Shown piece by piece: positions 1-64,000 of a stretch of 64,000 bases of DNA (position 1 is the stretch's first letter; each line of letters starts with the position of its first letter). The notes beneath the pieces were generated by a model. The model did no database searches, had not been told where the DNA came from, and worked only from the letters and a program-made list of their open reading frames with translations. This DNA is from Lachnospiraceae bacterium (GTDB lineage Bacteria; Bacillota; Clostridia; Lachnospirales; Lachnospiraceae): NCBI GenBank assembly GCA_017552985.1, contig JAFZNO010000134.1:116339-180338 (forward strand). Reading direction: 5' to 3'. The translations under genes were made by a program, and so were the position numbers.

Positions 1-1
1 C

Positions 2-313
2 AGTGCAAAGAAGGCTTCCGCCGGCGGCATGGAAGTATGCGTGATCAAACCCCAGAATTTTGAGGATGCACGTGAGATCACGGAAACCCTCTTGAAAAAC
101 AGAACGATCGTAATGAATCTGGAAGGTCTTGACGTTGACATCGCACAGAGAATTTTAGATTTCACTTCCGGTTCCTGCTATGCGATCAATGGTAACCTTC
201 AGAAGATTTCCATGTATATCTTCATCATCACGCCTGCAAGCGTTGACATTTCGGGAGATTTTCAGAGCATCTTAGGCGGCTTCGATTCTTCCACGTTGAA
301 CACTGTTCTGTAA
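2..313 (+). CDS. sepF: SepF cell division protein, C-terminal part (5' end outside window)
   Basis: The reading frame is open from base 2, so this is the 3' part of a gene that begins upstream. The protein carries the SepF core: an alpha/beta fold with the stretch VIKPQNFEDAREI, then TIVMNLEGLD and a glycine-rich C-terminus (LGGF). SepF polymerises under the membrane, binds the FtsZ C-terminus and helps anchor and bundle the Z-ring in Gram-positive bacteria. The residues before the first ATG at 29 (SAKKASAGG) look like the linker that follows the N-terminal amphipathic helix. Family assignment is firm; the start cannot be seen. Confidence 0.9.
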   Translation, partial: SAKKASAGGMEVCVIKPQNFEDAREITETLLKNRTIVMNLEGLDVDIAQRILDFTSGSCYAINGNLQKISMYIFIITPASVDISGDFQSILGGFDSSTLNTVL

Positions 314-344
314 GGCGTGGGACAACTATAATAAGCGAAAGATC

Positions 345-379
345 AAAGCTTCCCGACTACCGCGGGGAGCTTTCTTTTT
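345..379 (+). terminator. Intrinsic terminator after sepF
   Basis: An 11-bp stem (AAAGCTTCCCG with CGGGGAGCTTT, one G-T wobble) is followed by a T-rich run ending at 379. It lies between the sepF stop and the aroB ribosome-binding site, so part of the aroB transcription may be read-through or start nearby. Confidence 0.75.
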
Positions 380-394
380 AGGGAGGACAAAGGA

Positions 395-1501
395 TTGGCA
401 CAGAGATTAAACGTAAGTTATAACCGCAAGCCCTGTTACGACATTGTGTTTTCAACGGGCTGGAATGAATTGAAAGAGGAACTGCAGGAGTTAGGCTTGG
501 CAGAAAGAAAGATTTGTGTTTGCACGGATTCCAACGTGGATGCGCTGTACGGCGAAGCCGTGCTAAAGCTTGTTTCTGATTGCTGCAAAAAGGCCGTGAA
601 ATTCGTGTTTCCGGCTGGCGAAGAGCATAAAAACCTTGATACCGTAAAGGATGCATATCGTTTCCTCATAGAAGAGCATTTTGACCGCAAGGACGTGTTG
701 ATCGCTCTTGGCGGCGGCGTTACGGGTGACCTTACGGGTTACGTGGCTGCGACTTATCTTAGGGGGATTGATTTTATTCAGGTTCCCACAACCCTTTTGG
801 CCCAGGCAGACAGCTCTATCGGTGGTAAGACTGGCGTGGATTTTGAAGGATATAAGAACATGGTAGGCGCCTTTAAGATGCCTCGCTTGGTCTACATGAA
901 CTTTGAAACCTTAAAAACGTTGGATGATCGTCAATTCTTCTCTGGATTTGCGGAGATCATGAAGCACGGACTGATCAAAGACGCGGAATTCTATGAGTGG
1001 CTGATCGAGAACATGTATGAGATTTGTGAGCGCGATCTCGACGTTCTTTCCGAGATGCTGATGAAGAGCTGCGTTGTCAAAAAGCTTGTGGTGGAAAAGG
1101 ACCCCACGGAGCAGGGAGAAAGAGCACTTTTGAATCTGGGACACACGATCGGCCACGCGATCGAGAAGGCGAAGAACTTTGAGTTGTTCCATGGCGAGTG
1201 CGTGGCTCTTGGAACCGTCGCGGCTGCTTACGTATCCTGGAAAAAGGAACTTCTTTCCATGGAAGAGTTTTATGAGATCCGCGACATGTTCGTTCCTTTT
1301 TATCTTCCGATCACCGTGGAAGGCATTGATCCTGAAGAAATTTTGAAACTCACGAAATCAGACAAGAAAAAAGATGGTGATTCCATTCGCTTTATCTTGC
1401 TTAAAAAGATTGGCAAGGCCGTGATCGATACTACGGTAACGGATGAAGAAATCCTTAACGCCATCAAAGAAATCTATTTTGACGAAGAGGCAAATGACTA
1501 A
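395..1501 (+). CDS. aroB: 3-dehydroquinate synthase
   Basis: Second step of the shikimate pathway: DAHP to 3-dehydroquinate, NAD- and Zn-dependent, cytosolic. The 368 residues are a normal length. Visible motifs are the NAD-binding GGGVTGD near residue 107, the conserved QVPTTLLAQADSSIGGKTG segment, and the metal-binding histidines in NLGHTIGHAIE and LFHGE. The start is TTG at 395, chosen because GGGAGG sits about 9 bases upstream and no better ATG fits. The stop overlaps the lspA start by one base (TAATG), implying translational coupling. Its position between sepF and lspA probably reflects local rearrangement rather than shared function. Confidence 0.93.
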   Translation: MAQRLNVSYNRKPCYDIVFSTGWNELKEELQELGLAERKICVCTDSNVDALYGEAVLKLVSDCCKKAVKFVFPAGEEHKNLDTVKDAYRFLIEEHFDRKDVLIALGGGVTGDLTGYVAATYLRGIDFIQVPTTLLAQADSSIGGKTGVDFEGYKNMVGAFKMPRLVYMNFETLKTLDDRQFFSGFAEIMKHGLIKDAEFYEWLIENMYEICERDLDVLSEMLMKSCVVKKLVVEKDPTEQGERALLNLGHTIGHAIEKAKNFELFHGECVALGTVAAAYVSWKKELLSMEEFYEIRDMFVPFYLPITVEGIDPEEILKLTKSDKKKDGDSIRFILLKKIGKAVIDTTVTDEEILNAIKEIYFDEEAND

Positions 1502-2031
1502 TGGATAAGTATCGTAAAAAGAAGCTTGCATGGATTGCAATGGATGCCGCGATCGCGCTGGTATTGATCCTTTTGGATCAATGGACCAAGAAACTGGTCG
1601 TGGCGAAGTTAAAAGGGAATGCGGCATATGTTTTGATCAAGGACGTATTTGAGTTTGATTACGTGGAAAACAGGGGCTCGGCCTTTGGCATGTTTCAGAA
1701 CCAGAAAATCTTTTTGTTACTGGTAGGCGTCGTGTTTATGGGGCTAATGATTTATTTAGTGGTGAAAACGCCGGCGCAAAAACGTTTTTTGCCCATCCAT
1801 TTGATCGCCTCCTGCATTGTGGCCGGAGGGGCCGGAAACATGATCGACCGGTTTGTTCTCGGATACGTGGTGGATTTCTTTTCCTTTGTCCTGATCCATT
1901 ACCCCGTGTTCAACGTGGCTGACGTCTATATTGTTGTTGCAACGATCACCATGGCGATCTTTTTGATTTTCATTTACAAAGAAGAGGAACTCTCGTTCCT
2001 TTGGAAGAAAAAGAAAGCGGAAGAGAATTAA
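1501..2031 (+). CDS. lspA: Lipoprotein signal peptidase (signal peptidase II)
   Basis: An inner-membrane aspartyl protease that cleaves prolipoprotein signal peptides after diacylglyceryl modification. The protein has 176 residues and four hydrophobic segments. The catalytic aspartates lie in the NMIDR motif (about residue 118) and in FNVADV (about residue 140); the ENRGSAFGMF block before them is also conserved. It starts at the ATG overlapping the aroB stop, and its own stop overlaps the rluD start in the same TAATG way. The three genes therefore look translationally coupled. A substrate candidate in this window is the lipoprotein at 62717. Confidence 0.93.
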   Translation: MDKYRKKKLAWIAMDAAIALVLILLDQWTKKLVVAKLKGNAAYVLIKDVFEFDYVENRGSAFGMFQNQKIFLLLVGVVFMGLMIYLVVKTPAQKRFLPIHLIASCIVAGGAGNMIDRFVLGYVVDFFSFVLIHYPVFNVADVYIVVATITMAIFLIFIYKEEELSFLWKKKKAEEN

Positions 2032-2939
2032 TGGAAGAATTGGAATTATTGATTCCGGAAGAATATGAGGACGTTCGTCTTGATAAATGCGTCAGTGAGC
2101 TGATGGGAGAAAAGCTTTCCAGATCTGCCATCCAGAAGATGATCAAAAACGGCGAACTTACGGTAAACGGAAAGCTCCAAAAGACGAGCTATTGCGTTAA
2201 GGCGGATGATCAGGTGGCATTTACGCTTCCGGATCCCGTGGAATATGACGTAAAGCCGGAAAACGTGCCTTTGTCCATTCTGTATGAGGACGAGGATCTT
2301 TTGATCGTGGATAAGCCCAAGGGTATGGTGGTGCATCCAGCCGCCGGACACTATGAGGGAACGCTGGTCAATGCCTTGGCCTATTATTGCAAGGGTAAAT
2401 TATCCGGCATTAACGGAGTTCTGAGACCTGGCATTGTACACCGGATCGATAAGGATACCAGCGGCTCGCTGGTCGTATGCAAGAATGACGCTGCGCATAA
2501 AGGACTGGCGGAACAATTTCAGATACATTCCATTACCAGAAAGTATTATTGCATCTGTCTGGGTGATTTTAAGGAGGATTCCGGAACGGTCAATCGGCCC
2601 ATAGGCAGAAACTCCGTTGACCGGAAGAAAATGTGCATCCGTGAAGACGGGAAAAAAGCGATCACGCATTATCGGGTCCTGGAACGGTTTGGTAAATATA
2701 CTTATTTGGAATGCTCCCTGGAAACTGGCAGAACCCATCAGATCCGAGTACACCTTGCAAGCATTGGACATCCCATTTTGGGCGATCTGGTCTATGGGAA
2801 ACAGGACTATAAGGGCATGGGCCAAATCCTTCACGCAGGCGTGTTGGGTTTCCGGCATCCCATTACGGGAGAGTATTTAGAAGTCAAAAGCGAACTCCCG
2901 GAATATTTTCAGGAAATCTTATGCAAATTTCGTGCGTAG
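2031..2939 (+). CDS. rluD: RluD-type large-subunit rRNA pseudouridine synthase
   Basis: Converts specific uridines of 23S rRNA to pseudouridine. The 302-residue protein has an N-terminal S4 RNA-binding domain (about 15-75, VRLDKCVSEL) and the RluA-type catalytic domain with the active-site HRIDKDTSG motif (about residue 138) and the GRTHQIRVHLA block near 225. The start at 2031 overlaps the lspA stop. The longer frame starting at 2001 would run into lspA and adds residues that are not family-like. The lspA-rluD pairing is widely conserved in bacteria. Confidence 0.92.
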   Translation: MEELELLIPEEYEDVRLDKCVSELMGEKLSRSAIQKMIKNGELTVNGKLQKTSYCVKADDQVAFTLPDPVEYDVKPENVPLSILYEDEDLLIVDKPKGMVVHPAAGHYEGTLVNALAYYCKGKLSGINGVLRPGIVHRIDKDTSGSLVVCKNDAAHKGLAEQFQIHSITRKYYCICLGDFKEDSGTVNRPIGRNSVDRKKMCIREDGKKAITHYRVLERFGKYTYLECSLETGRTHQIRVHLASIGHPILGDLVYGKQDYKGMGQILHAGVLGFRHPITGEYLEVKSELPEYFQEILCKFRA

Positions 2940-2954
2940 TTTCGCGAAAAACAC

Positions 2955-2983
2955 TTGTTAAATTGTTTGAAATTTTATATAAT
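2955..2983 (+). promoter_or_regulatory. Sigma-A-type promoter for the cytidylate-kinase-like gene
   Basis: TTGTTA (2955-2960), 17 bases, TATAAT (2978-2983), in an AT-rich gap after rluD. It would start transcription about 55 bases before the ATG at 3045. Confidence 0.65.
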
Positions 2984-3044
2984 TAGATTAAAGATTTGAG
3001 AAAAATTATAAAAATTGTTCGAACCAGAAAGGCAGGTGCGTATT

Positions 3045-3683
3045 ATGAATACGGTCATTACCATCGGAAGACAGTTTGGATCCGCCGGCAGGGAAATTGG
3101 CGAAAAGGTAGCAGAGTATTTTGGCATTCAGTGTTATGACAAGGAACTGCTTACTCGTGCAGCAAAGGAAAGCGGCTTCTGCGAGGAAATGATCCAGAAT
3201 CATGACGAGAGACCTACGAACTCCTTCCTGTATAATCTCGTTATGGATACGTATTCCTTTGGCTACAATGCATCTTCATTTGTTGACATGCCCATTAGCC
3301 ATAAGGTTTTCCTTGCACAGTTTGACACGATCAAAAAGATCGCCAGCGAAGGTCCCTGCGTGATCGTTGGAAGATGTGCGGATTATGCGCTTGCCGATTA
3401 TGAAAATTGTATTCATCTGTTTATTTACGCTGACGAAGAGACCCGCACAAAGCGCGTGATGGAAAAGTATAATCTTAGCGAATATAAGGCGCAGGAGATG
3501 ATCAACAAGAAGGATAAGCAGCGCCAGAGCTATTATAATTATTATTCTTCCAAGAAATGGGGCCGCGCCGACAGCTATGACCTTTGCATTAACAGCAGCA
3601 TTCTTGGCGTAGAGGGAACCGTAAAGCTGATCGTTCAGTACGTGGAAGATTTTGAGAAGAGAAATGCCGCTCAGGAAGGCTAG
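3045..3683 (+). CDS. Cytidylate kinase-like family protein
   Basis: A 212-residue P-loop kinase-like protein of the family often annotated cytidylate kinase-like (PF13189). It opens with VITIGRQFGSAGREIG, in which the usual Walker A lysine is replaced by the GRQFGSGG-type loop typical of this family. An arginine-rich lid region follows (EETRTKRVMEKYN, about 135-150) and then a DKQRQSYYNYY segment. The start at ATG 3045 is preceded by AGGCAGG; the longer frame would start upstream without a ribosome-binding site. The substrate is not known from sequence; CMP or another nucleotide is an inference from homology. It is monocistronic, with its own promoter. Confidence 0.8.
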   Translation: MNTVITIGRQFGSAGREIGEKVAEYFGIQCYDKELLTRAAKESGFCEEMIQNHDERPTNSFLYNLVMDTYSFGYNASSFVDMPISHKVFLAQFDTIKKIASEGPCVIVGRCADYALADYENCIHLFIYADEETRTKRVMEKYNLSEYKAQEMINKKDKQRQSYYNYYSSKKWGRADSYDLCINSSILGVEGTVKLIVQYVEDFEKRNAAQEG

Positions 3684-3716
3684 AACGAAAATATTTTTGA
3701 AAATAAAAGAAAAATA

Positions 3717-3745
3717 TTGACGAATAGGCACCTATATGCTATGAT
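3717..3745 (+). promoter_or_regulatory. Strong sigma-A promoter of the rplU-prp-rpmA operon
   Basis: TTGACG (3717-3722), 17-base spacer, TATGAT (3740-3745). The predicted transcript start near 3752 leaves an 80-base structured leader before rplU. Confidence 0.8.
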
Positions 3746-3751
3746 ACTACA

Positions 3752-3831
3752 GTATGCCGCATAACTAGGTAAAAGTGCGCGATCGCGCCACCAAAGTTAG
3801 CGAGTTTTTAGCGTAAGGAGGTGCCTTTTTT
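3752..3831 (+). ncRNA. Structured 5' leader of rplU (probable L21-type autoregulatory leader)
   Basis: Seen in sequence: a long-range pairing of TAACT-GGT with ACC-AGTTA encloses a strong GCGC-GATC-GCGC hairpin, and the leader ends in the ribosome-binding site AAGGAGG just before ATG 3832. Ribosomal protein L21 leaders with such folds are known upstream of rplU in Firmicutes, where they mediate feedback control. Assignment to that Rfam family is by position and fold; a covariance search was not possible here. Confidence 0.6.
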
Positions 3832-4137
3832 ATGTACGCAATCATTGCAACTGGTGGTAAGCAGTATAAGGTTTCTGAGGGCGACGTGATCAAAGTTGAG
3901 AAGATCGACGCAGAAGCTGGCAATACTGTTACTTTCGATCAGGTAATTGCCGTTAGTGATGATACCCTGAAGGTTGGCAGCGACGTTGCAAACGCAACCG
4001 TTTCCGCAACCGTAGTAGAGCAGGGCAGATATCGTAAGGTTATTGTATATAAGTACAAGAGAAAATCTGGATATCATAAGAAGAACGGTCACAGACAGTA
4101 CTTTACCCAGGTAAAGATCGACAAGATCAATCTGTAA
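3832..4137 (+). CDS. rplU: 50S ribosomal protein L21
   Basis: A 101-residue L21 beginning YAIIATGGKQYKV and ending with the basic KRKSGYHKKNGHRQ stretch that contacts 23S rRNA; both are diagnostic. A very strong AAGGAGG ribosome-binding site precedes it. It is the first gene of the conserved Firmicutes trio rplU-prp-rpmA, with one base between its stop and the prp ATG. Confidence 0.97.
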   Translation: MYAIIATGGKQYKVSEGDVIKVEKIDAEAGNTVTFDQVIAVSDDTLKVGSDVANATVSATVVEQGRYRKVIVYKYKRKSGYHKKNGHRQYFTQVKIDKINL

Positions 4138-4138
4138 T

Positions 4139-4471
4139 ATGACGAAGATCGTAATTCAAAAGTCAAAAGACGGTTCCTATCAGGGATTCTACTGTATGGG
4201 ACATGCAGAATACGCCAAGAATCAAAATGGAGACGTGCTCTGTGCCGCAATTTCCACGCTGACGACGTGTACCATCAATGCGTTGGAGCAATTAGGCGGT
4301 GAAACGCTTAGTTATGCGGTGAATGAAGAGACTGGATTCCTAAAATGTGATTTTAAATCGGTTCTGCAGGAAAAATCCGCATTCCTTGTAGACGCCATGG
4401 TTTTTTCCTTGGAGTCACTTGCAAAGGAATATGGTAATAAGTATCTACAAATTAAGTTTGAGGAGGTGTAA
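4139..4471 (+). CDS. prp: Ribosomal-processing cysteine protease Prp
   Basis: Prp (YsxB family) removes the N-terminal leader of ribosomal protein L27 in Firmicutes. The 110-residue protein shows the catalytic dyad in the expected places: His in GHAEYA (about residue 22) and Cys in GDVLCAAIS (about residue 34). It lies between rplU and rpmA, and the rpmA product carries the matching cleavable leader, so substrate and protease are adjacent. Its stop falls just upstream of the rpmA start with the rpmA ribosome-binding site inside its last codons. Confidence 0.93.
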
Positions 4472-4475
4472 AACC

Positions 4476-4763
4476 ATGTTGAGAATAAACCTTCAATTAT
4501 TCGCTCATAAAAAGGGCGTAGGCTCTACCAAGAACGGCAGAGATTCCGAGTCCAAGAGATTAGGTGCGAAGAGAGCAGACGGACAGTTCGTTAAGGCTGG
4601 CAACATTCTCTACAAGCAGCGTGGAACTAAGATCCATCCTGGCGTAAACGTAGGGATCGGCGGCGACGATACCTTGTATGCTTTGGTAGACGGAGTTCTT
4701 CGTTTTGAGAGAAAGGGCCGCGACAAGAAGCAGGCTTCCGTTTATCCCAAGGAGGAGCAATAA
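4476..4763 (+). CDS. rpmA: 50S ribosomal protein L27 with Prp-cleaved leader
   Basis: A 95-residue L27. The start at 4476 follows GGAGG by 8 bases. The N-terminus [14 protein letters not shown] is the Firmicutes leader type: Prp cuts after LQLF to expose the mature AHKKG end, which reaches towards the peptidyl-transferase centre. The core [15 protein letters not shown] and the basic C-terminus are normal. Co-transcribed with rplU and prp, and followed by a terminator. Confidence 0.97.
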
Positions 4764-4772
4764 GATTTTCCC

Positions 4773-4804
4773 GGGCTTCAAACCAATCGTTTGGAGCCCT
4801 TTTA
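4773..4804 (+). terminator. Intrinsic terminator after rpmA
   Basis: Stem GGGCTTCAAAC with GTTTGGAGCCC around a 5-base loop, followed by TTTT. It ends the ribosomal protein operon before obg. Confidence 0.8.
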
Positions 4805-4825
4805 CGTTATTAAAGGAGAATTTCC

Positions 4826-6118
4826 ATGTTTGTTGACAGAGCGAGAATTATCGTGAGAAGCGGAAAAGGCGGAGACGGTCACGTATCCTTTCGCAGGGAA
4901 AAATACGTTCCTGACGGCGGTCCCGACGGCGGTGACGGCGGCACGGGCGGAGACGTGATCTTTCAGGTTGACAAAGGCCTGAATACTTTGATCGACTTCA
5001 GACACGTTAGAAAGTATAAAGCAGGCGACGGTGAGGAAGGCGGTAAGAAAAATTGCCGCGGCAAAGACGGCGCTGACATTGTGATCAAGATTCCCGAAGG
5101 AACCGTCATCAAAGAAGCAACCAGCGACAAAGTCATTGTCGACATGTCTGGTGACAATCAGAGAGTGGTTCTTTTAAAGGGTGGCAAGGGCGGCAACGGC
5201 AATCAGCATTATGCTACGCCGACGATGCAGGCTCCCAAATATGCACAGCCTGGACAGCCCGCACAGGAATTGGAATTGACCTTGGAATTAAAGGTGATCG
5301 CAGACGTGGGACTCGTTGGATTCCCGAACGTTGGAAAATCTACCTTGCTTTCAAGAGTGACGAATGCAAGACCAAAGATCGCCAATTATCATTTTACGAC
5401 GCTAAGTCCTAATCTTGGAGTTGTGGATCTGGAGGGAGCCGGCGGCTTTGTCATTGCTGACATTCCAGGACTGATCGAAGGCGCTTCCGAAGGCGTTGGC
5501 CTTGGCCATGAATTCCTTCGTCACATTGAGCGCACAAAGGTGATCATTCACGTTGTGGATGCGGCGGGAACGGAAGAGCGTGATCCCATCGCCGACATTT
5601 ATGCAATCAATAAGGAGTTGGAAGCTTATAATCCCCAGATCGCATCAAGACCGCAGGTGATCGCAGCCAATAAGATGGATGCCATATATGACGAGGATCG
5701 TGAAAAAGCATTGAAGGCGATCAAGGATGAATTTGAGCCGCAAGGGATCAAGGTATTTCCCATTTCCGCAGTCAGCGGCGAAGGGCTTCAGGAGCTCTTA
5801 TATGAAGTAAATGAAATGCTTCAGGGCATTGGCGAGGAAACGACCACGTTTGAGCGGGAATACTTCCCCGAGAGGCTTTCAGAGCTTGAAGGGGAGCCTT
5901 ATACGGTTTCGTATGATAAAGACGAGGACGAGTACGTGGTGGAAGGTCCCAGAATCGAGAAGATGTTGGGATATACAAATCTGGACAGCGAAAAGGGCTT
6001 CCAATTCTTCCAAAAGTTCTTAAAGGAGAATGGCATCTTAGAGGAGCTGGAAAAGCTCGGCATTAAGGACGGCGACACCGTAAGACTTTATGGACTGTCA
6101 TTTGATTATTATAAGTAG
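4826..6118 (+). CDS. obg: Obg-family GTPase (ObgE/CgtA)
   Basis: Ribosome-associated GTPase acting in late 50S assembly and stress response. The 430 residues contain the glycine-rich Obg fold (1-158, many DGG/GGTGG repeats), the G domain (G1 GFPNVGKST about 166, G3 DIPG about 212, G4 NKMD about 282, G5 SAVSG about 314) and the C-terminal OCT domain with its Tyr-Gly-Leu ending. AAGGAG lies 9 bases before ATG 4826. It heads the obg-yhbY-nadD-yqeK-rsfS run, a classic Firmicutes ribosome-biogenesis and NAD cluster. Confidence 0.96.
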   Translation: MFVDRARIIVRSGKGGDGHVSFRREKYVPDGGPDGGDGGTGGDVIFQVDKGLNTLIDFRHVRKYKAGDGEEGGKKNCRGKDGADIVIKIPEGTVIKEATSDKVIVDMSGDNQRVVLLKGGKGGNGNQHYATPTMQAPKYAQPGQPAQELELTLELKVIADVGLVGFPNVGKSTLLSRVTNARPKIANYHFTTLSPNLGVVDLEGAGGFVIADIPGLIEGASEGVGLGHEFLRHIERTKVIIHVVDAAGTEERDPIADIYAINKELEAYNPQIASRPQVIAANKMDAIYDEDREKALKAIKDEFEPQGIKVFPISAVSGEGLQELLYEVNEMLQGIGEETTTFEREYFPERLSELEGEPYTVSYDKDEDEYVVEGPRIEKMLGYTNLDSEKGFQFFQKFLKENGILEELEKLGIKDGDTVRLYGLSFDYYK

Positions 6119-6130
6119 GAGGCACAAGAA

Positions 6131-6418
6131 GTGACGAGTAAGCAAAGAGCATATTTAAAAAGCCTTGCAAGCAATCTGGATCCCGTATTTCACGTAGGGA
6201 AATCCAGCCTTACGCCTGAGATCACGGAAGCCATTGCAGAGTGCTTTAACAATAATGAATTGATCAAGGTGGCGGTATTAAAGAATTGTATGGATGATCC
6301 CAGGGAGATCGCGGAATACGTGGCTGACAGAACCCATTCCGAAGTCGTACAGGTGATCGGAAAACGTTTCGTATTATATAAGCCGTTTAAGGAGAATCCC
6401 AAGATCATTCTTCCTTAA
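6131..6418 (+). CDS. yhbY: YhbY-family RNA-binding (CRM domain) protein
   Basis: A 95-residue single CRM-domain protein, a family tied to large-subunit assembly. It has the N-terminal TSKQRAYLKSLA helix and the GKSSLTPEI loop; the usual GxxG RNA-binding motif is represented by HVGKSSL. The start is GTG at 6131, preceded by AGGAGG at 8-base spacing; there is no ATG alternative nearby. It is located 12 bases after obg, consistent with a shared transcript. Confidence 0.9.
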   Translation: MTSKQRAYLKSLASNLDPVFHVGKSSLTPEITEAIAECFNNNELIKVAVLKNCMDDPREIAEYVADRTHSEVVQVIGKRFVLYKPFKENPKIILP

Positions 6419-6473
6419 CGACAGAAACTGGCGATGAATCTGCATTTGTTTGATTGGTTAAAGGAGTGATACC

Positions 6474-7076
6474 ATGGCAAAAATCGGCATCCTGGGTGGT
6501 TCCTTTCATCCCTTTCATAATGGTCATTTAGCCTTAGGACAATATTGCTTGGATAAAAAGCTGGTCAGCGAGGTTTGGTTCATTCCTACCGGCATTTCTT
6601 ATCTGAAATCTGGTCAAAAAATGCTTTCAGGTGAAGAAAGGCTGCGCCTTGTAAACATTGCGATCGGGGACCAACCGAAGATGAAGGCACTGGATATCGA
6701 AATCCGCCGTCCGGGAAACACCTACACGGTAGATACTTTTCGAGAACTGCGAAAAGAATACCCGCAGCATGAGTTTTACTATATTATTGGCGCGGATTGC
6801 CTTTTTAGCATGGAAGATTGGTATCATGCAGAAGAATTATTCCGGATTTGCAATTTGCTTGTGGCAAGACGCGATGGGAAGAGCCGAAGTGATATGAGAA
6901 CTAAGGCGAAGGATTTAAGGGAACGGTTTCATGCCAACGTTCATTTGCTGGAATTCCGGGAGATGGACATTTCGTCAACCCTGATCCGTCAAAGGATCAA
7001 GGAAGGAAAAAGCATTCGGGACTTAGTTCCTGCCGCACTTGCAAAAGAGATAAAGAATAAAGGATATTTTCGGTAA
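6474..7076 (+). CDS. nadD: Nicotinate-nucleotide adenylyltransferase
   Basis: Converts nicotinate mononucleotide plus ATP to deamido-NAD. The 200-residue nucleotidyltransferase fold carries GGSFHPFHNGH (nucleotide-binding GxFxPxHxGH) at the N-terminus and ISSTLIRQRI near residue 164. AAGGAG lies 8 bases before ATG 6474. Immediately followed by yqeK, its usual partner in Firmicutes. Confidence 0.95.
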   Translation: MAKIGILGGSFHPFHNGHLALGQYCLDKKLVSEVWFIPTGISYLKSGQKMLSGEERLRLVNIAIGDQPKMKALDIEIRRPGNTYTVDTFRELRKEYPQHEFYYIIGADCLFSMEDWYHAEELFRICNLLVARRDGKSRSDMRTKAKDLRERFHANVHLLEFREMDISSTLIRQRIKEGKSIRDLVPAALAKEIKNKGYFR

Positions 7077-7081
7077 TCATT

Positions 7082-7663
7082 ATGGCAAAAAAAGAGGATG
7101 AGCTCTTTAAGAAGCTGACAAAAGCCATGGAAGAAACGCAATCAGGCAAACGGTTTCAACATACCGTAGGCGTTGAGTATACGGCTGCCGCCATGGCCAT
7201 GAGATTTGGCGTGGACGTTAATCTGGCAAGGCTGGCTGGTCTCCTTCATGACTGTGCAAAGCCCTTGGAGGACGAAAAGCTTCTGAAGATCTGTGAAAAA
7301 AACAATTTGCCCGTTTCAGAGATTGAAGGAAGAAATCCTTATCTGTTACATGGTAAAGTTGGTGCATGGCTTGCTAAGGAAAAATATGAAGTTTCAGACG
7401 AAGACGTATTAAATGCAATCACCTGGCATACAACGGGCAGACCCGGAATGTCAGATCTGGAAAAAATTATTTTTATAGCGGATTATATTGAGCCGAACCG
7501 CAAAGTTGCTCCAAACCTGCAGGAGGTTCGCAAACTGGCTTTTGATGATTTGGATAAGGCCATGATCCGGATCTTGAAAGATACCATGGATTATCTAAAA
7601 GGCGGAGAACGGGAGGTTGATCCCATGACGCTGAAGACTTATGAATACTATTCTAAACAATAA
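7082..7663 (+). CDS. yqeK: YqeK-family HD-domain hydrolase
   Basis: A 193-residue HD-domain metal-dependent phosphohydrolase. Family members cleave diadenosine tetraphosphate (Ap4A) symmetrically to ADP. Metal-ligand motifs visible are H in RFQHTVGVE, HD in LLHDCAKP (about residue 58), and H in ITWHTTGRPG (about 117) with IADYIEPNR (about 136). The spacing of five bases to nadD and eleven to rsfS indicates one transcript. Confidence 0.9.
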   Translation: MAKKEDELFKKLTKAMEETQSGKRFQHTVGVEYTAAAMAMRFGVDVNLARLAGLLHDCAKPLEDEKLLKICEKNNLPVSEIEGRNPYLLHGKVGAWLAKEKYEVSDEDVLNAITWHTTGRPGMSDLEKIIFIADYIEPNRKVAPNLQEVRKLAFDDLDKAMIRILKDTMDYLKGGEREVDPMTLKTYEYYSKQ

Positions 7664-7674
7664 AGGAGAGAATA

Positions 7675-8031
7675 ATGGAACAGACTTCGATTGAAATGGC
7701 TAATTTGGCAATTCAGGCGCTGGAGGATAAAAAGGCTGAAGACGTAAAAGTGATCGACATCAGCGAAGTCAGCGTCATTGCTGATTATTTTCTGATCGCG
7801 GGCGGAACAAACCCAAATCAGATCCGCGCAATGTGCGACAACGTTCAGGAGACTTTGGGTCGCGCAGGTTATGAATGCAAGCAAATTGAAGGTTATGAAA
7901 CCGCCAATTGGGTTTTGATGGATTTTGGCGACGTGATCGTTCATATCTTTGATAAAGAGAATCGTCTCTTGTTTGACCTTGAGAGAATCTGGCGCGACGG
8001 AAAGATCATGGAAGCAAAGGATCTGAAATAA
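7675..8031 (+). CDS. rsfS: Ribosome silencing factor RsfS
   Basis: A 118-residue RsfS (Iojap family). It binds L14 on the 50S subunit and blocks 30S joining under starvation. Visible motifs: ISEVSVIADYFLIAGGTNPNQIRA, split here as the SEVSVIADYF and IAGGTNPNQIRA blocks, the GYETANWVLMDFGDVIVHIF core, and an RLLFDLERIW C-terminus. AAGGAGAG lies before ATG 7675. Last gene of the obg cluster, followed by a terminator. Confidence 0.94.
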   Translation: MEQTSIEMANLAIQALEDKKAEDVKVIDISEVSVIADYFLIAGGTNPNQIRAMCDNVQETLGRAGYECKQIEGYETANWVLMDFGDVIVHIFDKENRLLFDLERIWRDGKIMEAKDLK

Positions 8032-8045
8032 AATATTTTTGAACT

Positions 8046-8082
8046 AAAAAAGGAGTCCGGGAAATCCCGAGGCTCCTTTTCT
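8046..8082. terminator. Bidirectional terminator between rsfS and the DUF378 gene
   Basis: Stem AAAAGGAG..CCGGG / CCCGAGG.CTCCTTTT with A-rich and T-rich flanks, so it can act for both converging genes. Confidence 0.8.
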
Positions 8083-8094
8083 TTTTCTTACCAG

Positions 8095-8304
8095 TTAATT
8101 TCTTTCCTTGGACAGTCGCATATAAAAACTGAACAGATAGATACCGCACAGTCCCACGATGATATATACGATCCTGGAGAACCAAGACATATCACCGAAC
8201 AAAAATGCAACCAGGTCAAAACGGAAAATACCGATAAGAGCCCAGTTTAGTGCACCAACAATGGCAACCGTCAGGGCAGTAGCGTCCAAAAACTTATTTT
8301 CCAT
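8095..8304 (-). CDS. DUF378 small membrane protein
   Basis: A 69-residue protein with two hydrophobic helices (about 8-28 and 44-62). The LNWALIGIF motif and the IVYIIVGLCGIY segment match the DUF378 family (YuzA-like), whose function is unknown. The ribosome-binding site GAGGAG lies five bases before ATG. Convergent with rsfS and separated from lexA by about 120 bases, in which I see nothing notable. Confidence 0.8.
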   Translation of the reverse strand: MENKFLDATALTVAIVGALNWALIGIFRFDLVAFLFGDMSWFSRIVYIIVGLCGIYLFSFYMRLSKERN

Positions 8305-8427
8305 CGCTCCTCGTTTCCGCGCTTCCTTTCAGCGCCAAATCAATGTGATGCAAAGCGTGTTCGCTAAGCATTATCAGTATGGACGTGAAAGGAAAGAATT
8401 ATGCAGAAACAAAGCAATTCACTCAAT

Positions 8428-9045
8428 TTAACGATAGAAGCGGAATACGCCAAATACTTTTCCCATGATCTTACAGTCATCAACGATGATCGGATCCATG
8501 GAATCATTTTCCGGCTGAAGTCTAATATGACCTTTTTCTTTATAGAAAGTCTTTACGGTTGCGGAATCATCGATTAACGCAACAACAATTTCGCCATTTC
8601 TTGCCGTGTCGCAACAATGAACTAATATGCGGTCCCCGTCAAAAATGCCTACGTTGATCATGGAATCACCGCGAACGTTCAACATAAAGGAATCACCACG
8701 GGGAACACGATCCGCCGGTACGGGGAAGTAGTCTTGGATGTTTTCCTCGGCCAGGATCGGCTGACCGGCTGCAACGTTGCCGACAACGGGAATGCTAACC
8801 ATTTCCGTGCGAACCATCTGGAAGCTGTCATCACAGATCTCAATGGCACGGGGCTTCGTAGGATCCCTGCGGATATAACCGTTTTTCTCCAGCGTCTCCA
8901 AATGAGAGTGAACGGAAGAAGTGGATTTTAAGTTTACCGTCTCGCAGATTTCGCGAACGGTAGGCGGATATCCCTTTTTAAGAATCTCATCTTTAATATA
9001 ATTCAAAATCTCAGATTGCTTGTTCGTGATCTTTCCATATCCCAT
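8428..9045 (-). CDS. lexA: SOS repressor LexA
   Basis: A 205-residue repressor. The N-terminal winged helix domain begins [16 protein letters not shown]. The self-cleavage Ala-Gly is in NVAAGQPI (about residue 87), the catalytic Ser in GDSMINVGI (about 126) and the Lys in ATVKTFYKE (about 163). I place the start at ATG 9045, preceded by GGGAGG at suitable spacing; the longer frame to 9072 adds nine residues that are not LexA-like. It is divergent from a LysM gene and shares with it an intergenic region holding several LexA boxes, so autoregulation is expected. Confidence 0.95.
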
Positions 9046-9092
9046 GACCTTTATCCTCCCATTTAACAGCATGAAGAATCATTTCTGAAGTC

Positions 9093-9207
9093 ATTATAAC
9101 ACGTATGTTTTGAAAAAGCAAACATATATTCCCGAAAATATGTTCGTTTTTTGTATTGACAAAAGAATGTATGTTCGATATAATGCAAATATAAAGAACA
9201 GTTGTTC
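9093..9207. promoter_or_regulatory. Divergent SOS promoter region with LexA boxes
   Basis: On the minus strand, lexA has TTGCTT (9116-9121), 17 bases and TATAAT (9093-9098). On the plus strand, the LysM gene has a consensus promoter TTGACA (9156-9161), 17 bases, TATAAT (9179-9184). Boxes of the Gram-positive GAAC-N4-GTTC type: CGAAAATATGTTCG at 9133-9146, GAATGTATGTTC at 9165-9176 (inside the -35/-10 spacer), and the perfect GAACAGTTGTTC at 9196-9207 just after the start site. Repression of both genes by LexA is a confident inference. Confidence 0.85.
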
Positions 9208-9239
9208 GGTTTTCGCCAGGGGCGAGAGGAGAATGCGTT

Positions 9240-9629
9240 ATGAAAAATAATCAGTGTTTATCATATGAAGAAAGAAGAAAAGAAATCTTTAGAAATCAGC
9301 GTGCAAGAAGGATTCGCGAACAAAGAATGCACGTTGCCTTAAGTTTTATGGTTGCATTAATCTGTTTTGTTGCAGTATTTTTCATTTTTTCTGCTAGCAG
9401 TAAAGCTGAATCCAAGGATCAAAAGTATAAGTATTATACCAGCATTAGCGTAGAATACGGTGATTCCCTCTGGTCAATAGCAGATGAATACATGGATAAA
9501 GAGTTTTATGATCGTTTTTCTTACATTCAGGAAGTAAAAAGCATCAATCACATCCACGACGAAAACGAGATCGTGGCTGGAAAGATGCTGATTGTTCCTT
9601 ACTATTCATCTAAATTTGTATCTGATTGA
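9240..9629 (+). CDS. yneA: YneA-like SOS cell-division inhibitor (TM + LysM)
   Basis: A 129-residue protein with a basic cytoplasmic N-terminus, one membrane helix (about 30-50, VALSFMVALICFVAVFFIF) and an extracytoplasmic LysM domain (about 68-122; YGDSLWSIADEYM, VAGKMLIVPYY). In Bacillus the divergent lexA neighbour yneA has the same plan and blocks division after DNA damage. The position, the LexA boxes and the architecture together support that role; sequence identity alone would not. Its last 28 bases overlap the 3' end of the converging TtcA-like gene. Confidence 0.8.
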   Translation: MKNNQCLSYEERRKEIFRNQRARRIREQRMHVALSFMVALICFVAVFFIFSASSKAESKDQKYKYYTSISVEYGDSLWSIADEYMDKEFYDRFSYIQEVKSINHIHDENEIVAGKMLIVPYYSSKFVSD

Positions 9630-10366
9630 TCGTTTGTTGGATCCTCGGTAATGGGTTGCCACCCTTGAAGATTTCCGTCTTGAATTGCCGTGAACATGCG
9701 GTTTTTTATGCCCGGATTCTCTTGGTTTAATTGCTTTAGCAAGTCTTTTACGTATTGCCTTTTTGTGTATCCGTCAGCCGGACAGGCACTTTTTACCACA
9801 GGTACGTCATTTTTGTTTACAAAACCGATCACGTCGGCTTCGTTTAAGTATGCCAAAGGTCGGATCACGGTTAAGTCCATTCGGTCCAAATAAGTAACGG
9901 GAGCGAAGGTGTGAAACCTTCCTTCAAATATAAGAGACATCATCATTGTTTCCACAATGTCATCTTTATGATGAGCGTATGCGATCTTATTGCATCCTAA
10001 TTCCTTTGCAACCGTATTTAGGGCACCTTTTCTCATTTTCGCACACAAGGAGCAAGGATTTGTCTCTTTTCGGTCCTCGAAAATGATTTTAGCGATTTCC
10101 GTTGGAATGATCTTATATTCAATGTGTTTCCGGCTGCAAAGCTCCACTATTTTATCGAGATTTACGTTATGAAATCCTAAATCTACGGTGATGGCACAGA
10201 TTTCAAATTTTTTTGGATAAAAGAACTGAAGGGAATGCATGGCTTCTAATAGCGTCAAACTATCTTTTCCGCCAGAAATCCCAATGGCAATCTTGTCCCC
10301 GTCTTCAATCATGTGATAGTCGTCAACGGCTTTTCTAACTCGGCTCAACAATTGTTGTAATTTCAT
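9602..10366 (-). CDS. TtcA-like tRNA 2-thiolation PP-loop protein
   Basis: A 254-residue ATP pyrophosphatase of the TtcA/TtuA group, which thiolates tRNA (2-thiocytidine 32 in TtcA). The PP-loop ISGGKDSLTLL is near residue 30 and a CSLCAKMRKG cysteine pair near residue 108 can ligate an Fe-S cluster. A further Cys is in KSACPADGYTKR (about residue 200). The start at 10366 follows AGAAAGG. The precise tRNA target cannot be read from the sequence. It is preceded by a good promoter, divergent from the AI-2E-family gene. Confidence 0.8.
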   Translation of the reverse strand: MKLQQLLSRVRKAVDDYHMIEDGDKIAIGISGGKDSLTLLEAMHSLQFFYPKKFEICAITVDLGFHNVNLDKIVELCSRKHIEYKIIPTEIAKIIFEDRKETNPCSLCAKMRKGALNTVAKELGCNKIAYAHHKDDIVETMMMSLIFEGRFHTFAPVTYLDRMDLTVIRPLAYLNEADVIGFVNKNDVPVVKSACPADGYTKRQYVKDLLKQLNQENPGIKNRMFTAIQDGNLQGWQPITEDPTNDQSDTNLDE

Positions 10367-10396
10367 GATATCTATGCCTTTCTTATCATTTGCTCT

Positions 10397-10504
10397 ATTT
10401 TATCTTATTTTCCCACGCTAAACAATAAGTAATTTCTAGAAATTTACTGAAATTTACTTAATTGTTTTATATTACTTGTTTAATTCAGTAATTCGATGTA
10501 TGAT
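10397..10504. promoter_or_regulatory. Divergent promoters with shared palindrome between TtcA-like and AI-2E-family genes
   Basis: Minus strand: TTGTTT (10420-10425), 17 bases, TAAAAT (10397-10402), for the TtcA-like gene. Plus strand: TTGTTT (10476-10481), 17 bases, TATGAT (10499-10504), for the permease. Between them the motif GAAATTTACT occurs twice in tandem (10439-10458), and an inverted copy AGTAATTTC starts at 10428. This looks like an operator; the regulator is unknown. Confidence 0.6.
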
Positions 10505-10545
10505 TATTTATAGATGCGATATGACCTTTTGTGGGGTGGGAGAGT

Positions 10546-11991
10546 ATGAAAAAATGGAATTGGAATAATAAATACATTGGATGGGGTATTACGGCATTTC
10601 TAGTGATCACTGCCAGTTTAGGCGTATATTATCTTATGTTCCATGCATCCAGGCTTTTTGAAAACATCAGCCGCATTTTCAACATTCTTATGCCGGTTAT
10701 GTTTGGTCTGATCATAGCATATCTGCTAACACCCGTCTTGGATTATTTTGAAATACGCGTATTTACGCCATTATGTGATAAGCTGAAATGGAAGAAATCA
10801 AATGGCAGAAGCGGAATCATTCGTATTTTTTGCATTTTGTTAACTTTGGCATTGTTTTTTGCATTAATCTATGAATTGTTTTACATGTTAATTTCCCAGA
10901 TCGTACCCAGCGTTATCAACATAGCGAATAACTTTGACACTTACGTGGCAAACGTTACAAAATGGTTGAATAAGATTTTGGAAGACAATCCCATGCTTCG
11001 TGAAAATGCCAATATGATCATTGAGAGGTATTCAACCGAATTAAATGACTGGATAAACACAACGGTATTAGCAAAGACGACAGATATCATAAAAGCCGTT
11101 TCCTTAAGCGTACTCGGCAGCATTAAAGTTCTTTGGAATTTGATTATTGGTATCATTATTTCCGTCTACGTAATGATCAATAAGGAAAAATTTGCAGGAC
11201 AGTTTAAGAAGATCGTTTTTGCAACGCATGACGTGAACAATGCGAACATTATCATTAACAACGTAAAGTTTACACACAGAACCTTTGGGGGATTTATCGG
11301 TGGGAAAGTACTGGATTCCATCATTATTGGATTGCTTTGCTTCATAGGCACGACGATCATGCAAATGCCGTATGCTTCCTTGATCAGCGTGATCATTGGC
11401 GTAACCAACGTAATTCCTTTCTTTGGACCTTACATGGGTGCAATTCCTTCCGTCATCTTGATCTTTGTCGTAGATCCCATGCATCCTTTGAATTGTGTAT
11501 ATTTTGCGTTGTTTATCTTAATATTACAACAATTTGACGGAAACTTCCTTGGACCATTGATTTTAGGAGACTCAACGGGGTTATCCGGTTTCTGGGTGAT
11601 TTTCTCCATTACGTTCTTTGGCGGTTTATGGGGAGTTGTTGGCATGATCATCGGCGTGCCTTTATTTGCCGTAATTTATGCAGCAATCAAATCCATTATA
11701 GAAATGAAGCTCCGAAAGAAAAATTTGCCAACGGATTCAGAGGAATATACCTACGTATGTGCAATAGATGACAAAGGACTTCATACGTACGTGCCTGAAG
11801 GCAAACAAAATACGAAATACAAAGAGGTTTATCAATTCGGCCAACAATTTATAAGTGATTCTTCAGAAGTCATTTCCGGTGATTACATGACCCAATATAC
11901 CGTAAAGAAATCTGAAAAAAAATCTGATAAAAAGAAAAAATCACAGGAATCAAATCAGGATTCCCAAAAAGATGATTCTATTGATGAATAA
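10546..11991 (+). CDS. AI-2E family transporter (TqsA/YtvI-like permease)
   Basis: A 481-residue polytopic membrane protein with about eight hydrophobic segments. The family-typical NVIPFFGPYMGAIPS block is near residue 290 and the DGNFLGPLILGDSTGLSGFW segment near 335-355. Family members have been linked to autoinducer-2 export or to Na+/H+ exchange; which applies here cannot be told. The C-terminal 90 residues are hydrophilic, ending in a Lys/Ser-rich tail. The start at 10546 follows GGTGGGAG; the frame start at 10531 lacks a ribosome-binding site. Confidence 0.85.
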   Translation: MKKWNWNNKYIGWGITAFLVITASLGVYYLMFHASRLFENISRIFNILMPVMFGLIIAYLLTPVLDYFEIRVFTPLCDKLKWKKSNGRSGIIRIFCILLTLALFFALIYELFYMLISQIVPSVINIANNFDTYVANVTKWLNKILEDNPMLRENANMIIERYSTELNDWINTTVLAKTTDIIKAVSLSVLGSIKVLWNLIIGIIISVYVMINKEKFAGQFKKIVFATHDVNNANIIINNVKFTHRTFGGFIGGKVLDSIIIGLLCFIGTTIMQMPYASLISVIIGVTNVIPFFGPYMGAIPSVILIFVVDPMHPLNCVYFALFILILQQFDGNFLGPLILGDSTGLSGFWVIFSITFFGGLWGVVGMIIGVPLFAVIYAAIKSIIEMKLRKKNLPTDSEEYTYVCAIDDKGLHTYVPEGKQNTKYKEVYQFGQQFISDSSEVISGDYMTQYTVKKSEKKSDKKKKSQESNQDSQKDDSIDE

Positions 11992-12058
11992 TCATAATTG
12001 ATTTGACCAGGCCCAGACGCGAATCCCTAAAGGAAGAGCGTTTTCGGTCTAAATATAA

Positions 12059-12088
12059 CTCTTCGGAAAATGCTGATTTTCCGAAGAG
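12059..12088. repeat. Perfect 13-bp inverted repeat upstream of the recombinase
   Basis: CTCTTCGGAAAAT, four bases (GCTG), then its exact complement. No T-run follows on the plus strand, so it is a poor terminator for the upstream gene; a weak TTATATTTA follows on the minus strand. The surrounding gap 11992-12154 holds no other feature I can support. Confidence 0.6.
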
Positions 12089-12154
12089 TACAATGCGAAT
12101 TTTAGCCCCGAGATTACTTATAATCAATCATCAGCCGCATCTGGAGCATTTTTC

Positions 12155-13183
12155 ATGAAAGAAAAAAAATCAAATACACAAACTTTATATGAACTTGTAG
12201 ATTGTCTTCCGGAATTTTGCAAAGGATATTTGATCGTTAGGGCAAATGACAGAGGCATAAATACAAGAATTGGTTATGCAAGAAATCTGAAAACGTTTTT
12301 CGAGTACGTAATCCAGAACGTGCCTGTTTTTCGCGGAAAATCAGTTAAAGACGTGACGCCCGTGGACATGGGCAAGCTAACCGTTGAAGACATCGACTTG
12401 TTTATTGGAATTTATTCTGAAAGTCATGAAAAACCTACCATAGCACGCATGAAATCGTCCATTTCATCCATGTATAATTATCTGGCAAATACTTTGCGTG
12501 CAATTTCCTATAATCCGGTATTGGGCGTTCAGCGCGTCGACGTGCCTAAAAAGGATTACGTTGTATACTTAAACCTTCAGGAACAGGAAAAATTATTAAA
12601 TACAATTATCTACGGCACGGGCCTTACGGAACGCGAAAAATCTTTACACAGCCGATACGTAAAACGTGACCTTGCCATGGTTTTTTTACTTTTGGATACG
12701 GGGCTTCGTGCTGCGGAACTTCAAGGCGCAGACAACCGAGACGTAGATCTGTCTGAATGCAGCATTATTGTCACCAGAAAAGGCGGATCCATCAATAAAG
12801 TATATTTTTCCGATGAAGCTGCGGAATACTTAAGGGATTACATGCAGGAAAAAGAACAAAATCTTGCCATGTATAATGGACCGGCGGATCCCTTGATCAT
12901 TTCGGAAAAAGGTACAAGACTTACGGTACGTCAATATGAAAACATTGTTCCAAAGTATGTAAATGCGGCGCTTCCTGAGCGTTATGGAACGATCAATTGT
13001 CATAAATTGAGATCCAGTTTTGCCATGGAATTCTACATGCGTGATCCCAAGGATGGCGGTCACGACATATTGGCACTGCAAAACCGCATGAATCATAAAC
13101 GCTTGGAAACCACGAACATCTATGCCAAGGCTGCCAATAACGTTTCAAAAGAAACCAGAAACTGGCGCAAAAGTACGCAATAA
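12155..13183 (+). CDS. Tyrosine recombinase (XerC/D-like integrase)
   Basis: A 342-residue site-specific recombinase. The N-terminal SAM-like core-binding domain spans about 15-125 and the catalytic domain about 140-340. The expected active-site residues are visible: Arg in DTGLRAAEL (about 185), Lys in TRKGGS (about 208), His-x-x-Arg in CHKLRSS (about 287), His in RMNHKRLE and Tyr in TNIYAKA (about 326). GGAG lies 9 bases upstream of ATG 12155. No phage or plasmid genes surround it. It may be a chromosomal Xer or a solitary integrase; the host dif-resolution recombinase is not excluded. Confidence 0.88.
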   Translation: MKEKKSNTQTLYELVDCLPEFCKGYLIVRANDRGINTRIGYARNLKTFFEYVIQNVPVFRGKSVKDVTPVDMGKLTVEDIDLFIGIYSESHEKPTIARMKSSISSMYNYLANTLRAISYNPVLGVQRVDVPKKDYVVYLNLQEQEKLLNTIIYGTGLTEREKSLHSRYVKRDLAMVFLLLDTGLRAAELQGADNRDVDLSECSIIVTRKGGSINKVYFSDEAAEYLRDYMQEKEQNLAMYNGPADPLIISEKGTRLTVRQYENIVPKYVNAALPERYGTINCHKLRSSFAMEFYMRDPKDGGHDILALQNRMNHKRLETTNIYAKAANNVSKETRNWRKSTQ

Positions 13184-13221
13184 CGGCGTAGTAACACTAA
13201 ATTAATATCAAATAACATAAG

Positions 13222-13251
13222 AATCCCGGAGAAACTTCATTCTCCGGGATT
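13222..13251. terminator. Bidirectional terminator between recombinase and flotillin
   Basis: A perfect 12-bp stem AATCCCGGAGAA / TTCTCCGGGATT with a 6-base loop, placed between two converging genes. Confidence 0.8.
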
Positions 13252-13310
13252 TAATATGATACAACTATTTTTTCCGAACAATTATTTTGCTAATATGTTC
13301 TTCTATTTCT

Positions 13311-14900
13311 TTACTTCTCTTCTGCTACGGTCGATTCGGTTGCTTTTGCAGCCTTTCCGCCAAGGAAACCTGCCAGTACGGCACTCAGATCAACGCCGGT
13401 GGACTCCTTCATGCCGTCGGTTACCTGAACAACGGTTCCCATGATGTCCTTAACCAACTTTGCGGAATTTCCGTCACCGTACATGGTGATCTTGTCAACC
13501 TGGCTCAGAGGCTCAGCGGCATTTCTAACAACGTCAGGCAATGCCTTGAAGTACATGTCGAGAACGGCTGCCTCGCCCATCTTCTGCATTGCGATTGCCT
13601 TCTTCTCGATACCTTCTGCTTCTGCAACAGCCTTTGCACGAATTGCTTCTGCTTCTGCAAGACCCTTTGCACGGATACCTTCTGCTTCCTGCTCCATGGT
13701 ATACTTCTGAGCATCTGCGGTAGCCTTCTTTGCTTCTGCTTCCTTTTCCTTTTCGAACTTCTCAGCTTCTGCCCTCTTTTGACGTTCGAAGAGTTGTGCC
13801 TCAGAATTTCTCTGAATCTCATAGAGCTGTGCGTCTGCTTGCTGCTGACGAGCAAACTTCTCAGCTTCTGCTTTCTTCTTAACTTCTGCGTCCAGAGCCT
13901 GCTCCATAACCTCAGCCTCTTTTTGCTTCAAGAGAATTTCCTTCTCCTGACGTGCAATGTTAGCGTCTGCGGTCGTGATCTCAACGGTCTTACGCTCGGT
14001 CTCTTGCTGGATCTGATATGCAGCGTCTGCGATAGCCTTCTTGGTATCAGCAGATTTCTGCAGTTCAGCCTTCGTAATTGCAAGTTCATTTTCCTTCTGT
14101 GCGATCAGGGTATCAGCACTGATCTTAGCTTCCTGAGCTTCTCTCTCGGCATTCGCCTGAACGATGGATTTCTCCTTCTCAGCTCTTGCCTTTGCATTAG
14201 CGATCTCCAGATCGGAAGTAACCTGTGCGTCATTTGCTTCCTTGCGGGCCATAGCCTGAGCCTTTGCGATTTCCTTTTCGCTCTCAGCACGGGAGATGGC
14301 TGCATTCTTCTGAATCTTTACAATATTATCAACACCGAGGTTTTCAATTACGCCGTTTCCGTCAACAAAATTCTGAACGTTGAAGGATACGATGTCAAGA
14401 CCCATGGCTGCCAGGTCAGGCTCAGCATTCTCTTTTACGAGAGTCGCGAATTTCTGACGATCGGAAACCATTTCCTCCAATGCCATCTTACCAACGATTT
14501 CACGAACGTTACCTTCCAGAACCTCTCTTGCAACTCTTGCAATGTAATCAGGTTTCTTGTTCAGGAAGTTCTGGGCTGCAAGCCAAAGCTTCTCGTTGTT
14601 ATCGCTGATCTTAACGTTTACGGTTGCGTCTACGTTAATGTTGATGTAATCAGCGGTGGGAACGGCATTACTGGTTTTTACGTCGATCGGAATCAACTGC
14701 AGGTTCAGTTCATCTTTTCTTTCAAGGAAAGGGAACTTAACTCCGGCTTTACCGATCAGAACCTTGGGTTTTTTCCTAAGACCAGAGATGATCATTGCAG
14801 TATCGGGTGACGCTTTAACGTAACCAGACGCAATGAGGAACAAAAATAGTACAATGACAATGGCAACAATGACGAGTGGTGCAACGATGTAATCAGGCAT
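13311..14900 (-). CDS. floT: Flotillin family protein (FloT/YuaG-like)
   Basis: A 529-residue membrane scaffold. An N-terminal hydrophobic hairpin (about 5-27) is followed by an SPFH/band-7 domain (about 28-210; GYVKASPDTAMIISG, VREIVGKMALEEMVSDR). A long Ala/Glu/Lys coiled coil spans about 215-440 with many KAxAEAE repeats, and the tail is Gly/Ala-rich. Flotillins organise functional membrane microdomains. AGGAGG precedes ATG 14900. It is transcribed alone, converging on the recombinase. The repetitive coiled coil produces a long open frame on the other strand that is not a gene. Confidence 0.92.
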   Translation of the reverse strand: MPDYIVAPLVIVAIVIVLFLFLIASGYVKASPDTAMIISGLRKKPKVLIGKAGVKFPFLERKDELNLQLIPIDVKTSNAVPTADYININVDATVNVKISDNNEKLWLAAQNFLNKKPDYIARVAREVLEGNVREIVGKMALEEMVSDRQKFATLVKENAEPDLAAMGLDIVSFNVQNFVDGNGVIENLGVDNIVKIQKNAAISRAESEKEIAKAQAMARKEANDAQVTSDLEIANAKARAEKEKSIVQANAEREAQEAKISADTLIAQKENELAITKAELQKSADTKKAIADAAYQIQQETERKTVEITTADANIARQEKEILLKQKEAEVMEQALDAEVKKKAEAEKFARQQQADAQLYEIQRNSEAQLFERQKRAEAEKFEKEKEAEAKKATADAQKYTMEQEAEGIRAKGLAEAEAIRAKAVAEAEGIEKKAIAMQKMGEAAVLDMYFKALPDVVRNAAEPLSQVDKITMYGDGNSAKLVKDIMGTVVQVTDGMKESTGVDLSAVLAGFLGGKAAKATESTVAEEK

Positions 14901-15038
14901 TTCTTTTTTTCCTCCTTTTGTTAAATAATATTAGTGAAATGAACCAATGATAACTATTGCGCATCGTTATTTCATTTACAAAAATTATATCATGCAGTTT
15001 CCGTAAAAGAAAGAATTATTTCAGCACGATATTGCTTA

Positions 15039-15518
15039 TTAACGTTCCGCCTGGTGCACTTTTCCAATGATTTCATCAGAATCCAGAATTACGGTAAACG
15101 GCCCGTCATTTAATAAAGAAACCTTCATGTCGGCTCCAAACCGTCCCGTTTGGACTCTGTTTTCTCCCAGGATCTCTTTACATGATTTTACCATATAATC
15201 ATACAAAGGTTCGGCGATCGCCTGTGGAGCCGCGTTCGTAAAAGAAGGCCGGTTTCCTTTTCTACAATCTGCATACAGCGTAAACTGCGAGATCAAAAGG
15301 ACGCTCCCGCCAACGGAATCCAGATCCAAATTGGTTTTACCTTCTGCGTCTTCAAAGATGCGAAGGCCCAATAGTTTCTTTAATATTTTGTCTGCAATTT
15401 CTTTTGTGTCATCTAAAGTGATCCCAATCAATACCAGAAATCCTTTTCCTATGTTCCCGATGATTTCACCATCCACTTTTACGCTGGCTTCGGAAACTCT
15501 TTGAACTACGAATCTCAC
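15039..15518 (-). CDS. dtd: D-aminoacyl-tRNA deacylase
   Basis: Hydrolyses D-amino acids (and Gly from tRNA-Ala) mischarged onto tRNA. The 159-residue protein has the standard DTD length. Diagnostic motifs are [17 protein letters not shown] (about 78-94), with the catalytic-pocket SQFTL, and [11 protein letters not shown] (about 138-148), a variant of the cross-subunit NGPVT motif. The start appears to be GTG at 15518 with GGGAGA upstream. It sits just after a NUDIX gene, probably co-transcribed (28-base gap). Confidence 0.93.
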
Positions 15519-15546
15519 TGTTGGATTCTTCTCCCATCTTTCGTAT

Positions 15547-16119
15547 TTAATTCTTGGTAATCCTTAACCCTTGGCAAAATGCAAATGCGGCAAGCTGGGC
15601 CCTGGAACTAAAGGGTGCACCTTCCCGGATCATGCAAAGCAAATCATCTGCATCATAAAAGGCCGCCTTGATCTGTTCGTTTTCAGAGCAGTTTTCGAAA
15701 CAAAGCGTACCTTCTGCTTCCACAAATGCAATGTACGTCGTTACGTCCGAGATGGCCACGGCGGCAAAGGAAGGGGGCAAAATGGCTTTGATCTCTTTAA
15801 CCCGGAGCCCCGTTTCTTCAAAAAGCTCTCGGCGGATGCAATCCTCGATCGATTCATTTTCTTCCATCATTCCTGCACAAAGATTATAGATTTCCTTGTT
15901 GACGCCCATGCGGAATTCCTTTAATAAGAGAAATTTCTGATCCATCGTTGCCACAATGGATACGCCGCTTGCCCGTTTCCCCAAATCGCTCACGTCTTTG
16001 AGGTCCTGACGGCTGACGATCTCATAGTTCTTCTCCCGCCCAGCCTTATTCAGGTATTTCAACTCATAATTCTTTAGGTATTTTCCGTCCTTCACTTTTT
16101 GAAGTGAGATCAATTCCAT
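15547..16119 (-). CDS. NUDIX hydrolase, ADP-ribose pyrophosphatase-like
   Basis: A 190-residue NUDIX protein. The box [20 protein letters not shown] (about 82-101) continues with TGL and fits GX5EX7REUXEEXGU. The segments before it ([20 protein letters not shown]) resemble ADP-ribose pyrophosphatases, so hydrolysis of ADP-ribose or a related sugar nucleotide is likely but not proven. GAGGATG precedes the start at 16119. It lies between RNase G and dtd in the same direction. Confidence 0.82.
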
Positions 16120-16164
16120 AAAAACTTCATCCTCGTTTCATATTATGCCGTAAAACAGATTTGA

Positions 16165-17454
16165 TTACTGATTCTTGTTCTTAGGAAGCGGATATTTATA
16201 TTTCTTTGCCTGCTCCAAAAGCGGAGGAACGGTCTTCATCCGCGTAATCTCCATAAGTCCCAGCTTTGTAATGTCAACAACGCAAGTTTTCACGCGGTCC
16301 CGTACGAGGTGACGCTGCATCTCTTTGAGCAGGGCATCCTGATCCTCTTGATTTGTCATGTTGATAAAATCAACCAAGATCATGCCGGAAAGATTCCGCA
16401 GTCTGATCTGAAAGGCTATCTCTACGGCCGCCTCCATGTTGATCGCGCGATAATAATCCTGTTCCCCCTTGTGAGCTTCAAATTTGCCCGAATTTACGTC
16501 GATCACCGTCAAGGCTTCCGTAGGCTCTATGATAAGATAAGCGCCTGATTTAAGCCATACGCGCGTATTCAGGGCACCTTCAATCTTTGTGGCAAGGCTG
16601 TAAAGCTTTTCCAAGGGATAATTTCTGTCCTCATACAGACGGATCTGTTTTTCCTGGGGAATAATTTCGGATGACTTCATCTCTTCATATAATTCGGGAT
16701 CATCCGTCACGATCTCTTGATATTCTTCCGGAAGAACGAAATGATTGATCGCATCCTGCCAAGGGCTTGGAGGCGTTTTAATGCAAGTAAATGCACTGCG
16801 ATAAAAGGCATTCTTGAGAAGCTGATAAAACTCTTGAATCAACCCTTCCAATGCGCCGCGAAGCACTTCTGAAGGCACTTCCCGGCATTCCGTACGGACG
16901 ATCAGTCCAACGGGTGGGAAACGATCCAGGTAAGGCAATGGTTCCTCAACCCAGGTCCAAGGCAACATATTTCCATCTTCATCAAAATACTTTCCGACGC
17001 AGATTTCATCACGGATTTCATTTTTCCTTTGTGCGGGAAGCTTTGTGGAAAAATTAGTTTTATTCGAACCAAGCGCAAGCACAAAAAACCGATTGGATAA
17101 GGATATCTTGGTCGTAACGGCAGGCTGTTTTGTCTTCTGGGCCTCCCGTATTCCCTGGACCAGGATCAAATCTCCCTGTCTGGGTTGACGGTTATTCTGT
17201 ATGTCTCTTTTTGTGTCTGACAGATAAAAGGGCGTTTGCATCTGTGAACCGGGAAGAAAACACACGACTCCTTTTTCAATTTCGGCAAAGCATGCATTCA
17301 AATCCTTTACGACGTCGCGTATCCTTGCCACGTAAATGCCGCCCGTAATCTTTTCCTTTTCCCCCTGAAAGGATGCTGCCATCAATTTATTATCTTCAAG
17401 TAAAACGGCGCAACGCCTTTCGCTTATCTTGGTAAAAATGAGTTTCCCGTTCAT
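16165..17454 (-). CDS. rng: Ribonuclease E/G family protein (short, no zinc-link)
   Basis: A 429-residue catalytic-core RNase E/G. An S1-like RNA-binding region lies near the N-terminus (GGIYVARIRDVVKDLNACFAE block). DNase-I-like domain motifs include LTVIDVNSGKF (about 322) and MILVDFINM (about 366), carrying the two Mg-binding aspartates. The sequence stops soon after LGLMEITRMK, so the CPxCxG zinc-link and the small domain of the E. coli enzymes are missing. The start is ATG 17454 with only a weak ribosome-binding site. It follows DUF2344 and the radical SAM gene, a conserved Clostridia association. Confidence 0.88.
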   Translation of the reverse strand: MNGKLIFTKISERRCAVLLEDNKLMAASFQGEKEKITGGIYVARIRDVVKDLNACFAEIEKGVVCFLPGSQMQTPFYLSDTKRDIQNNRQPRQGDLILVQGIREAQKTKQPAVTTKISLSNRFFVLALGSNKTNFSTKLPAQRKNEIRDEICVGKYFDEDGNMLPWTWVEEPLPYLDRFPPVGLIVRTECREVPSEVLRGALEGLIQEFYQLLKNAFYRSAFTCIKTPPSPWQDAINHFVLPEEYQEIVTDDPELYEEMKSSEIIPQEKQIRLYEDRNYPLEKLYSLATKIEGALNTRVWLKSGAYLIIEPTEALTVIDVNSGKFEAHKGEQDYYRAINMEAAVEIAFQIRLRNLSGMILVDFINMTNQEDQDALLKEMQRHLVRDRVKTCVVDITKLGLMEITRMKTVPPLLEQAKKYKYPLPKNKNQ

Positions 17455-17516
17455 GTTGCAAAATTTCCTTTGATCATATCTTTTATTTCATAATGCAATT
17501 TTTCATAAATGCGAAA

Positions 17517-18260
17517 TTAAAAAACAGAACCAACTTCATCCATGGGAATCAGATCGCCGGGATTTTCTTCCGATGCATTGATCCTGGTGTAAACGTCCAG
17601 TCTCGTAATCTTAAGCGCATTCTCCAAAAGCTCTTCCCCCGTCTCTTTCAGAAAGGCTTCCAATACCTGGGAAGGCTTTACGTTCTCACCGCTGGAGGCA
17701 TCTAACGTCATCGTCAGAAATTTCCCCTCGTCATCCCAAGCAAGATCAAAAATACCCTTGCGAAGATCTACTTCCCGTGTACACTTTTTCCCTTCCTTCA
17801 CGTAAGGGATGGAGTCTTTTGCGAGAAATGCATCCAAACGCGCGTGAACGCTGTCAGCATCTGCCTGAAACATGCCAGGGACGCGCCCTTCAAAAAACTC
17901 GACCTGATATTTCGCGGCGGCAACGCTGGCCATGGCATTTCCAGCCCCTTCCGGCAATAATTTTGCACTGACGATCTTGATCTCAGGAACGCTGGCGGCA
18001 TTCAGCCTCTCAATGACGTCTTCCGATGAAGTTATGGTTCCCACCTCAACGTCCATGTATTCACCAAAACTTTCCAGACCAACGCTAAGCGGTGCCGCAA
18101 AGGTTAAGATCTGATGTGGGCTGAAGCCAGTCGTATAACATACGTCGATCTGCGCCCTGCGAAGGCATTTTTGGAAAAAACGCATGACGTCCAGATGTCC
18201 AATATACTGAATGGCACCGGTCTTTTGAAATTTGATGCGAAGCTTGTAATGATCACTCAT
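17517..18260 (-). CDS. DUF2344 (TIGR03936) protein
   Basis: A 247-residue protein of the family that is fused to, or encoded next to, TIGR03960 radical SAM proteins. The N-terminal KLRIKFQKTGAIQYIGHLD and the RRAQIDVCYTTGFSPHQ block are typical. Start chosen at ATG 18260, which overlaps the stop of the radical SAM gene and implies coupling; the longer frame to 18299 would lie wholly inside that gene. Function is unknown. The persistent linkage to RNase G and the radical SAM enzyme suggests an RNA-related role (inference). Confidence 0.88.
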   Translation of the reverse strand: MSDHYKLRIKFQKTGAIQYIGHLDVMRFFQKCLRRAQIDVCYTTGFSPHQILTFAAPLSVGLESFGEYMDVEVGTITSSEDVIERLNAASVPEIKIVSAKLLPEGAGNAMASVAAAKYQVEFFEGRVPGMFQADADSVHARLDAFLAKDSIPYVKEGKKCTREVDLRKGIFDLAWDDEGKFLTMTLDASSGENVKPSQVLEAFLKETGEELLENALKITRLDVYTRINASEENPGDLIPMDEVGSVF

Positions 18261-20142
18261 GATCCAATGCCCTTTCCTCAAAGCAGATGCCGCCGCCAAA
18301 TCTTGCCGCGCCGCAGCCCTGACATTTTAATTTACAATTCTCGGAAATTTTCTCTGCCTGTGCCTTTAACCATTCCCTTTTAAGGAATTCCTTCGTTACG
18401 CCGGCATCAATAAAATCCCAAGGGAAGATCTCATCCAAATCTCTAGGCCTGGAAGTATAGAATTCCGGAGTCAGACCACATTCTTTGATGGTATCGATCC
18501 AGGTCTGATGCTTATAGTATTCGCTCCATGCATCATAAAAACAGCCCTTTTGATATACCTTTAATATGACTTCCGCCAATCTTCTGTCGCCTCTGGCAAG
18601 CACGCCTTCCATAACGCTTGCGTCAGCCTCATGCCAGTTATATTTAATGCTCTTTTGATTCAGCTGTTCAGAGATGCATTTCCTGGTAAAATATGCCTTC
18701 TCAACAAACTCCTCCTTCGTGCACTGAGGGGCCCATTGGAAGGGCGTAAAAGGCTTCGGCACAAAGAACGAAGTGCTGGCAACGATCTGAACACGTCCGT
18801 TGACGCGCTTGTCCTTGGGAACGGTGTCAAAGAATTCCGCAGCGATCTTATTACAAAGCTCTGCGATGCCGCGAATGTCCTCCTCCGTCTCCGTGGGCTG
18901 CCCAAGCATAAAATATAGCTTAACCCGCGTCCAACCGCCTTCAAAAGCCAAATGCGAGCCTTTCAGGATCACTTCTTCCGTAAGGCCTTTGTTAATGACG
19001 TTACGCAGTCTCTGGCTTCCTGCCTCCGGGGCAAAGGTTAAACTGGATTTCTTGACGTCCTGCACCTTGCTCATGACGTCGAGGGAAAAAGCGTCAATGC
19101 GCAGGCTGGGAAGGGATATGTTCACGTGCCTCTGATTACACTCTTCGATCAAATAATCGATCAGCTCCGGAAGTTTTGAATAATCACTGGAGCTCAAGGA
19201 ACTCAAGGTTAACTCCTCGTGCCCCGTGTTATTAAGCATTTCAATGGCGTATTCCTTAAGCTTTTCCACGTTGCGCTCACGCACGGGACGATAGAGCTGT
19301 CCGGCCTGACAGAAACGGCATCCGCGGATGCATCCCCTTTGGATCTCCAATACGACACGGTCCTGGGTGATCTTAACGTAAGGAACCACGGGATTCATGG
19401 GATAATACGTATTGGTCAGATCCATCTCGACCTCTTTTAAGACCGTGGCGGGAACGTCCTCAAATTTGGGAGTAAATGCTTTTATGGTACCATCCTCGTG
19501 ATAGGTTACTTCATAGAGAGAAGGTACGTACATTCCCGGGATCTTCGCCGCTTCCCGAAGGAATTTCTCACGGTCAAACCCATTTTTCTTATGCTTCCGG
19601 TACAGTGCGATCAACTCCGCATAGCGGGTTTCGCCTTCCCCAATATAGAACAAGTCAAAAAAATCAGCAATGGGTTCCGGGTTATAGGTACAGGGACCAC
19701 CGCCGATCACAATGGGACAGTCATTCATGCGATCCTTCGATAAAAGCGGTATCTGCGCAAGATCCAGAACCTGCAAAATGTTTGTGTAGCACATCTCATA
19801 CTGGATCGTTATGCCCAGAAAGTCAAAATCCTTAATGGGATTCTGGGATTCCAGGGCGAACAAGGGAATGTTGTCCTTTCTCATGATGGCGTCCAAATCG
19901 AGCCACGGAGAATAAACGCGCTCACACCACACGCCGTCCATCTGGTTGAACATGTCATACAGAATCTGGATGCCAAGGTGTGACATGCCAATCTCATACA
20001 CGTCAGGAAAACACATGGCAAATCGCACGTCAACCTGAGCCGGATCCTTGATCACGGAATTATACTCATGCCCGATATAACGGGCAGGTTTTTCAATTTG
20101 CATTAAGATGTCGCGGGACAACGCCAGGGAATCATTGTGCAC
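18253..20142 (-). CDS. TIGR03960-type B12-binding/radical SAM protein
   Basis: A 629-residue radical SAM enzyme. The N-terminal region (about 30-200) is a B12-binding-like fold (MCFPDVYEIGMSHLGIQILY). The SAM-cluster motif is in RGCIRGCRFCQAG (about 275-287, CxxxCxxC). A Cys-rich tail, CKLKCQGCGAARFGGGIC, closes the protein and could ligate a second cluster. The start is GTG at 20142 with AGGAGG ten bases upstream. It overlaps the preceding DUF4129 gene and the following DUF2344 gene, so the set is translationally coupled. The reaction is unknown for the family. Confidence 0.88.
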   Translation of the reverse strand: MHNDSLALSRDILMQIEKPARYIGHEYNSVIKDPAQVDVRFAMCFPDVYEIGMSHLGIQILYDMFNQMDGVWCERVYSPWLDLDAIMRKDNIPLFALESQNPIKDFDFLGITIQYEMCYTNILQVLDLAQIPLLSKDRMNDCPIVIGGGPCTYNPEPIADFFDLFYIGEGETRYAELIALYRKHKKNGFDREKFLREAAKIPGMYVPSLYEVTYHEDGTIKAFTPKFEDVPATVLKEVEMDLTNTYYPMNPVVPYVKITQDRVVLEIQRGCIRGCRFCQAGQLYRPVRERNVEKLKEYAIEMLNNTGHEELTLSSLSSSDYSKLPELIDYLIEECNQRHVNISLPSLRIDAFSLDVMSKVQDVKKSSLTFAPEAGSQRLRNVINKGLTEEVILKGSHLAFEGGWTRVKLYFMLGQPTETEEDIRGIAELCNKIAAEFFDTVPKDKRVNGRVQIVASTSFFVPKPFTPFQWAPQCTKEEFVEKAYFTRKCISEQLNQKSIKYNWHEADASVMEGVLARGDRRLAEVILKVYQKGCFYDAWSEYYKHQTWIDTIKECGLTPEFYTSRPRDLDEIFPWDFIDAGVTKEFLKREWLKAQAEKISENCKLKCQGCGAARFGGGICFEERALDHE

Positions 20143-21379
20143 TCTTGTTTTTCCTCCTGAAAGCCAGTTGCATTTGTTTTAAGTCCTCTTTTGTACAAGA
20201 GGCGGTAGAATATCTGGCTTTCTCATATATGTCAGCCAGATCGGGGGTTTTCTCCATTGCGGAAAACTCTCTGGCAGTCGTTCTGTAAAGCTCGGATGAA
20301 GACAATGCACTGGCCAGGGCTTTCTTCCGATATAGCTTCCGGATGCGAAGGGTGATGGAATCCTTCTGGTCATCCTCATCGTCTGACGCAACGTTCTCGA
20401 TGTCGATTTTTTCCCTTACGTCAATGACCTCTTCCTCTTCTTCCGATACCACGTAAGGATGCTTTGCAAATGCTGCAAGCAGAAACTTAAGGATTTTAAT
20501 CCCAATGCGGATCAAAAAGAAAGCAACCGCCAAGATGGCCAAAGCAAATATGATCTTTTCCAGAATTTGCCAAAAGATGGAAGGATTTGGCTGCGTAAGG
20601 AAAAAGTTATTCGTCAGCTCCGATTCCGTACCGTCGGACGCCAGTTCGTTAACTTTCTCCCGAAACAAAATTTTACCAAGAAAACGCAGGATGATCCTGG
20701 CGATCTCATTAAACTTATTTAAGACTCCATGGAAAAACTCATCGGAAATCGTCGTGCTGACAATGATCGTCAACGGCAAGATCAAAATGGATAAATACTT
20801 TGTCGCAGCTCCCATGCCGGTGATCAAGATCTTTTTGTCCGGCATGTTGGAAGAGGTCTCATCATTGATGCTGGTAAAATGAAAATACTGATCCACGTAG
20901 AATGCCATGAAATAAGACATGGAGGATATCACGACGGACAGATAACTGTAAAAAGCCACGTAAGTATGAGTCGTAACCAGCGCTATCATCGCAAAAATAA
21001 AATTCACTGCCATGGGAAATACCGGATGGATCGGATAAGTAAAGCTTCCCTTTCTCCGGAAGAACCGTATGGTTGACATCGCCAGATAAAAGATGGCAGT
21101 CATTTGATAATAGGACTTAAAATAGGCGGAATCCATGGGAAATACGGAAATGATCCCGAAATAAACCACAAAAGACGCGAGCATCAAGAGGAAGCTTTGC
21201 ACGAGTTCTCTGGCTACAAACAAAACAACGGGAAACGTTCCCAAGAGGATCCAGCAGATCAGTTCCGGACCCGTGATGGAACTGATCTCAGGGAAAAAGA
21301 GAACAAAGAGGAAGATCGTCCAATGATTTGTCATGGCCGCAAAAAATTCCCTAAGCAGTATGGTCTTTGGTCTTCGCAT
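20132..21379 (-). CDS. Membrane protein with C-terminal DUF4129-like domain (TgpA-type without transglutaminase)
   Basis: A 415-residue protein with about six to seven membrane helices up to residue 200, another at about 287-310, an acidic linker (EEEEEVIDVREK) and a soluble tail. The tail LYRKKALASALSS...TAREFSA...LADIYEKARYS resembles DUF4129, which ends TgpA-like membrane transglutaminases next to MoxR/DUF58. No transglutaminase Cys-His-Asp domain is present between the membrane part and the tail. A role with its MoxR and DUF58 neighbours in envelope homeostasis is inferred from context. Confidence 0.65.
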   Translation of the reverse strand: MRRPKTILLREFFAAMTNHWTIFLFVLFFPEISSITGPELICWILLGTFPVVLFVARELVQSFLLMLASFVVYFGIISVFPMDSAYFKSYYQMTAIFYLAMSTIRFFRRKGSFTYPIHPVFPMAVNFIFAMIALVTTHTYVAFYSYLSVVISSMSYFMAFYVDQYFHFTSINDETSSNMPDKKILITGMGAATKYLSILILPLTIIVSTTISDEFFHGVLNKFNEIARIILRFLGKILFREKVNELASDGTESELTNNFFLTQPNPSIFWQILEKIIFALAILAVAFFLIRIGIKILKFLLAAFAKHPYVVSEEEEEVIDVREKIDIENVASDDEDDQKDSITLRIRKLYRKKALASALSSSELYRTTAREFSAMEKTPDLADIYEKARYSTASCTKEDLKQMQLAFRRKNKSAQ

Positions 21380-21415
21380 CTCATCCTCTCCTTTCTCTTG
21401 ATCATTTTCACTTCT

Positions 21416-22537
21416 TTATATGCGGATCATTTTTAAGCTGCCATGTAAAGGCGCCGGTATCTTTTCAGGATGAAAGGCGCCCGTATTTGGGTAAAACCAG
21501 GAAAAAGCGCCACCCTGCATCGCAAATTCACAGATAGTCTGCGTAAAGGCCTCGGTATTGGTTGCGGAAATAAAACAGGTATAAGAATTCTCATTATCTA
21601 TCATGATCTTCTTGGCAAACAGTTTTCCAAAGTCAAGTGCATCCTTTTCGACGCAAACCCGCGCAAGGCCGCGAAGGATCGCCGATTGCTGGTTCTTTCC
21701 CTTGCCGGCACTTCTCATCAGCGGTTCTCCCGTGATGACGTCCGGTCCGTTACAGTAAAAGGACACTTTGATTCCCTGATCCAAAAGATACTTTACCAGA
21801 CTGGCCGCCAGCCTGATCAAAAGCTCCATGTTTTCATAATTCTTCAGATAACTGGGATCTTCCATGTTCAAGAAGATGCGGACTGTTTTTGGAGCCGTGT
21901 AATTCTTTTGATTTACCATAAAGGACCCAGTTTTTGCCGTAGCTTTCCAGTTGATGCTTTTCATGCTGTCAAAAGGCTGATATTCCCTGATGCCGCGAAG
22001 CTCAAACGGATCTTCATAGAGATTTCTTTTGGTGAGCATCTCACCGTTTAACTGCTGAAGCATCATTTGAAACTCTTTGTTTTCGAAAGGCTTTGGAAGA
22101 ACGTAAATACATTCCGAAGGATGGAAGGAGGAATGCATCTCATAGGACATAAAGAGATCATAACCCGTAAGATCTACGTTGTTGATCAGATAATATCCTC
22201 GTTTTGCCCCAACAAAATGAAGGGTTCTGGTGATCCGCTCTCCTCGGTTTACCTGGAATACGTCCTTGTGGTAAAACTGATCCGTGGTATCTGAACCCTT
22301 ATTTTTGTCAAACGTTAAATGTTTGTCCGTCTGAAATCTGACGATGAGTGCGGAAAGAGGAAGCTTTTTGCGGTTTTCCACCACGATCTGAAGCTTTCCG
22401 TCCTGCCGCTCCACGATTTCAGAATTAAGGAATTTCACCGTTACGTCGAGATTTTCATTCCAGTGTGTTTGATAATATTTCCTTTGGATATAATACGCAC
22501 CAAGAATGAGCACGGCGATCAAAATGGTTTGTATCAT
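21416..22537 (-). CDS. DUF58 domain protein
   Basis: A 373-residue protein with an N-terminal membrane helix (about 1-17) followed by the DUF58 region; the diagnostic block IREYQPFDSMKSINWKATAK begins near residue 182. DUF58 proteins pair with MoxR AAA+ ATPases in stress-related or envelope chaperone systems; several carry vWA-like folds. The start overlaps the moxR stop by four bases, giving translational coupling. Molecular function is unknown. Confidence 0.85.
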   Translation of the reverse strand: MIQTILIAVLILGAYYIQRKYYQTHWNENLDVTVKFLNSEIVERQDGKLQIVVENRKKLPLSALIVRFQTDKHLTFDKNKGSDTTDQFYHKDVFQVNRGERITRTLHFVGAKRGYYLINNVDLTGYDLFMSYEMHSSFHPSECIYVLPKPFENKEFQMMLQQLNGEMLTKRNLYEDPFELRGIREYQPFDSMKSINWKATAKTGSFMVNQKNYTAPKTVRIFLNMEDPSYLKNYENMELLIRLAASLVKYLLDQGIKVSFYCNGPDVITGEPLMRSAGKGKNQQSAILRGLARVCVEKDALDFGKLFAKKIMIDNENSYTCFISATNTEAFTQTICEFAMQGGAFSWFYPNTGAFHPEKIPAPLHGSLKMIRI

Positions 22538-23478
22538 TTTTCAAAATCCTCTGTAGGAACAACCGTGTCCTTGACAACCGATTGAATGAATTTATCGCAA
22601 TCCTGGCTCTTTCCATATCCAAGAATGATTCTGTGGATAAGCACTGCCTGTGCAACTGCCTTCACGTCATCCGGGATCATAAAGTTCCTGCCAAGAAGAC
22701 AAGCCCTTGCCTTTGCCGCATGCATGAGTGCAAGCGTTCCTCTGGGGCTGACGCCCATAAGCACGTCATTATTCTTTCTCGTGGAGCTGGTCATGCGGAC
22801 AACGTAATCCAACATGGCAGAAGAAACGTGAACTGCCGCAGCTTCCTTCCGGACTGCTTCCAGTTCTTCGCCGGTTACGACGCTGGTAAGCGTATCAAGC
22901 GGATCGCTGTCCATGTATTTTAACAGGATGTTGATCTCCTCTTCGTGTGCAGGGAAGCCTACGGAGAGCTTCATCATGAAACGGTCCAGCTGCGCCTCGG
23001 GAAGAGGGAACGTACCTGCCGTTTCCACGGGGTTCTGCGTTGCGATGACAAAGAAGGGATCTCCGGGCAAAAAGGTCTGTCCGTCAATGGTAACCTGACG
23101 CTCTTCCATTACCTCCAAAAGACCCGCCTGGGTTCTGGGCGTTGCGCGGTTGATCTCGTCGGCCAGCAAAATATTGGTAAATACGGGACCTTTTTTCATC
23201 ACAAATTCCCCAGTTTTCGGATCATAAACGTTCAATCCGGTGACGTCCGTCGGAAGCAGATCCGGCGTAAACTGGATTCTGGAAAACTGAAGGTCAAAGG
23301 ATTTCGCCAAAGCCTTTGCAAGCTTCGTTTTACCCGTTCCGGGAACGTCCTCCAAAAGCACGTGACCTCCCGCCACCATGGAAGTGATCAAAAGGGAAAG
23401 AACGTCTTCCTTGCCAACAATAACCTTACTTAAATTTTCTACTAATTTCTCATGAAATTCACTGCCCTTGTTTGCCAT
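22534..23478 (-). CDS. MoxR-family AAA+ ATPase
   Basis: A 314-residue AAA+ chaperone-like ATPase: Walker A in EDVPGTGKTKLAKAL (about 39-53), Walker B in LLADEINRATPRTQ (about 102-115), sensor 1 in IATQNPVE and an arginine-rich C-terminal lid. MoxR proteins act with DUF58/vWA partners, encoded directly downstream here. GAAAGG precedes ATG 23478. It heads a six-gene minus-strand run (MoxR, DUF58, DUF4129 protein, radical SAM, DUF2344, RNase G) with overlaps or short gaps throughout. Confidence 0.92.
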   Translation of the reverse strand: MANKGSEFHEKLVENLSKVIVGKEDVLSLLITSMVAGGHVLLEDVPGTGKTKLAKALAKSFDLQFSRIQFTPDLLPTDVTGLNVYDPKTGEFVMKKGPVFTNILLADEINRATPRTQAGLLEVMEERQVTIDGQTFLPGDPFFVIATQNPVETAGTFPLPEAQLDRFMMKLSVGFPAHEEEINILLKYMDSDPLDTLTSVVTGEELEAVRKEAAAVHVSSAMLDYVVRMTSSTRKNNDVLMGVSPRGTLALMHAAKARACLLGRNFMIPDDVKAVAQAVLIHRIILGYGKSQDCDKFIQSVVKDTVVPTEDFEK

Positions 23479-23524
23479 GTCCCTTTGTTCCTTTCTGCAA
23501 GAATCATGCTTACGGATACGTTAT

Positions 23525-23553
23525 ATTGTACCATAAAACTCTTTAATGCACAA
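23525..23553 (-). promoter_or_regulatory. Sigma-A promoter of the moxR operon
   Basis: On the minus strand: TTGTGC (23548-23553), 17 bases, TACAAT (23525-23530), about 45 bases before ATG 23478. Confidence 0.65.
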
Positions 23554-23613
23554 TAGTTCTATGGACTGGGACAACGGCATATTCTTGAATGAATCTTAAA
23601 GAGGACGAGACTT

Positions 23614-23811
23614 ATGAAAAACCGTAATACAGAGGGCATAAGGGCATGGATCACGTGTTTTTTGTTTTGCGTGATCTTATTGTGCCATCGTACCAACGCG
23701 TTGCCATTTGGAAGGGATCTTGCACAAAAGGTCTTTGAAAACGTGGCGATCCGCTATGATGAAATTCTTTCCAGGGGATTGAGCGTTTTATTCGAAAACG
23801 TAACAAAATAA
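23614..23811 (+). CDS. Small membrane or secreted peptide, 65 residues
   Basis: The short frame has a basic N-terminus, one hydrophobic helix (about 12-27, WITCFLFCVILLCH) and an amphipathic tail (LAQKVFENVAIRYDEILS). AGAGGA lies nine bases before ATG 23614 and a terminator follows its stop directly, which argues that it is a real, separately transcribed gene. I do not recognise the family. It could be a signal-peptide-bearing secreted peptide, since ALPFG after the helix could be a cleavage region. Confidence 0.55.
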   Translation: MKNRNTEGIRAWITCFLFCVILLCHRTNALPFGRDLAQKVFENVAIRYDEILSRGLSVLFENVTK

Positions 23812-23812
23812 A

Positions 23813-23851
23813 GGGCTTAGGTCTGCTTGACCCAAGCCCGATGCTGTTTTT
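23813..23851. terminator. Bidirectional terminator at the end of the his operon
   Basis: Stem GGGCTTAGGTC / GACCCAAGCCC with a 5-base loop. It is followed by TTTTT on the plus strand and TTTATTTTG on the minus strand, serving both the small peptide gene and hisIE. Confidence 0.75.
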
Positions 23852-25133
23852 ATCGATTTGCCAGTTCTGTCGTGATGTCTTCCCAGGTAACGCCCTTTTC
23901 AGCCATCAGAACCATTACGTGATATAAGAAATCACTGATCTCATACTTGATTTCATTGGGATTCGGATTCTTTGCAGCAATGACGATCTCCGTTGCTTCC
24001 TCTCCCAGTTTCTTTAGGATCTTGTCGATACCCTTGTCAAATAAGTAATTTGTATAGGAGCCTTCCTTGGGATGAATCTTCCGGTCCTTGATCACCGCAA
24101 AGACTTCTTCAAATACCTGCAGCGGATTGTCTGCTTCCTCGTAATCCTTCTTCGCGATCTCGTTAAAGAAACAGCTCCTTGCTCCCGTATGGCAGGCAAC
24201 GCCAACCTGATTTACCTTCGCCAGGATCGTATCAAGATCACAGTCGGCAGTCAGACTCCTTACGTGCTGGAAATGACCGCTGGTCTCACCCTTCATCCAC
24301 TGAGACTGGCGGGACCTGCTGTAATAATGCATTTTCCCAGTCTTTATGGTATCAATGTAGGCCTGTTCATTCATGTAGGCCACCATCAACACTTCCAAGG
24401 TACGGTAATCCTGTACCACGACGGGAACCAAACCGTCTGGACCTTTCTTGAAATCCTCCCAGGAATACGCCGCCTCAAACTTCTCGATCTCAACGCCGTT
24501 TTGCTCACAGAGTTCTTTCAGGGAAGGAATCTCATTTACGTTATCGTTGATAGTGTTGCCCGTAATGCCGCAAACGTTATCCTGCTCAAGGATTTCCATG
24601 AATTTGTTCAAGGCAATCTGGTTGATAAAGACAAGGCAAGGCATCTTAGTGATGTCGGCAACCTCACGGATAATGTGAGGATTTAAGAGCACCAGGCCGG
24701 AAAGGAACTCATTCGCAACGTTCAGGTTGTCAAATATGGTCTCCACCTTTCCAAAACAAGCCAGGATCTTATCCTTTCCGAACTTCTGGGAAACTTCCTG
24801 TGTCAGCGCCACGTTTCCTTCCAACTCATAGTTTAAGATAACTTTCTTGCATCCGGCATAAAGAAGCTTTTTCACGTCTTCCATACGCTTAATGTTTCCG
24901 GCCCCGATGACGTCGCACTCAACGTTTGCGCAAATCTCCTTGATCAGATCCAGCGCCGCCTCATGCTCCTGATCTCCCTTTGAAAGATCAAAAATGATCA
25001 GTTCGTCTATGCCTGCTTCATCATAAGACTTAGCCAGGCGAAGGGGATCCGTTTCGCGGATGGCCAAATCATTTAAGTTTTTCACGGCATGCTCCTGCCA
25101 TAAATAAATGCAACCTACAAATCTTTTCTTCAT
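23850..25133 (-). CDS. hisIE: HisIE (PRA-CH/PRA-PH) with degenerate HisA/HisF-like N-terminal domain
   Basis: A 427-residue fusion. Residues 1-215 resemble a HisA/HisF TIM barrel (ETDPLRLAKSYDEAGIDELI) but lack the usual catalytic aspartates: the first strand reads GCIYLWQEHAV instead of a D-containing CLDVxxG, and the later DxxxDG block is absent. Residues about 216-325 are phosphoribosyl-AMP cyclohydrolase HisI (RSRQSQWMKGETSGH, Zn-ligand CHTGARSCF). Residues about 335-427 are phosphoribosyl-ATP pyrophosphatase HisE (KLGEEATEIVIAA). HisI and HisE look intact and catalyse steps two and three of histidine synthesis. It is the last gene of the operon. Confidence 0.88.
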   Translation of the reverse strand: MKKRFVGCIYLWQEHAVKNLNDLAIRETDPLRLAKSYDEAGIDELIIFDLSKGDQEHEAALDLIKEICANVECDVIGAGNIKRMEDVKKLLYAGCKKVILNYELEGNVALTQEVSQKFGKDKILACFGKVETIFDNLNVANEFLSGLVLLNPHIIREVADITKMPCLVFINQIALNKFMEILEQDNVCGITGNTINDNVNEIPSLKELCEQNGVEIEKFEAAYSWEDFKKGPDGLVPVVVQDYRTLEVLMVAYMNEQAYIDTIKTGKMHYYSRSRQSQWMKGETSGHFQHVRSLTADCDLDTILAKVNQVGVACHTGARSCFFNEIAKKDYEEADNPLQVFEEVFAVIKDRKIHPKEGSYTNYLFDKGIDKILKKLGEEATEIVIAAKNPNPNEIKYEISDFLYHVMVLMAEKGVTWEDITTELANR

Positions 25134-25160
25134 GTTTGCTCCCGTCTCGTCAGTAAAAAA

Positions 25161-25751
25161 TTATAACGCACCCTTCGTGCTAAGAACGTCCGTCACTCTC
25201 TCATCATAGCTTGTAGCCACGTCAAGAGCCTTTCCAAAAGCCTTAAAGGTAGCCTCAATGATATGATGCGTATTTACGCCAGCAAGCATTTTCACGTGCA
25301 GATTCATGCTTGCGGAATAACTGATCGCATAAAAGAACTCACGGACCAATTCCGTTTCCAGATCCCCAACCTTTTCCGTAGGGAATTCACACTCAAAGTT
25401 AAAATAGGGTCTGCCGCAAAGATCAATGGCACAAAGAATTAACGCGTCATCCATGGGAAGGATAAAGTAGCCATAACGGCGAATGCCTTTTTTGTCGCCA
25501 ACGGCTTCTGCAATTGCCTTGCCAAGAACGATGCCGGTATCCTCCACGGTGTGATGTCCGTCAACGTTCAGGTCGCCTTTCACTTTGCAATCCAGATCAA
25601 AAAAACCATGTTTGGAAAAGCCTTCCAGCATGTGGTCAAAAAAGCCAATGCCGGTAGAGATGCTGCTTTTTCCGGTTCCGTCAAGATCAAGACGAATGGA
25701 AATGTCCGTTTCTTTGGTCTTTCTCTTCACTTCAGAAACTCTGTTACCCAT
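25161..25751 (-). CDS. hisB: Imidazoleglycerol-phosphate dehydratase
   Basis: A 196-residue monofunctional HisB. The duplicated metal-binding motifs are visible: DGHHTVEDTGI near residue 66 and NTHHIIEATFKAFGKAL near residue 160, each supplying HH and E ligands for Mn. Catalyses IGP to imidazole acetol phosphate. It lies 27 bases after hisD and 27 before hisIE in a single direction. Confidence 0.96.
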   Translation of the reverse strand: MGNRVSEVKRKTKETDISIRLDLDGTGKSSISTGIGFFDHMLEGFSKHGFFDLDCKVKGDLNVDGHHTVEDTGIVLGKAIAEAVGDKKGIRRYGYFILPMDDALILCAIDLCGRPYFNFECEFPTEKVGDLETELVREFFYAISYSASMNLHVKMLAGVNTHHIIEATFKAFGKALDVATSYDERVTDVLSTKGAL

Positions 25752-25778
25752 GGTGAACCCTCCATAACCTGTTTAATA

Positions 25779-27077
25779 TTATTTGTCGTCTTCAAACCTT
25801 ACCTTGATGCTGTTGGCGTGAGCCGTCAGGCCCTCACTTCTCGCGAAGAGCTGAATGTCCGGGTTTACCTTCTTCAAGGCATCCCTGGAATAAGAAATGA
25901 TGCTGCTCTTCTTGATGAAATCATCCACGTTTACGGGTGAGAAGAACTTTGCGGTTCCGTTGGTGGGAAGAATGTGGTTCGGACCCGCGAAATAATCTCC
26001 GAGAGGCTCGGAAGAATACTCGCCAAGGAAAATGGCTCCGGCATTCCGGATCTTCGTCATCACGTCAAAAGGATTTGCCGTAAGGATCTCCAAGTGTTCG
26101 GAAGCGATCTCGTTTACGGCATCGATCGCGTCCTGCATGGACTCTGCAATGAGAATGTATCCGTAATTGTCCAGGGATTTCTGAATGATCTCCTTGCGCT
26201 CCAATACTGCAGTAAACGCATCCGTCTCATCCGATACCTTCTTTGCAAGTTCCTCGGAAGTGGTGATCAGGATCGCGCTCGCCAGTTCATCATGTTCTGC
26301 CTGGGAAAGCAGGTCTGCCGCCACGTAGCGGGGATTTGCGGTCTCATCCGCAAGAACCAGAATCTCGCTGGGACCTGCGATGGAATCGATGCTCACATAA
26401 CCGTAAACGGCCTTTTTCGCCAGTGCCACAAAAATGTTTCCGGGACCAGTGATCTTATCCACCTTTGGGATGCTCTGAGTGCCATATGCCATGGCTGCGA
26501 TTGCTTGGGCGCCGCCAACCTTATAGATCACGTCAACGCCTGCCACGTCTGCGGCTACAAGCGTTCCGGGATTTACGCTGCCATCTGCTCCGGGAGGCGT
26601 CGTCATGATCACTTGATCTACGCCAGCCACCTTTGCCGGAACAACGTTCATGAGAACGCTGCTGGGATATGCTGCCTTGCCGCCGGGAACGTAAACGCCA
26701 ACCTTTTCAAGTGCGGTGATCTTCATTCCGAGGATCGTTCCGTCCGGCTTAGCGTCAAACCAGCTGTTGCGAAGCTGCTTGGAGTGGAATTCGCGAATGT
26801 TTTCCGCAGATTTCTTGATGACTTCGATCAAGGCGGGATCCAGCTTCTTGTAAGCTGCATCAATCTCTTCCCTGGTCACCTTTACGTTGTCAGCATTCAG
26901 ATCAAATTTGTCAAATTTCTTGGTGTATTCAAATACTGCCTGATCGCCGTTTTCCCTTACGTTCATAAGGATTTCGTTCACGGTCGCTTCAAATTTGCCG
27001 TAATTGTTCGGGCTTCTCTTAAGGAGATCATTTAAGATGTTCTTTTTGGTCTCCTGGGTTAATTTTATGATTCTCAT
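25779..27077 (-). CDS. hisD: Histidinol dehydrogenase
   Basis: Zn- and NAD-dependent four-electron oxidation of histidinol to histidine. The 432 residues contain GPGNIFVALAKK, the SIAGPSEILVLAD block, the Zn/catalytic segment LLSQAEHDELASAIL (about 252-266), SEHLEI (about 325) and FAGPNHILPT (about 360). Length and motif order are standard. Central gene of the his operon. Confidence 0.96.
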   Translation of the reverse strand: MRIIKLTQETKKNILNDLLKRSPNNYGKFEATVNEILMNVRENGDQAVFEYTKKFDKFDLNADNVKVTREEIDAAYKKLDPALIEVIKKSAENIREFHSKQLRNSWFDAKPDGTILGMKITALEKVGVYVPGGKAAYPSSVLMNVVPAKVAGVDQVIMTTPPGADGSVNPGTLVAADVAGVDVIYKVGGAQAIAAMAYGTQSIPKVDKITGPGNIFVALAKKAVYGYVSIDSIAGPSEILVLADETANPRYVAADLLSQAEHDELASAILITTSEELAKKVSDETDAFTAVLERKEIIQKSLDNYGYILIAESMQDAIDAVNEIASEHLEILTANPFDVMTKIRNAGAIFLGEYSSEPLGDYFAGPNHILPTNGTAKFFSPVNVDDFIKKSSIISYSRDALKKVNPDIQLFARSEGLTAHANSIKVRFEDDK

Positions 27078-27117
27078 GTCTTTTTCCCTCTTCTTTGTGA
27101 TAAGCGGATTCCCGCCT

Positions 27118-27789
27118 TTATGCCTGTTTGCTTAAGTATTCACGGATCCGGAGCACCAGATCGCGGATGCGCGCTTTTTCCATCTGCATGCTCACGGGAT
27201 TGACGATCATTCTGGCGCTTAAGGGACATACCTCCTCTAGCACTTCAAGACCGTTTTCCTTTAAGGTCGATCCCGTCTCAACGATGTCAACGATCACGTC
27301 CGAAAGCTGAACCAAAGGTCCGAGCTCAACGGAACCGTTTAACTTAATAATGTCAACCGTCTGATGCTTCTTGTTGTAGAAATAATCCTTTGCTATGTTA
27401 GGATATTTGCTGGCCACGCGGATTCTTTCATGGTGCAATAACAATTCCCTTGCACTGGCAGGTCCGCATACGCACATTCTGCATTTTCCAAAACCCAGGT
27501 CCAAAACTTCATAGACGTTGCGGTTTTCCTCAAGTACCGTGTCATAACCCACAACGCCCACGTCAGCGCTGCCAAGTTCAACGTAGGTCGGAACGTCGGG
27601 ACCCTTTGCCAGAAAGAACTTCATTTTAAGTTCTTCATTGACAAAAATGAGTTTTCTGGAGTTTTTATCCTTCATCTCTTCACAGGTAATGCCGATCTGT
27701 TCCAGCACTTCCAGCGTCTTATTCGCAAGACGGCCTTTCCCGAGGGCGAAGGTTAAATATCTCTCGTCGTTAAATTTTCCGTCCATCAT
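27118..27789 (-). CDS. hisG: ATP phosphoribosyltransferase, short form (HisG-S)
   Basis: First step of histidine synthesis. At 223 residues it is the short form, lacking the C-terminal ACT-like regulatory domain, and needs HisZ, which is encoded directly upstream. Visible motifs are FALGKGRLANKTLE, SADVGVVGYDTVLEE and the PRPP-loop DIVETGSTLKENGL (about 171-184). The start overlaps the hisZ stop (tandem ATGATG), so the two subunits are translationally coupled. Confidence 0.95.
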   Translation of the reverse strand: MMDGKFNDERYLTFALGKGRLANKTLEVLEQIGITCEEMKDKNSRKLIFVNEELKMKFFLAKGPDVPTYVELGSADVGVVGYDTVLEENRNVYEVLDLGFGKCRMCVCGPASARELLLHHERIRVASKYPNIAKDYFYNKKHQTVDIIKLNGSVELGPLVQLSDVIVDIVETGSTLKENGLEVLEEVCPLSARMIVNPVSMQMEKARIRDLVLRIREYLSKQA

Positions 27790-28931
27790 TTGCTTACGTC
27801 CTTTCCTTCTTCGCTTCCCTTTGCAAGCAAGGCAACGTTATTGCCCTGGGAACGAAGCCCGGTCGCTTCTCTTAAGGCTTTTTCAAAATCACCGCAAACA
27901 GTGGGATCATAATAGATCGCCTGCACAGTCTTTGTGGGTATCTCACTCTTTTGTCTGGAAAGTGCCTCCAGCACGTCATCGATCACGATGGCAAATCCAA
28001 TGGCCGGTGCATCCTTTCCAAAACGGGAAAGCAGCGTATTATATCTTCCGCCGGTGATCACGGCATTTCCAACGCCGTAAGTATATGCCTTAAAGATCAC
28101 GCCAGTGTAATAATTATATTTGCTCAGCATGCCAAGATCATAGGATACGTGTTCCTCAACGCCGTAAAGCTTCAGCACTGCGTCAAGCTTTTCCAGTCTT
28201 TCGATCGCGGCAAGGGAACGGTCGTTGTGAACCAGTTTTTTCGCGTCTTCCAGGGAATTCATGCTGTTAAAGAGATCAGCCACCTTGAGAAGCACCTCAC
28301 GGTAAGGATCTGCAACGTTTCGCTCTTGCAAAAGCTCCTGCGCTGCAAAAAAATTCTTTCCCGAAATGCATGCACGAAGATCCATCTCTGTCTCTTCGTC
28401 AAGACCAGCCTCCTGGCAAAGACCCTTAAAATATTCCACCTGTCCGATGCTAACCTGAAATTCCTTTACGCCGGCAGCCTTTAAGGATTCCACAACGAGA
28501 GCGATCATCTCTCCGTCCGCTTCCACGGATGGATCTCCGATGAGTTCTACGCCCATCTGCGTAACTTCCTTCAGCTTTCCCTGCAGATTGGAAGTGTTCG
28601 TAAAGGTATTTCCCTTATAGGAAAAGCGAATGGGTCTTGTCTCCTCCATGAAATACTTTGCGGCGCATCTTGCGATGGAAGGCGTAAAATCAGGACGAAG
28701 CACAAGGGTGTTCCCTTCCTTGTCAAAGAATTTATATAATTCCTTGCTGGGCGTCGTGCCGATTTCCTTGGAAAACACGTCGAAGTATTCAAAGGTCGGC
28801 GTCTGAACGTCGTCATATCCATAGCTTGCAATCAAGGAATGCAAACGGTTTTCCGTCTCCAGTTTTCTTTCATATTCTTTTCCATATACGTCTCTTACGC
28901 CTTCCGGCGTATGCAATAGTCTCTGGTTCAT
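27786..28931 (-). CDS. hisZ: ATP phosphoribosyltransferase regulatory subunit
   Basis: A HisRS-like, tRNA-independent regulatory subunit for HisG-S. Start set at ATG 28931 (381 residues), preceded by CAGGAG; the family N-terminus LLHTPEGVRDVYGKEY begins there, and the longer frame runs back through the promoter. Class II synthetase-like motifs: LVLRPDFTPSIARCAAKY (about 82-99) and YYTGVIFKAYTYG (about 272). It heads the his operon directly behind a strong promoter with an operator-like palindrome. Confidence 0.94.
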   Translation of the reverse strand: MNQRLLHTPEGVRDVYGKEYERKLETENRLHSLIASYGYDDVQTPTFEYFDVFSKEIGTTPSKELYKFFDKEGNTLVLRPDFTPSIARCAAKYFMEETRPIRFSYKGNTFTNTSNLQGKLKEVTQMGVELIGDPSVEADGEMIALVVESLKAAGVKEFQVSIGQVEYFKGLCQEAGLDEETEMDLRACISGKNFFAAQELLQERNVADPYREVLLKVADLFNSMNSLEDAKKLVHNDRSLAAIERLEKLDAVLKLYGVEEHVSYDLGMLSKYNYYTGVIFKAYTYGVGNAVITGGRYNTLLSRFGKDAPAIGFAIVIDDVLEALSRQKSEIPTKTVQAIYYDPTVCGDFEKALREATGLRSQGNNVALLAKGSEEGKDVSK

Positions 28932-28980
28932 TTTATCAACTCCTGCCAAATGCCAATTCCTTGCTTTAAATACTTTAGCG

Positions 28981-29024
28981 TGGTAGCGTGCTACCATACT
29001 ACCATACGAAAATGTCATTGTCAA
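28981..29024 (-). promoter_or_regulatory. his operon promoter with operator-like palindrome
   Basis: Minus strand: TTGACA (29019-29024), 17 bases, TAGTAT (28996-29001). The palindrome TGGTAGC-AC-GCTACCA (28981-28996) abuts the -10 and covers the start site. A further TATGGTAG half-site directly upstream overlaps the -10. This is a typical repressor-blocking layout. A TrpR-like HisR/YerC regulator is one candidate from comparative work in Firmicutes; I cannot confirm the consensus. No T-box is seen. Confidence 0.75.
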
Positions 29025-29044
29025 GCCAATTCTAAAAAGAATTT

Positions 29045-29593
29045 TTATGGCTCTTCCACGCCGTCACGGTCTTCCAGATCAATTTTCATGCCCTCGAGAT
29101 AAGGCACGAGAATCCCGTGAATCTTGGGAAGCACGTAGGCCGGATTTAATTCATCATAGCGAAAACTTTTTCTTCCGCCCTCTTGTGCCCGGTCCCAAAA
29201 GTATTTCAGCATCTCATAAGGTAAGTAATATAACACGTCCTTATGGGAATAATAGATCAAAAAGAAGGCGATGCCGCCCTGCTTTTCAAATTTCCCCATG
29301 AATTCCACCTGATGCGCGTGAATGTTTTGGAGGGAAAAGGTATCTACCGCACATTCCTTTGCGTCAAAGCATACGGGTATCCCCTGCACGCATCCGACGT
29401 AATCCACGGTACTCTTCTGATCAAAATAAGCAAGAGTGATCTGGTTCTTTCCGGGATCCATCTTTACGGGGGTAATGGGCGTCGGGATCTTTTGGATCAG
29501 CGCAAGGCCCATTTCATCGTATTTTTCATTTGTCCGGTTGATCATTTCCTCCAGGGTTGAACCCCGGAGACCTCTGGAATTCCAGGTTGCCAT
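29045..29593 (-). CDS. recU: Holliday junction resolvase RecU
   Basis: A 182-residue RecU, the Gram-positive functional counterpart of RuvC. The nuclease motifs are present: E in LRGSTLEEMIN, D in KSTVDYVG (about 60) and D-x-K-E in VCFDAKE (about 73-79). The window also encodes RuvAB (52.9-54.5 kb), its branch-migration partner. GGGAGA precedes ATG 29593. Confidence 0.93.
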   Translation of the reverse strand: MATWNSRGLRGSTLEEMINRTNEKYDEMGLALIQKIPTPITPVKMDPGKNQITLAYFDQKSTVDYVGCVQGIPVCFDAKECAVDTFSLQNIHAHQVEFMGKFEKQGGIAFFLIYYSHKDVLYYLPYEMLKYFWDRAQEGGRKSFRYDELNPAYVLPKIHGILVPYLEGMKIDLEDRDGVEEP

Positions 29594-29625
29594 ACCAATC
29601 TCCCATATAAGTGCCTTAATTTACG

Positions 29626-30684
29626 TTAACCATTGTGCCTCTCGTCGACAATGACGCGTTTTGAAAACAAAACTTCCCTGATCTTTTGAAATTCTTTTGG
29701 TTCCGGTGCCGTAATGGTTTTGCCAAATAAAGGATTTAATGCGCCTGCAAACTCCGGCCACTGGTCTTCTGCTTCTTCCTTAGAAGGAAAGCAAACGTGA
29801 TGGGCATGCAATAACTGGCTCTTTGGATGAATGCCGGCAAGTTTCACTTGGTCAAAAACAGTTCTGCCATATTTGGAATCTCCAAGGATGGGATGTCCCA
29901 TGGAAGCCAAATGTGCGCGGATCTGATGGGTTTTCCCCGTGATCAGTTCTACTTCCAAAAGAGTATGATTCTGGCTGCTTTCGATCGGAACGTATCTCGT
30001 AAGGACCGGCGAGGCTCCGTCCGCCACCTCTTTTAAGATCATGACTCGGTTTTCTTTTTCATCCTTGATCAAGAAACCTTCAATGGTCTTTTCTTCCCGG
30101 AGCCTGCCCATGCAGATGCAATGATAATACTTTTCCATGCCCCGTCCTTTTAGGAGCGCGCTCAAGGCCTGTAATCCCGTCAGGGACTTCCCGCAAAGGA
30201 CGATGCCGCTGGTATTTCTGTCAAGCCTGTTGCAGACGGAAGGACAGAAAGTCTCCAATTCCTTTTCTTTCAGCTTTCCGTTTTCCAAAAGATAGCCGAT
30301 CAACCATTCATTAAGGCTAAGATCCTGCTGGTTTGCTTTTTGGGAAAGAATGCCAACCGGTTTATTTAAAAATAAGAAATTCTCATCCTCATATAAGATT
30401 TCGATCCCATGAAGCTTTTTGTAGGCATCACGGTAAACTTGAATCCTGTCAGAAAGATCACTTCGCCCGGAAAACTTTTCAAATGTTTCCTGCGAAAAAA
30501 AACATTGGATGACGTCTCCTTCCTTCAGGATCTCCTTTCCTTCCGCTTTCTTTTTGTTCAGCGTTAGGTTTTTCTTCCGAAGTTGCTGGTACAGCAGGCT
30601 GTTAGGCGCCTCTGGCAATGCCTTATGCAAATATTTGTCCAATCTTTGACCCGCCTCATTGGGTCCTATCCTTAATTCCTGCAT
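29626..30684 (-). CDS. RluA-family pseudouridine synthase with S4 domain
   Basis: A 352-residue enzyme with an N-terminal S4-like segment (about 14-60, QRLDKYLHKALP), the RluA catalytic core with NRLDRNTSG (about 152-160; Asn replaces the usual His, Asp is kept) and TGKTHQIRAHLASMGH near 255. Probably RluC-type, modifying 23S rRNA; the exact site is not predictable. The 3' end lies about 30 bases before recU and the 5' end is one base from an uncharacterised membrane gene. Confidence 0.88.
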   Translation of the reverse strand: MQELRIGPNEAGQRLDKYLHKALPEAPNSLLYQQLRKKNLTLNKKKAEGKEILKEGDVIQCFFSQETFEKFSGRSDLSDRIQVYRDAYKKLHGIEILYEDENFLFLNKPVGILSQKANQQDLSLNEWLIGYLLENGKLKEKELETFCPSVCNRLDRNTSGIVLCGKSLTGLQALSALLKGRGMEKYYHCICMGRLREEKTIEGFLIKDEKENRVMILKEVADGASPVLTRYVPIESSQNHTLLEVELITGKTHQIRAHLASMGHPILGDSKYGRTVFDQVKLAGIHPKSQLLHAHHVCFPSKEEAEDQWPEFAGALNPLFGKTITAPEPKEFQKIREVLFSKRVIVDERHNG

Positions 30685-30685
30685 G

Positions 30686-31270
30686 TTATAGGCTAACGCT
30701 CTTTAGGGTGTCAGCTATCCCCTTGGTATTTGACTCGTCACAGGCCAACTCTTGCATTTGATCCAACCGGTCAACATATTTTTTGAGGTCCAAAAACACC
30801 TTTACTTTCACGCTTTTATAAGAATCTGCCTTGAGAAATTTATCCACGTGCTCATAGAACTTTTTCTCGTCAAACTTGGGGTCCTCGCTATAGCCACATA
30901 CGGAATTGCCCTTGATGGTCAAATGCCCTACGATGAAATTTTGGCTGTCTCCCGTAAACACGCGGTCGAACAAATTGGTCAACTCCCCAACGTGCGCTTC
31001 GATCTTTTCTGCTGCATCCTTAGATAGGCTGGAATACCTGCAAAACATGATCACGCTGACCAAGGATTTGCTTGCGGGCAGCATCCCCAGTACGGCTACG
31101 ACGGTCAAGAGATTCATTCTGCTTCCCGTCGTGATCCACCCCATGGCAAAGATTGCTCCGGAGATGGCAAAAAACAGAATCGTTCTTATGATCTCATATT
31201 TGCGCTGGGTATTTAAATAATTCTTAGTTCCCTTCCAGGCTTCCCCGGAAAACACCCTGACAATGCTCAT
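30686..31270 (-). CDS. Uncharacterised two-helix membrane protein
   Basis: A 194-residue protein that I do not recognise. Two hydrophobic segments (about 29-48, TILFFAISGAIFAMGWITTG, and about 54-75) form a hairpin. A soluble C-terminal domain (about 80-194) has a VKVKVFLDLKKYVDRLDQM stretch. The start overlaps the stop of the SDR gene upstream (31267-31270), and it ends one base before the pseudouridine synthase, so it is embedded in an operon. Confidence 0.7.
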   Translation of the reverse strand: MSIVRVFSGEAWKGTKNYLNTQRKYEIIRTILFFAISGAIFAMGWITTGSRMNLLTVVAVLGMLPASKSLVSVIMFCRYSSLSKDAAEKIEAHVGELTNLFDRVFTGDSQNFIVGHLTIKGNSVCGYSEDPKFDEKKFYEHVDKFLKADSYKSVKVKVFLDLKKYVDRLDQMQELACDESNTKGIADTLKSVSL

Positions 31271-32043
31271 TCTTCACCTGCTTTCTTCATCCTGCCGGCG
31301 ACGCTCAGGAAAATGCCGTGTGGAAGAAGTTTGGTTCCAATTAAAAGCGCGTTCATGGAAGTCCCGTAAACCGATAATTCCTTTTTGTGATAAGAATCCC
31401 GCAAAGCCTTTGCAACAACGGCTTCTGGCCGGGCCATAAAATATTTCTTGATCGCAAGCGTTGATCCATTCTTTTCCGCAACGTCAAAAAAGGGCGTGTC
31501 TACGGGGCCGGGACAAACTGCGGTTACGTAGACTTTTCTCTTCTTCAGTTCCCTTGCAAGTGCCCTGGAAAAGCTTAATACGTAGGATTTGCTTGCCGCA
31601 TAAACGGCAAAATCCTGTTGTGGCAAAAATGACGCTACGGAAGCCAGCATTATGATCCTGGCATTTTCACGTAGATAAGGCAACATGCGGCTTGTAAGCT
31701 CCGTAAGAGCCTCACAGTTTAATCGTATCATGCCCGTGCAATCTTTTACCTGCACCGTCTCAAAAGGTCCCATAATGCCATATCCGGCGCATTGTACCAA
31801 CATGCAAACCTTGGCATTTTCCAGTCGCGCGGTATATTCCAGGCGCTGCAGCTGTCCAGCCATGGTTACGTCCATGGCAAATATGCGGCATTTGTGCTGA
31901 AGACAGGAGGCGAGTTCGTTTAATTCCTCTTCCCTCCGCGCTACAAGCCAGAATTCCTCGATATTTTTAAAATGACAATCCATCTGAAGGGCAAATTCTT
32001 TCCCCATGCCGGAAGAGGCACCGGTGATGATGGCAACGTTCAT
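31267..32043 (-). CDS. Short-chain dehydrogenase/reductase
   Basis: A 258-residue classical SDR. TGASSGMGKE (Gly-rich NAD(P) loop, residues 7-16) is at the N-terminus, the CAGYG motif near 88, catalytic Ser in ASVASF (about 135) and YAASK Tyr/Lys (about 148-152). ATG 32043 is chosen because AAGGAGG sits six bases upstream; an in-frame TTG six bases earlier is less likely. The PGPVDTPFF segment fits DltE/YqjQ-like oxidoreductases; the substrate is unknown. Confidence 0.85.
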   Translation of the reverse strand: MNVAIITGASSGMGKEFALQMDCHFKNIEEFWLVARREEELNELASCLQHKCRIFAMDVTMAGQLQRLEYTARLENAKVCMLVQCAGYGIMGPFETVQVKDCTGMIRLNCEALTELTSRMLPYLRENARIIMLASVASFLPQQDFAVYAASKSYVLSFSRALARELKKRKVYVTAVCPGPVDTPFFDVAEKNGSTLAIKKYFMARPEAVVAKALRDSYHKKELSVYGTSMNALLIGTKLLPHGIFLSVAGRMKKAGEE

Positions 32044-32064
32044 AAACAACCTCCTTACGTGCGA

Positions 32065-33459
32065 TTAAAAATCAAAAAAATCGAAATAATCATGAATGGC
32101 ATAATTTGCCAGTTCCAGTTTCTCTTCCCAAGTTCCGGCCGAATATGGATCCGAAACGGCGCAGATGGTCATTCCGGCATTTTTTCCCGCCATGAGTCCG
32201 GGAATGATGTCCTCAAACACAAGACATTCCGACGGATCCACTCCGAGCTGCCTAGCAGCGGCGAGGTATACGTCCGGCGCAGGTTTCCCTTTTGTCACTT
32301 CGCTTCCCGTCACGATGGAAGAAAAGCACTGATCCACCTTATGCACCTTAAGCACGTTTTCCACCAATTCCCTGGAGTTACTTGTGGCGATTCCAAGCTT
32401 GAGCCCGGCCCGCCTGCATCCTTCTAAGAAATCGATGACGCCTGGTTTTAACGGAACTTCATTTTCATATTTATCCCATGCCATTTGATTCCAATCGTCC
32501 TTCATCTTTTCGATGGAGTCCGGCAGATGGAAGTATTCCTGGAAATAGACGGCGGTCTCGTGAAAGCTCATGCCTTCGATGTTACGACGAAGCTCATCAT
32601 GGCTTTCCAAGTAGATCTGAAAGCGCGCGAGATACTCCACGTCGATCTCTCCCCAAAGCCACATGGAATCCACAAGGGATCCGTCAAGGTCAAAGATGAC
32701 GGCCTTCTTTCCTTGAAGCAATGCTTTCTTCTTCGCGGCGACTTCCTTGGTGTTTTTCAAAAGAGCGATCTCATCTTCGGTAAGCTTCCTGCACTCACCG
32801 CTTTCCAAGTCACGGCCAAGGGACAAACCGCCAAACCGGATGCGTTTCAGGTAAGTAACTTCATTGCCAACGGCTTCCAGCATTCTCTTTACCTGATGAA
32901 ACCTTCCTTCACTGATCGTAAGGTGAATCCAGTTCCCCTCCTTGTCAGGATCATAAATCCTTGTCACGAGAGCGGGTTTGGTCAATTCTTCGTCTCCAAT
33001 GTCAAGTCCTTCCTCCAGGCGCTTTACGTCATCGTCTGAAAGCGGCTGCCGGATTCTCGCCAAATAGGTCTTTGCCACGTGCTTTTTGGGGGATAACAGT
33101 TGATGGGCAAGGGCTCCGTCATTTGTGATCAAAAGAAGCCCTTCCGTATCCTTGTCCAACCTGCCAACGGGAAACAGATCCCTGGCATGCTCCTTTGGCA
33201 AAAGGCTTAAAACGGTTTCGGAAAGCGCATCCTTGGTCGCAGAAACGACGCCAGCCGGCTTGTTTAACAGATAATACTCATATTGAGAATAGCAAAGTTT
33301 TTTCCCCTGACAGGTTACCTGATCCTTTTCGGGATCAACGGCGTGCTCCGGGCTGGTGACAACCTGATCGTTGACGCACACCTGCTTTTTCCTGATCAGT
33401 TCCTTTACCTGGCTTCTCGTACCAATATTTAGTTGTGCCAGATATTTATCAAGTCTCAC
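32065..33459 (-). CDS. Fusion of RsuA-type pseudouridine synthase and HAD phosphatase
   Basis: A 464-residue two-domain protein. Residues 1-245 are an S4 domain (MRLDKYLAQLNIGTRSQVKE) plus an RsuA-type synthase with GRLDKDTEGLLLITNDG (about 102-118). Residues about 250-464 are a HAD hydrolase of the beta-phosphoglucomutase-like subgroup: motif I VIFDLDGSLVDSM, motif II GIATSNS, motif III KGKPAPDVYL, motif IV FEDIIPGLMAGKNAGM. Both halves have intact catalytic aspartates and there is no stop or frame change at the junction. The HAD substrate is unknown. Confidence 0.88.
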   Translation of the reverse strand: MRLDKYLAQLNIGTRSQVKELIRKKQVCVNDQVVTSPEHAVDPEKDQVTCQGKKLCYSQYEYYLLNKPAGVVSATKDALSETVLSLLPKEHARDLFPVGRLDKDTEGLLLITNDGALAHQLLSPKKHVAKTYLARIRQPLSDDDVKRLEEGLDIGDEELTKPALVTRIYDPDKEGNWIHLTISEGRFHQVKRMLEAVGNEVTYLKRIRFGGLSLGRDLESGECRKLTEDEIALLKNTKEVAAKKKALLQGKKAVIFDLDGSLVDSMWLWGEIDVEYLARFQIYLESHDELRRNIEGMSFHETAVYFQEYFHLPDSIEKMKDDWNQMAWDKYENEVPLKPGVIDFLEGCRRAGLKLGIATSNSRELVENVLKVHKVDQCFSSIVTGSEVTKGKPAPDVYLAAARQLGVDPSECLVFEDIIPGLMAGKNAGMTICAVSDPYSAGTWEEKLELANYAIHDYFDFFDF

Positions 33460-33545
33460 TTGTTTTCAGTTCCTTTTTCGTATTGTGATTGCATGAAAGG
33501 CCAAGACGGGGCATAGCCATTATTGATTGATCAAGAGGAATTGTC

Positions 33546-34472
33546 ATGATCCGCGTCTGCGTCTTTTTAGGATTGTTATTAGGCCTTCTGTCTAATTCAA
33601 GATTGGCTGGCTCGTACGTTCTTGAAGGTCTTAACGTTTGGGCAACTCGTGCCCTGCCGGCCTTATTTCCCTTTATGGTGCTGTCCGGACTCATTATAAG
33701 GCTGGAACTTGCCGAACGCGTTTCAAAGGCTTTTAAGCCCCTTTTAGGGCGTTTGTACCATGCTTCTTTAGCTGCGTGTTACGTTATGCTGGTGGGATTT
33801 CTTTGCGGCTTTCCTATGGGGGCCAGGACGATCGCCGAGCTGTATGAGAGAGGACGCCTTACAAAAAGGGATTGCAAATGGCTTCTTGCCTTTTGCAATA
33901 ATTTAAGTCCCGCCTACGTAATGGGTGTTCTCTTTCCCATGCTGGGGATAAAACGAATGCTTCCCTATCTTTTGGGGTTTTACGGTCTTCCGCTTATCTA
34001 CGGATGGATATTAAGGATCATTTCGCTGAAGCATAAAAAAGTTGAAGAACTTGATCGGCCCATAAACATTGCTCCACGGGATTCCTCAAAACCTCAATCT
34101 GCCATGCTGTTTGGCACTGCCCTTCGGGAATCGATTGAAAGCGCCACGCATGCGGTCATCATCCTTGGAGGCTATTTAGCCTTCTTTTGCCTTTTAAATC
34201 TGTTTCCTCACCTGATCCTTCAAAAACCACAGCCCATATTGGGTTTGTTGTTGGAGGTGACGACAGGATTAAATGCCATGGAGGGCAGACGCCCCATCCT
34301 GTGTCTTTGCGCGGCAACCTTTGGCGGACTATCCTGCATTGCACAGACGCATGCGGCCTTAAGCCATACGGATCTGACGGATGCCATGGGGGAATACGTC
34401 ATTCACAAGATAATATTGACTGCAATTTCCGTGGCATGGTACTATGCATTATTTCGATTTTCCGGATTTTGA
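33546..34472 (+). CDS. YlbJ-like / nucleoside-recognition (Gate) domain membrane protein
   Basis: A 308-residue polytopic protein with about seven hydrophobic segments. The blocks ALPALFPFMVLSGLI, MLVGFLCGFPMGARTIAELY and FCNNLSPAYVMGVLFPMLG are typical of sporulation integral membrane protein YlbJ and other Gate-domain proteins. It is shorter than Bacillus YlbJ (about 400). GAGGAATT precedes ATG 33546. Its last 24 bases overlap the 3' end of the converging amidase gene. A sporulation role is plausible but not shown. Confidence 0.75.
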   Translation: MIRVCVFLGLLLGLLSNSRLAGSYVLEGLNVWATRALPALFPFMVLSGLIIRLELAERVSKAFKPLLGRLYHASLAACYVMLVGFLCGFPMGARTIAELYERGRLTKRDCKWLLAFCNNLSPAYVMGVLFPMLGIKRMLPYLLGFYGLPLIYGWILRIISLKHKKVEELDRPINIAPRDSSKPQSAMLFGTALRESIESATHAVIILGGYLAFFCLLNLFPHLILQKPQPILGLLLEVTTGLNAMEGRRPILCLCAATFGGLSCIAQTHAALSHTDLTDAMGEYVIHKIILTAISVAWYYALFRFSGF

Positions 34473-35756
34473 ATTCTTTTTCGCATGAACCAAGTACGCG
34501 ATCAGGAAGAATGCGAATACAGTGGCAACCACGACGATGCAGGTCAATAAGATCGCCGTTACGTGCGATTCCTGTTCTGCTATTTTCTCTGCAGGGGCAG
34601 TCACCTTTTCCGTTGCATCCTCAAAAGAGGGCTCCGGCGTATCTTCCACTACGGGTTTCGCAAACGTCTGATTAAAAGTAATGACATTGCTCGCGCAATC
34701 GAGATCATAGGGATTTACGGCGCGGAAACAGATTTCCGGGATTGTCCCGTCCGGAACGTCTAATTCAATCGTAAAGGAGCCCTCAAACACGCCCGTCAGG
34801 ATGTCTCCTTCCGGCCATGGGATCGTATCAGTATAGGTTTCTCCGCCGTCAAAACTGTAAGAATAATATGCAAGATTGGATTCAGGATCTCTTGCACTTA
34901 CGGTGAGGCTTACCTTATCCTCATCAAATTTAGCGGAATTTAATGCAACGTGGCACAATTCCGGGGCCGTCGTATCCTGGGTTGCCCTGGGCACCAGCGT
35001 TCCCGGGATCACTTCGGGAAGCGTCTCTGCTTCCTGGGAGTAATCGATCCCAAGCTTGGAACTCTTTAATCCAAAATACTTTGCAACCGCCCTTGCATCC
35101 GCCCTTCCGAACTCTTCCAGATCTTCCTTTGAATCACAGAAGGATCTGTCATTTTTATGATCCACGTGACAGTGCTCCACAATGATCGCCGGGATCCCAA
35201 GGTTAACGGACTCGCGAAGCACGCCATAATAATCATTACCCTTGCTGTGACGTCTGGTCTTTATCCCGCGAAGCATAAGTCCCATCTCGCGGTATTCGCG
35301 AAGGAACATGGTTCCTAACTGATATCCTTGGTTGTGATACTCTTGATTTAAGGAAATCCATGCTTCACTGCCATAGAGCGCGTGAGACTCCGATGCATTG
35401 TAGTGAATGCTGATCAGGAAGTCCGCATGCACGCTCTCGGCAGCCTTTGCGCGATCCTTAAGGCTCAAGTCGTAATCGCCGTCCCTGGTCATATAAACTT
35501 CAATGCCCTCGAAATTGGACAACTCTTCCTTCATCACTTGGGCGGTTATCATGTTCATCTCTTTTTCCAGGATGAAGCCTTCCTTCGTTCCTTCATTTTC
35601 ACCGCCGTGTCCGGGATCAATCATGATAATGACCGGGGATTTCGTCTTTTGGATCCGTGGCGCGGCGAAAGCTTTCCACGGCATGCAATTTAACAGGATT
35701 AAGAAGCTAAGAAATGCTGTTGCATAAGCGATCCATACGTTTTGTCGTTTTCTCAC
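34449..35756 (-). CDS. N-acetylmuramoyl-L-alanine amidase (Amidase_3) with C-terminal membrane anchor
   Basis: A 435-residue cell-wall hydrolase. An N-terminal signal or anchor helix (about 9-31) precedes the Zn-dependent Amidase_3 domain (about 40-235): IDPGHGGENEGT (first His), E in ILEKEMN, SIHYNAS (second His) and IVEHCHVDHKNDRSF (catalytic Glu). An Ig-like region spans about 265-365 (SVSARDPESNLAYYSYSFDG), then a Pro/Glu/Thr linker, then a C-terminal membrane helix (about 400-422) with a Lys-rich tail. Two anchors suggest it works at the membrane surface. Confidence 0.9.
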   Translation of the reverse strand: MRKRQNVWIAYATAFLSFLILLNCMPWKAFAAPRIQKTKSPVIIMIDPGHGGENEGTKEGFILEKEMNMITAQVMKEELSNFEGIEVYMTRDGDYDLSLKDRAKAAESVHADFLISIHYNASESHALYGSEAWISLNQEYHNQGYQLGTMFLREYREMGLMLRGIKTRRHSKGNDYYGVLRESVNLGIPAIIVEHCHVDHKNDRSFCDSKEDLEEFGRADARAVAKYFGLKSSKLGIDYSQEAETLPEVIPGTLVPRATQDTTAPELCHVALNSAKFDEDKVSLTVSARDPESNLAYYSYSFDGGETYTDTIPWPEGDILTGVFEGSFTIELDVPDGTIPEICFRAVNPYDLDCASNVITFNQTFAKPVVEDTPEPSFEDATEKVTAPAEKIAEQESHVTAILLTCIVVVATVFAFFLIAYLVHAKKNSKSGKSK

Positions 35757-35782
35757 GGCATTCTCCTTTTCTCCATCTACAA

Positions 35783-35816
35783 GATAAACCAGCTTTCAAG
35801 AGAAAACTGGTTTATC
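35783..35816. terminator. Hairpin between coiled-coil gene and amidase gene
   Basis: GATAAACCAG / CTGGTTTATC with a 14-base loop, located between the stop of the coiled-coil gene and the amidase start. The T-run is weak, so terminator function is uncertain. Confidence 0.45.
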
Positions 35817-35828
35817 ATCTAAAATGAC

Positions 35829-36491
35829 TTATTCTTCTTCAGGTTTTTCTTCCGGCTCCGCTTCCTTTTCCGCAGGTTCGCTGTCAGGATTGAGCTGTTT
35901 GATGTTCTCTTGGATCACGTTCTGGTACTCATTCAGGGACTGGATCAGCTTGTTATATCCGTCCTGGGTACTCTGCATGCTTCTGTTGTAGTTATTGGTG
36001 GCAGACTGGCTTGCGGATTCAATGATCTTTGACAGGTGCTCAAGCACGTCGTTCATGTACTGGTTTGCAGCATCCTTCAGATTGTTTGCCTCTATGGTCG
36101 CATTGTCGATGATGCCCTGTGCCTTATTGACTGCCATGTTAACGAACTCATCAGCACGTGCGTGTGCGCGAAGCATGATCTCGTGTTCGCTGATCATCTG
36201 ATTGTGTTCCACGGCTGCCTGCTCGAGCAAAGCCCTTGCCTGCTGTTCCGCTTCTGCCTTCATCGCCTGGGCGCGGTCCGCAGCGTCGGCAAGAATGGCG
36301 TCCTTGTTTGCGATGATCTTCTGATATTGCTTGATCTCATCGGGCGTCTTGCGGCGAAGTTCTGCAAGCATTTCTTCCATCTCTTCGCGGTTTACGATTA
36401 CGTCAGTGCTGGAAAACAAGCGATTCTTGCTGGTTGCAAGATAGTTTTCAATGTCGGTGATGACTTGTTCAATCTTATTAATGCTGTTCAT
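35829..36491 (-). CDS. Coiled-coil protein (often annotated V-type ATPase subunit H-like / ATPase)
   Basis: A 220-residue, almost entirely helical, charged protein with long Ala/Glu/Lys heptads between residues 40 and 150 (ADAADRAQAMKAEAEQQARA) and an acidic Pro/Glu tail. No catalytic motif. Such proteins lie next to rsmD-coaD in many Clostridia and resemble DivIVA/GpsB or V-ATPase H-like coiled coils; a scaffold role in division or envelope growth is a guess. Six bases separate its start from the coaD stop. Confidence 0.65.
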   Translation of the reverse strand: MNSINKIEQVITDIENYLATSKNRLFSSTDVIVNREEMEEMLAELRRKTPDEIKQYQKIIANKDAILADAADRAQAMKAEAEQQARALLEQAAVEHNQMISEHEIMLRAHARADEFVNMAVNKAQGIIDNATIEANNLKDAANQYMNDVLEHLSKIIESASQSATNNYNRSMQSTQDGYNKLIQSLNEYQNVIQENIKQLNPDSEPAEKEAEPEEKPEEE

Positions 36492-36497
36492 TTCTCG

Positions 36498-36986
36498 TTA
36501 CGCCCTTCCCTCAAATTTCTCGCGCATCAGCTTTGCTACAAACTCAGGTACGCAGGGACTTACGTCTCCGCCAAAATAAGCGATTTCTTTAACACCTGAA
36601 GAGCTAAGGTACGCATATTCCAAGCTGGTTGTTAAAAATACCGTATCCAGTTTCTCGTGGGAAAGCTGCCTGTTCGTCTGAGCGAGCTGCAGTTCGTACT
36701 CAAAGTCCGTTACTGCACGCAGTCCCCTAACGGCTACGTGGATGTCCTTACTTGCGGCATAATTAATGAGGAGTCCGCTGAAACTGTCAACCTTTACGTT
36801 TGGCAGGTCCTTCGTGGCCTCCTTTAATATATTAACACGTTCCTCCACAGAAAACAAAGCATTTTTTTCTTTATTGTTCAAAACGCTGACAATGAGTTCG
36901 TCAAACATGGAAGACGCCCTCTTGATGACGTCGAGATGTCCAAAGGTCATGGGGTCAAAACTACCGGGATATACGGCTCTGATCAT
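36498..36986 (-). CDS. coaD: Phosphopantetheine adenylyltransferase
   Basis: Penultimate step of coenzyme A synthesis. A 162-residue nucleotidyltransferase with [16 protein letters not shown] at the N-terminus and the [14 protein letters not shown] block (ISSTxVRE-type loop) near residue 123. ATG 36986 follows GGGAGG; seven upstream residues of the longer frame are not family-like. It follows rsmD, its standard neighbour. Confidence 0.95.
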
Positions 36987-37029
36987 GTTACTACCTCCCA
37001 AATCCAACGGTTTCCTGCCGTCGGTTCAT

Positions 37030-37581
37030 TTATGATTTTTTTCTGAGAAAGACGTGTTGATTCGTCTTATATTTCTTTTCGCGAACGACCTCAAATCCAA
37101 GGTCCTCGGCGTAGGAAAAGTCCGTACGCAAAGATTCTTCCACGATGATCAGCGTTTCCTCGTCCACGTAGGGCATGCTGGTCAGGGCGGCCAATACCCT
37201 CTTGTCATGGCCCTGCTCATATGGCGCGTCCATAAAGATCACGTCCACGTGCTTTTCGTGAATGGAAGAAAGCGCTGCCACGGCATCCTGCTTTATCACT
37301 ATAGCACGGTCAACAAATTTCGTAAACAAAAGATTTTGCGTGATGCACTGTAAGGGAGCAGCCGCATTTTCAACGAAATAAGCTTTCTTTGCGCCTCTGC
37401 TGATCGCTTCGATTCCGATGGCGCCGCTGCCCGAAAACAGATCTACGAAAACGCTCCCGGGAACGTCAGCCTGCAAGATGTTAAACAAGGTTTCCTTAAT
37501 CCTGTCCGTCGTGGGACGCGTATCCAGTCCCTCTGGCGTCCGAAGCGGCATGCTTCTGGCCGTACCTGCAATTACTCTCAA
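37030..37581 (-). CDS. rsmD: 16S rRNA (guanine966-N2)-methyltransferase RsmD
   Basis: A 183-residue Rossmann methyltransferase. It has RVIAGTARSMPL at the N-terminus, TRPTTDRIKETLFNIL (about 21-36), the SAM-binding DLFSGSGAIGIEAISRGA (about 47-64) and motif IV at residue 117, which reads MDAPYEQG rather than the usual DPPY. The Asp and Tyr are kept; the first Pro is Ala. Start at ATG 37581. It lies directly upstream of coaD, the widespread arrangement. Confidence 0.92.
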   Translation of the reverse strand: MRVIAGTARSMPLRTPEGLDTRPTTDRIKETLFNILQADVPGSVFVDLFSGSGAIGIEAISRGAKKAYFVENAAAPLQCITQNLLFTKFVDRAIVIKQDAVAALSSIHEKHVDVIFMDAPYEQGHDKRVLAALTSMPYVDEETLIIVEESLRTDFSYAEDLGFEVVREKKYKTNQHVFLRKKS

Positions 37582-37609
37582 TTCTGATCTCTCCTTCCAA
37601 CGTCACAAA

Positions 37610-39853
37610 TCAGTTTCTAACCTTTACGCCCTTGGAATCCCTTGATCCAAGCTTGATCCCGTTTAGGACAAGATTCTTTCCGTGCCATTCAATGGTGGTT
37701 TCCACCGCATTTTTTGTAAAATATACCTCTTCCACGGAATCCTTCGGGCCTAGCTTCATGCCGCGAACGCCCACGGCCGTCTTTTTCTTCGCAGGGATCT
37801 GTTCCACGGGGAATCGGAGGAAATAGCCTTCCTTCGTCTGCAAAACAATGTTTTTCTGATCCTTTAAGGGCTGTACGCTGACAACCTCGTCGCCGTCCAA
37901 AAGCTTCGTCGCGGCAACCGTGCGGCTCCGTACGTCGAACTCACCGCCGTCAACAAGCTTCATCATGCTCATCTTCGTCACGAAGATCAATTCGCAGAGA
38001 TTCAAGTCCGTCTGGGACGCCAGGCAAACGATGGTTTCCTCTTTAGAGTTGAAGTTGCTCACGTTATCGATGGGAATGCCCTTGTCGCGAAGCTTGCCGG
38101 CAGGAACGTCCATCACCTTGATGGTATGCATCTGGCCGGTATTGGTAAACAAACATACCTTCCCCACGTTCTTACACTGGAATACATACTTAAATTCGGT
38201 ATCCGCTGCTTCCTTGTTCCTCTCGTAGGTAGCAACGTCTATGGTCTTCGCGTATCCGAAGCGGTCCATCAGGAAGTATACGTCCGTCTCTTCGATCTCT
38301 TTTTCTTTATATACGGCCTCCTGACCATTTTCAATGACGGTGCGGCGTTTTCTCCCGTACTCTCTCTTGAAGCCCTCAAGCTCACTAATGATCACCTGAC
38401 TCATGGAATCCCTGCGGTCAAGGATGTCCTCATAACGGTAAATGTTGGCAAGCGTCTCTTCATGCTCGGCGATCAGCGCCTCGATCTCAAGGCCGATCAA
38501 CTTGTACAGGCGCATCTCCAGAATGGCATTTGCCTGCTTCTCCGTAAACATCAGCTGGGTTGCCATGATCTTGGATTCCTTGGAACGGAACCTGATGCCG
38601 TCAATCTTACCCTCTACCAGGCAGGCCTTTGCCATGGCCCGGTCCTTGGAACCCCTGAGGATCTCAATGATGAGGTCGATCACGTTGCACGCCTTGATCA
38701 GCCCTTCCTGGATTTCTTTCTTTTCTAGCTCCTTCGCCAGAAGATTCGTATACTTTCTGGTTGCGATCTGGAACTGGAAATCCACGTTGGCCTTAATGAT
38801 CTGCCGAAGGCTCATGGTCTCGGGACGTCCTTCATGAATGGCGAGCATGTTGACGCCAAAGGTATCCTCGAGTCTTGTCTTTTTGTAAAGCATGTTGACA
38901 AAGTTCTCCGCGTCAGCATCCTTGCGAAGTTCGATCACAATTCTGATGCCTTCCTTGGAGCTTTGGTTTGAAATGTCAACCACGTCCTGGGTTTTCTTGG
39001 ATTCCGCAAGGGCTGCCACGTCCAGCAGGAACTTAGAAATGTTCGCACCGATCATGGGGTAAGGGATCTCCGTGATGACCACGTTGGTCTTACCGCCCTT
39101 GGTCTTTTCATATTCCACCTTACCGCGGATCTTGATCTTTCCGGTTCCGGTCTCGTAAATCTCCAATAATTCGTCCTGGTTGATCACGATGCCGCCGGTG
39201 GGAAAATCCGGGCCTTTGATATATTTCATCAATTCCCTGGTGGTAATGTTTTCGTCATTCAGATATGCCTTTGTGGCATCGATCACTTCGCACAGATTAT
39301 GGGGCGGAATGCTGGTCACCATGCCGACGGCAATGCCGTCAGAACCATTGACCAGAATGTTCGGGATCTTTACCGGCAGAACGGTGGGTTCCTTCTCCGT
39401 CTCATCGAAGTTCGGCATGAAATCCACCACGTCTTTGTCAAGGTCAGCCAGAAAAGCCTCCTGGGTCACCTTTTGGAGTCTCGCCTCGGTATAACGCATT
39501 GCTGCGGCGCCGTCTCCCTCAATGTTGCCAAAGTTTCCGTGGCCGTCGATCAGCGCCATTCCCTTTTTGAAATCCTGGCTCATGTTGACAAGGGCTTCAT
39601 AGATGAAGCTGTCTCCGTTAGGATGATATTTACACATGGTATCGCCGACGATTCTCGCGCTCTTACGATAAGGCCTGTCATAGCGGATCCCGAGCTCATG
39701 CATGTCATAGAGCGTTCTTCTCTGTACGGGCTTTAATCCGTCCCGGACGTCGGGAAGCGCTCTGGCAATGATGACGCTCATGGCGTAATCGATAAAGGAT
39801 TTTTGCATCTCCTCGGAGTATTCCGTTTTGATAATGCGATCATTCTGGTTCAC
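37610..39853 (-). CDS. parC: Type II topoisomerase subunit A (ParC/GyrA family; topoisomerase IV-like)
   Basis: A 747-residue DNA breakage-reunion subunit. It has the N-terminal SFIDYAMSVIIARALPDVRDGLKPVQRR... region (shown only in part), the active-site Tyr in AMRYTEARL (about 121) and the quinolone-determining HPNGDSFIYEALV. The C-terminal beta-pinwheel (about 500-747) lacks a canonical GyrA box (QRRGGKG); GVRGMKLGPKDS is the closest remnant. That points to topoisomerase IV rather than gyrase. Located 33 bases after parE. Confidence 0.85.
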   Translation of the reverse strand: MNQNDRIIKTEYSEEMQKSFIDYAMSVIIARALPDVRDGLKPVQRRTLYDMHELGIRYDRPYRKSARIVGDTMCKYHPNGDSFIYEALVNMSQDFKKGMALIDGHGNFGNIEGDGAAAMRYTEARLQKVTQEAFLADLDKDVVDFMPNFDETEKEPTVLPVKIPNILVNGSDGIAVGMVTSIPPHNLCEVIDATKAYLNDENITTRELMKYIKGPDFPTGGIVINQDELLEIYETGTGKIKIRGKVEYEKTKGGKTNVVITEIPYPMIGANISKFLLDVAALAESKKTQDVVDISNQSSKEGIRIVIELRKDADAENFVNMLYKKTRLEDTFGVNMLAIHEGRPETMSLRQIIKANVDFQFQIATRKYTNLLAKELEKKEIQEGLIKACNVIDLIIEILRGSKDRAMAKACLVEGKIDGIRFRSKESKIMATQLMFTEKQANAILEMRLYKLIGLEIEALIAEHEETLANIYRYEDILDRRDSMSQVIISELEGFKREYGRKRRTVIENGQEAVYKEKEIEETDVYFLMDRFGYAKTIDVATYERNKEAADTEFKYVFQCKNVGKVCLFTNTGQMHTIKVMDVPAGKLRDKGIPIDNVSNFNSKEETIVCLASQTDLNLCELIFVTKMSMMKLVDGGEFDVRSRTVAATKLLDGDEVVSVQPLKDQKNIVLQTKEGYFLRFPVEQIPAKKKTAVGVRGMKLGPKDSVEEVYFTKNAVETTIEWHGKNLVLNGIKLGSRDSKGVKVRN

Positions 39854-39886
39854 TGAAATTACCTGCCATTTCTATGCGTTGTTCGT

Positions 39887-41809
39887 TTAAATGTCTAGAG
39901 CCGCGTCTCTCGCATGGTCATAAATGTATGCTTTCCGGGGCGGAACTTCCGTACCCATTAACAGCTCCGTGATCTCACTGGCCATTCTGGCGTCTTCGAT
40001 CTCCACCTGCTTCATCATGCGGGTTTCGGGATCCAGGGTCGTCTCCCACAGCTGCTGGGCATCCATCTCACCCAAACCTTTGTAACGCTGCAGGGTAAAG
40101 GGCCCCTTATGTGTCTTACGGTACTTTTCAAGAGCCTTGTCGTCATAGAGATACTGCTCTTCCCCCTTGCTGGGCATTGCCTTGTACAGGGGTGGCATGG
40201 CAATGTAGACGTGACCCTCAAAAATGAGTTCCGGCATAAAGCGATAAAACAGCGTCAGCAAGAGCGTTGAAATGTGCGCGCCGTCCACGTCGGCATCGGC
40301 CATGATGATGATCTTGTCATAGCGAAGCTTGCTGATGTCAAAATCATTTCCGTAGCCCTCCGAAAAGCCGCAACCAAAGGCATTGATCATGGTTTTGATC
40401 TCTGCGTTTGCAAGGATTTTGTCAATGCTGGCCTTTTCAACGTTCAGAATCTTACCGCGGATGGGCAAGATTGCCTGATACATGCGGTTTCTTGCAGTTT
40501 TGGCACTGCCTCCCGCGGAATCACCTTCCACGATAAAGATTTCGCATTTAGAAGGATCCTTGGACTCACAGTTGGCAAGCTTGCCATTGGAATCAAAGGA
40601 ATATTTCTGCTTGGTCAGCATGTTTGTCTTGGCTTTTTCTTCCGTCTTGCGGATCTTTGCAGCCTTTTCCGCACAGCCGATCACGCTCTTTAAGGTCTCC
40701 AGGTTTCTGTCAAAGAAATGAACGACCTCGTCGCCTGTGATCTTGCTGACTACCTTTGCTGCATCCTGATTGTCAAGCTTCGTCTTTGTCTGGCCTTCAA
40801 ACCTGGGGTCGGGATGCTTGATCGAAACAACGGCTGTCATGCCGTTTCTTACGTCCGCACCGGTAAAGTTCACGTCCTTTTCCTTTAAGACGCCAAGCTC
40901 TCTTGCGTAGTTATTGATGACGGTGGTGAACATGGTCTTAAACCCGGTCAGGTGCGTACCGCCTTCGGAGTTATAAATGTTATTACAGAATCCCAGCACG
41001 TTCTCATGGAATTCATTCACGTACTGGAATGCCACTTCAACGGAAATCCCCTCACTCTCGCCGGAAAAATAAATGACGTCGTGAATGGTCTCCTTCGTCT
41101 TGTTCATGTCCTTGATGAAGCCGATAATGCCTTCCGCCTCATGATAAGAAACCTGCTCTGCCGTTCCGGGACGTTTGTCCTCATAAATGATGGTAAGACC
41201 CGGATTCAGATAAGCCGTTTCGTGCAAACGGCTCTTGATCTCATCTTCCTTAAACCTCGTATGATCAAAGATCGTGTCATCCGGCAAGAAATTGATGGTC
41301 GTACCCGTTTCCCGTGTTTTACCCACGACGGGAAGCAATCCGCCGATCAGTTCCGTGGTGGGAATGCCTCTTTCATACGTATCTTCATAAATGGAGCCGC
41401 CGACCTTTACCCGAACGCTCAAACGCGTAGACAAAGCATTTACGACGGAGGAACCAACGCCATGAAGGCCTCCGCTGGTCTTATATGCACTATTGTCAAA
41501 CTTACCGCCTGCATGGAGCGTGGTAAACACAAGACGTTCAGCACTAATGCCTTTTTCATGCATCCCGACGGGAATGCCGCGTCCATTATCCGATACCGTT
41601 GCGGAACCGTCTGCCTCCAGCGTCACCTTGATCTCAGTGCAATATCCGGCCAAATGCTCGTCCACGGAGTTATCCAGGATCTCATAAACGAGGTGATTGA
41701 GACCCTTTGTGGATACGCTGCCTATATACATGCCAGGGCGCTTCCGGACCGCTTCTAAGCCCTCTAACACGGTTATGCTGGAAGCACCATACTGATTTGC
41801 GTCAGCCAT
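39887..41809 (-). CDS. parE: Type II topoisomerase subunit B (ParE/GyrB family)
   Basis: A 640-residue ATPase subunit. GHKL motifs: EILDNSVDEHLAG (Glu/Asn), DNGRGIPVG, GGLHGVGSSVVNAL. The TOPRIM domain has EGDSAGGSAK (about 430) and the DADVDGAHI Mg-binding motif. Start set at ATG 41809 behind AGGAGG; the longer frame to 41959 would extend through the degV terminator. It is paired with the downstream parC-like gene, which lacks a GyrA box, so topoisomerase IV is the likelier identity; a gyrase pair should exist elsewhere in the genome. Confidence 0.85.
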   Translation of the reverse strand: MADANQYGASSITVLEGLEAVRKRPGMYIGSVSTKGLNHLVYEILDNSVDEHLAGYCTEIKVTLEADGSATVSDNGRGIPVGMHEKGISAERLVFTTLHAGGKFDNSAYKTSGGLHGVGSSVVNALSTRLSVRVKVGGSIYEDTYERGIPTTELIGGLLPVVGKTRETGTTINFLPDDTIFDHTRFKEDEIKSRLHETAYLNPGLTIIYEDKRPGTAEQVSYHEAEGIIGFIKDMNKTKETIHDVIYFSGESEGISVEVAFQYVNEFHENVLGFCNNIYNSEGGTHLTGFKTMFTTVINNYARELGVLKEKDVNFTGADVRNGMTAVVSIKHPDPRFEGQTKTKLDNQDAAKVVSKITGDEVVHFFDRNLETLKSVIGCAEKAAKIRKTEEKAKTNMLTKQKYSFDSNGKLANCESKDPSKCEIFIVEGDSAGGSAKTARNRMYQAILPIRGKILNVEKASIDKILANAEIKTMINAFGCGFSEGYGNDFDISKLRYDKIIIMADADVDGAHISTLLLTLFYRFMPELIFEGHVYIAMPPLYKAMPSKGEEQYLYDDKALEKYRKTHKGPFTLQRYKGLGEMDAQQLWETTLDPETRMMKQVEIEDARMASEITELLMGTEVPPRKAYIYDHARDAALDI

Positions 41810-41907
41810 TTTCCTGAAATTCCTCCTAATAACCCAATATAAAGTTATTCTACCATAGATATTGAGTTTTTGCAAAGGAAAAAGTACTAAATATAGTAGT
41901 AAAATAC

Positions 41908-41941
41908 AAAAAGGACGCGCCTGATTTAGCCAGACGCGCCC
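41908..41941 (-). terminator. Intrinsic terminator after degV
   Basis: On the minus strand an 11-bp stem (GGGCGCGTCTG / CAGGCGCGTCC, two G-T wobbles) is followed by TTTTTG. It separates degV from parE. Confidence 0.75.
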
Positions 41942-41960
41942 CGCGTTAACTTTATTCACT

Positions 41961-42833
41961 TTACAAAGAGATTTTCTTACAACACGCTATTGCCAGGGCT
42001 CCAGGACCGATGTGGCAGGATACGCTCAGGGACAAGGGAGCGATATACACGTCATATCCCGGGAAAATCTGTAAAAGCTCTTCTTTTAATTCCATTGCAG
42101 CTTCCAGATTCTGGGTGTGTGCGATCTCAAGCCATACGCCGCCGGGTGCGGGTAAAATGCCTCCAAAACGCGTCTCCACGTCATTTTTGATGGCATTCAT
42201 CATGACGGATTTGCCCTGTGAAACGGTTCGCGCCTTGGAGAAGGCATCCAGCTTTTCCCCCTGGATCTGCAATACGGGTTTGATCTTAAGGAGCGTACCG
42301 ATGGCAGCAGCAGCCGGAGTGATGCGCCCGCCCTTTTTCAGATACTGCAGGGTATCCAGCATGATGTAAATACTGCTGTTAAACTTATCCGCTTCCAAAA
42401 ATTCTTTTATATACTTTGCATCCTTACCTTGCTTTACAAGCTCCAACGCATCAAGACAGGATTGGCGCTGGGTTACGGAGATTCTTTGATTGTCCACCAC
42501 CTGAACCTTATCGTCATATTCCTGTGCAAGGAAGTATGCGCTTTGGCAGGATCCGGAGAGTCCACTGCTCATGGGGATATGTACGATCTCGTCATATTCC
42601 TGCAGCAAGGAGTCCCAAAGCTTGCAAACCTCTTCCGGAGAAGGCTGACTAGTTGATATGTTTTCACCGCCAAGAAGCAATTCATAAAACTGCTCCTGCG
42701 TAAGATTAATATCCTCGTAATACGTATCGTCACCGATCATAAAGGGCATGGGAAGCACGTAAAGCCCCAGCTCCTTTGCTTCCTTTTGGGTAATGCCGCT
42801 GTTGCTGTCCGTGACTACTGCTATCTTGCTCAT
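41961..42833 (-). CDS. DegV family (FakB-type) fatty-acid-binding protein
   Basis: A 290-residue DegV fold. The N-terminal VVTDSNSGITQKEAKELGLYVLPMPF-type opening (IAVVTDSNSGI), ISTSQPSPEE (lipid-headgroup-binding Thr/Ser) and SSGLSGSCQSA are diagnostic. DegV proteins (FakB) hold fatty acids for phosphorylation by FakA, whose gene lies two genes upstream at 45.0-46.7 kb. Followed by a terminator. Confidence 0.88.
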   Translation of the reverse strand: MSKIAVVTDSNSGITQKEAKELGLYVLPMPFMIGDDTYYEDINLTQEQFYELLLGGENISTSQPSPEEVCKLWDSLLQEYDEIVHIPMSSGLSGSCQSAYFLAQEYDDKVQVVDNQRISVTQRQSCLDALELVKQGKDAKYIKEFLEADKFNSSIYIMLDTLQYLKKGGRITPAAAAIGTLLKIKPVLQIQGEKLDAFSKARTVSQGKSVMMNAIKNDVETRFGGILPAPGGVWLEIAHTQNLEAAMELKEELLQIFPGYDVYIAPLSLSVSCHIGPGALAIACCKKISL

Positions 42834-42879
42834 TTGAATCTGCCTTTCGCTCTTTTGCTATAATAAAGTTATGTTACAC

Positions 42880-44940
42880 TTAAATAGTCCTAAAGTCAAC
42901 AGAATTCGCGTTGCCAAGGCTAAGATGAGCCTTTAACCTTGCATGTTCCGGATGGTCTAACCCAGGATCCTTTTTGATCAAGTCATCCACCATTTCCGAC
43001 GTCAATTTTAGGAGTTCTGCGTCAGCATATACGTCACCGATCCGGAAGGCAAATTCACCGCTTTGCCTAATACCAAACAAGTCTCCTGGGCCACGCAGCT
43101 TCAAATCCTCGGAAGCGATAAAAAAGCCATCATTTGACGCATTCAGGATCTCAAGCCTTTTCATGGTTTCCTTGGATTCGTTCGTGCTGATAAAGATGCA
43201 ATAGCTCTGCGCCTCTCCCCTGCCCACGCGTCCCCTGAGCTGATGGAGCTGGGCAAGGCCAAATCTTTCCGCATTCTCCACCATCATGACCGTCGCGTTC
43301 GGAACGTTAATGCCAACCTCGATCACCGTCGTCGACACCAGAACGTCGATGTTTTTCAATGCAAAATCTTCCATGATCCGGTTTTTGTCAGCAGGTTTCA
43401 TCTTACCGTGAAGATATTCCACGACAACGCTGTGCGGTAATGCTGCCCTTAGTTTTTCGGCGTAATCCACCACGTTTTCCGCATCATCCAGTTCTCCCTC
43501 CTCTACCTGAGGACAGATCACGTAAGCCTGATGCCCCTGGGATATCTGATTAGCAATAAATTCATAGGCTTTGGGCCTAAAATGGGTGTTGACGACGCAG
43601 TTTTTGATGGGCAGCCGTCCCACCGGCATGTCTTTGATCAGAGAGATCTGGAGATCACCGTATAATATGATCGCCAGGGTTCTCGGGATCGGCGTCGCGC
43701 TCATGACAAGCACGTGGGGTTGCAATCCCTTTCCTGCAAAGGTTTCTCTCTGACGAACCCCAAATCTGTGTTGCTCATCCGTGACGACTAACGCCAGCTT
43801 GTGATAGGTCACTTTCTCTTGGATCAACGCATGGGTGCCAATGATCAGATTTGCTTCTCCTGATGCGATCTTTTCGTATTGTAATTTCTTTTCCTTGGCC
43901 GTCATGGAACCAACCAAAAGCACGGGTTTAAAGGCAAGGCCATATTTCTCCACGTCTTTTTTCACGTTTTCAAAATGCTGCACCGCAAGGACTTCCGTTG
44001 GCGCCATGAGGGCGCCCTGATAACCGTTTGCAACGGTCATTAAAAGTGCCAAAAACGCAACGATCGTCTTACCGGAACCAACGTCACCCTGGATCAGACG
44101 GTTCATGCACTGCGGTCCTTCCAGGTCCTGCCGGATCTCCTGCCATGCCTGTTTTTGACCCTTGGTCAGGCGAAAAGGCAATGCGTCAACGTATCTGACG
44201 GTATCCGCCGTCTCGATCATGGGCCATTCATTGGGAATGGTTGCAGCATCATCCTTGTTCTTTCTAAGCTGGAGCAAAAAAGTAAAAAACTCCTCGAAGA
44301 CCAGTCTTCTCCTTGCAAGCAAGGCAGACTCCTCTTCCTGGGGAAAATGAATCTCATATAATGCAGGCTCCGCTTCCGGTATGGCAGCCTCCTGAAGCAA
44401 GTCCTCCGGAAGCCATTCTTCCTCGAAGGAATAGTCCTTCCAAATAGTTTTGAGAGCCTTTTGAATGGCTTGATTCGTCAGTCCCTTCGTCAGGGAATAC
44501 CGTGGCATCAGCATGCCCGAGATTTTTTGATATTCGTCAGGAGAATAAAACTTAGGCTGTTCCATGAGAAATGACGGGCCCTTTGTCTGAACCGTTCCGC
44601 GAAAAACGAAGACCATTCCCGGTTTAAAAAGCTTACTGAGGAACGGCATGTTGAAGAACGTAAATCCGATCATTCCCGTATCATCAGCGGCATTTACCGT
44701 CAGGATCGAAAGGCGACTGGTCTTCCTCGCCGAGGGACTGCTGACGATCCTGCAAGTCACGGCAGCCGTTTCTCCGGGGATCAGTTCCTTGATCTTCTTG
44801 GGTCCTTCAAAACGCTCATATCCCTTGGGATAATAATGCATCAGATCCCCAACCGTAAACAGACCAAGCTTTTGATAAAGTTTTAAGCTTTTTTCGCCAA
44901 TGCCCTTCACTTCTAAAAGCGACGAATCTGATTTATACAC
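42880..44940 (-). CDS. recG: ATP-dependent DNA helicase RecG
   Basis: A 686-residue branch-migration helicase. The wedge/OB domain is in the first 250 residues (VKGIGEKSLKLYQKLG, LMHYYPKGYERFE). Helicase motifs: GDVGSGKTIVAFLA (Walker A), DEQHRFGVRQR (DExH), MSATPIPRTLA and HGKMKPADKNRIM. I place the start at GTG 44940, which has GGAGG seven bases upstream. The longer frame (to 44991, TTG start) begins inside the fakA terminator and is rejected. No overlap with degV. Confidence 0.93.
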   Translation of the reverse strand: MYKSDSSLLEVKGIGEKSLKLYQKLGLFTVGDLMHYYPKGYERFEGPKKIKELIPGETAAVTCRIVSSPSARKTSRLSILTVNAADDTGMIGFTFFNMPFLSKLFKPGMVFVFRGTVQTKGPSFLMEQPKFYSPDEYQKISGMLMPRYSLTKGLTNQAIQKALKTIWKDYSFEEEWLPEDLLQEAAIPEAEPALYEIHFPQEEESALLARRRLVFEEFFTFLLQLRKNKDDAATIPNEWPMIETADTVRYVDALPFRLTKGQKQAWQEIRQDLEGPQCMNRLIQGDVGSGKTIVAFLALLMTVANGYQGALMAPTEVLAVQHFENVKKDVEKYGLAFKPVLLVGSMTAKEKKLQYEKIASGEANLIIGTHALIQEKVTYHKLALVVTDEQHRFGVRQRETFAGKGLQPHVLVMSATPIPRTLAIILYGDLQISLIKDMPVGRLPIKNCVVNTHFRPKAYEFIANQISQGHQAYVICPQVEEGELDDAENVVDYAEKLRAALPHSVVVEYLHGKMKPADKNRIMEDFALKNIDVLVSTTVIEVGINVPNATVMMVENAERFGLAQLHQLRGRVGRGEAQSYCIFISTNESKETMKRLEILNASNDGFFIASEDLKLRGPGDLFGIRQSGEFAFRIGDVYADAELLKLTSEMVDDLIKKDPGLDHPEHARLKAHLSLGNANSVDFRTI

Positions 44941-44961
44941 TGTTTTGCCTCCGTCTTGATA

Positions 44962-45004
44962 GAAAAACAGGGGCGTTCCTGCTTTTTGCAAAATCGCCCC
45001 TTTT
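44962..45004 (-). terminator. Intrinsic terminator between fakA and recG
   Basis: Minus strand: GGGGCG...TGC-AAAAA-GCA...CGCCCC followed by TGTTTTTC. Supports the shorter recG start downstream. Confidence 0.75.
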
Positions 45005-45027
45005 CACTCAATAACACAAAGTAAACT

Positions 45028-46704
45028 TTATTCCACGGATACCAGATAATAATAGATTGGCTGTCCGCCGTTTTGAAGTTCCACGTCCAGATTCGGATAG
45101 GCATCCGCGATCTTTTCACGGATCTTCTCAGCATCCTCTTCCGATACGTCACTTCCGTAGTATATGCTGATCAGTTCGGAATCCGCCCCCACCATTGCAG
45201 CTACCGTATTCAGGACAACCTCCGTCAGGTCCGTACCATTCGCAAGAATGCCATTGTCGCCGACGCCCATGTAATCGTCCTTCTTGATCTCCTTGTCGTC
45301 GATCACGGTATCCCTTACCGCATAAGTGATCTGACCAGTCTTCACCTTCCCGATCTCACTGATCATCATCTCTTCATTCTCGTCAACGGAAGATCCGTCC
45401 ATGTAATTGATCACGGCCGTGATTCCCTGAGGGATCGTCTTGGTTGGGATCACAAGAAGGTTCTTATCGGTCATGAGCTCCGCAGCCTGTCTTGCAGCAA
45501 GAATGATGTTCTTGTTGTTTGGAAGCACAAATACGTTCTCGGCATTGACCTTGTCAACGGCATCAAGAATGTCTGCCGTACTGGGATTCATGGTCTGTCC
45601 GCCTTCGATCACGTAATCAACGCCAATGCTCTTGAAGATTTCGCTTAAGCCTTCTCCTGCAGAAATCGCAATAAATCCAACCTTCTTGGGAGGCTCGGCA
45701 GGCTTCTCTGCCATGGCTGCAGCCTGTACTTCAGCCTTCTGGGCAGCCTTCTTAAGCTTCTCTTCCTGCTCAAGGCGCATGTTGTCAATCTTCAGATTCG
45801 TGAGCTGACCAAACTTTAAGCCCTTTTGGATGGCAAGTCCAGGATCATTGGTATGTACGTGGATCTTTACGGTCTCACCGTCACATACGCAAACAATGGA
45901 ATCGCCGATGGATTCAAGATATGCCTTGAAATCCATTTCCGTCTTCACGTTAAAGTTTTTATTTAACAGAATAATGTATTCCGTGCAATAACCATATTTT
46001 ACGTCAACTTCAACGAGGTTTTCCTGGGTCGTTGCAGGCTTTTCTGCAGAACTCTCAGCGGGAACGCTGAAGTCAACCTCTTTGCCAAGAAGGGCGTCAT
46101 ATGCACCCGAAAGAACCTCGATCAGGCCCTGTCCGCCGGAATCAACCACGCCTGCCTGCTTCAGGACGGGCAACAGTTCAGGCGTCTGGCTCAGAACGTA
46201 CTTACCGTGTTCCAGAACCTTTCCTGCAAAGTCTTCCAACTCAGTAACGCCTTCGTTCGAAAGCTCCTTCGCCTTGTCGGCAATGCCCTTGGCCACCGTA
46301 AGGATCGTGCCTTCCTTGGGCTTCATTACGGCCTTGTATGCCGTTTCCACTGCCTTGTCAAAGCCTTCGGTAAGAACACTCACGTTCAGGCTTTCATAGG
46401 TTTTGATCACTTTTGTGAATCCGCGGAACAATTGGGATAAGATAACGCCGGAATTTCCGCGGGCGCCTCTAAGGGATCCGCTGGAAATGGCCTTACACAA
46501 TGCCTCCATGGAAGGATTTTCGCCGAGATCATTTACTTCCTTCGCCGCAGACATGATGGTCATGGTCATGTTAGTTCCCGTATCTCCGTCAGGAACAGGA
46601 AATACGTTCAACTCATTAATATATTCCTTCTTGCTCTCTAAGTTCTTGGAACCAGCCAAAAACAACTTAGCAAGCAATTTGGCATCAATTACTTGGTAAG
46701 ACAC
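45028..46704 (-). CDS. fakA: Fatty acid kinase FakA (YloV family, DhaL domain)
   Basis: A 558-residue DAK-family kinase. The N-terminal DhaL ATP-binding domain (about 1-200) has ELNVFPVPDGDTGTNMTMT with the Mg-binding aspartates and GARGNSGVILSQL. The C-terminal FakB-interaction region ends near residue 558. With DegV/FakB proteins it phosphorylates fatty acids for phospholipid synthesis. The start is GTG 46704, behind AAGGAGG at eight-base spacing. The preceding asp23 gene overlaps this ribosome-binding site, the standard asp23-fakA pairing. Confidence 0.92.
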   Translation of the reverse strand: MSYQVIDAKLLAKLFLAGSKNLESKKEYINELNVFPVPDGDTGTNMTMTIMSAAKEVNDLGENPSMEALCKAISSGSLRGARGNSGVILSQLFRGFTKVIKTYESLNVSVLTEGFDKAVETAYKAVMKPKEGTILTVAKGIADKAKELSNEGVTELEDFAGKVLEHGKYVLSQTPELLPVLKQAGVVDSGGQGLIEVLSGAYDALLGKEVDFSVPAESSAEKPATTQENLVEVDVKYGYCTEYIILLNKNFNVKTEMDFKAYLESIGDSIVCVCDGETVKIHVHTNDPGLAIQKGLKFGQLTNLKIDNMRLEQEEKLKKAAQKAEVQAAAMAEKPAEPPKKVGFIAISAGEGLSEIFKSIGVDYVIEGGQTMNPSTADILDAVDKVNAENVFVLPNNKNIILAARQAAELMTDKNLLVIPTKTIPQGITAVINYMDGSSVDENEEMMISEIGKVKTGQITYAVRDTVIDDKEIKKDDYMGVGDNGILANGTDLTEVVLNTVAAMVGADSELISIYYGSDVSEEDAEKIREKIADAYPNLDVELQNGGQPIYYYLVSVE

Positions 46705-46717
46705 AACAAAATCCTCC

Positions 46718-47080
46718 TTAATCAATCACTCTAACACCTTCAACGTAGATGTTGATTTTTTCCACTTCCAAACCCGTAAACTCTTCGACCTTGTATTTTA
46801 CGTTGCCGATCAGATTGTCAGCAACTGCAACAATACTAACGCCATAAGCCACGATCACGTGGAAATCCAGGACCAACTTTTGATTGTTGCCTACCGTCAC
46901 GGTGATTCCCCTGCTGAGATTATCCGGTTTTAAGATGCGTGCGATTCCGTCGCGTACGTTTGCAACGGTCATTCCAACGATGCCAAAGCATTCAACTGCA
47001 ACGCTTCCGGCATACTGTGCGATCACTTCGTTATTTATGGAAATGCTTCCCATGTGAGTATCGATCGAAGAACCCTTCAT
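46718..47080 (-). CDS. Asp23/Gls24 family envelope stress protein
   Basis: A 120-residue YloU-type Asp23 protein. ISINNEVIAQYAGSVAVECFG at the N-terminus and VDFHVIVAYGVSIVAVADNL-like strands (about 70-90) are typical. Start at ATG 47080 after AGAAAGG; an ATG at 47053 is an alternative. It is followed 14 bases later by fakA. Family members associate with the membrane periphery and respond to envelope or alkaline stress. Confidence 0.88.
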   Translation of the reverse strand: MKGSSIDTHMGSISINNEVIAQYAGSVAVECFGIVGMTVANVRDGIARILKPDNLSRGITVTVGNNQKLVLDFHVIVAYGVSIVAVADNLIGNVKYKVEEFTGLEVEKINIYVEGVRVID

Positions 47081-47229
47081 AAACACACCATACCTTTCTG
47101 TCTCTTTTTGCGCGCGTCCGCTTTTAAACACAGATACGCACTATCTATAACAATATAACGTCTTTCAAGGAAAAAATAAAGTTTTATTTGGAAATTTATT
47201 GTTTTTTATAAAAAAAAGAATTTTTCTAC

Positions 47230-47258
47230 TTGCTTTTCTGAAGCGTATCTGTTATTAT
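47230..47258 (+). promoter_or_regulatory. Sigma-A promoter of rpmB
   Basis: TTGCTT (47230-47235), 17 bases, TATTAT (47253-47258), about 57 bases before the rpmB start. Confidence 0.65.
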
Positions 47259-47315
47259 AACAATGTTGTGAAATTTTGCAGCAGGAAAGATCGGTATCAG
47301 ACGGGAGGTGTCAAG

Positions 47316-47501
47316 ATGGCTAAGTGTGATATTTGTGGCAAGGGAGTACATTTCGGTAATAACGTAAGCCACTCTCATAGAAGAAGCAACGCAATTTGGA
47401 ATTCTAACGTAAAGAGCGTTAAGTGCAAGGTTGACGGCGGCGCTAAGAAGCTTCACGTCTGCACCCGTTGCTTACGCTCCGGAGCCGTAGAGAGAGCTTA
47501 A
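47316..47501 (+). CDS. rpmB: 50S ribosomal protein L28
   Basis: A 61-residue L28. Start at ATG 47316 behind GGGAGG; the longer frame back to 47199 covers the promoter. The zinc-ribbon form is evident from CDICGKG near the N-terminus and HVCTRCLRSG near the C-terminus; FGNNVSHSHRRSNAIW is the conserved L28 core. Monocistronic, between its own promoter and a terminator, and divergent from asp23. Confidence 0.96.
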   Translation: MAKCDICGKGVHFGNNVSHSHRRSNAIWNSNVKSVKCKVDGGAKKLHVCTRCLRSGAVERA

Positions 47502-47522
47502 TAGAATCGGATCAAAAAGAAA

Positions 47523-47553
47523 CGGGTTGGAGTCATCTCCTACCCGCTTTTTT
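47523..47553 (+). terminator. Intrinsic terminator after rpmB
   Basis: CGGGTTGGAG / CTCCTACCCG stem followed by a run of six Ts. Confidence 0.85.
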
Positions 47554-47591
47554 ATTGTCTAAACACGTAAAACAATTACTTCTGCGGCAAG

Positions 47592-47732
47592 TCATGAATC
47601 CGTAATGCAAAAATATCCCGCAATGCCCAAAACGGCCATGATCAGAAAACTTGCCAGCCTGTCTCTGATAAGCAACGACAAAAACATTCCAAATACGATA
47701 CAAAAAATGCCAACGCCTGCAATTTTCCTCAT
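47592..47732 (-). CDS. Small 46-residue membrane protein
   Basis: A frame of 46 codons, ATG at 47732 and TGA at 47592-47594. It encodes a basic start (MRKIAG) and two hydrophobic stretches: GVGIFCIVFGMFLSLLI, a charged turn RDRLA, then SFLIMAVLGIAGYFCIT. This is a typical two-helix hairpin. The ribosome-binding site is weak (GTGG). It sits between rpmB and gerW with nothing else in the gap. An overlapping 68-codon frame on the same strand (47533-47739) has no recognisable character and is not preferred. Family unknown. Confidence 0.5.
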   Translation of the reverse strand: MRKIAGVGIFCIVFGMFLSLLIRDRLASFLIMAVLGIAGYFCITDS

Positions 47733-47798
47733 CCGGCACACCACTTAAGTAATCCTTAAGACATTATATGCCGCTCTGCAAGGCGTTGGCACTTTGTT

Positions 47799-48212
47799 TT
47801 AGTTCTCGTTAGGGAATGCAGCGTCAAGGGCTTCCTCGTCCGTCACTTCCGCGTTATCCTTTTCCTTCTTCTTGTCCAGGAACTTGTCTACCATGTCGGG
47901 TACCATGTCAAGCACCTTCGTAACGGTATCCTGATTCTTAACGTTTACAAGCTTCACTGTTCCGTCCTGGATCACGATCACTGCGCTGGGCGTCATCTTT
48001 CCGCCAATTCCGCCGGCACCTGAACCACTTCCCTTTTGATTATTGTTTCCAGAACCTGCACCTACCCCAAAGGTCACGTCCACCAAAGGAAGAATGATGG
48101 TATCTCCAATCTTCGTAGCCTCGCCTACAACCGTTTTCGTGGAAAGCACGGTGTTCATTCCCTTTAACAAAGATTCTACAACTCCCTGAAACTGATTTTC
48201 ACTGCCTGCCAT
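47799..48212 (-). CDS. ytfJ: Sporulation protein YtfJ (GerW family)
   Basis: A 137-residue GerW/YtfJ protein. Typical blocks are VESLLKGMNTVLSTKTVVGE, ILPLVDVTFGVGAGSG, a glycine/serine-rich loop with a GAGGIGGKMTPSAVIVI core, and an acidic tail. Start at ATG 48212 behind GGAGGAAGG. In Bacillus the protein is needed for full L-alanine spore germination. Downstream of the DUF2953 gene, so an ytfI-ytfJ-like pair is kept. Confidence 0.9.
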   Translation of the reverse strand: MAGSENQFQGVVESLLKGMNTVLSTKTVVGEATKIGDTIILPLVDVTFGVGAGSGNNNQKGSGSGAGGIGGKMTPSAVIVIQDGTVKLVNVKNQDTVTKVLDMVPDMVDKFLDKKKEKDNAEVTDEEALDAAFPNEN

Positions 48213-48247
48213 AAGTCCTTCCTCCGTTCCGTGCCCCTGCACGCTTT

Positions 48248-49324
48248 TTAGCTTTCTTTATTCCGATGAACTTTTTTACGTTTTTTTCTCTTTTTTCCCT
48301 TGCGGGATTTCTTTAATTCCTGTGCCTTTTCAGGATGTTTTCTTAAGTCTATCTTCTGCCGGAGTACCCTAAACCGTTTATCGAAGAAGATCCTAAGGGC
48401 ATCGATCAATAAAGTGATCACCATGAACCTTCCCTTGATCAATACGTCAGCTTCCAAGACCTTTCTCTCAAAATCAGGCGTAACTTCCAAGGAAAACCGC
48501 TTTGGATACATGGTTTTTAATACGCAATAAACACCGTAAACGTATCCCGTGACGTCAGGAGATGCCGCTCCAAAAAGAATTCTTCCCCGGATTTTCTTTG
48601 GCAATAAATTCTTTAGGACGTGCAATATCCTTGCCAACGCATCCTTCACAAATGGCTGCGTATCTTTTTCTTCCCATAAGGCTTTATAATACTTCACGTC
48701 ATCCAGGAGTTTTTGGATTTTCTCCTTTTTCCTGGTTTTTTCGGCTTCTTTTTCTTCCTTTGATTTCTTTACTTTCGGGGGCTTTTTTGCTTTCTTCTCT
48801 GTTTGATCCTCAGACTCTTCCGTTTCTACGGACAACTCCGATTGGTCTTTCCCGGATTCTTCTGCTTTATTCTGCTCATCCTTGGCTTCTTCCGCGTTTT
48901 CTGCCTCAGTTAAGACTTCTTCCGCTTCTTCAACCTTAGTTAAGGCTTCTTCCTCCGTTCCTTCCAAAGCACTGGATTGAACTTCTGGTTTGTCAATGCT
49001 TTCTTCCGGTTCTTCAAAGCTTTCTTCCGCCTCTTGCTCTTGATGATCTTCCTTCCCGGATTCTTCCTGCTTCTCGTTGGATTCTTTCTCTTCCTTCCCC
49101 ATCAAGGTGAAAAAAGCGAGCTTCAAGATCGGCCTTGCCGGTTCGGGATAGTCAAACCGGAAGCGGATCAATCCGAAAAACCAAGACACCTTTGCATTTA
49201 GCGTTTTCCCTTCGGCATCAATCTTACCTTTTACGCGATAGCATATGGGCAAAAACAGAATCAAAAGCAGAAGGATAAGGATAAACAATAAGATTCCCAA
49301 AAGAATCTTTCCCACTATTGCCAT
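48248..49324 (-). CDS. DUF2953 (YtfI-like) membrane protein
   Basis: A 358-residue protein. An N-terminal membrane helix (about 4-27) precedes a short beta-rich stretch (VSWFFGLIRFRFDYP). A very charged Glu/Lys insert follows from about residue 80 to 195 (EEAEEVLTEAENAEEAKDEQ), then the DUF2953 region (about 220-320; ILFGAASPDVTGYVYGVYC) and a Lys/Arg-rich tail. Start at ATG 49324 behind AAGGAG; the frame to 49369 lies inside the neighbour. Its linkage to ytfJ is the known ytfI-ytfJ arrangement. Confidence 0.82.
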   Translation of the reverse strand: MAIVGKILLGILLFILILLLLILFLPICYRVKGKIDAEGKTLNAKVSWFFGLIRFRFDYPEPARPILKLAFFTLMGKEEKESNEKQEESGKEDHQEQEAEESFEEPEESIDKPEVQSSALEGTEEEALTKVEEAEEVLTEAENAEEAKDEQNKAEESGKDQSELSVETEESEDQTEKKAKKPPKVKKSKEEKEAEKTRKKEKIQKLLDDVKYYKALWEEKDTQPFVKDALARILHVLKNLLPKKIRGRILFGAASPDVTGYVYGVYCVLKTMYPKRFSLEVTPDFERKVLEADVLIKGRFMVITLLIDALRIFFDKRFRVLRQKIDLRKHPEKAQELKKSRKGKKRKKRKKVHRNKES

Positions 49325-49692
49325 TCCAAAAACTCCTTTAACCTGCAATCTTTGCGGATGGCCATGCAATCCTCCGTGATCTTCAGAACCAATGCAACTG
49401 CATCCGCATGATCATTGGCAATTCCTACGACCTTCACGGAATGATCACCGTAATAGGGTTGAACAAAGTATCTTGAAGAAAGAATTTCAATCTGATCAGA
49501 ATCATTTTCAGGCAATAGTAAAAGAAACACGTTGGAAAGCAAAGGTTTAGAGCAGATTTTATCCTTTAGTTTTTCCAAATCGTCCGGGCTTATCCCCTCG
49601 CCATAATACAATCTTGGGGAAAACTCCAATGCTCTTTTCTTCTTGACGCGAAAGATGTCTCTAACCTTCAAGTCTGTGATTACCCCATGCAT
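49315..49692 (-). CDS. Uncharacterised protein, 125 residues
   Basis: Not recognised. It starts MHGVITDLKVRDIF and has no membrane helix. The middle part carries SRYFVQPYYGDHSVKVVGIANDH and the C-terminus a Cys-bearing helix. The start overlaps the end of the NUDIX gene by 32 bases, and its stop overlaps the DUF2953 start by ten bases, so it is very likely translated as part of this operon. The compact overlaps argue that the frame is real. Confidence 0.65.
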   Translation of the reverse strand: MHGVITDLKVRDIFRVKKKRALEFSPRLYYGEGISPDDLEKLKDKICSKPLLSNVFLLLLPENDSDQIEILSSRYFVQPYYGDHSVKVVGIANDHADAVALVLKITEDCMAIRKDCRLKEFLEWQ

Positions 49693-50116
49693 TATTTTTC
49701 TTTAATTCCTGATACTCAGCGTATGCCTTCTCAAGAATCTGCTTCTCATTGGAAAACTTGAGCAGATGATACGCCTCATGATACTTGTAAAAACCGGAAT
49801 CCATGAAATATTCTTCCTTCTGAGGCTTGCTGTAATAGCTGTCAGCCATCATCAGATACCAATGGACTTCCTTTTCCACAACGTCCTCCGGAACCGTGAA
49901 CGAATACTCGCTTTTCCCAATGTACTTTACGATCTCCGCCTTAGCACCGGATTCTTCCAAAACTTCACGAAGGGCAGTCTGCGGAAACTCTTCCCCCTCT
50001 TCAACGGTTCCCTTAGGGAGAACCCAACCTTCATACTTGTTCCTTACGTTCTTATACAGCAGTAGAATCTTTCCGCGAAATATAACGACCCCGCCACAGC
50101 TTGTTGCTTCAATCAT
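49661..50116 (-). CDS. NUDIX hydrolase
   Basis: A 151-residue NUDIX protein with box GTVEEGEEFPQTALREVLEE (about 38-57) followed by SGA. The opening ATSCGGVVIFRGKILLLYKN and GWVLPKG resemble the MutT/diadenosine-polyphosphate group. Substrate not assigned. Start at ATG 50116 behind GGAGGG. It overlaps the next gene by 32 bases. Confidence 0.82.
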   Translation of the reverse strand: MIEATSCGGVVIFRGKILLLYKNVRNKYEGWVLPKGTVEEGEEFPQTALREVLEESGAKAEIVKYIGKSEYSFTVPEDVVEKEVHWYLMMADSYYSKPQKEEYFMDSGFYKYHEAYHLLKFSNEKQILEKAYAEYQELKKNNAWGNHRLEG

Positions 50117-50191
50117 CGCAATCCCTCCTGTCGGCGTGAAACACAACCTATGTCTAGTATAGTCCAAAACCACGTTCTATGCAAGTAATTT

Positions 50192-51034
50192 TCATTGTAC
50201 GCCCCGCTTTTCATGTCCCGTGGTATATTCCGCATAAGGCGGCTCCAAATCGCTTGGATCTGCCTTCAAAAAGAATGCCAGAACCCTTTCCGCCTGCACG
50301 CGGTCCTCGACCGTAAACTGCAACCTAAGGCACGCTTTATCCTGATATTTCTCTAATTCCTTGTGCAGGGACAGGGGAAGGCAATTATAGATCACGTTAT
50401 AACAATGGCGGCAAACCAACCTTACGGGAAAACTTTTATCCATGCGGTCCAAAAGAACCACCTGTTGCTCTCTCTGATTCCCCCTCCTGCAACGGTCCGT
50501 CGTCTTTGCAACGCAATTAGCCGTGACCATCATGGGAATCCGGCCATAAACGATCTTATCCCACGTAATTGGAAGTTCCAACAGGTCTTTTTGTTCAGCG
50601 CCTTTTAATTCCAAGGGCAGGCACCCTCCCGCCAATACGCCGTTCACTGCCTTTACTGCATGCGAATTCCAAAGATACAAATTATGATCTCCATAGACCT
50701 TTACGTTCTTTTCTGCGTAATATCCAAGGCCTTCCATGCTTCCGGTAAGCACGCCTTCAAACATTGCATTCTTTGCAATAAGGGCATCCACTTCTTGAAA
50801 ATAGCTTTCTTCCTTTGAACGGAGGATTTCAGGCAAGGCGAGGATCCATTCCATCCAAGGCATTTTCCCGGCAATGTCATCACAAATCCGTAATGCATCC
50901 GCCTCATCTAATAATAAGTCACTGCTTACGTACGCCCGGATCACCTTAGAACTTAATTCATTAGGCAATGAGACAAAAGCCTTCAGCTGATCCGCCTTTA
51001 GAAACGATATGGCAAATCTGCGTTCATTTATCAT
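50192..51034 (-). CDS. C-terminal half of a split U32 family peptidase
   Basis: A 280-residue protein that looks like the C-terminal half of full-length U32 proteases. A second half-barrel contains VYGDHNLYLWNSHAVKAV and a Cys-containing PMMVTANCVAKTTDRCRRG segment equivalent to the MxxxNCxxxxxxxC motif, followed by a CRHCYN pair. It begins with an ATG that overlaps the TGA of the upstream U32 gene by 11 bases. Either a stable two-subunit arrangement or an old frameshift of one gene. Confidence 0.7.
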   Translation of the reverse strand: MINERRFAISFLKADQLKAFVSLPNELSSKVIRAYVSSDLLLDEADALRICDDIAGKMPWMEWILALPEILRSKEESYFQEVDALIAKNAMFEGVLTGSMEGLGYYAEKNVKVYGDHNLYLWNSHAVKAVNGVLAGGCLPLELKGAEQKDLLELPITWDKIVYGRIPMMVTANCVAKTTDRCRRGNQREQQVVLLDRMDKSFPVRLVCRHCYNVIYNCLPLSLHKELEKYQDKACLRLQFTVEDRVQAERVLAFFLKADPSDLEPPYAEYTTGHEKRGVQ

Positions 51035-52334
51035 GACGGATCACCTCCTCCAGTTCAGAGATTACCTGCCTTCGAAGCTCATTAATGCTCTTAAGTGGCA
51101 AAAAGATGCCATCATCCATCTGAATCAAGGGATCTCCGCCGTTAAAGCTTTCATCCGCGGTAAAGAACGTGTCACCTAATTTCTTTAATTGCTTTATTAC
51201 GTTTTCACGGGTGACTGGTGCCTTCTGCGCTGCTTCCACGATCTCACCATATCCGGTGACGGTCTTGCTCACGTCTCCGTCGAGCGTGATCTTCAGCATG
51301 GCGGGCTCATTCAGAAGGAACTTAGCTTCCATGCGTATGGGAACTCTTTTTTTATCGCTTAAATACTTTGCCTTAATGTCCTCAAGCAGTTTTTCGTCAC
51401 TTGCCGCATAGGCGGGACTGGTGAGGGTGATCATCTCTTTCCCGTTTGCCTTGTGGTAATAACCATTTGTCCGCTCACTGCGGATGTATAATCTTCCAAG
51501 ATCCTCCAAATCTTCTTTCGAAGGCGTGGCAGTCTTCCCTTCATAAAACGCGTCTAAAAGCTTTCGATAATATGCCGTGACGCCTGCGGCATACTCCGGT
51601 TTTTTCATGCGGCCCTCGATCTTAAAAGAGTCGATGCCTGCGCCTATCAGCTCAGGAAGCATTTCGATCGTACACATGTCCTTTAGGCTTAAGGGATAGC
51701 ATTCCTTACTCATGCTTTGACCATCTTTCACCCGGTAAGGCAGCCGGCATGGTTGCGCACAGCGGCCGCGATTGCCGCTCCTTCCTCCCAAAACCGAGCT
51801 AAACAGGCACTGGCCTGAAAAGCAATAACACATGGCTCCGTGAATAAAGCATTCCAGCTCCATCCCCGTCTCTGCCTTTATCTTTTTGATCTCTTCCAGG
51901 GAAAGCTCCCTTGCCGGCACGATCCTCACGACGCCCATTTTCTTCAAAAGGTTTGCCCCGTGAGTTCCAGTTATGCTCATCTGCGTGCTGGCATGTAGCG
52001 GTAATTGGGGGAAATGTTCCGAGAGCAAACTCAGAACGCCAAGATCCTGCACGATCACGCCGTCCAAACCTTCTTCCACGTAAGGTTTGATAAAACCGGG
52101 AAGCATCTCCAATTCGCGTTCTTTTATCAGCGTATTTACGGTAAGATAAACCTTTTTTCCCAGTAAATGCGCATATTTCAAGCAATTTAACAATTCATCT
52201 TCCGGAAAATTATCCGCATATGCCCTCGCACCGTATTGCGTTCCGGCAAGGTATACGGCATCCGCGCCTGCTTTGATCGCGCCGTAAAAGGCTTCCGGAC
52301 TCCCAGCCGGTGCCAACAGTTCCACTTGCTGCAT
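51024..52334 (-). CDS. U32 family peptidase (collagenase-like), N-terminal half
   Basis: A 436-residue U32 protein. It has ELLAPAGSPEAFYGAIKAGADAVY at the N-terminus (seen in part as LLAPAGSPEAF) and the signature ECFIHGAMCYCFSGQCLFSS (about 161-180) followed by a Cys-rich GRCAQPCRLPY. An internal DUF3656-like region (about 330-430) follows. U32 proteins include tRNA/rRNA hydroxylation factors (TrhP/RlhA types) and putative proteases; which applies is unclear. Preceded by the zapA terminator. Confidence 0.85.
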   Translation of the reverse strand: MQQVELLAPAGSPEAFYGAIKAGADAVYLAGTQYGARAYADNFPEDELLNCLKYAHLLGKKVYLTVNTLIKERELEMLPGFIKPYVEEGLDGVIVQDLGVLSLLSEHFPQLPLHASTQMSITGTHGANLLKKMGVVRIVPARELSLEEIKKIKAETGMELECFIHGAMCYCFSGQCLFSSVLGGRSGNRGRCAQPCRLPYRVKDGQSMSKECYPLSLKDMCTIEMLPELIGAGIDSFKIEGRMKKPEYAAGVTAYYRKLLDAFYEGKTATPSKEDLEDLGRLYIRSERTNGYYHKANGKEMITLTSPAYAASDEKLLEDIKAKYLSDKKRVPIRMEAKFLLNEPAMLKITLDGDVSKTVTGYGEIVEAAQKAPVTRENVIKQLKKLGDTFFTADESFNGGDPLIQMDDGIFLPLKSINELRRQVISELEEVIRHDK

Positions 52335-52352
52335 CTTTGATCTCCTGCTTTG

Positions 52353-52384
52353 AAAAAAGCTGTCCGCTTATATCGGACAGCTTT
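52353..52384 (-). terminator. Intrinsic terminator after zapA
   Basis: Perfect stem AAAGCTGTCCG / CGGACAGCTTT with a 7-base loop, followed by TTTTT on the minus strand. Confidence 0.88.
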
Positions 52385-52387
52385 CCA

Positions 52388-52789
52388 TTATTTATTCTTT
52401 AACTCAGTCTCAAGCTTAAATATTGTGCGGCTTTGCTCATCACACTGCCTCTGCAGTTCCTTTGCCTGATTCTTGGCGTTATCCAGTTGGATCTGGCAGG
52501 ATACCAGTTCATGCTTTAAGTCACAGTATTCCTTCTCCTTGGACTGCATTTCAGCCTCCAGGATCGCGATCTGCCTCTTTGCCTTAAAGAAATCATCCGC
52601 AATGTTTAACTGAAGCAACGTGCCCTGCGTGTCAATGGATTGCTTGCGAAATCCATCCAAACGATTATATTCATTGATCTTATTGTTGATATAGGTCGCT
52701 ACTTTCTGAAGATATTCTTCGCTCTCATATCCGCTCAGTTTTAATACCTTACCGCCGATCAATACTTCCGTAGCCGTTTTGGATGCCAT
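52388..52789 (-). CDS. zapA: Cell division protein ZapA
   Basis: A 133-residue ZapA. The N-terminal globular domain (about 1-70; ATEVLIGGKVLKLSGYESEEYLQKVATYIN-like, seen as GGKVLKLSGYESEEY) is followed by a long coiled coil (about 75-130). It binds and cross-links FtsZ filaments. Encoded downstream of ruvAB, as in other Clostridia, with its own terminator. Confidence 0.88.
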   Translation of the reverse strand: MASKTATEVLIGGKVLKLSGYESEEYLQKVATYINNKINEYNRLDGFRKQSIDTQGTLLQLNIADDFFKAKRQIAILEAEMQSKEKEYCDLKHELVSCQIQLDNAKNQAKELQRQCDEQSRTIFKLETELKNK

Positions 52790-52902
52790 GTCCCCTCACC
52801 CTTCCTCTTTTGTTCTCTTTTCCCATTCATAAGCCAAAAATGAATTCCATAAAAATCTAGTTTATATTATAGCTTAAACAAGAAAAAGAAACAAGAGTTT
52901 TT

Positions 52903-53889
52903 TTATGGCAAGAGATGCTTATATGCAAGATCCGTAACCACTCTTCCCCTTGGAGTTCTGTTGATCAAGCCGTTTTTGATCAGATAAGGTTCATAAACTT
53001 CCTCAATGGTTCCTGCGTCTTCGCCGATTGCGGCAGCAAGCGTGTCAAGTCCTACGGGACCTCCTTCGAACTTATCGATCATGGTCATGAGCATGTTGCG
53101 GTCAATGCGGTCAAGTCCAAGCTTGTCAACGTCCATCAGATCCAATGCAATTCTGGCAACGTCCTCCGTGATGACGCCATCGTACTTGACTTCCGCGAAA
53201 TCTCTCACACGCTTAAGAATGCGGTTTGCAAGTCTGGGGGTTCCGCGGCTTCTACGTGCCATCTCCTTCGCTCCGCCCGGATCGATCTCCACGTTCAGAA
53301 TGCGTGCGGAATGCATGATGATCTGCTGTAATTCAGGAATCTCATAGAATTCCAGATGATGGATCATGCCAAAACGATCGCGAAGCGGTGCCGAAAGCAG
53401 TCCCGCACGGGTCGTTGCACCAACGAGCGTGAATTTCGGCAGGTCAAGCCTGACGGATCTGGCAGAAGACCCTTTTCCGATCATGATGTCAATACAATAA
53501 TCTTCCATCGCGGGATACAGTACTTCTTCCACCTGTCTGTTCAAGCGGTGGATCTCATCCACGAACAATAGGTCGCCTTCTTCGAGATTATTCAAAATGG
53601 CAGCCATTTCACCGGGCTTTTCGATGGCCGGACCGCTGGTCACGCGCATGTGAACGCCCATTTCATTGGCAATGATCCCGGCAAGCGTCGTTTTTCCAAG
53701 TCCGGGAGGTCCGTAGAACAACACGTGGTCCAACGCGTCTCCCCTGCGCTTGGCAGCTTCTATGTAGATTTTAAGACTTTCCTTCACCTTTGACTGTCCA
53801 ATGTAATCATCCAGATACTTTGGACGAAGCGAGCCCTCTAGCTTTACCTCTTCTTCCGTCGCGGTGGTTTCGATCATTCTTCTCGCCAT
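52903..53889 (-). CDS. ruvB: Holliday junction branch-migration helicase RuvB
   Basis: A 328-residue AAA+ motor. It has [11 protein letters not shown], Walker [18 protein letters not shown] (about 60-76), Walker [11 protein letters not shown], sensor 1 [18 protein letters not shown] (about 155-172) and the C-terminal winged helix with [10 protein letters not shown] and TPRGRV. It lies nine bases after ruvA. Works with RuvA and with RecU (29.0 kb). Confidence 0.97.
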
Positions 53890-53898
53890 GCTTCCCTC

Positions 53899-54513
53899 CT
53901 AGAACATTTTCTTTAGGGCAGCCTTTAAGATGGCGCCGGAATCCATGGATTCAATATCCGGAATGGAGCTGACTGCCTTTAGGCTCTCCGTCTGTCCATA
54001 GCCGAGGGCAACAAGGGCTTCAACAGCTTCCTTGATCTGCGGAACGTCAGAAGACGCAAAAGAAGTTCTTCCCGCCGTGCTTTCGATCTCGCGATCGATC
54101 AGGTCATCGTCATAAGTGATCTTATCCTTCAGCTCCAAGATCAGTCTCTCCGCCATCTTCGGTCCTACGCCGGGAGCCTTGGATATGGCCTTCTTGTCCC
54201 CTGCGGAAATGGCATAGCGCAAGGTATCCGCATCCATCACCGAAAGAATGGACAAGGCGCCCTTCGGTCCAATGCCGCTGACCGTGATGCATTTCTTAAA
54301 GATCTCCAGATCCTTTCTAGAAAGAAATCCGTAGAGCCAAATCGCATCCTCACGGACGGAGGTATAGGTATATAATTTCGCTTCTTCCCCGAAACTGGGC
54401 ATTTTGGAAGCCGTATCCGCAGATACGTGAACGTTGTAACCAACGCCATTCACGTCGATCACCACGTTATCCTCCGTAACGTTTTCCACAATTCCTCTGA
54501 CAAATCCGATCAT
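53899..54513 (-). CDS. ruvA: Holliday junction DNA helicase subunit RuvA
   Basis: A 204-residue RuvA with an N-terminal OB-fold (IGFVRGIVENV, VHVSADTASKMP), tandem HhH motifs (VSGIGPKGALSIL about 77 and APGVGPKMAERLI about 113) and a RuvB-binding C-terminal domain (about 150-204). It binds the four-way junction and recruits RuvB. It forms the ruvA-ruvB pair with a short gap. Confidence 0.96.
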   Translation of the reverse strand: MIGFVRGIVENVTEDNVVIDVNGVGYNVHVSADTASKMPSFGEEAKLYTYTSVREDAIWLYGFLSRKDLEIFKKCITVSGIGPKGALSILSVMDADTLRYAISAGDKKAISKAPGVGPKMAERLILELKDKITYDDDLIDREIESTAGRTSFASSDVPQIKEAVEALVALGYGQTESLKAVSSIPDIESMDSGAILKAALKKMF

Positions 54514-54568
54514 CTTTTTACCTCAATCGTTTATTCCGTCGATCTGTATTTACTACCTTTTTAGTTTA

Positions 54569-55969
54569 TCATAATCGAACATATGTTTCAAGTTGTTTTT
54601 TCTCTTTTCTAAAAAGGATGATGAAACAGATCACGTGTACCGAAAACGTAAGCGTCCAGCTGATGGGATAAGAATAATACAGGCATTCCAGCGTTCTGAC
54701 CTTTTGAAATATCGTCAGGATCCAAACCACGCGGAAAAGGCACGCGCCTGTCAGGGAAACCAGCATCGGCAATATGCCGTATCCCATGCCGCGGATGGAG
54801 CCCACGATCACGTCCATCATGCCGCAAAGACAATAAGTCGTACAGATGACGCTAAGTCTAAGCACTCCATATTTGATTGCTTCCGGATTACTTGTATAGA
54901 GCTTTAACAGCGTGCCGCCGAAAATATAAGCTCCGTTACCCAACACCAATCCAACGCCAATTACCAGGGATATGCAGTAGATCAAAGTCCTTTTGATGCG
55001 GTCAAATTTCTTGGCGCCGTAATTCTGTCCCGTAAAACTAACGGAAGTCTGATGCAGCGCATTCATCGCAGTATACACAAAGCCTTCGATGTTTCCGGCC
55101 GCCGTATTTCCCGCCATTGCAATCTTTCCGAAGGAGTTCACCGAGGACTGGATCAGCACGTTGGACAAGGAAAACAAAGCGCCTTGAACGCCGGCCGGCA
55201 AACCGATCCGGATCATTTTTAAGAGCTTATCTTTGTGAATCTTGAGCTTTCTCACGTCTAGCCTGTAATCTGATTTTGTCTTGATCAGGCATCTCAACAC
55301 CAAAAAAGCAGACAAAGCCTGCGAGAGCACCGTTGCAAGGGCAACGCCTGCCACGCTCATGTGGAAAAAGATGACAAAGATTAGGTTTAGGATAACGTTG
55401 ACGACTCCTGCAACCAACAAATAATACAGCGGTCTCTTCGTGTCTCCTACGGCACGAAGGATGGCACTGCCAAAATTATATGCCATCATCACTGGCATTC
55501 CAGCAAAATATATGCGCACGTACGTAATGGACAGACCGATCACGTCCTCTGGCACGCCCATTAGATGCAATGCCGGCTTCGCCATAAAGAATCCCACAAA
55601 GATCAGAAAGAATCCGCTGTATGCCGCCGTCAGCACGGACGTGTGCACCATGTCTTCCAATTCTTTCTTTTGACCCGCACCGTAATATCTTGAAACAAGC
55701 ACGTTGGTTCCGACGGACAAACCGATAAACACGTTAACCATCAGATTGATCAGCGGGCTGTTGGAACCAACGGCCGCCAGTGCCTCATCTCCGGCAAACT
55801 GCCCGACTACAATGACGTCCGCTGCATTAAACAAAAGCTGCAAGACGCCGGAAAGCATGAGCGGAAAATAAAAAACAACGATCTTCCCTAACAGGGGACC
55901 GTCACACATGTCTATTTCATAAGATTTTCTTTTTTTGCTTAATTCTATATTATTTCCGGTTTCTTTCAT
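54569..55969 (-). CDS. MATE family efflux transporter
   Basis: A 466-residue protein with about twelve membrane helices in two homologous halves (PLLGKIVVFYFPLMLSG; LLFNAADVIVVGQFAG; second-half GLPAGVQGALFSLSNVLIQSS). Cation-coupled drug or metabolite export is the family role. Start at ATG 55969 (KETGNN...), preceded by GAAGG; the longer frame adds 38 non-hydrophobic residues that run into leuD. It lies about 75 bases downstream of leuD, so it may be co-transcribed with leuCD. Confidence 0.88.
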   Translation of the reverse strand: MKETGNNIELSKKRKSYEIDMCDGPLLGKIVVFYFPLMLSGVLQLLFNAADVIVVGQFAGDEALAAVGSNSPLINLMVNVFIGLSVGTNVLVSRYYGAGQKKELEDMVHTSVLTAAYSGFFLIFVGFFMAKPALHLMGVPEDVIGLSITYVRIYFAGMPVMMAYNFGSAILRAVGDTKRPLYYLLVAGVVNVILNLIFVIFFHMSVAGVALATVLSQALSAFLVLRCLIKTKSDYRLDVRKLKIHKDKLLKMIRIGLPAGVQGALFSLSNVLIQSSVNSFGKIAMAGNTAAGNIEGFVYTAMNALHQTSVSFTGQNYGAKKFDRIKRTLIYCISLVIGVGLVLGNGAYIFGGTLLKLYTSNPEAIKYGVLRLSVICTTYCLCGMMDVIVGSIRGMGYGILPMLVSLTGACLFRVVWILTIFQKVRTLECLYYSYPISWTLTFSVHVICFIILFRKEKKQLETYVRL

Positions 55970-56042
55970 CCGATCACCTTCATTCCTTAAGAACAACTGC
56001 TTAGCAAGCTTTGATCGCCCGCTAAGCAGTCTCATGAAACCG

Positions 56043-56531
56043 TTATTTATTGTTGATGTAGTTAACAAGTCCTTCTGCCGCAATGATCTTTTGCATGAAT
56101 TCCGGGAATGCCTGACCCTGGAAGGTTGTGCCCTTCGTCAGGTTTGTGATCACGCCCGTGTCAAAGTTTACTTCAACCTGGTCGCCGGCATCAATTCCCT
56201 TTGCCGCCTCTGGGCATTCCACGATGGGAAGGCCGATGTTAATGCTGTTGCGGTAAAAGATTCTGGCAAAAGTCTCAGCGATAACGCAGCTAACGCCTGC
56301 CGCCTTGATTGCGATCGGTGCATGCTCTCGCGAGGAACCGCAACCGAAATTCTTCGTTGCTACAATGATGTCGCCCTTCTTTACGTTCTTTACAAAATCC
56401 TTGTCAATGTCCTCCATGCAATGGGTTGCAAGCTCAGCGGGATCAGAGGAATTCAGATATCTTGCGGGAATGATCACGTCCGTGTCAACGTTATCTCCAA
56501 ACTTAAAAACAGTACCAATGGCATTTTTCAT
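56043..56531 (-). CDS. leuD: 3-isopropylmalate dehydratase small subunit
   Basis: A 162-residue Leu[17 protein letters not shown] at the N-terminus and the [15 protein letters not shown] substrate-binding block (about 60-74). With LeuC it isomerises 2- to 3-isopropylmalate in leucine synthesis. Start at ATG 56531 behind AAGGAGAA; the 12 extra residues of the longer frame fall in the leuC-leuD gap. Archaeal/HacB-like short form, matching the LeuC type. Confidence 0.95.
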
Positions 56532-56578
56532 TTTCTTATTCTCCTTTTTCAAGCCTATTTCCGACAACGCGTAACGGA

Positions 56579-57850
56579 TCAGTCTAACTCACAAGGGCAT
56601 CCAATCTTGCCCAAAATGGCGCTGGCTGCAGCAACGGCAGGGCTTGCAAGATAGATTTCAGAAGTAACGTGTCCCATTCTGCCTACGAAGTTGCGGTTCG
56701 TCGTTGAAACGCATCTCTCGCCCTCTGCCAGAATACCCATGTAACCGCCAAGGCAGGGACCGCAGGTCGGGGTGCTGACAACGGCACCAGCCTCGATAAA
56801 CGTGCGAAGAAGGCCCTCTTCCATCGCCTGCAGATAAATCTTCTGGGTTGCGGGGATCACGATGCAACGCATGCCCTTTTGAACCTTTCTGCCCTTCAGG
56901 ATTTCAGCTGCAATGCGGAGGTCGTCCAATCTTCCGTTGGTACAGGATCCGATCACAACCTGATCGATCTTAATGTCATCCATCTCATGGATTTCATCGA
57001 TGGTGTGTGTATTCTCAGGAAGATGAGGGAAAGACACGGTAGGTCTCAACTGACTTAAGTCAATGGTATAAGTCTCATCATACTCAGCATCTTCGTCAGC
57101 CTCGTAGATGGTATATTTTCTATTGGAATGCTCCTTCATATATGCTTCCGCCAGGGCGTCCACGGGGAAGATGCCGTTCTTTCCGCCTGCTTCAATTGCC
57201 ATGTTTGCGATGGTAAAGCGGTCATCCATGCTAAGGTTTGCAATGCCGTCGCCTACAAACTCCATGGACTTGTAAAGGGCTCCGTCAACGCCGATCATGC
57301 CAATGATATGCAGGATCACGTCCTTGCCGCTCACCCACTTGGAAGGCTTTCCGGTAAGCACAAACTTAATGGCAGAAGGAACCTTGAACCATGCCTTGCC
57401 GGTTGCCATTCCTGCGGCCATGTCAGTACTTCCAACACCGGTAGAAAACGCGCCGAGAGCACCGTAAGTACAGGTATGGGAATCAGCACCGATGATCACG
57501 TCACCAGCAACAGTCAAGCCTTTTTCAGGAAGCAGGGCGTGCTCAATGCCCATCTCACCGACTTCGAAGTAGTTGGTGATCTCATTTCTTCTTGCAAACT
57601 CTCTAACGCATTTGCAATGCTCTGCAGACTTGATGTCTTTATTCGGCACAAAATGATCCGGAACCAAGGCGATCTTATCCTTGTCAAAAACGCCGTCCAC
57701 TTTCATCTTGTCCATCTCTTTGATCGCAACGGGGCTGGTAATGTCATTTCCAAGCACAAGATCCAGATTTGCCTCGATCAGCTGTCCTGCAACAACCTTT
57801 TCAAGTCCGGCCGCATGCGCCAAAATCTTCTGCGTCATCGTCATACCCAT
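56579..57850 (-). CDS. leuC: 3-isopropylmalate dehydratase large subunit
   Basis: A 423-residue aconitase-family protein. Cluster-binding cysteines are in [10 protein letters not shown] (about 298) and [11 protein letters not shown] (about 358-361); [15 protein letters not shown] is also present. At this length it belongs to the HacA/archaeal-type group. Start at ATG 57850, behind GGAGGATG; an alternative in-frame start at 57865 has no ribosome-binding site. The 5' side faces a 780-bp gene-free interval with two giant hairpins. Confidence 0.95.
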
Positions 57851-57955
57851 GGTCTCATCCTCCATATCTCACGTAATTTTCTTATAATTTAGTATCCTAC
57901 CATACTTTCCCCCAAAATAAAATAGATAATTTTAATCAAATTACGTAAAAGCTTC

Positions 57956-58149
57956 GTGGCGGGAGGGATTGCCTGCTTGGAAACGGCACGGACAGTACTA
58001 AGCTTCCCAATCGTCTGAATGGAGTGGGAAAAAACGAGATAAACTCGGAGCTACGCTCCTCAGACATATCTCGTTTTTTCCCATTCAGCCGACTGGCTCA
58101 CTAAGTACTGCCGGCTAATTGTTTCCAAGCAGGCAATCCCTCCCGCCAC
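57956..58149 (+). repeat. Giant hairpin element 1 (194 bp; conserved sense = plus)
   Basis: A perfect 29-bp outer stem (57956-57984 with 58121-58149). Inside it lie a basal internal loop with GGCACGGACAGTACTAAGC on the left (57985-58003) and CTAAGTACTGCCGGCTAATT on the right (58101-58120). A middle helix CTGAAT/ATTCAG, a one-sided GGAGT bulge (58021-58025) and a perfect 15-bp inner helix (58026-58040 with 58068-58082) follow. The apical loop is AAACTC-hairpin-TCAGACAT with GGAGC-TAC-GCTCC at the tip. Together with element 2 it shows conserved loops with compensating helices. No coding capacity. It lies 105 bp upstream of leuC, antisense to it. Confidence 0.9.
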
Positions 58150-58232
58150 TTACGTTACGCATAATTTTACATTATATGATTTTTTATAGTTGCAGATCAT
58201 ATGGTTTGTAAGTTTCAGTATAAAATAATCGA

Positions 58233-58291
58233 GTTTCAGCGTTTAAAAGATTAGCAAATCAGATTTCAACATTAAAAGACGATTAGCAAAT
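58233..58291. repeat. Two imperfect ~28-bp direct repeats between the giant hairpins
   Basis: GTTTCAGCGTTTAAAAGATT then AGCAAAT (58233-58259) recurs as ATTTCAACATTAAAAGACGA then TTAGCAAAT (58263-58291). A weaker partial copy starts at 58211. The rest of 58150-58372 is AT-rich with no gene I can support. Confidence 0.55.
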
Positions 58292-58372
58292 TAATCCGTT
58301 TGATTTCTTTCAACTGATTCGGTTTTATTGTATAGAGTCCCTAATTTAATTCTTGGCTTGGCGGGGGCTCGA

Positions 58373-58577
58373 GGGGAAGGTGGGCGGGGCCTGCTCCTTG
58401 GGAAACAATTAGCCGGCAGTACTTAGCGAGTCAGCCTTCCGGATGGAAAATTTTGAGAAATGTCTGAGGAGCTTTAGCTCCGAGTTTTTCTCAAAATTTT
58501 CCACTCCATCCGAAAGGTTGAGGAGCTTAGTACTGTCCGTGCCGTTTCCCAAGGAGCAGGCCCCGCCCACCTTCCCC
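58373..58577 (-). repeat. Giant hairpin element 2 (205 bp; conserved sense = minus)
   Basis: A perfect 34-bp outer stem (58373-58406 with 58544-58577), in opposite orientation to element 1. Read on the minus strand, it repeats the basal loop strands of element 1, the GGAGT bulge and the AAACTC/TCAGACAT apical loop almost without change. The outer, middle and inner helices have different sequences and lengths, and every inner-helix change is matched on the other side. The short frame at 58409-58594 across it is spurious. Confidence 0.9.
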
Positions 58578-58596
58578 GAGTCCTGCTTAACCACGT

Positions 58597-58624
58597 AAAA
58601 AGGGCCGGCATTTCATGCCGGCCC
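58597..58624 (-). terminator. Intrinsic terminator after ilvC
   Basis: Minus strand: perfect 10-bp stem GGGCCGGCAT / ATGCCGGCCC with a 3-base loop, followed by TTTTT. It should stop ilv transcription before the giant hairpin region. Confidence 0.92.
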
Positions 58625-58645
58625 ACTAACGTCAAATGGAAATCT

Positions 58646-59734
<1,089 letters not shown>

Positions 59735-59790
59735 TTATAACTGATAGGTTTTCATCCGAAAGCCTAGAGCTAACATAATAAAGATGCCTT

Positions 59791-60288
59791 TTACAGCATT
59801 ACCACGTCCTTTGCTCCGCGGGACAAACCGGCGAGACCGGTGCGGGCGATCTCAAGAATCTCATATCCTTCAAGGAGATTGATAAACGCTTCAATCTTAC
59901 TCTGATTACCGGTGATCTCAACGATCAGGCTGTCAGCGCTAACGTCAACCACGTTGGCACGGAATACGTTTACAACGGAAATCACGTTCTGGCGCTCTGC
60001 AGCATTTGCCTTGATCTTGATGAGGCAAAGCTCACGATATACGCTCTCGTCCGGCTTCAACTCCTTGATGTCCTTAACGTCCACAAGCTTAGCCAGCTGC
60101 TTTTCGATCTGCTCAAGGATCTCGTCATCTCCGCTAGTCACGATCGTAATGCGGCTGTACTTGGGGTCAGCAGTCACGCCTGCGGTAATGCTCTCAATGT
60201 TATAGCTGCGGCGGGAAAACAAACCGGTAATGCGGCTCAGTACTCCGGAAGTATTATTGGTCAAAAGTTGAAATACTTTCTTCTGCAT
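59791..60288 (-). CDS. ilvN: Acetolactate synthase small subunit, copy adjacent to ilvC
   Basis: A 165-residue ALS regulatory subunit: N-terminal ACT domain (FQLLTNNTSGVLSRITGLFSRR, seen as TSGVLSRITGLFSRR, about 9-75) and a C-terminal ALSS_C domain (about 80-160). It binds valine for feedback control and activates IlvB. It has its own promoter upstream and is co-directional with ilvC 125 bases downstream. It is clearly a paralogue, not a duplicate, of the copy at 60411. Confidence 0.92.
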   Translation of the reverse strand: MQKKVFQLLTNNTSGVLSRITGLFSRRSYNIESITAGVTADPKYSRITIVTSGDDEILEQIEKQLAKLVDVKDIKELKPDESVYRELCLIKIKANAAERQNVISVVNVFRANVVDVSADSLIVEITGNQSKIEAFINLLEGYEILEIARTGLAGLSRGAKDVVML

Positions 60289-60357
60289 TTTATTACCTTG
60301 CCTTTCCTGATCAACACTTTTTTACTTTAATTGAATAACTTGTGAAAGTCTTTAATA

Positions 60358-60386
60358 AATATATCAACTCTTGAAAGAAATGTCAA
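60358..60386 (-). promoter_or_regulatory. Internal promoter for ilvN(2)-ilvC
   Basis: Minus strand: TTGACA (60381-60386), 17 bases, TATATT (60358-60363), in the 122-base gap between the two small-subunit genes. A short weak hairpin AAGGC/GCCTTTT precedes it, near 60391-60412. Confidence 0.65.
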
Positions 60387-60410
60387 GCGACAAAAGGCTT
60401 TTATGCGGCC

Positions 60411-60899
60411 TTAGTCATTCTCGCAACATTTCCCAAGTGCCAGGGTTCCGGTGCGGGCAACCTCAAGGATGCCAAAGCTCTGAAGCATGCTGATCAACAG
60501 TGTCGTCCGCTCAGGAACGTCACAGTGCTGGATCATCACGTAATGCTTTGACATGTCGACGATCTGGGCCTTCATCATGTCGCAGACCTCCATGAGATCA
60601 CGGCGATTGTTCTTATTATATTTTACTTTGATCAGCATAAGCTCCCGGGCAACTGCCTGCTGTTCGTCAAAAGTCTTTACCTTAATGACGTCAAGCTTCT
60701 TGTTTAGCTGTTTTTCGATCTGTTCGATGGTGTGCTGGTCTCCGCTGGAAACGATGGTCATGCAGGAAACGTCCTTCGCTTCCGTCTCACCCACTGCCAG
60801 ACTTTCAATGTTAAAATTTCTTCTGGAGAACAGTCCGGCAACCTTACAAAGTACGCCGGAACGGTTTTCTACTAAAACGGAATAGATTTTCTTTTTCAT
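60411..60899 (-). CDS. ilvN: Acetolactate synthase small subunit, copy adjacent to ilvB
   Basis: A 162-residue ALS small subunit with an N-terminal ACT domain (VLVENRSGVLCKVAGLFSRR, about 7-26) and a C-terminal domain. It differs at many positions from the other copy, for example the C-terminus ends GTLALGKCCEND. It lies 12 bases after ilvB, so it is the likely direct partner. Two regulatory subunits with different effector responses are possible (inference). Confidence 0.9.
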   Translation of the reverse strand: MKKKIYSVLVENRSGVLCKVAGLFSRRNFNIESLAVGETEAKDVSCMTIVSSGDQHTIEQIEKQLNKKLDVIKVKTFDEQQAVARELMLIKVKYNKNNRRDLMEVCDMMKAQIVDMSKHYVMIQHCDVPERTTLLISMLQSFGILEVARTGTLALGKCCEND

Positions 60900-60911
60900 G
60901 GCGCACCTCCC

Positions 60912-62525
60912 TTAGACAAGATCCATGGGATCAACGTTGCATTCCAAAAGAACGGACTCGTCGTCCTTTAAGAATTCATCGAGAACCGCATCTGCCTTTT
61001 TCATGTTGTCAAGCCTCAAATATTTCATGTCATAAGCAGATACAAGCTTTTTCAGATCAGGGCTTCCGTCAAGGTCCACGACGGAATAATGATCCTTATA
61101 GGTAAAGTGCTGATACTGTCTCACCATGCCAAGATACTTGTTCGCGATAACAATGATCTTAACGGCGATGCCGTGTTGTCTCATGGTGGCAAGCTCCATC
61201 ATGGACATCTGGAAGGAACCGTCGCCGCATACTGCAATGACCTGTCTGTCCGGCGCGGCAAGCTTTGCGCCCATGGCCGCAGGGATGGAATAACCCATGG
61301 TTCCCATGCCGCCGGAGGTCATGAATCTTCCGTTCTTTACAACGTGATATCCACAGGACCAGATCTGATTCTGTCCAACGTCAGCCACGTAAACGGCATT
61401 ATCCTGCATCTTTTCGGAAAGTAAGGTAATAAATGCGGCCGGATCCACGTAGTTGGGATTGGGCTTTCTCTTAGGTGCCATGGATATTCTGTACTCTGAC
61501 AGTTCCTTGATCCACTCCTTACACTCACAGGAAATGTCCTGTGCCAGGAAATCCGCAAAAATGTGCTTTGCGTCGCCAACCAGAGGAATGGTTGGTCCTG
61601 CATTCTTTCCAATCTCAGCGGGATCTACGTCAATGTGTACCAACACCTTGTTTCTGGTGATTAGTTCCGGCTGGTTCACTGCCCTGTCAGCCACTCTCGC
61701 GCCAACCATGATCAGCAGGTCAGAATCCTGAATTGCCTTGTTTGCATAAGGCTTTCCATTGTTTCCCACCATGCCAAAATAAAGCGGATCCTTCGTCGGC
61801 ATTACGCCAATACCCATCATGGTTGAAACTACGGGAACGCCAAATCTCTTTGAAAACTCGCGGATCTCTCCCTCCGCCTCTGACAAGAGCACGCCTCCGC
61901 CAACGCAAAGCAAGGGCTTTTTCGCCTTTTCCAATTCCTTTACGACTTTTTTGATCTGTACGGCATTACCCTTTACAGTTGGCTTATAGGTACGCATGTT
62001 GATTTCTTCCGGGTAAACGAACTTATCCACGGTTGCATTCTGTACGTCGATAGGCACGTCAATCAACACGGGACCTTTTCTGCCCGTGTTTGCGATGTGG
62101 AACGCTTCCTTAAAGATTCTGGGAATGTCCTTTGCATCCCTTACAAGATAGCTATATTTCACAAAGGATTCAACGGCACCGGTAATGTCTGCCTCTTGGA
62201 ACACGTCGCTTCCAAGGAGTTCGCTGTTTACCTGACCAGTGATGCAGATCAGGGGAATACTGTCGGCAAATGCCGTTGCGATGCCCGTGATCACGTTAGT
62301 TGCCCCGGGGCCGCTGGTAACGGCACACACGCTGGGCTTCCCGGTCATTCTTGCCATGCCGCTTGCAGCATGTGCGGCATTCTGCTCGGTGCGGATCAGA
62401 ATGGTGCGGACGTCAGATTCCAAAATGGAATTATAAAAAGGACAGATTGCGACTCCGGGATATCCAAAGACCGTCGTCACCTTCTCCGCTTCCAAACATT
62501 TTATGATGGCATCTGCTCCGTTCAT
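60912..62525 (-). CDS. ilvB: Acetolactate synthase large (catalytic) subunit
   Basis: A 537-residue ThDP enzyme. The catalytic Glu is in RTEQNAAHAASGMAR (about 46-60), PGATNVITGI follows, and the ThDP-binding GDGSFQMSMMELAT with NNKY-type ANKYLGMVRQYQ is near 424-458. GFPGVAICP-like opening (VFGYPGVAICPFY) is normal. First common step of branched-chain amino acid synthesis. It heads the ilvB-ilvN-ilvN-ilvC run, behind a consensus promoter. No T-box leader is visible in its 5' region. Confidence 0.95.
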   Translation of the reverse strand: MNGADAIIKCLEAEKVTTVFGYPGVAICPFYNSILESDVRTILIRTEQNAAHAASGMARMTGKPSVCAVTSGPGATNVITGIATAFADSIPLICITGQVNSELLGSDVFQEADITGAVESFVKYSYLVRDAKDIPRIFKEAFHIANTGRKGPVLIDVPIDVQNATVDKFVYPEEINMRTYKPTVKGNAVQIKKVVKELEKAKKPLLCVGGGVLLSEAEGEIREFSKRFGVPVVSTMMGIGVMPTKDPLYFGMVGNNGKPYANKAIQDSDLLIMVGARVADRAVNQPELITRNKVLVHIDVDPAEIGKNAGPTIPLVGDAKHIFADFLAQDISCECKEWIKELSEYRISMAPKRKPNPNYVDPAAFITLLSEKMQDNAVYVADVGQNQIWSCGYHVVKNGRFMTSGGMGTMGYSIPAAMGAKLAAPDRQVIAVCGDGSFQMSMMELATMRQHGIAVKIIVIANKYLGMVRQYQHFTYKDHYSVVDLDGSPDLKKLVSAYDMKYLRLDNMKKADAVLDEFLKDDESVLLECNVDPMDLV

Positions 62526-62575
62526 GCTTTCTTCCTCCGTTTTCCGTCATTCTAAATAGGCTACGTTAGCTTAAA

Positions 62576-62604
62576 ATTATACATCGTAATCGGCTTTAAT
62601 TCAA
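62576..62604 (-). promoter_or_regulatory. Sigma-A promoter of the ilvB operon
   Basis: Minus strand: TTGAAT (62599-62604), 17 bases, TATAAT (62576-62581), about 45 bases before the ilvB ATG. The AT-rich palindrome CTTAAAATTCTTTTAAG lies just upstream and may be an operator. Confidence 0.7.
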
Positions 62605-62641
62605 GCATCTCTTAAAATTCTTTTAAGATTCTCGAATAAGG

Positions 62642-62670
62642 TTGATAAAAAATGACAAACGTGATAAATT
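62642..62670 (+). promoter_or_regulatory. Promoter of the lipoprotein gene
   Basis: TTGATA (62642-62647), 17 bases, TAAATT (62665-62670), about 46 bases before ATG 62717; divergent from the ilvB promoter. Confidence 0.55.
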
Positions 62671-62716
62671 GTATCTGTTTAAGAAGAACGCGTAACTTTT
62701 GGAGGAATGCTTAGAA

Positions 62717-63226
62717 ATGCATAAGAGAATCAGATTATTGCTTTTGGCCGTTGTCTTTTCCATATTTTTCTGTGCCTGCAGCAAGAAAACGGATCCCGAA
62801 GCCGTAAAGTTTAAGAATGACATTGAAAACTTTTGTAACAGCATCTCAAACCTGGATCAGTCGATCAATCAGATAGATGCCACTTCAGATAATGCTCCCG
62901 CCCAGCTTTTAGAGTATTTAGATGAAGTAGAAATGCGTTTTAAGACTTTTGCCGCACTGGATTTCCCTGAGAAATATGATTATCTTGAGCACTTGGCCGA
63001 CGAAGGCAGTGATTACATGTCAGTAGCGGTTGAAAATTATCACAAGGCTTTTTCAAACGGAGCATATAACGAAAACTTAGCTGATTTTGCCCAGGAAAAC
63101 TATTCCCGCGCCATTAAGAGAATCAAGATCATCATCTCCCTCTTAAAGGGTGAACAGATTACGGATCCTGACATCGTCATCTCCTACAAGAGTGACGAAG
63201 CTGCCACCGAACAGCCTGAAGAATAA
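62717..63226 (+). CDS. Putative lipoprotein of unknown function
   Basis: A 169-residue protein with a lipoprotein signal: basic HKRIR, hydrophobic LLLLAVVFSIFF and lipobox-like FCAC with Cys about residue 21. The mature part is helical and acidic (KFKNDIENFCNSISNLDQS, seen in part, and NYHKAFSNGAYNENL) with an acidic tail. I do not recognise the family. ATG 62717 is preferred because GGAGG lies upstream and the signal begins there. A terminator follows its stop. Confidence 0.75.
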   Translation: MHKRIRLLLLAVVFSIFFCACSKKTDPEAVKFKNDIENFCNSISNLDQSINQIDATSDNAPAQLLEYLDEVEMRFKTFAALDFPEKYDYLEHLADEGSDYMSVAVENYHKAFSNGAYNENLADFAQENYSRAIKRIKIIISLLKGEQITDPDIVISYKSDEAATEQPEE

Positions 63227-63238
63227 AACTTTGAATTC

Positions 63239-63280
63239 AAAAAAGCTTGACTGGATTTGATTCCAGCCAAGCTTTTCTTT
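63239..63280. terminator. Bidirectional terminator between lipoprotein and GGGtGRT genes
   Basis: AAAAGCTTGACTGG / CCAGCCAAGCTTTT stem, with A-run on the left and TTCTTTT on the right. Confidence 0.85.
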
Positions 63281-63300
63281 TGCTTTAAATATTTCTTAGA

Positions 63301-63999
63301 TTAGAACTTGCCAGCGTTTGCAGCTTCCTCGATGCCTACTGCAACTGCTACGGTAGCACCAACCATGGGGTTGTTACCCATACCGATCAGACCCATCATC
63401 TCAACGTGAGCAGGTACGGAGGAGGAACCAGCGAACTGAGCGTCGCTGTGCATTCTTCCAAGGGTATCGGTCATGCCGTAGGAAGCAGGACCAGCTGCCA
63501 TGTTGTCGGGATGCAGGGTACGTCCGGTACCGCCGCCGGATGCAACGGAGAAGTACTTCTTACCAGCCTCGGTACGCTCCTTCTTGTAGGTACCTGCAAC
63601 GGGATGCTGGAATCTGGTAGGATTGGTGGAGTTACCGGTAATGGAAACGTCTACGTTCTCCTTCCACATGATTGCAACGCCTTCAGGAACGGAGTTTGCG
63701 CCATAGCAGTTAACCTTAGCGCGAAGTCCCTCGGAATAAGCCTTGCGGGATACTTCCTTAACGGTGTTGGTGTAAGGATCGTACTCGGTCTCAACGAAGG
63801 TGAAACCGTTGATTCTGGAAATGATCTGTGCAGCGTCTTTTCCAAGGCCGTTCAGGATAACGCGAAGGGGCTTCTGACGTACCTTGTTTGCCTTCTCAGC
63901 AATACCGATGGCACCCTCTGCAGCTGCGAATGACTCATGGCCTGCAAGGAATGCGAAGCACTCAGTGTCTTCTTCAAGGAGCATCTTGCCAAGGTTACC
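63301..63999 (-). CDS. GGGtGRT protein (5' end outside window)
   Basis: The frame stays open to the window edge, so this is the C-terminal roughly 230 residues of a longer gene. It contains the family name motif in SGGGTGRTLHPDN and other conserved blocks (GYPG-free; MGLIGMGNNPMVGATVAVAVG, seen as GMGNNPMVGATVA). The GGGtGRT family is common in Clostridia and of unknown function. Near its start the frame reads EEDTECFAFLAGHESFAAAE, seen in part. Terminator directly downstream. Confidence 0.88.
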   Translation of the reverse strand, partial: GNLGKMLLEEDTECFAFLAGHESFAAAEGAIGIAEKANKVRQKPLRVILNGLGKDAAQIISRINGFTFVETEYDPYTNTVKEVSRKAYSEGLRAKVNCYGANSVPEGVAIMWKENVDVSITGNSTNPTRFQHPVAGTYKKERTEAGKKYFSVASGGGTGRTLHPDNMAAGPASYGMTDTLGRMHSDAQFAGSSSVPAHVEMMGLIGMGNNPMVGATVAVAVGIEEAANAGKF

Positions 64000-64000
64000 A

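Follow-up and report, generated by a model that had tools for sequence, protein, structure and literature searches.

The two giant hairpins in the ilvC-leuC gap of the DNA stretch analyzed here (64,000 nt of a Lachnospiraceae genome; hereafter the window) are members of one unnamed, dispersed, intergenic repeat family, whose palindromic elements of ~190–230 nt lie between genes in some Lachnospiraceae. Comparison of the copies supports selection on their core for a folded single strand, and the outer arms are likely subject to templated arm-to-arm correction. The reading that we favor, and hold to be somewhat more probable than its alternatives taken together, is that of a MITE- or REPIN-like mobile hairpin that would be read by a putative trans-acting enzyme and whose arms would be kept matched by template switching.

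Two giant hairpins lie in the ilvC-leuC gap

The genes flanking the gap, presumed to be ilvC and leuC as in the initial annotation, are both transcribed leftwards. The gap contains element 1 (57956–58149) and element 2 (58373–58577). The initial annotation had described two self-complementary elements in opposite orientation at these places, and recomputation of their arms reproduced both outer stems exactly: 57956–57984 is the perfect reverse complement of 58121–58149 (29 bp), and 58373–58406 that of 58544–58577 (34 bp). The near-identity of the loop strands, the one-sided GGAGT bulge and the tip in the two oppositely oriented elements was also confirmed. When perfect arms of ≥12 bp spaced 60–220 nt apart were searched for, none was found in the window minus bases 57901–58600, and the longest perfect arm in 20 first-order Markov windows of equal length was 14 bp. 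The folding energy of 57900–58620 was −335.5 kcal/mol, compared with −193.2 ± 7.6 kcal/mol in 20 shuffles (z = −18.7). The features of the gap are as follows; a strand is given where one is assigned, R1 denotes the covariance model introduced below, and a window coordinate equals the position in the host genome (G000:C32) minus 116338.

57956–57984: element 1 left outer arm, 29 bp, perfect partner at 58121–58149
57981–58124, minus strand: element 1 core, R1 match G000:C32:174319-174462:-; the modelled strand is the window minus strand
57985–58003: element 1 conserved core strand GGCACGGACAGTACTAAGC, one side of an asymmetric internal loop
58004–58097 (approximate limits): element 1 middle and inner helices, GGAGT bulge and tip AAACTCGGAGC..CTCAGACAT
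58098–58121: element 1 conserved core strand TCACTAAGTACTGCCGGCTAATTG
58121–58149: element 1 right outer arm, 29 bp
58150–58157: foot TTACGTTA, immediately outside the element 1 arm
58158–58372: AT-rich spacer separating elements 1 and 2
58373–58406: element 2 outer arm, 34 bp, perfect partner at 58544–58577
58403–58547, plus strand: element 2 core (AAACAATTAGCCGGCAGTACTTAGCG ... AGCTTAGTACTGTCCGTGCCGTTT), R1 match G000:C32:174741-174885:+; the modelled strand is the window plus strand
58544–58577: element 2 outer arm, 34 bp
58602–58624, minus strand: terminator-like hairpin with a T run, 3' of ilvC; element 2 starts 24 bp beyond it

The GGCACGGACAGTACTAAGC strand of element 1 carries one side of a fixed A·A mismatch (U·U on the modelled strand). 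At the foot, GCACTTACGTTA or a near form was seen in many copies of the family.

The hairpins belong to a repeat family of some Lachnospiraceae

A DNA-level search returned 20 matches in the host genome, some of which are half or reverse hits to the same place, and two core-strand patterns matched 14 and 15 sites (0–1 mismatch); the host carries about 15 copies in total (14–16 sites). Pattern CTAAGNNCNGCCGGCTAATTG was found in 64 stretches of named genome records, every title being Lachnospiraceae or Acetatifactor, and in 2 of the 397 genomes of the family sample. At 0–1 mismatch the core was present in 5 of 101 genus genomes, the rest having it at 2 mismatches only or not at all. Buk of the four non-host carriers was 94–99% identical to host Buk and other full-length matches were ≤88% identical, so the carriers form one clade. 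The core was not matched in G475, a probable member of this clade (95% identity over a 155-residue Buk fragment; 79% complete). MC2017, NK4A144, CAMVTN and G380 are among a second set of carriers.

Covariance model R1, the E-values of which are rough, was built from 31 elements. It matched 15 of 22 genome handles, or 12 of 19 once three pairs with identical coordinates, apparently the same genomes, had been merged; G427, among the 12, had one weak match only. Match numbers per genome were 21 in G407, 15 in G495, 27 in G496, 23 in G497 and 28 in G498, the highest number being 28 matches within 2.3 Mb. When R1 was run on 392 genomes from the order, 10 were matched, belonging to 7 genera, all of one family. 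The covariance-model search proposed in the initial annotation thus returned many further copies in several genera, with covarying stems. The Rfam search proposed alongside it gave no match above the gathering threshold, either for the window or for ten related loci. A permissive Rfam scan of the pair produced 16 matches, among them microRNA, snoRNA and, within the spacer, a purine riboswitch; every one scored below threshold and was discarded. No family with this hairpin layout was found in Rfam or described among the papers listed by the full-text searches made, and the initial annotation likewise knew of none.

Unpaired letters of the core are fixed while its stems are rewritten

We tabulated 75 elements by script, omitting six sites without a recognizable 5' core. 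From the outside in, an element begins with a foot, frequently TTACGTGC, and a variable arm, and continues with GGAA and CGGC[A/T]CGGAC-N-GCACTAAGCTCAC, a middle helix, the one-sided GGAGT bulge in many copies, an inner helix, and the tip; the opposite side ends with GTTCGCTAAGTGC-N-GCCGGCTAATTG, followed by the matching arm and often GCACTTACGTTA. When the 44 elements of the long type were aligned, 95% of cells were paired in a structure that was derived from, and is therefore favored by, this same alignment. Two-sided changes were seen at 41 of 59 pairs, and the loops and the tip stayed fixed. The covariation score was 0.595, compared with 0.187 in shuffles (0 of 500 attained the observed score) and ≤0.142 when slid. 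Forty-five columns were invariant, unpaired columns among them, and a T·T mismatch was present in 44 of 44 elements. Since the unpaired letters are fixed and the stems are rewritten in matched pairs, the folded shape, not the sequence, seems to be kept.

Fourteen divergent elements from other genera had different stems and the same layout. The tip, ACUGUYUGAGC-stem-GCGAGUU, was exact in 10 of these 14 (that of G812 has one extra T and the three elements of G079 lack it), a conservation that is partly circular because R1, by which the divergent elements were found, contains the tip. These observations support selection on the core for a folded single strand. The initial annotation had suggested selection on a fold for the hairpins as a whole; for the core this is upheld by the 44 elements, the fixed loops and the layout in other genera, whereas for the arms templated correction is likely (see below).

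Strand preference is suggestive of RNA in one helix

A fold kept in this manner could be that of a new class of structured non-coding RNA, made of the modelled strand (5'-GGAACAATTAGCCGGCAGCACTTAGCGAAC ... GAGCTTAGTGCTGTCCGAGCCGTTCC-3') at many loci and acting in trans. We regard this as unlikely, though it fares best among the alternatives to a mobile hairpin. Fixed unpaired letters, covarying stems and the recurrence of the layout in other genera are all consistent with such an RNA, as are tandem GA steps in the tip, present in 10 of the 14 divergent copies. RNA energies were lower for the strand opposite the modelled one in only 19 of 76 elements (36 of 76 with DNA parameters). Among predicted pairs of the middle helix, G·U exceeded A·C on the modelled strand by 51 to 4 (30 to 4 when each locus contributes a single copy), a count that is not proof because the pairs were predicted on that same strand. 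The excess shrank to 65 versus 25 over the whole diagonal (columns 44–62) and to 15 versus 6 cases when counted per column and clade (columns split by clade); strand-neutral pairing of whole elements, in which the fixed loop mismatches are counted, gave 154 versus 163, and no wobble bias was found in the arms or the inner helix. Wobble as proof of RNA is weakened by these recounts, and the bias on the modelled strand, in the middle helix only, is no more than suggestive.

Further observations count against such an RNA. Promoter-like matches beside the window pair, one of them in the spacer, showed no excess over shuffles; visual comparison of 13 pairs revealed no fixed sequence upstream of the foot; and there is no orientation rule relative to genes. 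The RNA reading put forward in the initial annotation thus retains the selection on a fold, but the random orientation, the core flips described below and the missing promoter excess speak against it. Mobile DNA appears at least as likely as functional RNA, although the bias of the RNA energies to one strand counts against a purely DNA reading, which needs none.

Copies lie between co-directional genes in either orientation

Genes were called by simple scripts, so that the gene contexts of the elements are approximate. Of 76 elements examined (L112 and L153 are apparently the same element), 59 could be classified, the others being too close to an end (14) or too distant from genes (3). Forty-nine of the 59 lay between co-directional genes, with the modelled strand running along the genes in 24 and against them in 25, i.e., without a preferred orientation; 6 were flanked by convergent genes and 4 by divergent ones, two of the latter being miscalls at ptb-buk. 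Seventy-two of the 76 were free of called frames of ≥100 aa and 4 were spanned by an open frame. The neighbor genes varied; recurring families were explained by orthology, with two possible exceptions (glycosidase-like L003/L075/L115/L119, and L060/L076 from one assembly). Among the loci examined, no copy held an internal gene and no neighbor family was common to the loci.

Orthologous loci, defined by shared neighbors at ≥55% identity, allowed the elements to be followed between species. The core was inverted in at least one species at 8 of 17 orthologous single-element loci; the ilvC-leuC pair, an eighteenth locus, was left out of this count because its two copies mirror each other. At the ptb-buk gap, G000, G407 and G414 carry an element and L103 carries it inverted, whereas the gap is empty in G472 and G441. 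Among the matches listed for six genomes, all 14 close pairs (starts <1.2 kb apart), which make up 8 loci by flank likeness judged by eye, were divergent; close pairs are nevertheless not always so, since the two full copies in L118 share one orientation.

These data bear on a cis-acting role. An oriented hairpin that acts in the mRNA between co-transcribed genes, by processing, stability or attenuation, would suit the 49 of 59 copies with co-directional neighbors, where a giant hairpin should affect the mRNA, and it has precedents in ERIC and NEMIS, proposed as mRNA-acting hairpins in PMC2229807. The ERIC effect, however, depends on orientation (same source), unlike the random orientation and the flips between orthologues seen here, and G472 and G441 lack the copy at ptb-buk. 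We therefore consider a cis-acting mRNA element improbable.

Many copies occupy the same loci in the host, JAILLF and CAMKQH, and recent movement is accordingly not seen among these. In G261, three copies have common arms and different flanks. Short forms such as L063, L066 and L098 are without the inner hairpin; the left flank of L063 is that of the full copy L079, with the junction at CTAAG repeats.

Several loci showed further peculiarities. Minisatellite-like arrays of arm-like sequence lie beside L013, L018, L060, L072, L088, L091 and L114, inverted on two sides; the tandem arrays beside L114 and L013 resemble arm sequence by eye. In the close pair at L271 (G496:C26), the outer arm of element 1 resembles that of element 2 and not its own partner, a sequence pattern that looks as if two elements had recombined. 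The contigs at L003 (start of G000:C109) and L007 (end of G000:C121) end at what is possibly one element, with the core opposite, which may reflect a break in the assembly or a palindrome that flips. G414 and G472 have a different hairpin (CGGGATTGCTACGTGCTTCGCACTCTCGCAATCCCG and a close form; L183 at about 1340-1480 and L182 at about 300-440) between those flanks that contain an element in L060 and in G441, and this site seems to attract hairpins. The JAILLF assembly (L076, L060) has two loci with similar 210-aa neighbors, presumably upp, and different elements, and may for this reason be a mixed MAG.

Paired changes in the outer arms can come in blocks

Hardly any two copies have the same outer arms, the conserved part being internal. 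We compared arms within 19 groups that are orthologous or probably so; some groups were set by eye (e.g., L003/L064/L119 and L012/L097), and the pairwise comparisons overlap. In 837 of the 1185 gap-free arm columns the pair was unchanged; a single change had occurred in 175, a double change with pairing retained in 117 (about 12 expected under independent change, by arithmetic from the totals), and 56 were unpaired in both. Changes can occur as blocks on both arms, such as CC to AT from L015 to L105. The arms of L078 and L093 differed by 13 double and 0 single changes, those of L012 and L097 by 0 double and 4 single, and some pairs by mostly single changes. Arm mismatches included 62 G·T versus 69 A·C, and other counts gave 34/40, 31/22 and 39/28; no clear strand-specific wobble preference was seen across the four counts. 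Because the arms change in blocks and without strand-specific wobble, arm copying fits better than compensatory selection on RNA, and templated arm-to-arm correction is likely, judging from the sequence patterns.

Arm-to-arm correction had been named as the alternative in the initial annotation. It fits the outer arms best but leaves the core unexplained: the mismatched loops stay fixed though correction would erase them, which argues for selection on the core. That the elements are old palindromes kept by arm-to-arm correction alone, with no function and no mobility, is the least likely reading and very improbable, for the joint block changes and the lack of wobble preference in the arms agree with it, but many columns of the mismatched loops and bulge that correction would erase are invariant in the 44 elements, and the layout recurs in other genera.

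Relation to known mobile hairpins and candidate partner enzymes

The mobile-hairpin reading can be compared with several described systems. According to PMC8266576 and PMC3116915, REPs and REPINs are intergenic, palindromic and arranged as inverse doublets, with a spacer that shows compensatory changes, and the E. coli REP stem has a mismatch bulge needed by the transposase. The hairpin family resembles these REP/BIME/REPIN-RAYT systems in being intergenic, palindromic, bulged and present as inverse doublets. It differs in the size of its units (~200 nt versus 20–50 for REP) and in its foot: the GTAG of REPs was not seen by eye, many copies reading AACGTAAGTGC, with TTACGTGC and GCACTTACGTTA as common feet. 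By analogy, REPINs would be the closest model, with membership failing. ERIC/IRU, RUP, Correia/NEMIS, YPAL and RPE are multi-copy MITEs of ~100–200 bp with a long stem-loop (PMC2229807). The hairpin family is likewise small, multi-copy, intergenic and non-coding with a long stem-loop, but its terminal inverted repeats are not conserved and only short feet recur. Inspection by eye revealed no constant target-site duplication; in G472 and G441, the empty sites are too diverged for such an alignment by eye.

Two more distant systems also rely on folded hairpins. Integron attC sites are folded single strands that are recognized by their structure; they have extrahelical bases and their stems vary. 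The likeness lies in a strand that would be read by its fold with variable stems; the attC R boxes (RYYYAAC / GTTRRRY) were not seen by eye at the hairpin feet. Fungal mitochondrial double-hairpin elements are mobile hairpins with compensatory stem changes; they reside in another genome compartment.

Candidate partner enzymes were sought in the carriers. Of 10 core-bearing genomes tested, PF01797 (Y1/REP transposase) matched in G407, G441, G380, G496 and G497 and had no match in G000 (the host, 98.5% complete), G414, G472, G495 and G498; it also matched in 4 of 8 genomes without the core, one of the four being G427 with its single weak R1 match. Identity with REP/RAYT, to which the inverse doublets and bulges are alike, was rejected because PF01797 was without a match in the host and four other core-bearing genomes. 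Neither the neighbors nor PF01797 in the five negative genomes yielded a gene mobilizing the family.

An orthologous reverse transcriptase (RT), of PADLOC class RT_UG26, was present in 5 of 6 core-bearing clade genomes (not G472), and the seven core-less genomes tested showed either no RVT_1 match or RTs of other kinds. Across the genus, UG26 RT occurred in 24 of 101 genomes, 4 core-bearing and 20 without the core at 0–1 mismatch, and R1 had no match in the RT loci. The link to the hairpins was therefore rejected, given the 20 core-less genomes, the absence in G472 and the lack of an R1 match nearby. G380 had no RVT_1 match, and G496 and G497 had one each, with an F/YADD motif, which we take to be group-II-intron-like. 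Separately, a strongly conserved non-coding block was noticed upstream of the single-copy UG26 RT (L283:2388-2620, minus strand; also in L284–L287). It is closed in all five by CAGGAAGAGAA and TCTCTTCCTG, its inner hairpin changes in a matched way between species, and by these features it is a likely RNA partner of the RT.

For the mobile hairpin that we favor, the following course can be envisaged. One strand would fold as single-stranded DNA during replication, or as RNA, and a putative trans-acting enzyme would recognize it through the unpaired letters and would have carried copies to new sites, an activity that for the host clade would lie mainly in the past. The outer arms would be kept matched by DNA synthesis switching from arm to arm, a copying that we infer from the patterns of change; such switching could also explain the arm-like tandem arrays, the deletions at CTAAG repeats and the core flips. 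Selection on the recognized core would remove copies that lose their loops.

The tip motif and the significance of the family

The exact core was found in 0 stretches of viral contigs. The tip motif was found there in 27 stretches at 28 sites, compared with 34 sites for the reversed motif, so that most viral tip sites are probably due to chance. The tip stood on a long hairpin (≥32 flank pairs, a cut chosen afterwards) at 7 of 28 sites and at none of the 34 reversed-motif sites; when all viral sites were compared by rank, p was 0.55, only the strong-hairpin tail differing. R1 matched L329, which has two tips (E = 0.001 and 0.028), and L346 (E = 0.004). The phage and plasmid collections searched had no match for element 2 or the L329 hairpin. 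The tip may reach beyond Lachnospiraceae, and we offer this as a lead only.

A broader proposal, which we make tentatively and think less likely to hold than to fail, is that strand-specific folded elements defined by a shape and a fixed tip (ACUGUYUGAGC-stem-GCGAGUU), with single-stranded DNA or RNA as the replicating or acting unit, form a previously undescribed class. The hairpin family itself presents a ~200-nt fold with fixed unpaired letters and most stems rewritten, and has members in seven sampled genera. Fold selection and arm-to-arm copying look alike in covariation searches for RNA, and the many natural variants of one fold can therefore help to separate them. If a trans-acting enzyme reads the fold, the family would be a new shape-directed mobile system; if the elements act as RNA, they would be a new multi-copy RNA class.
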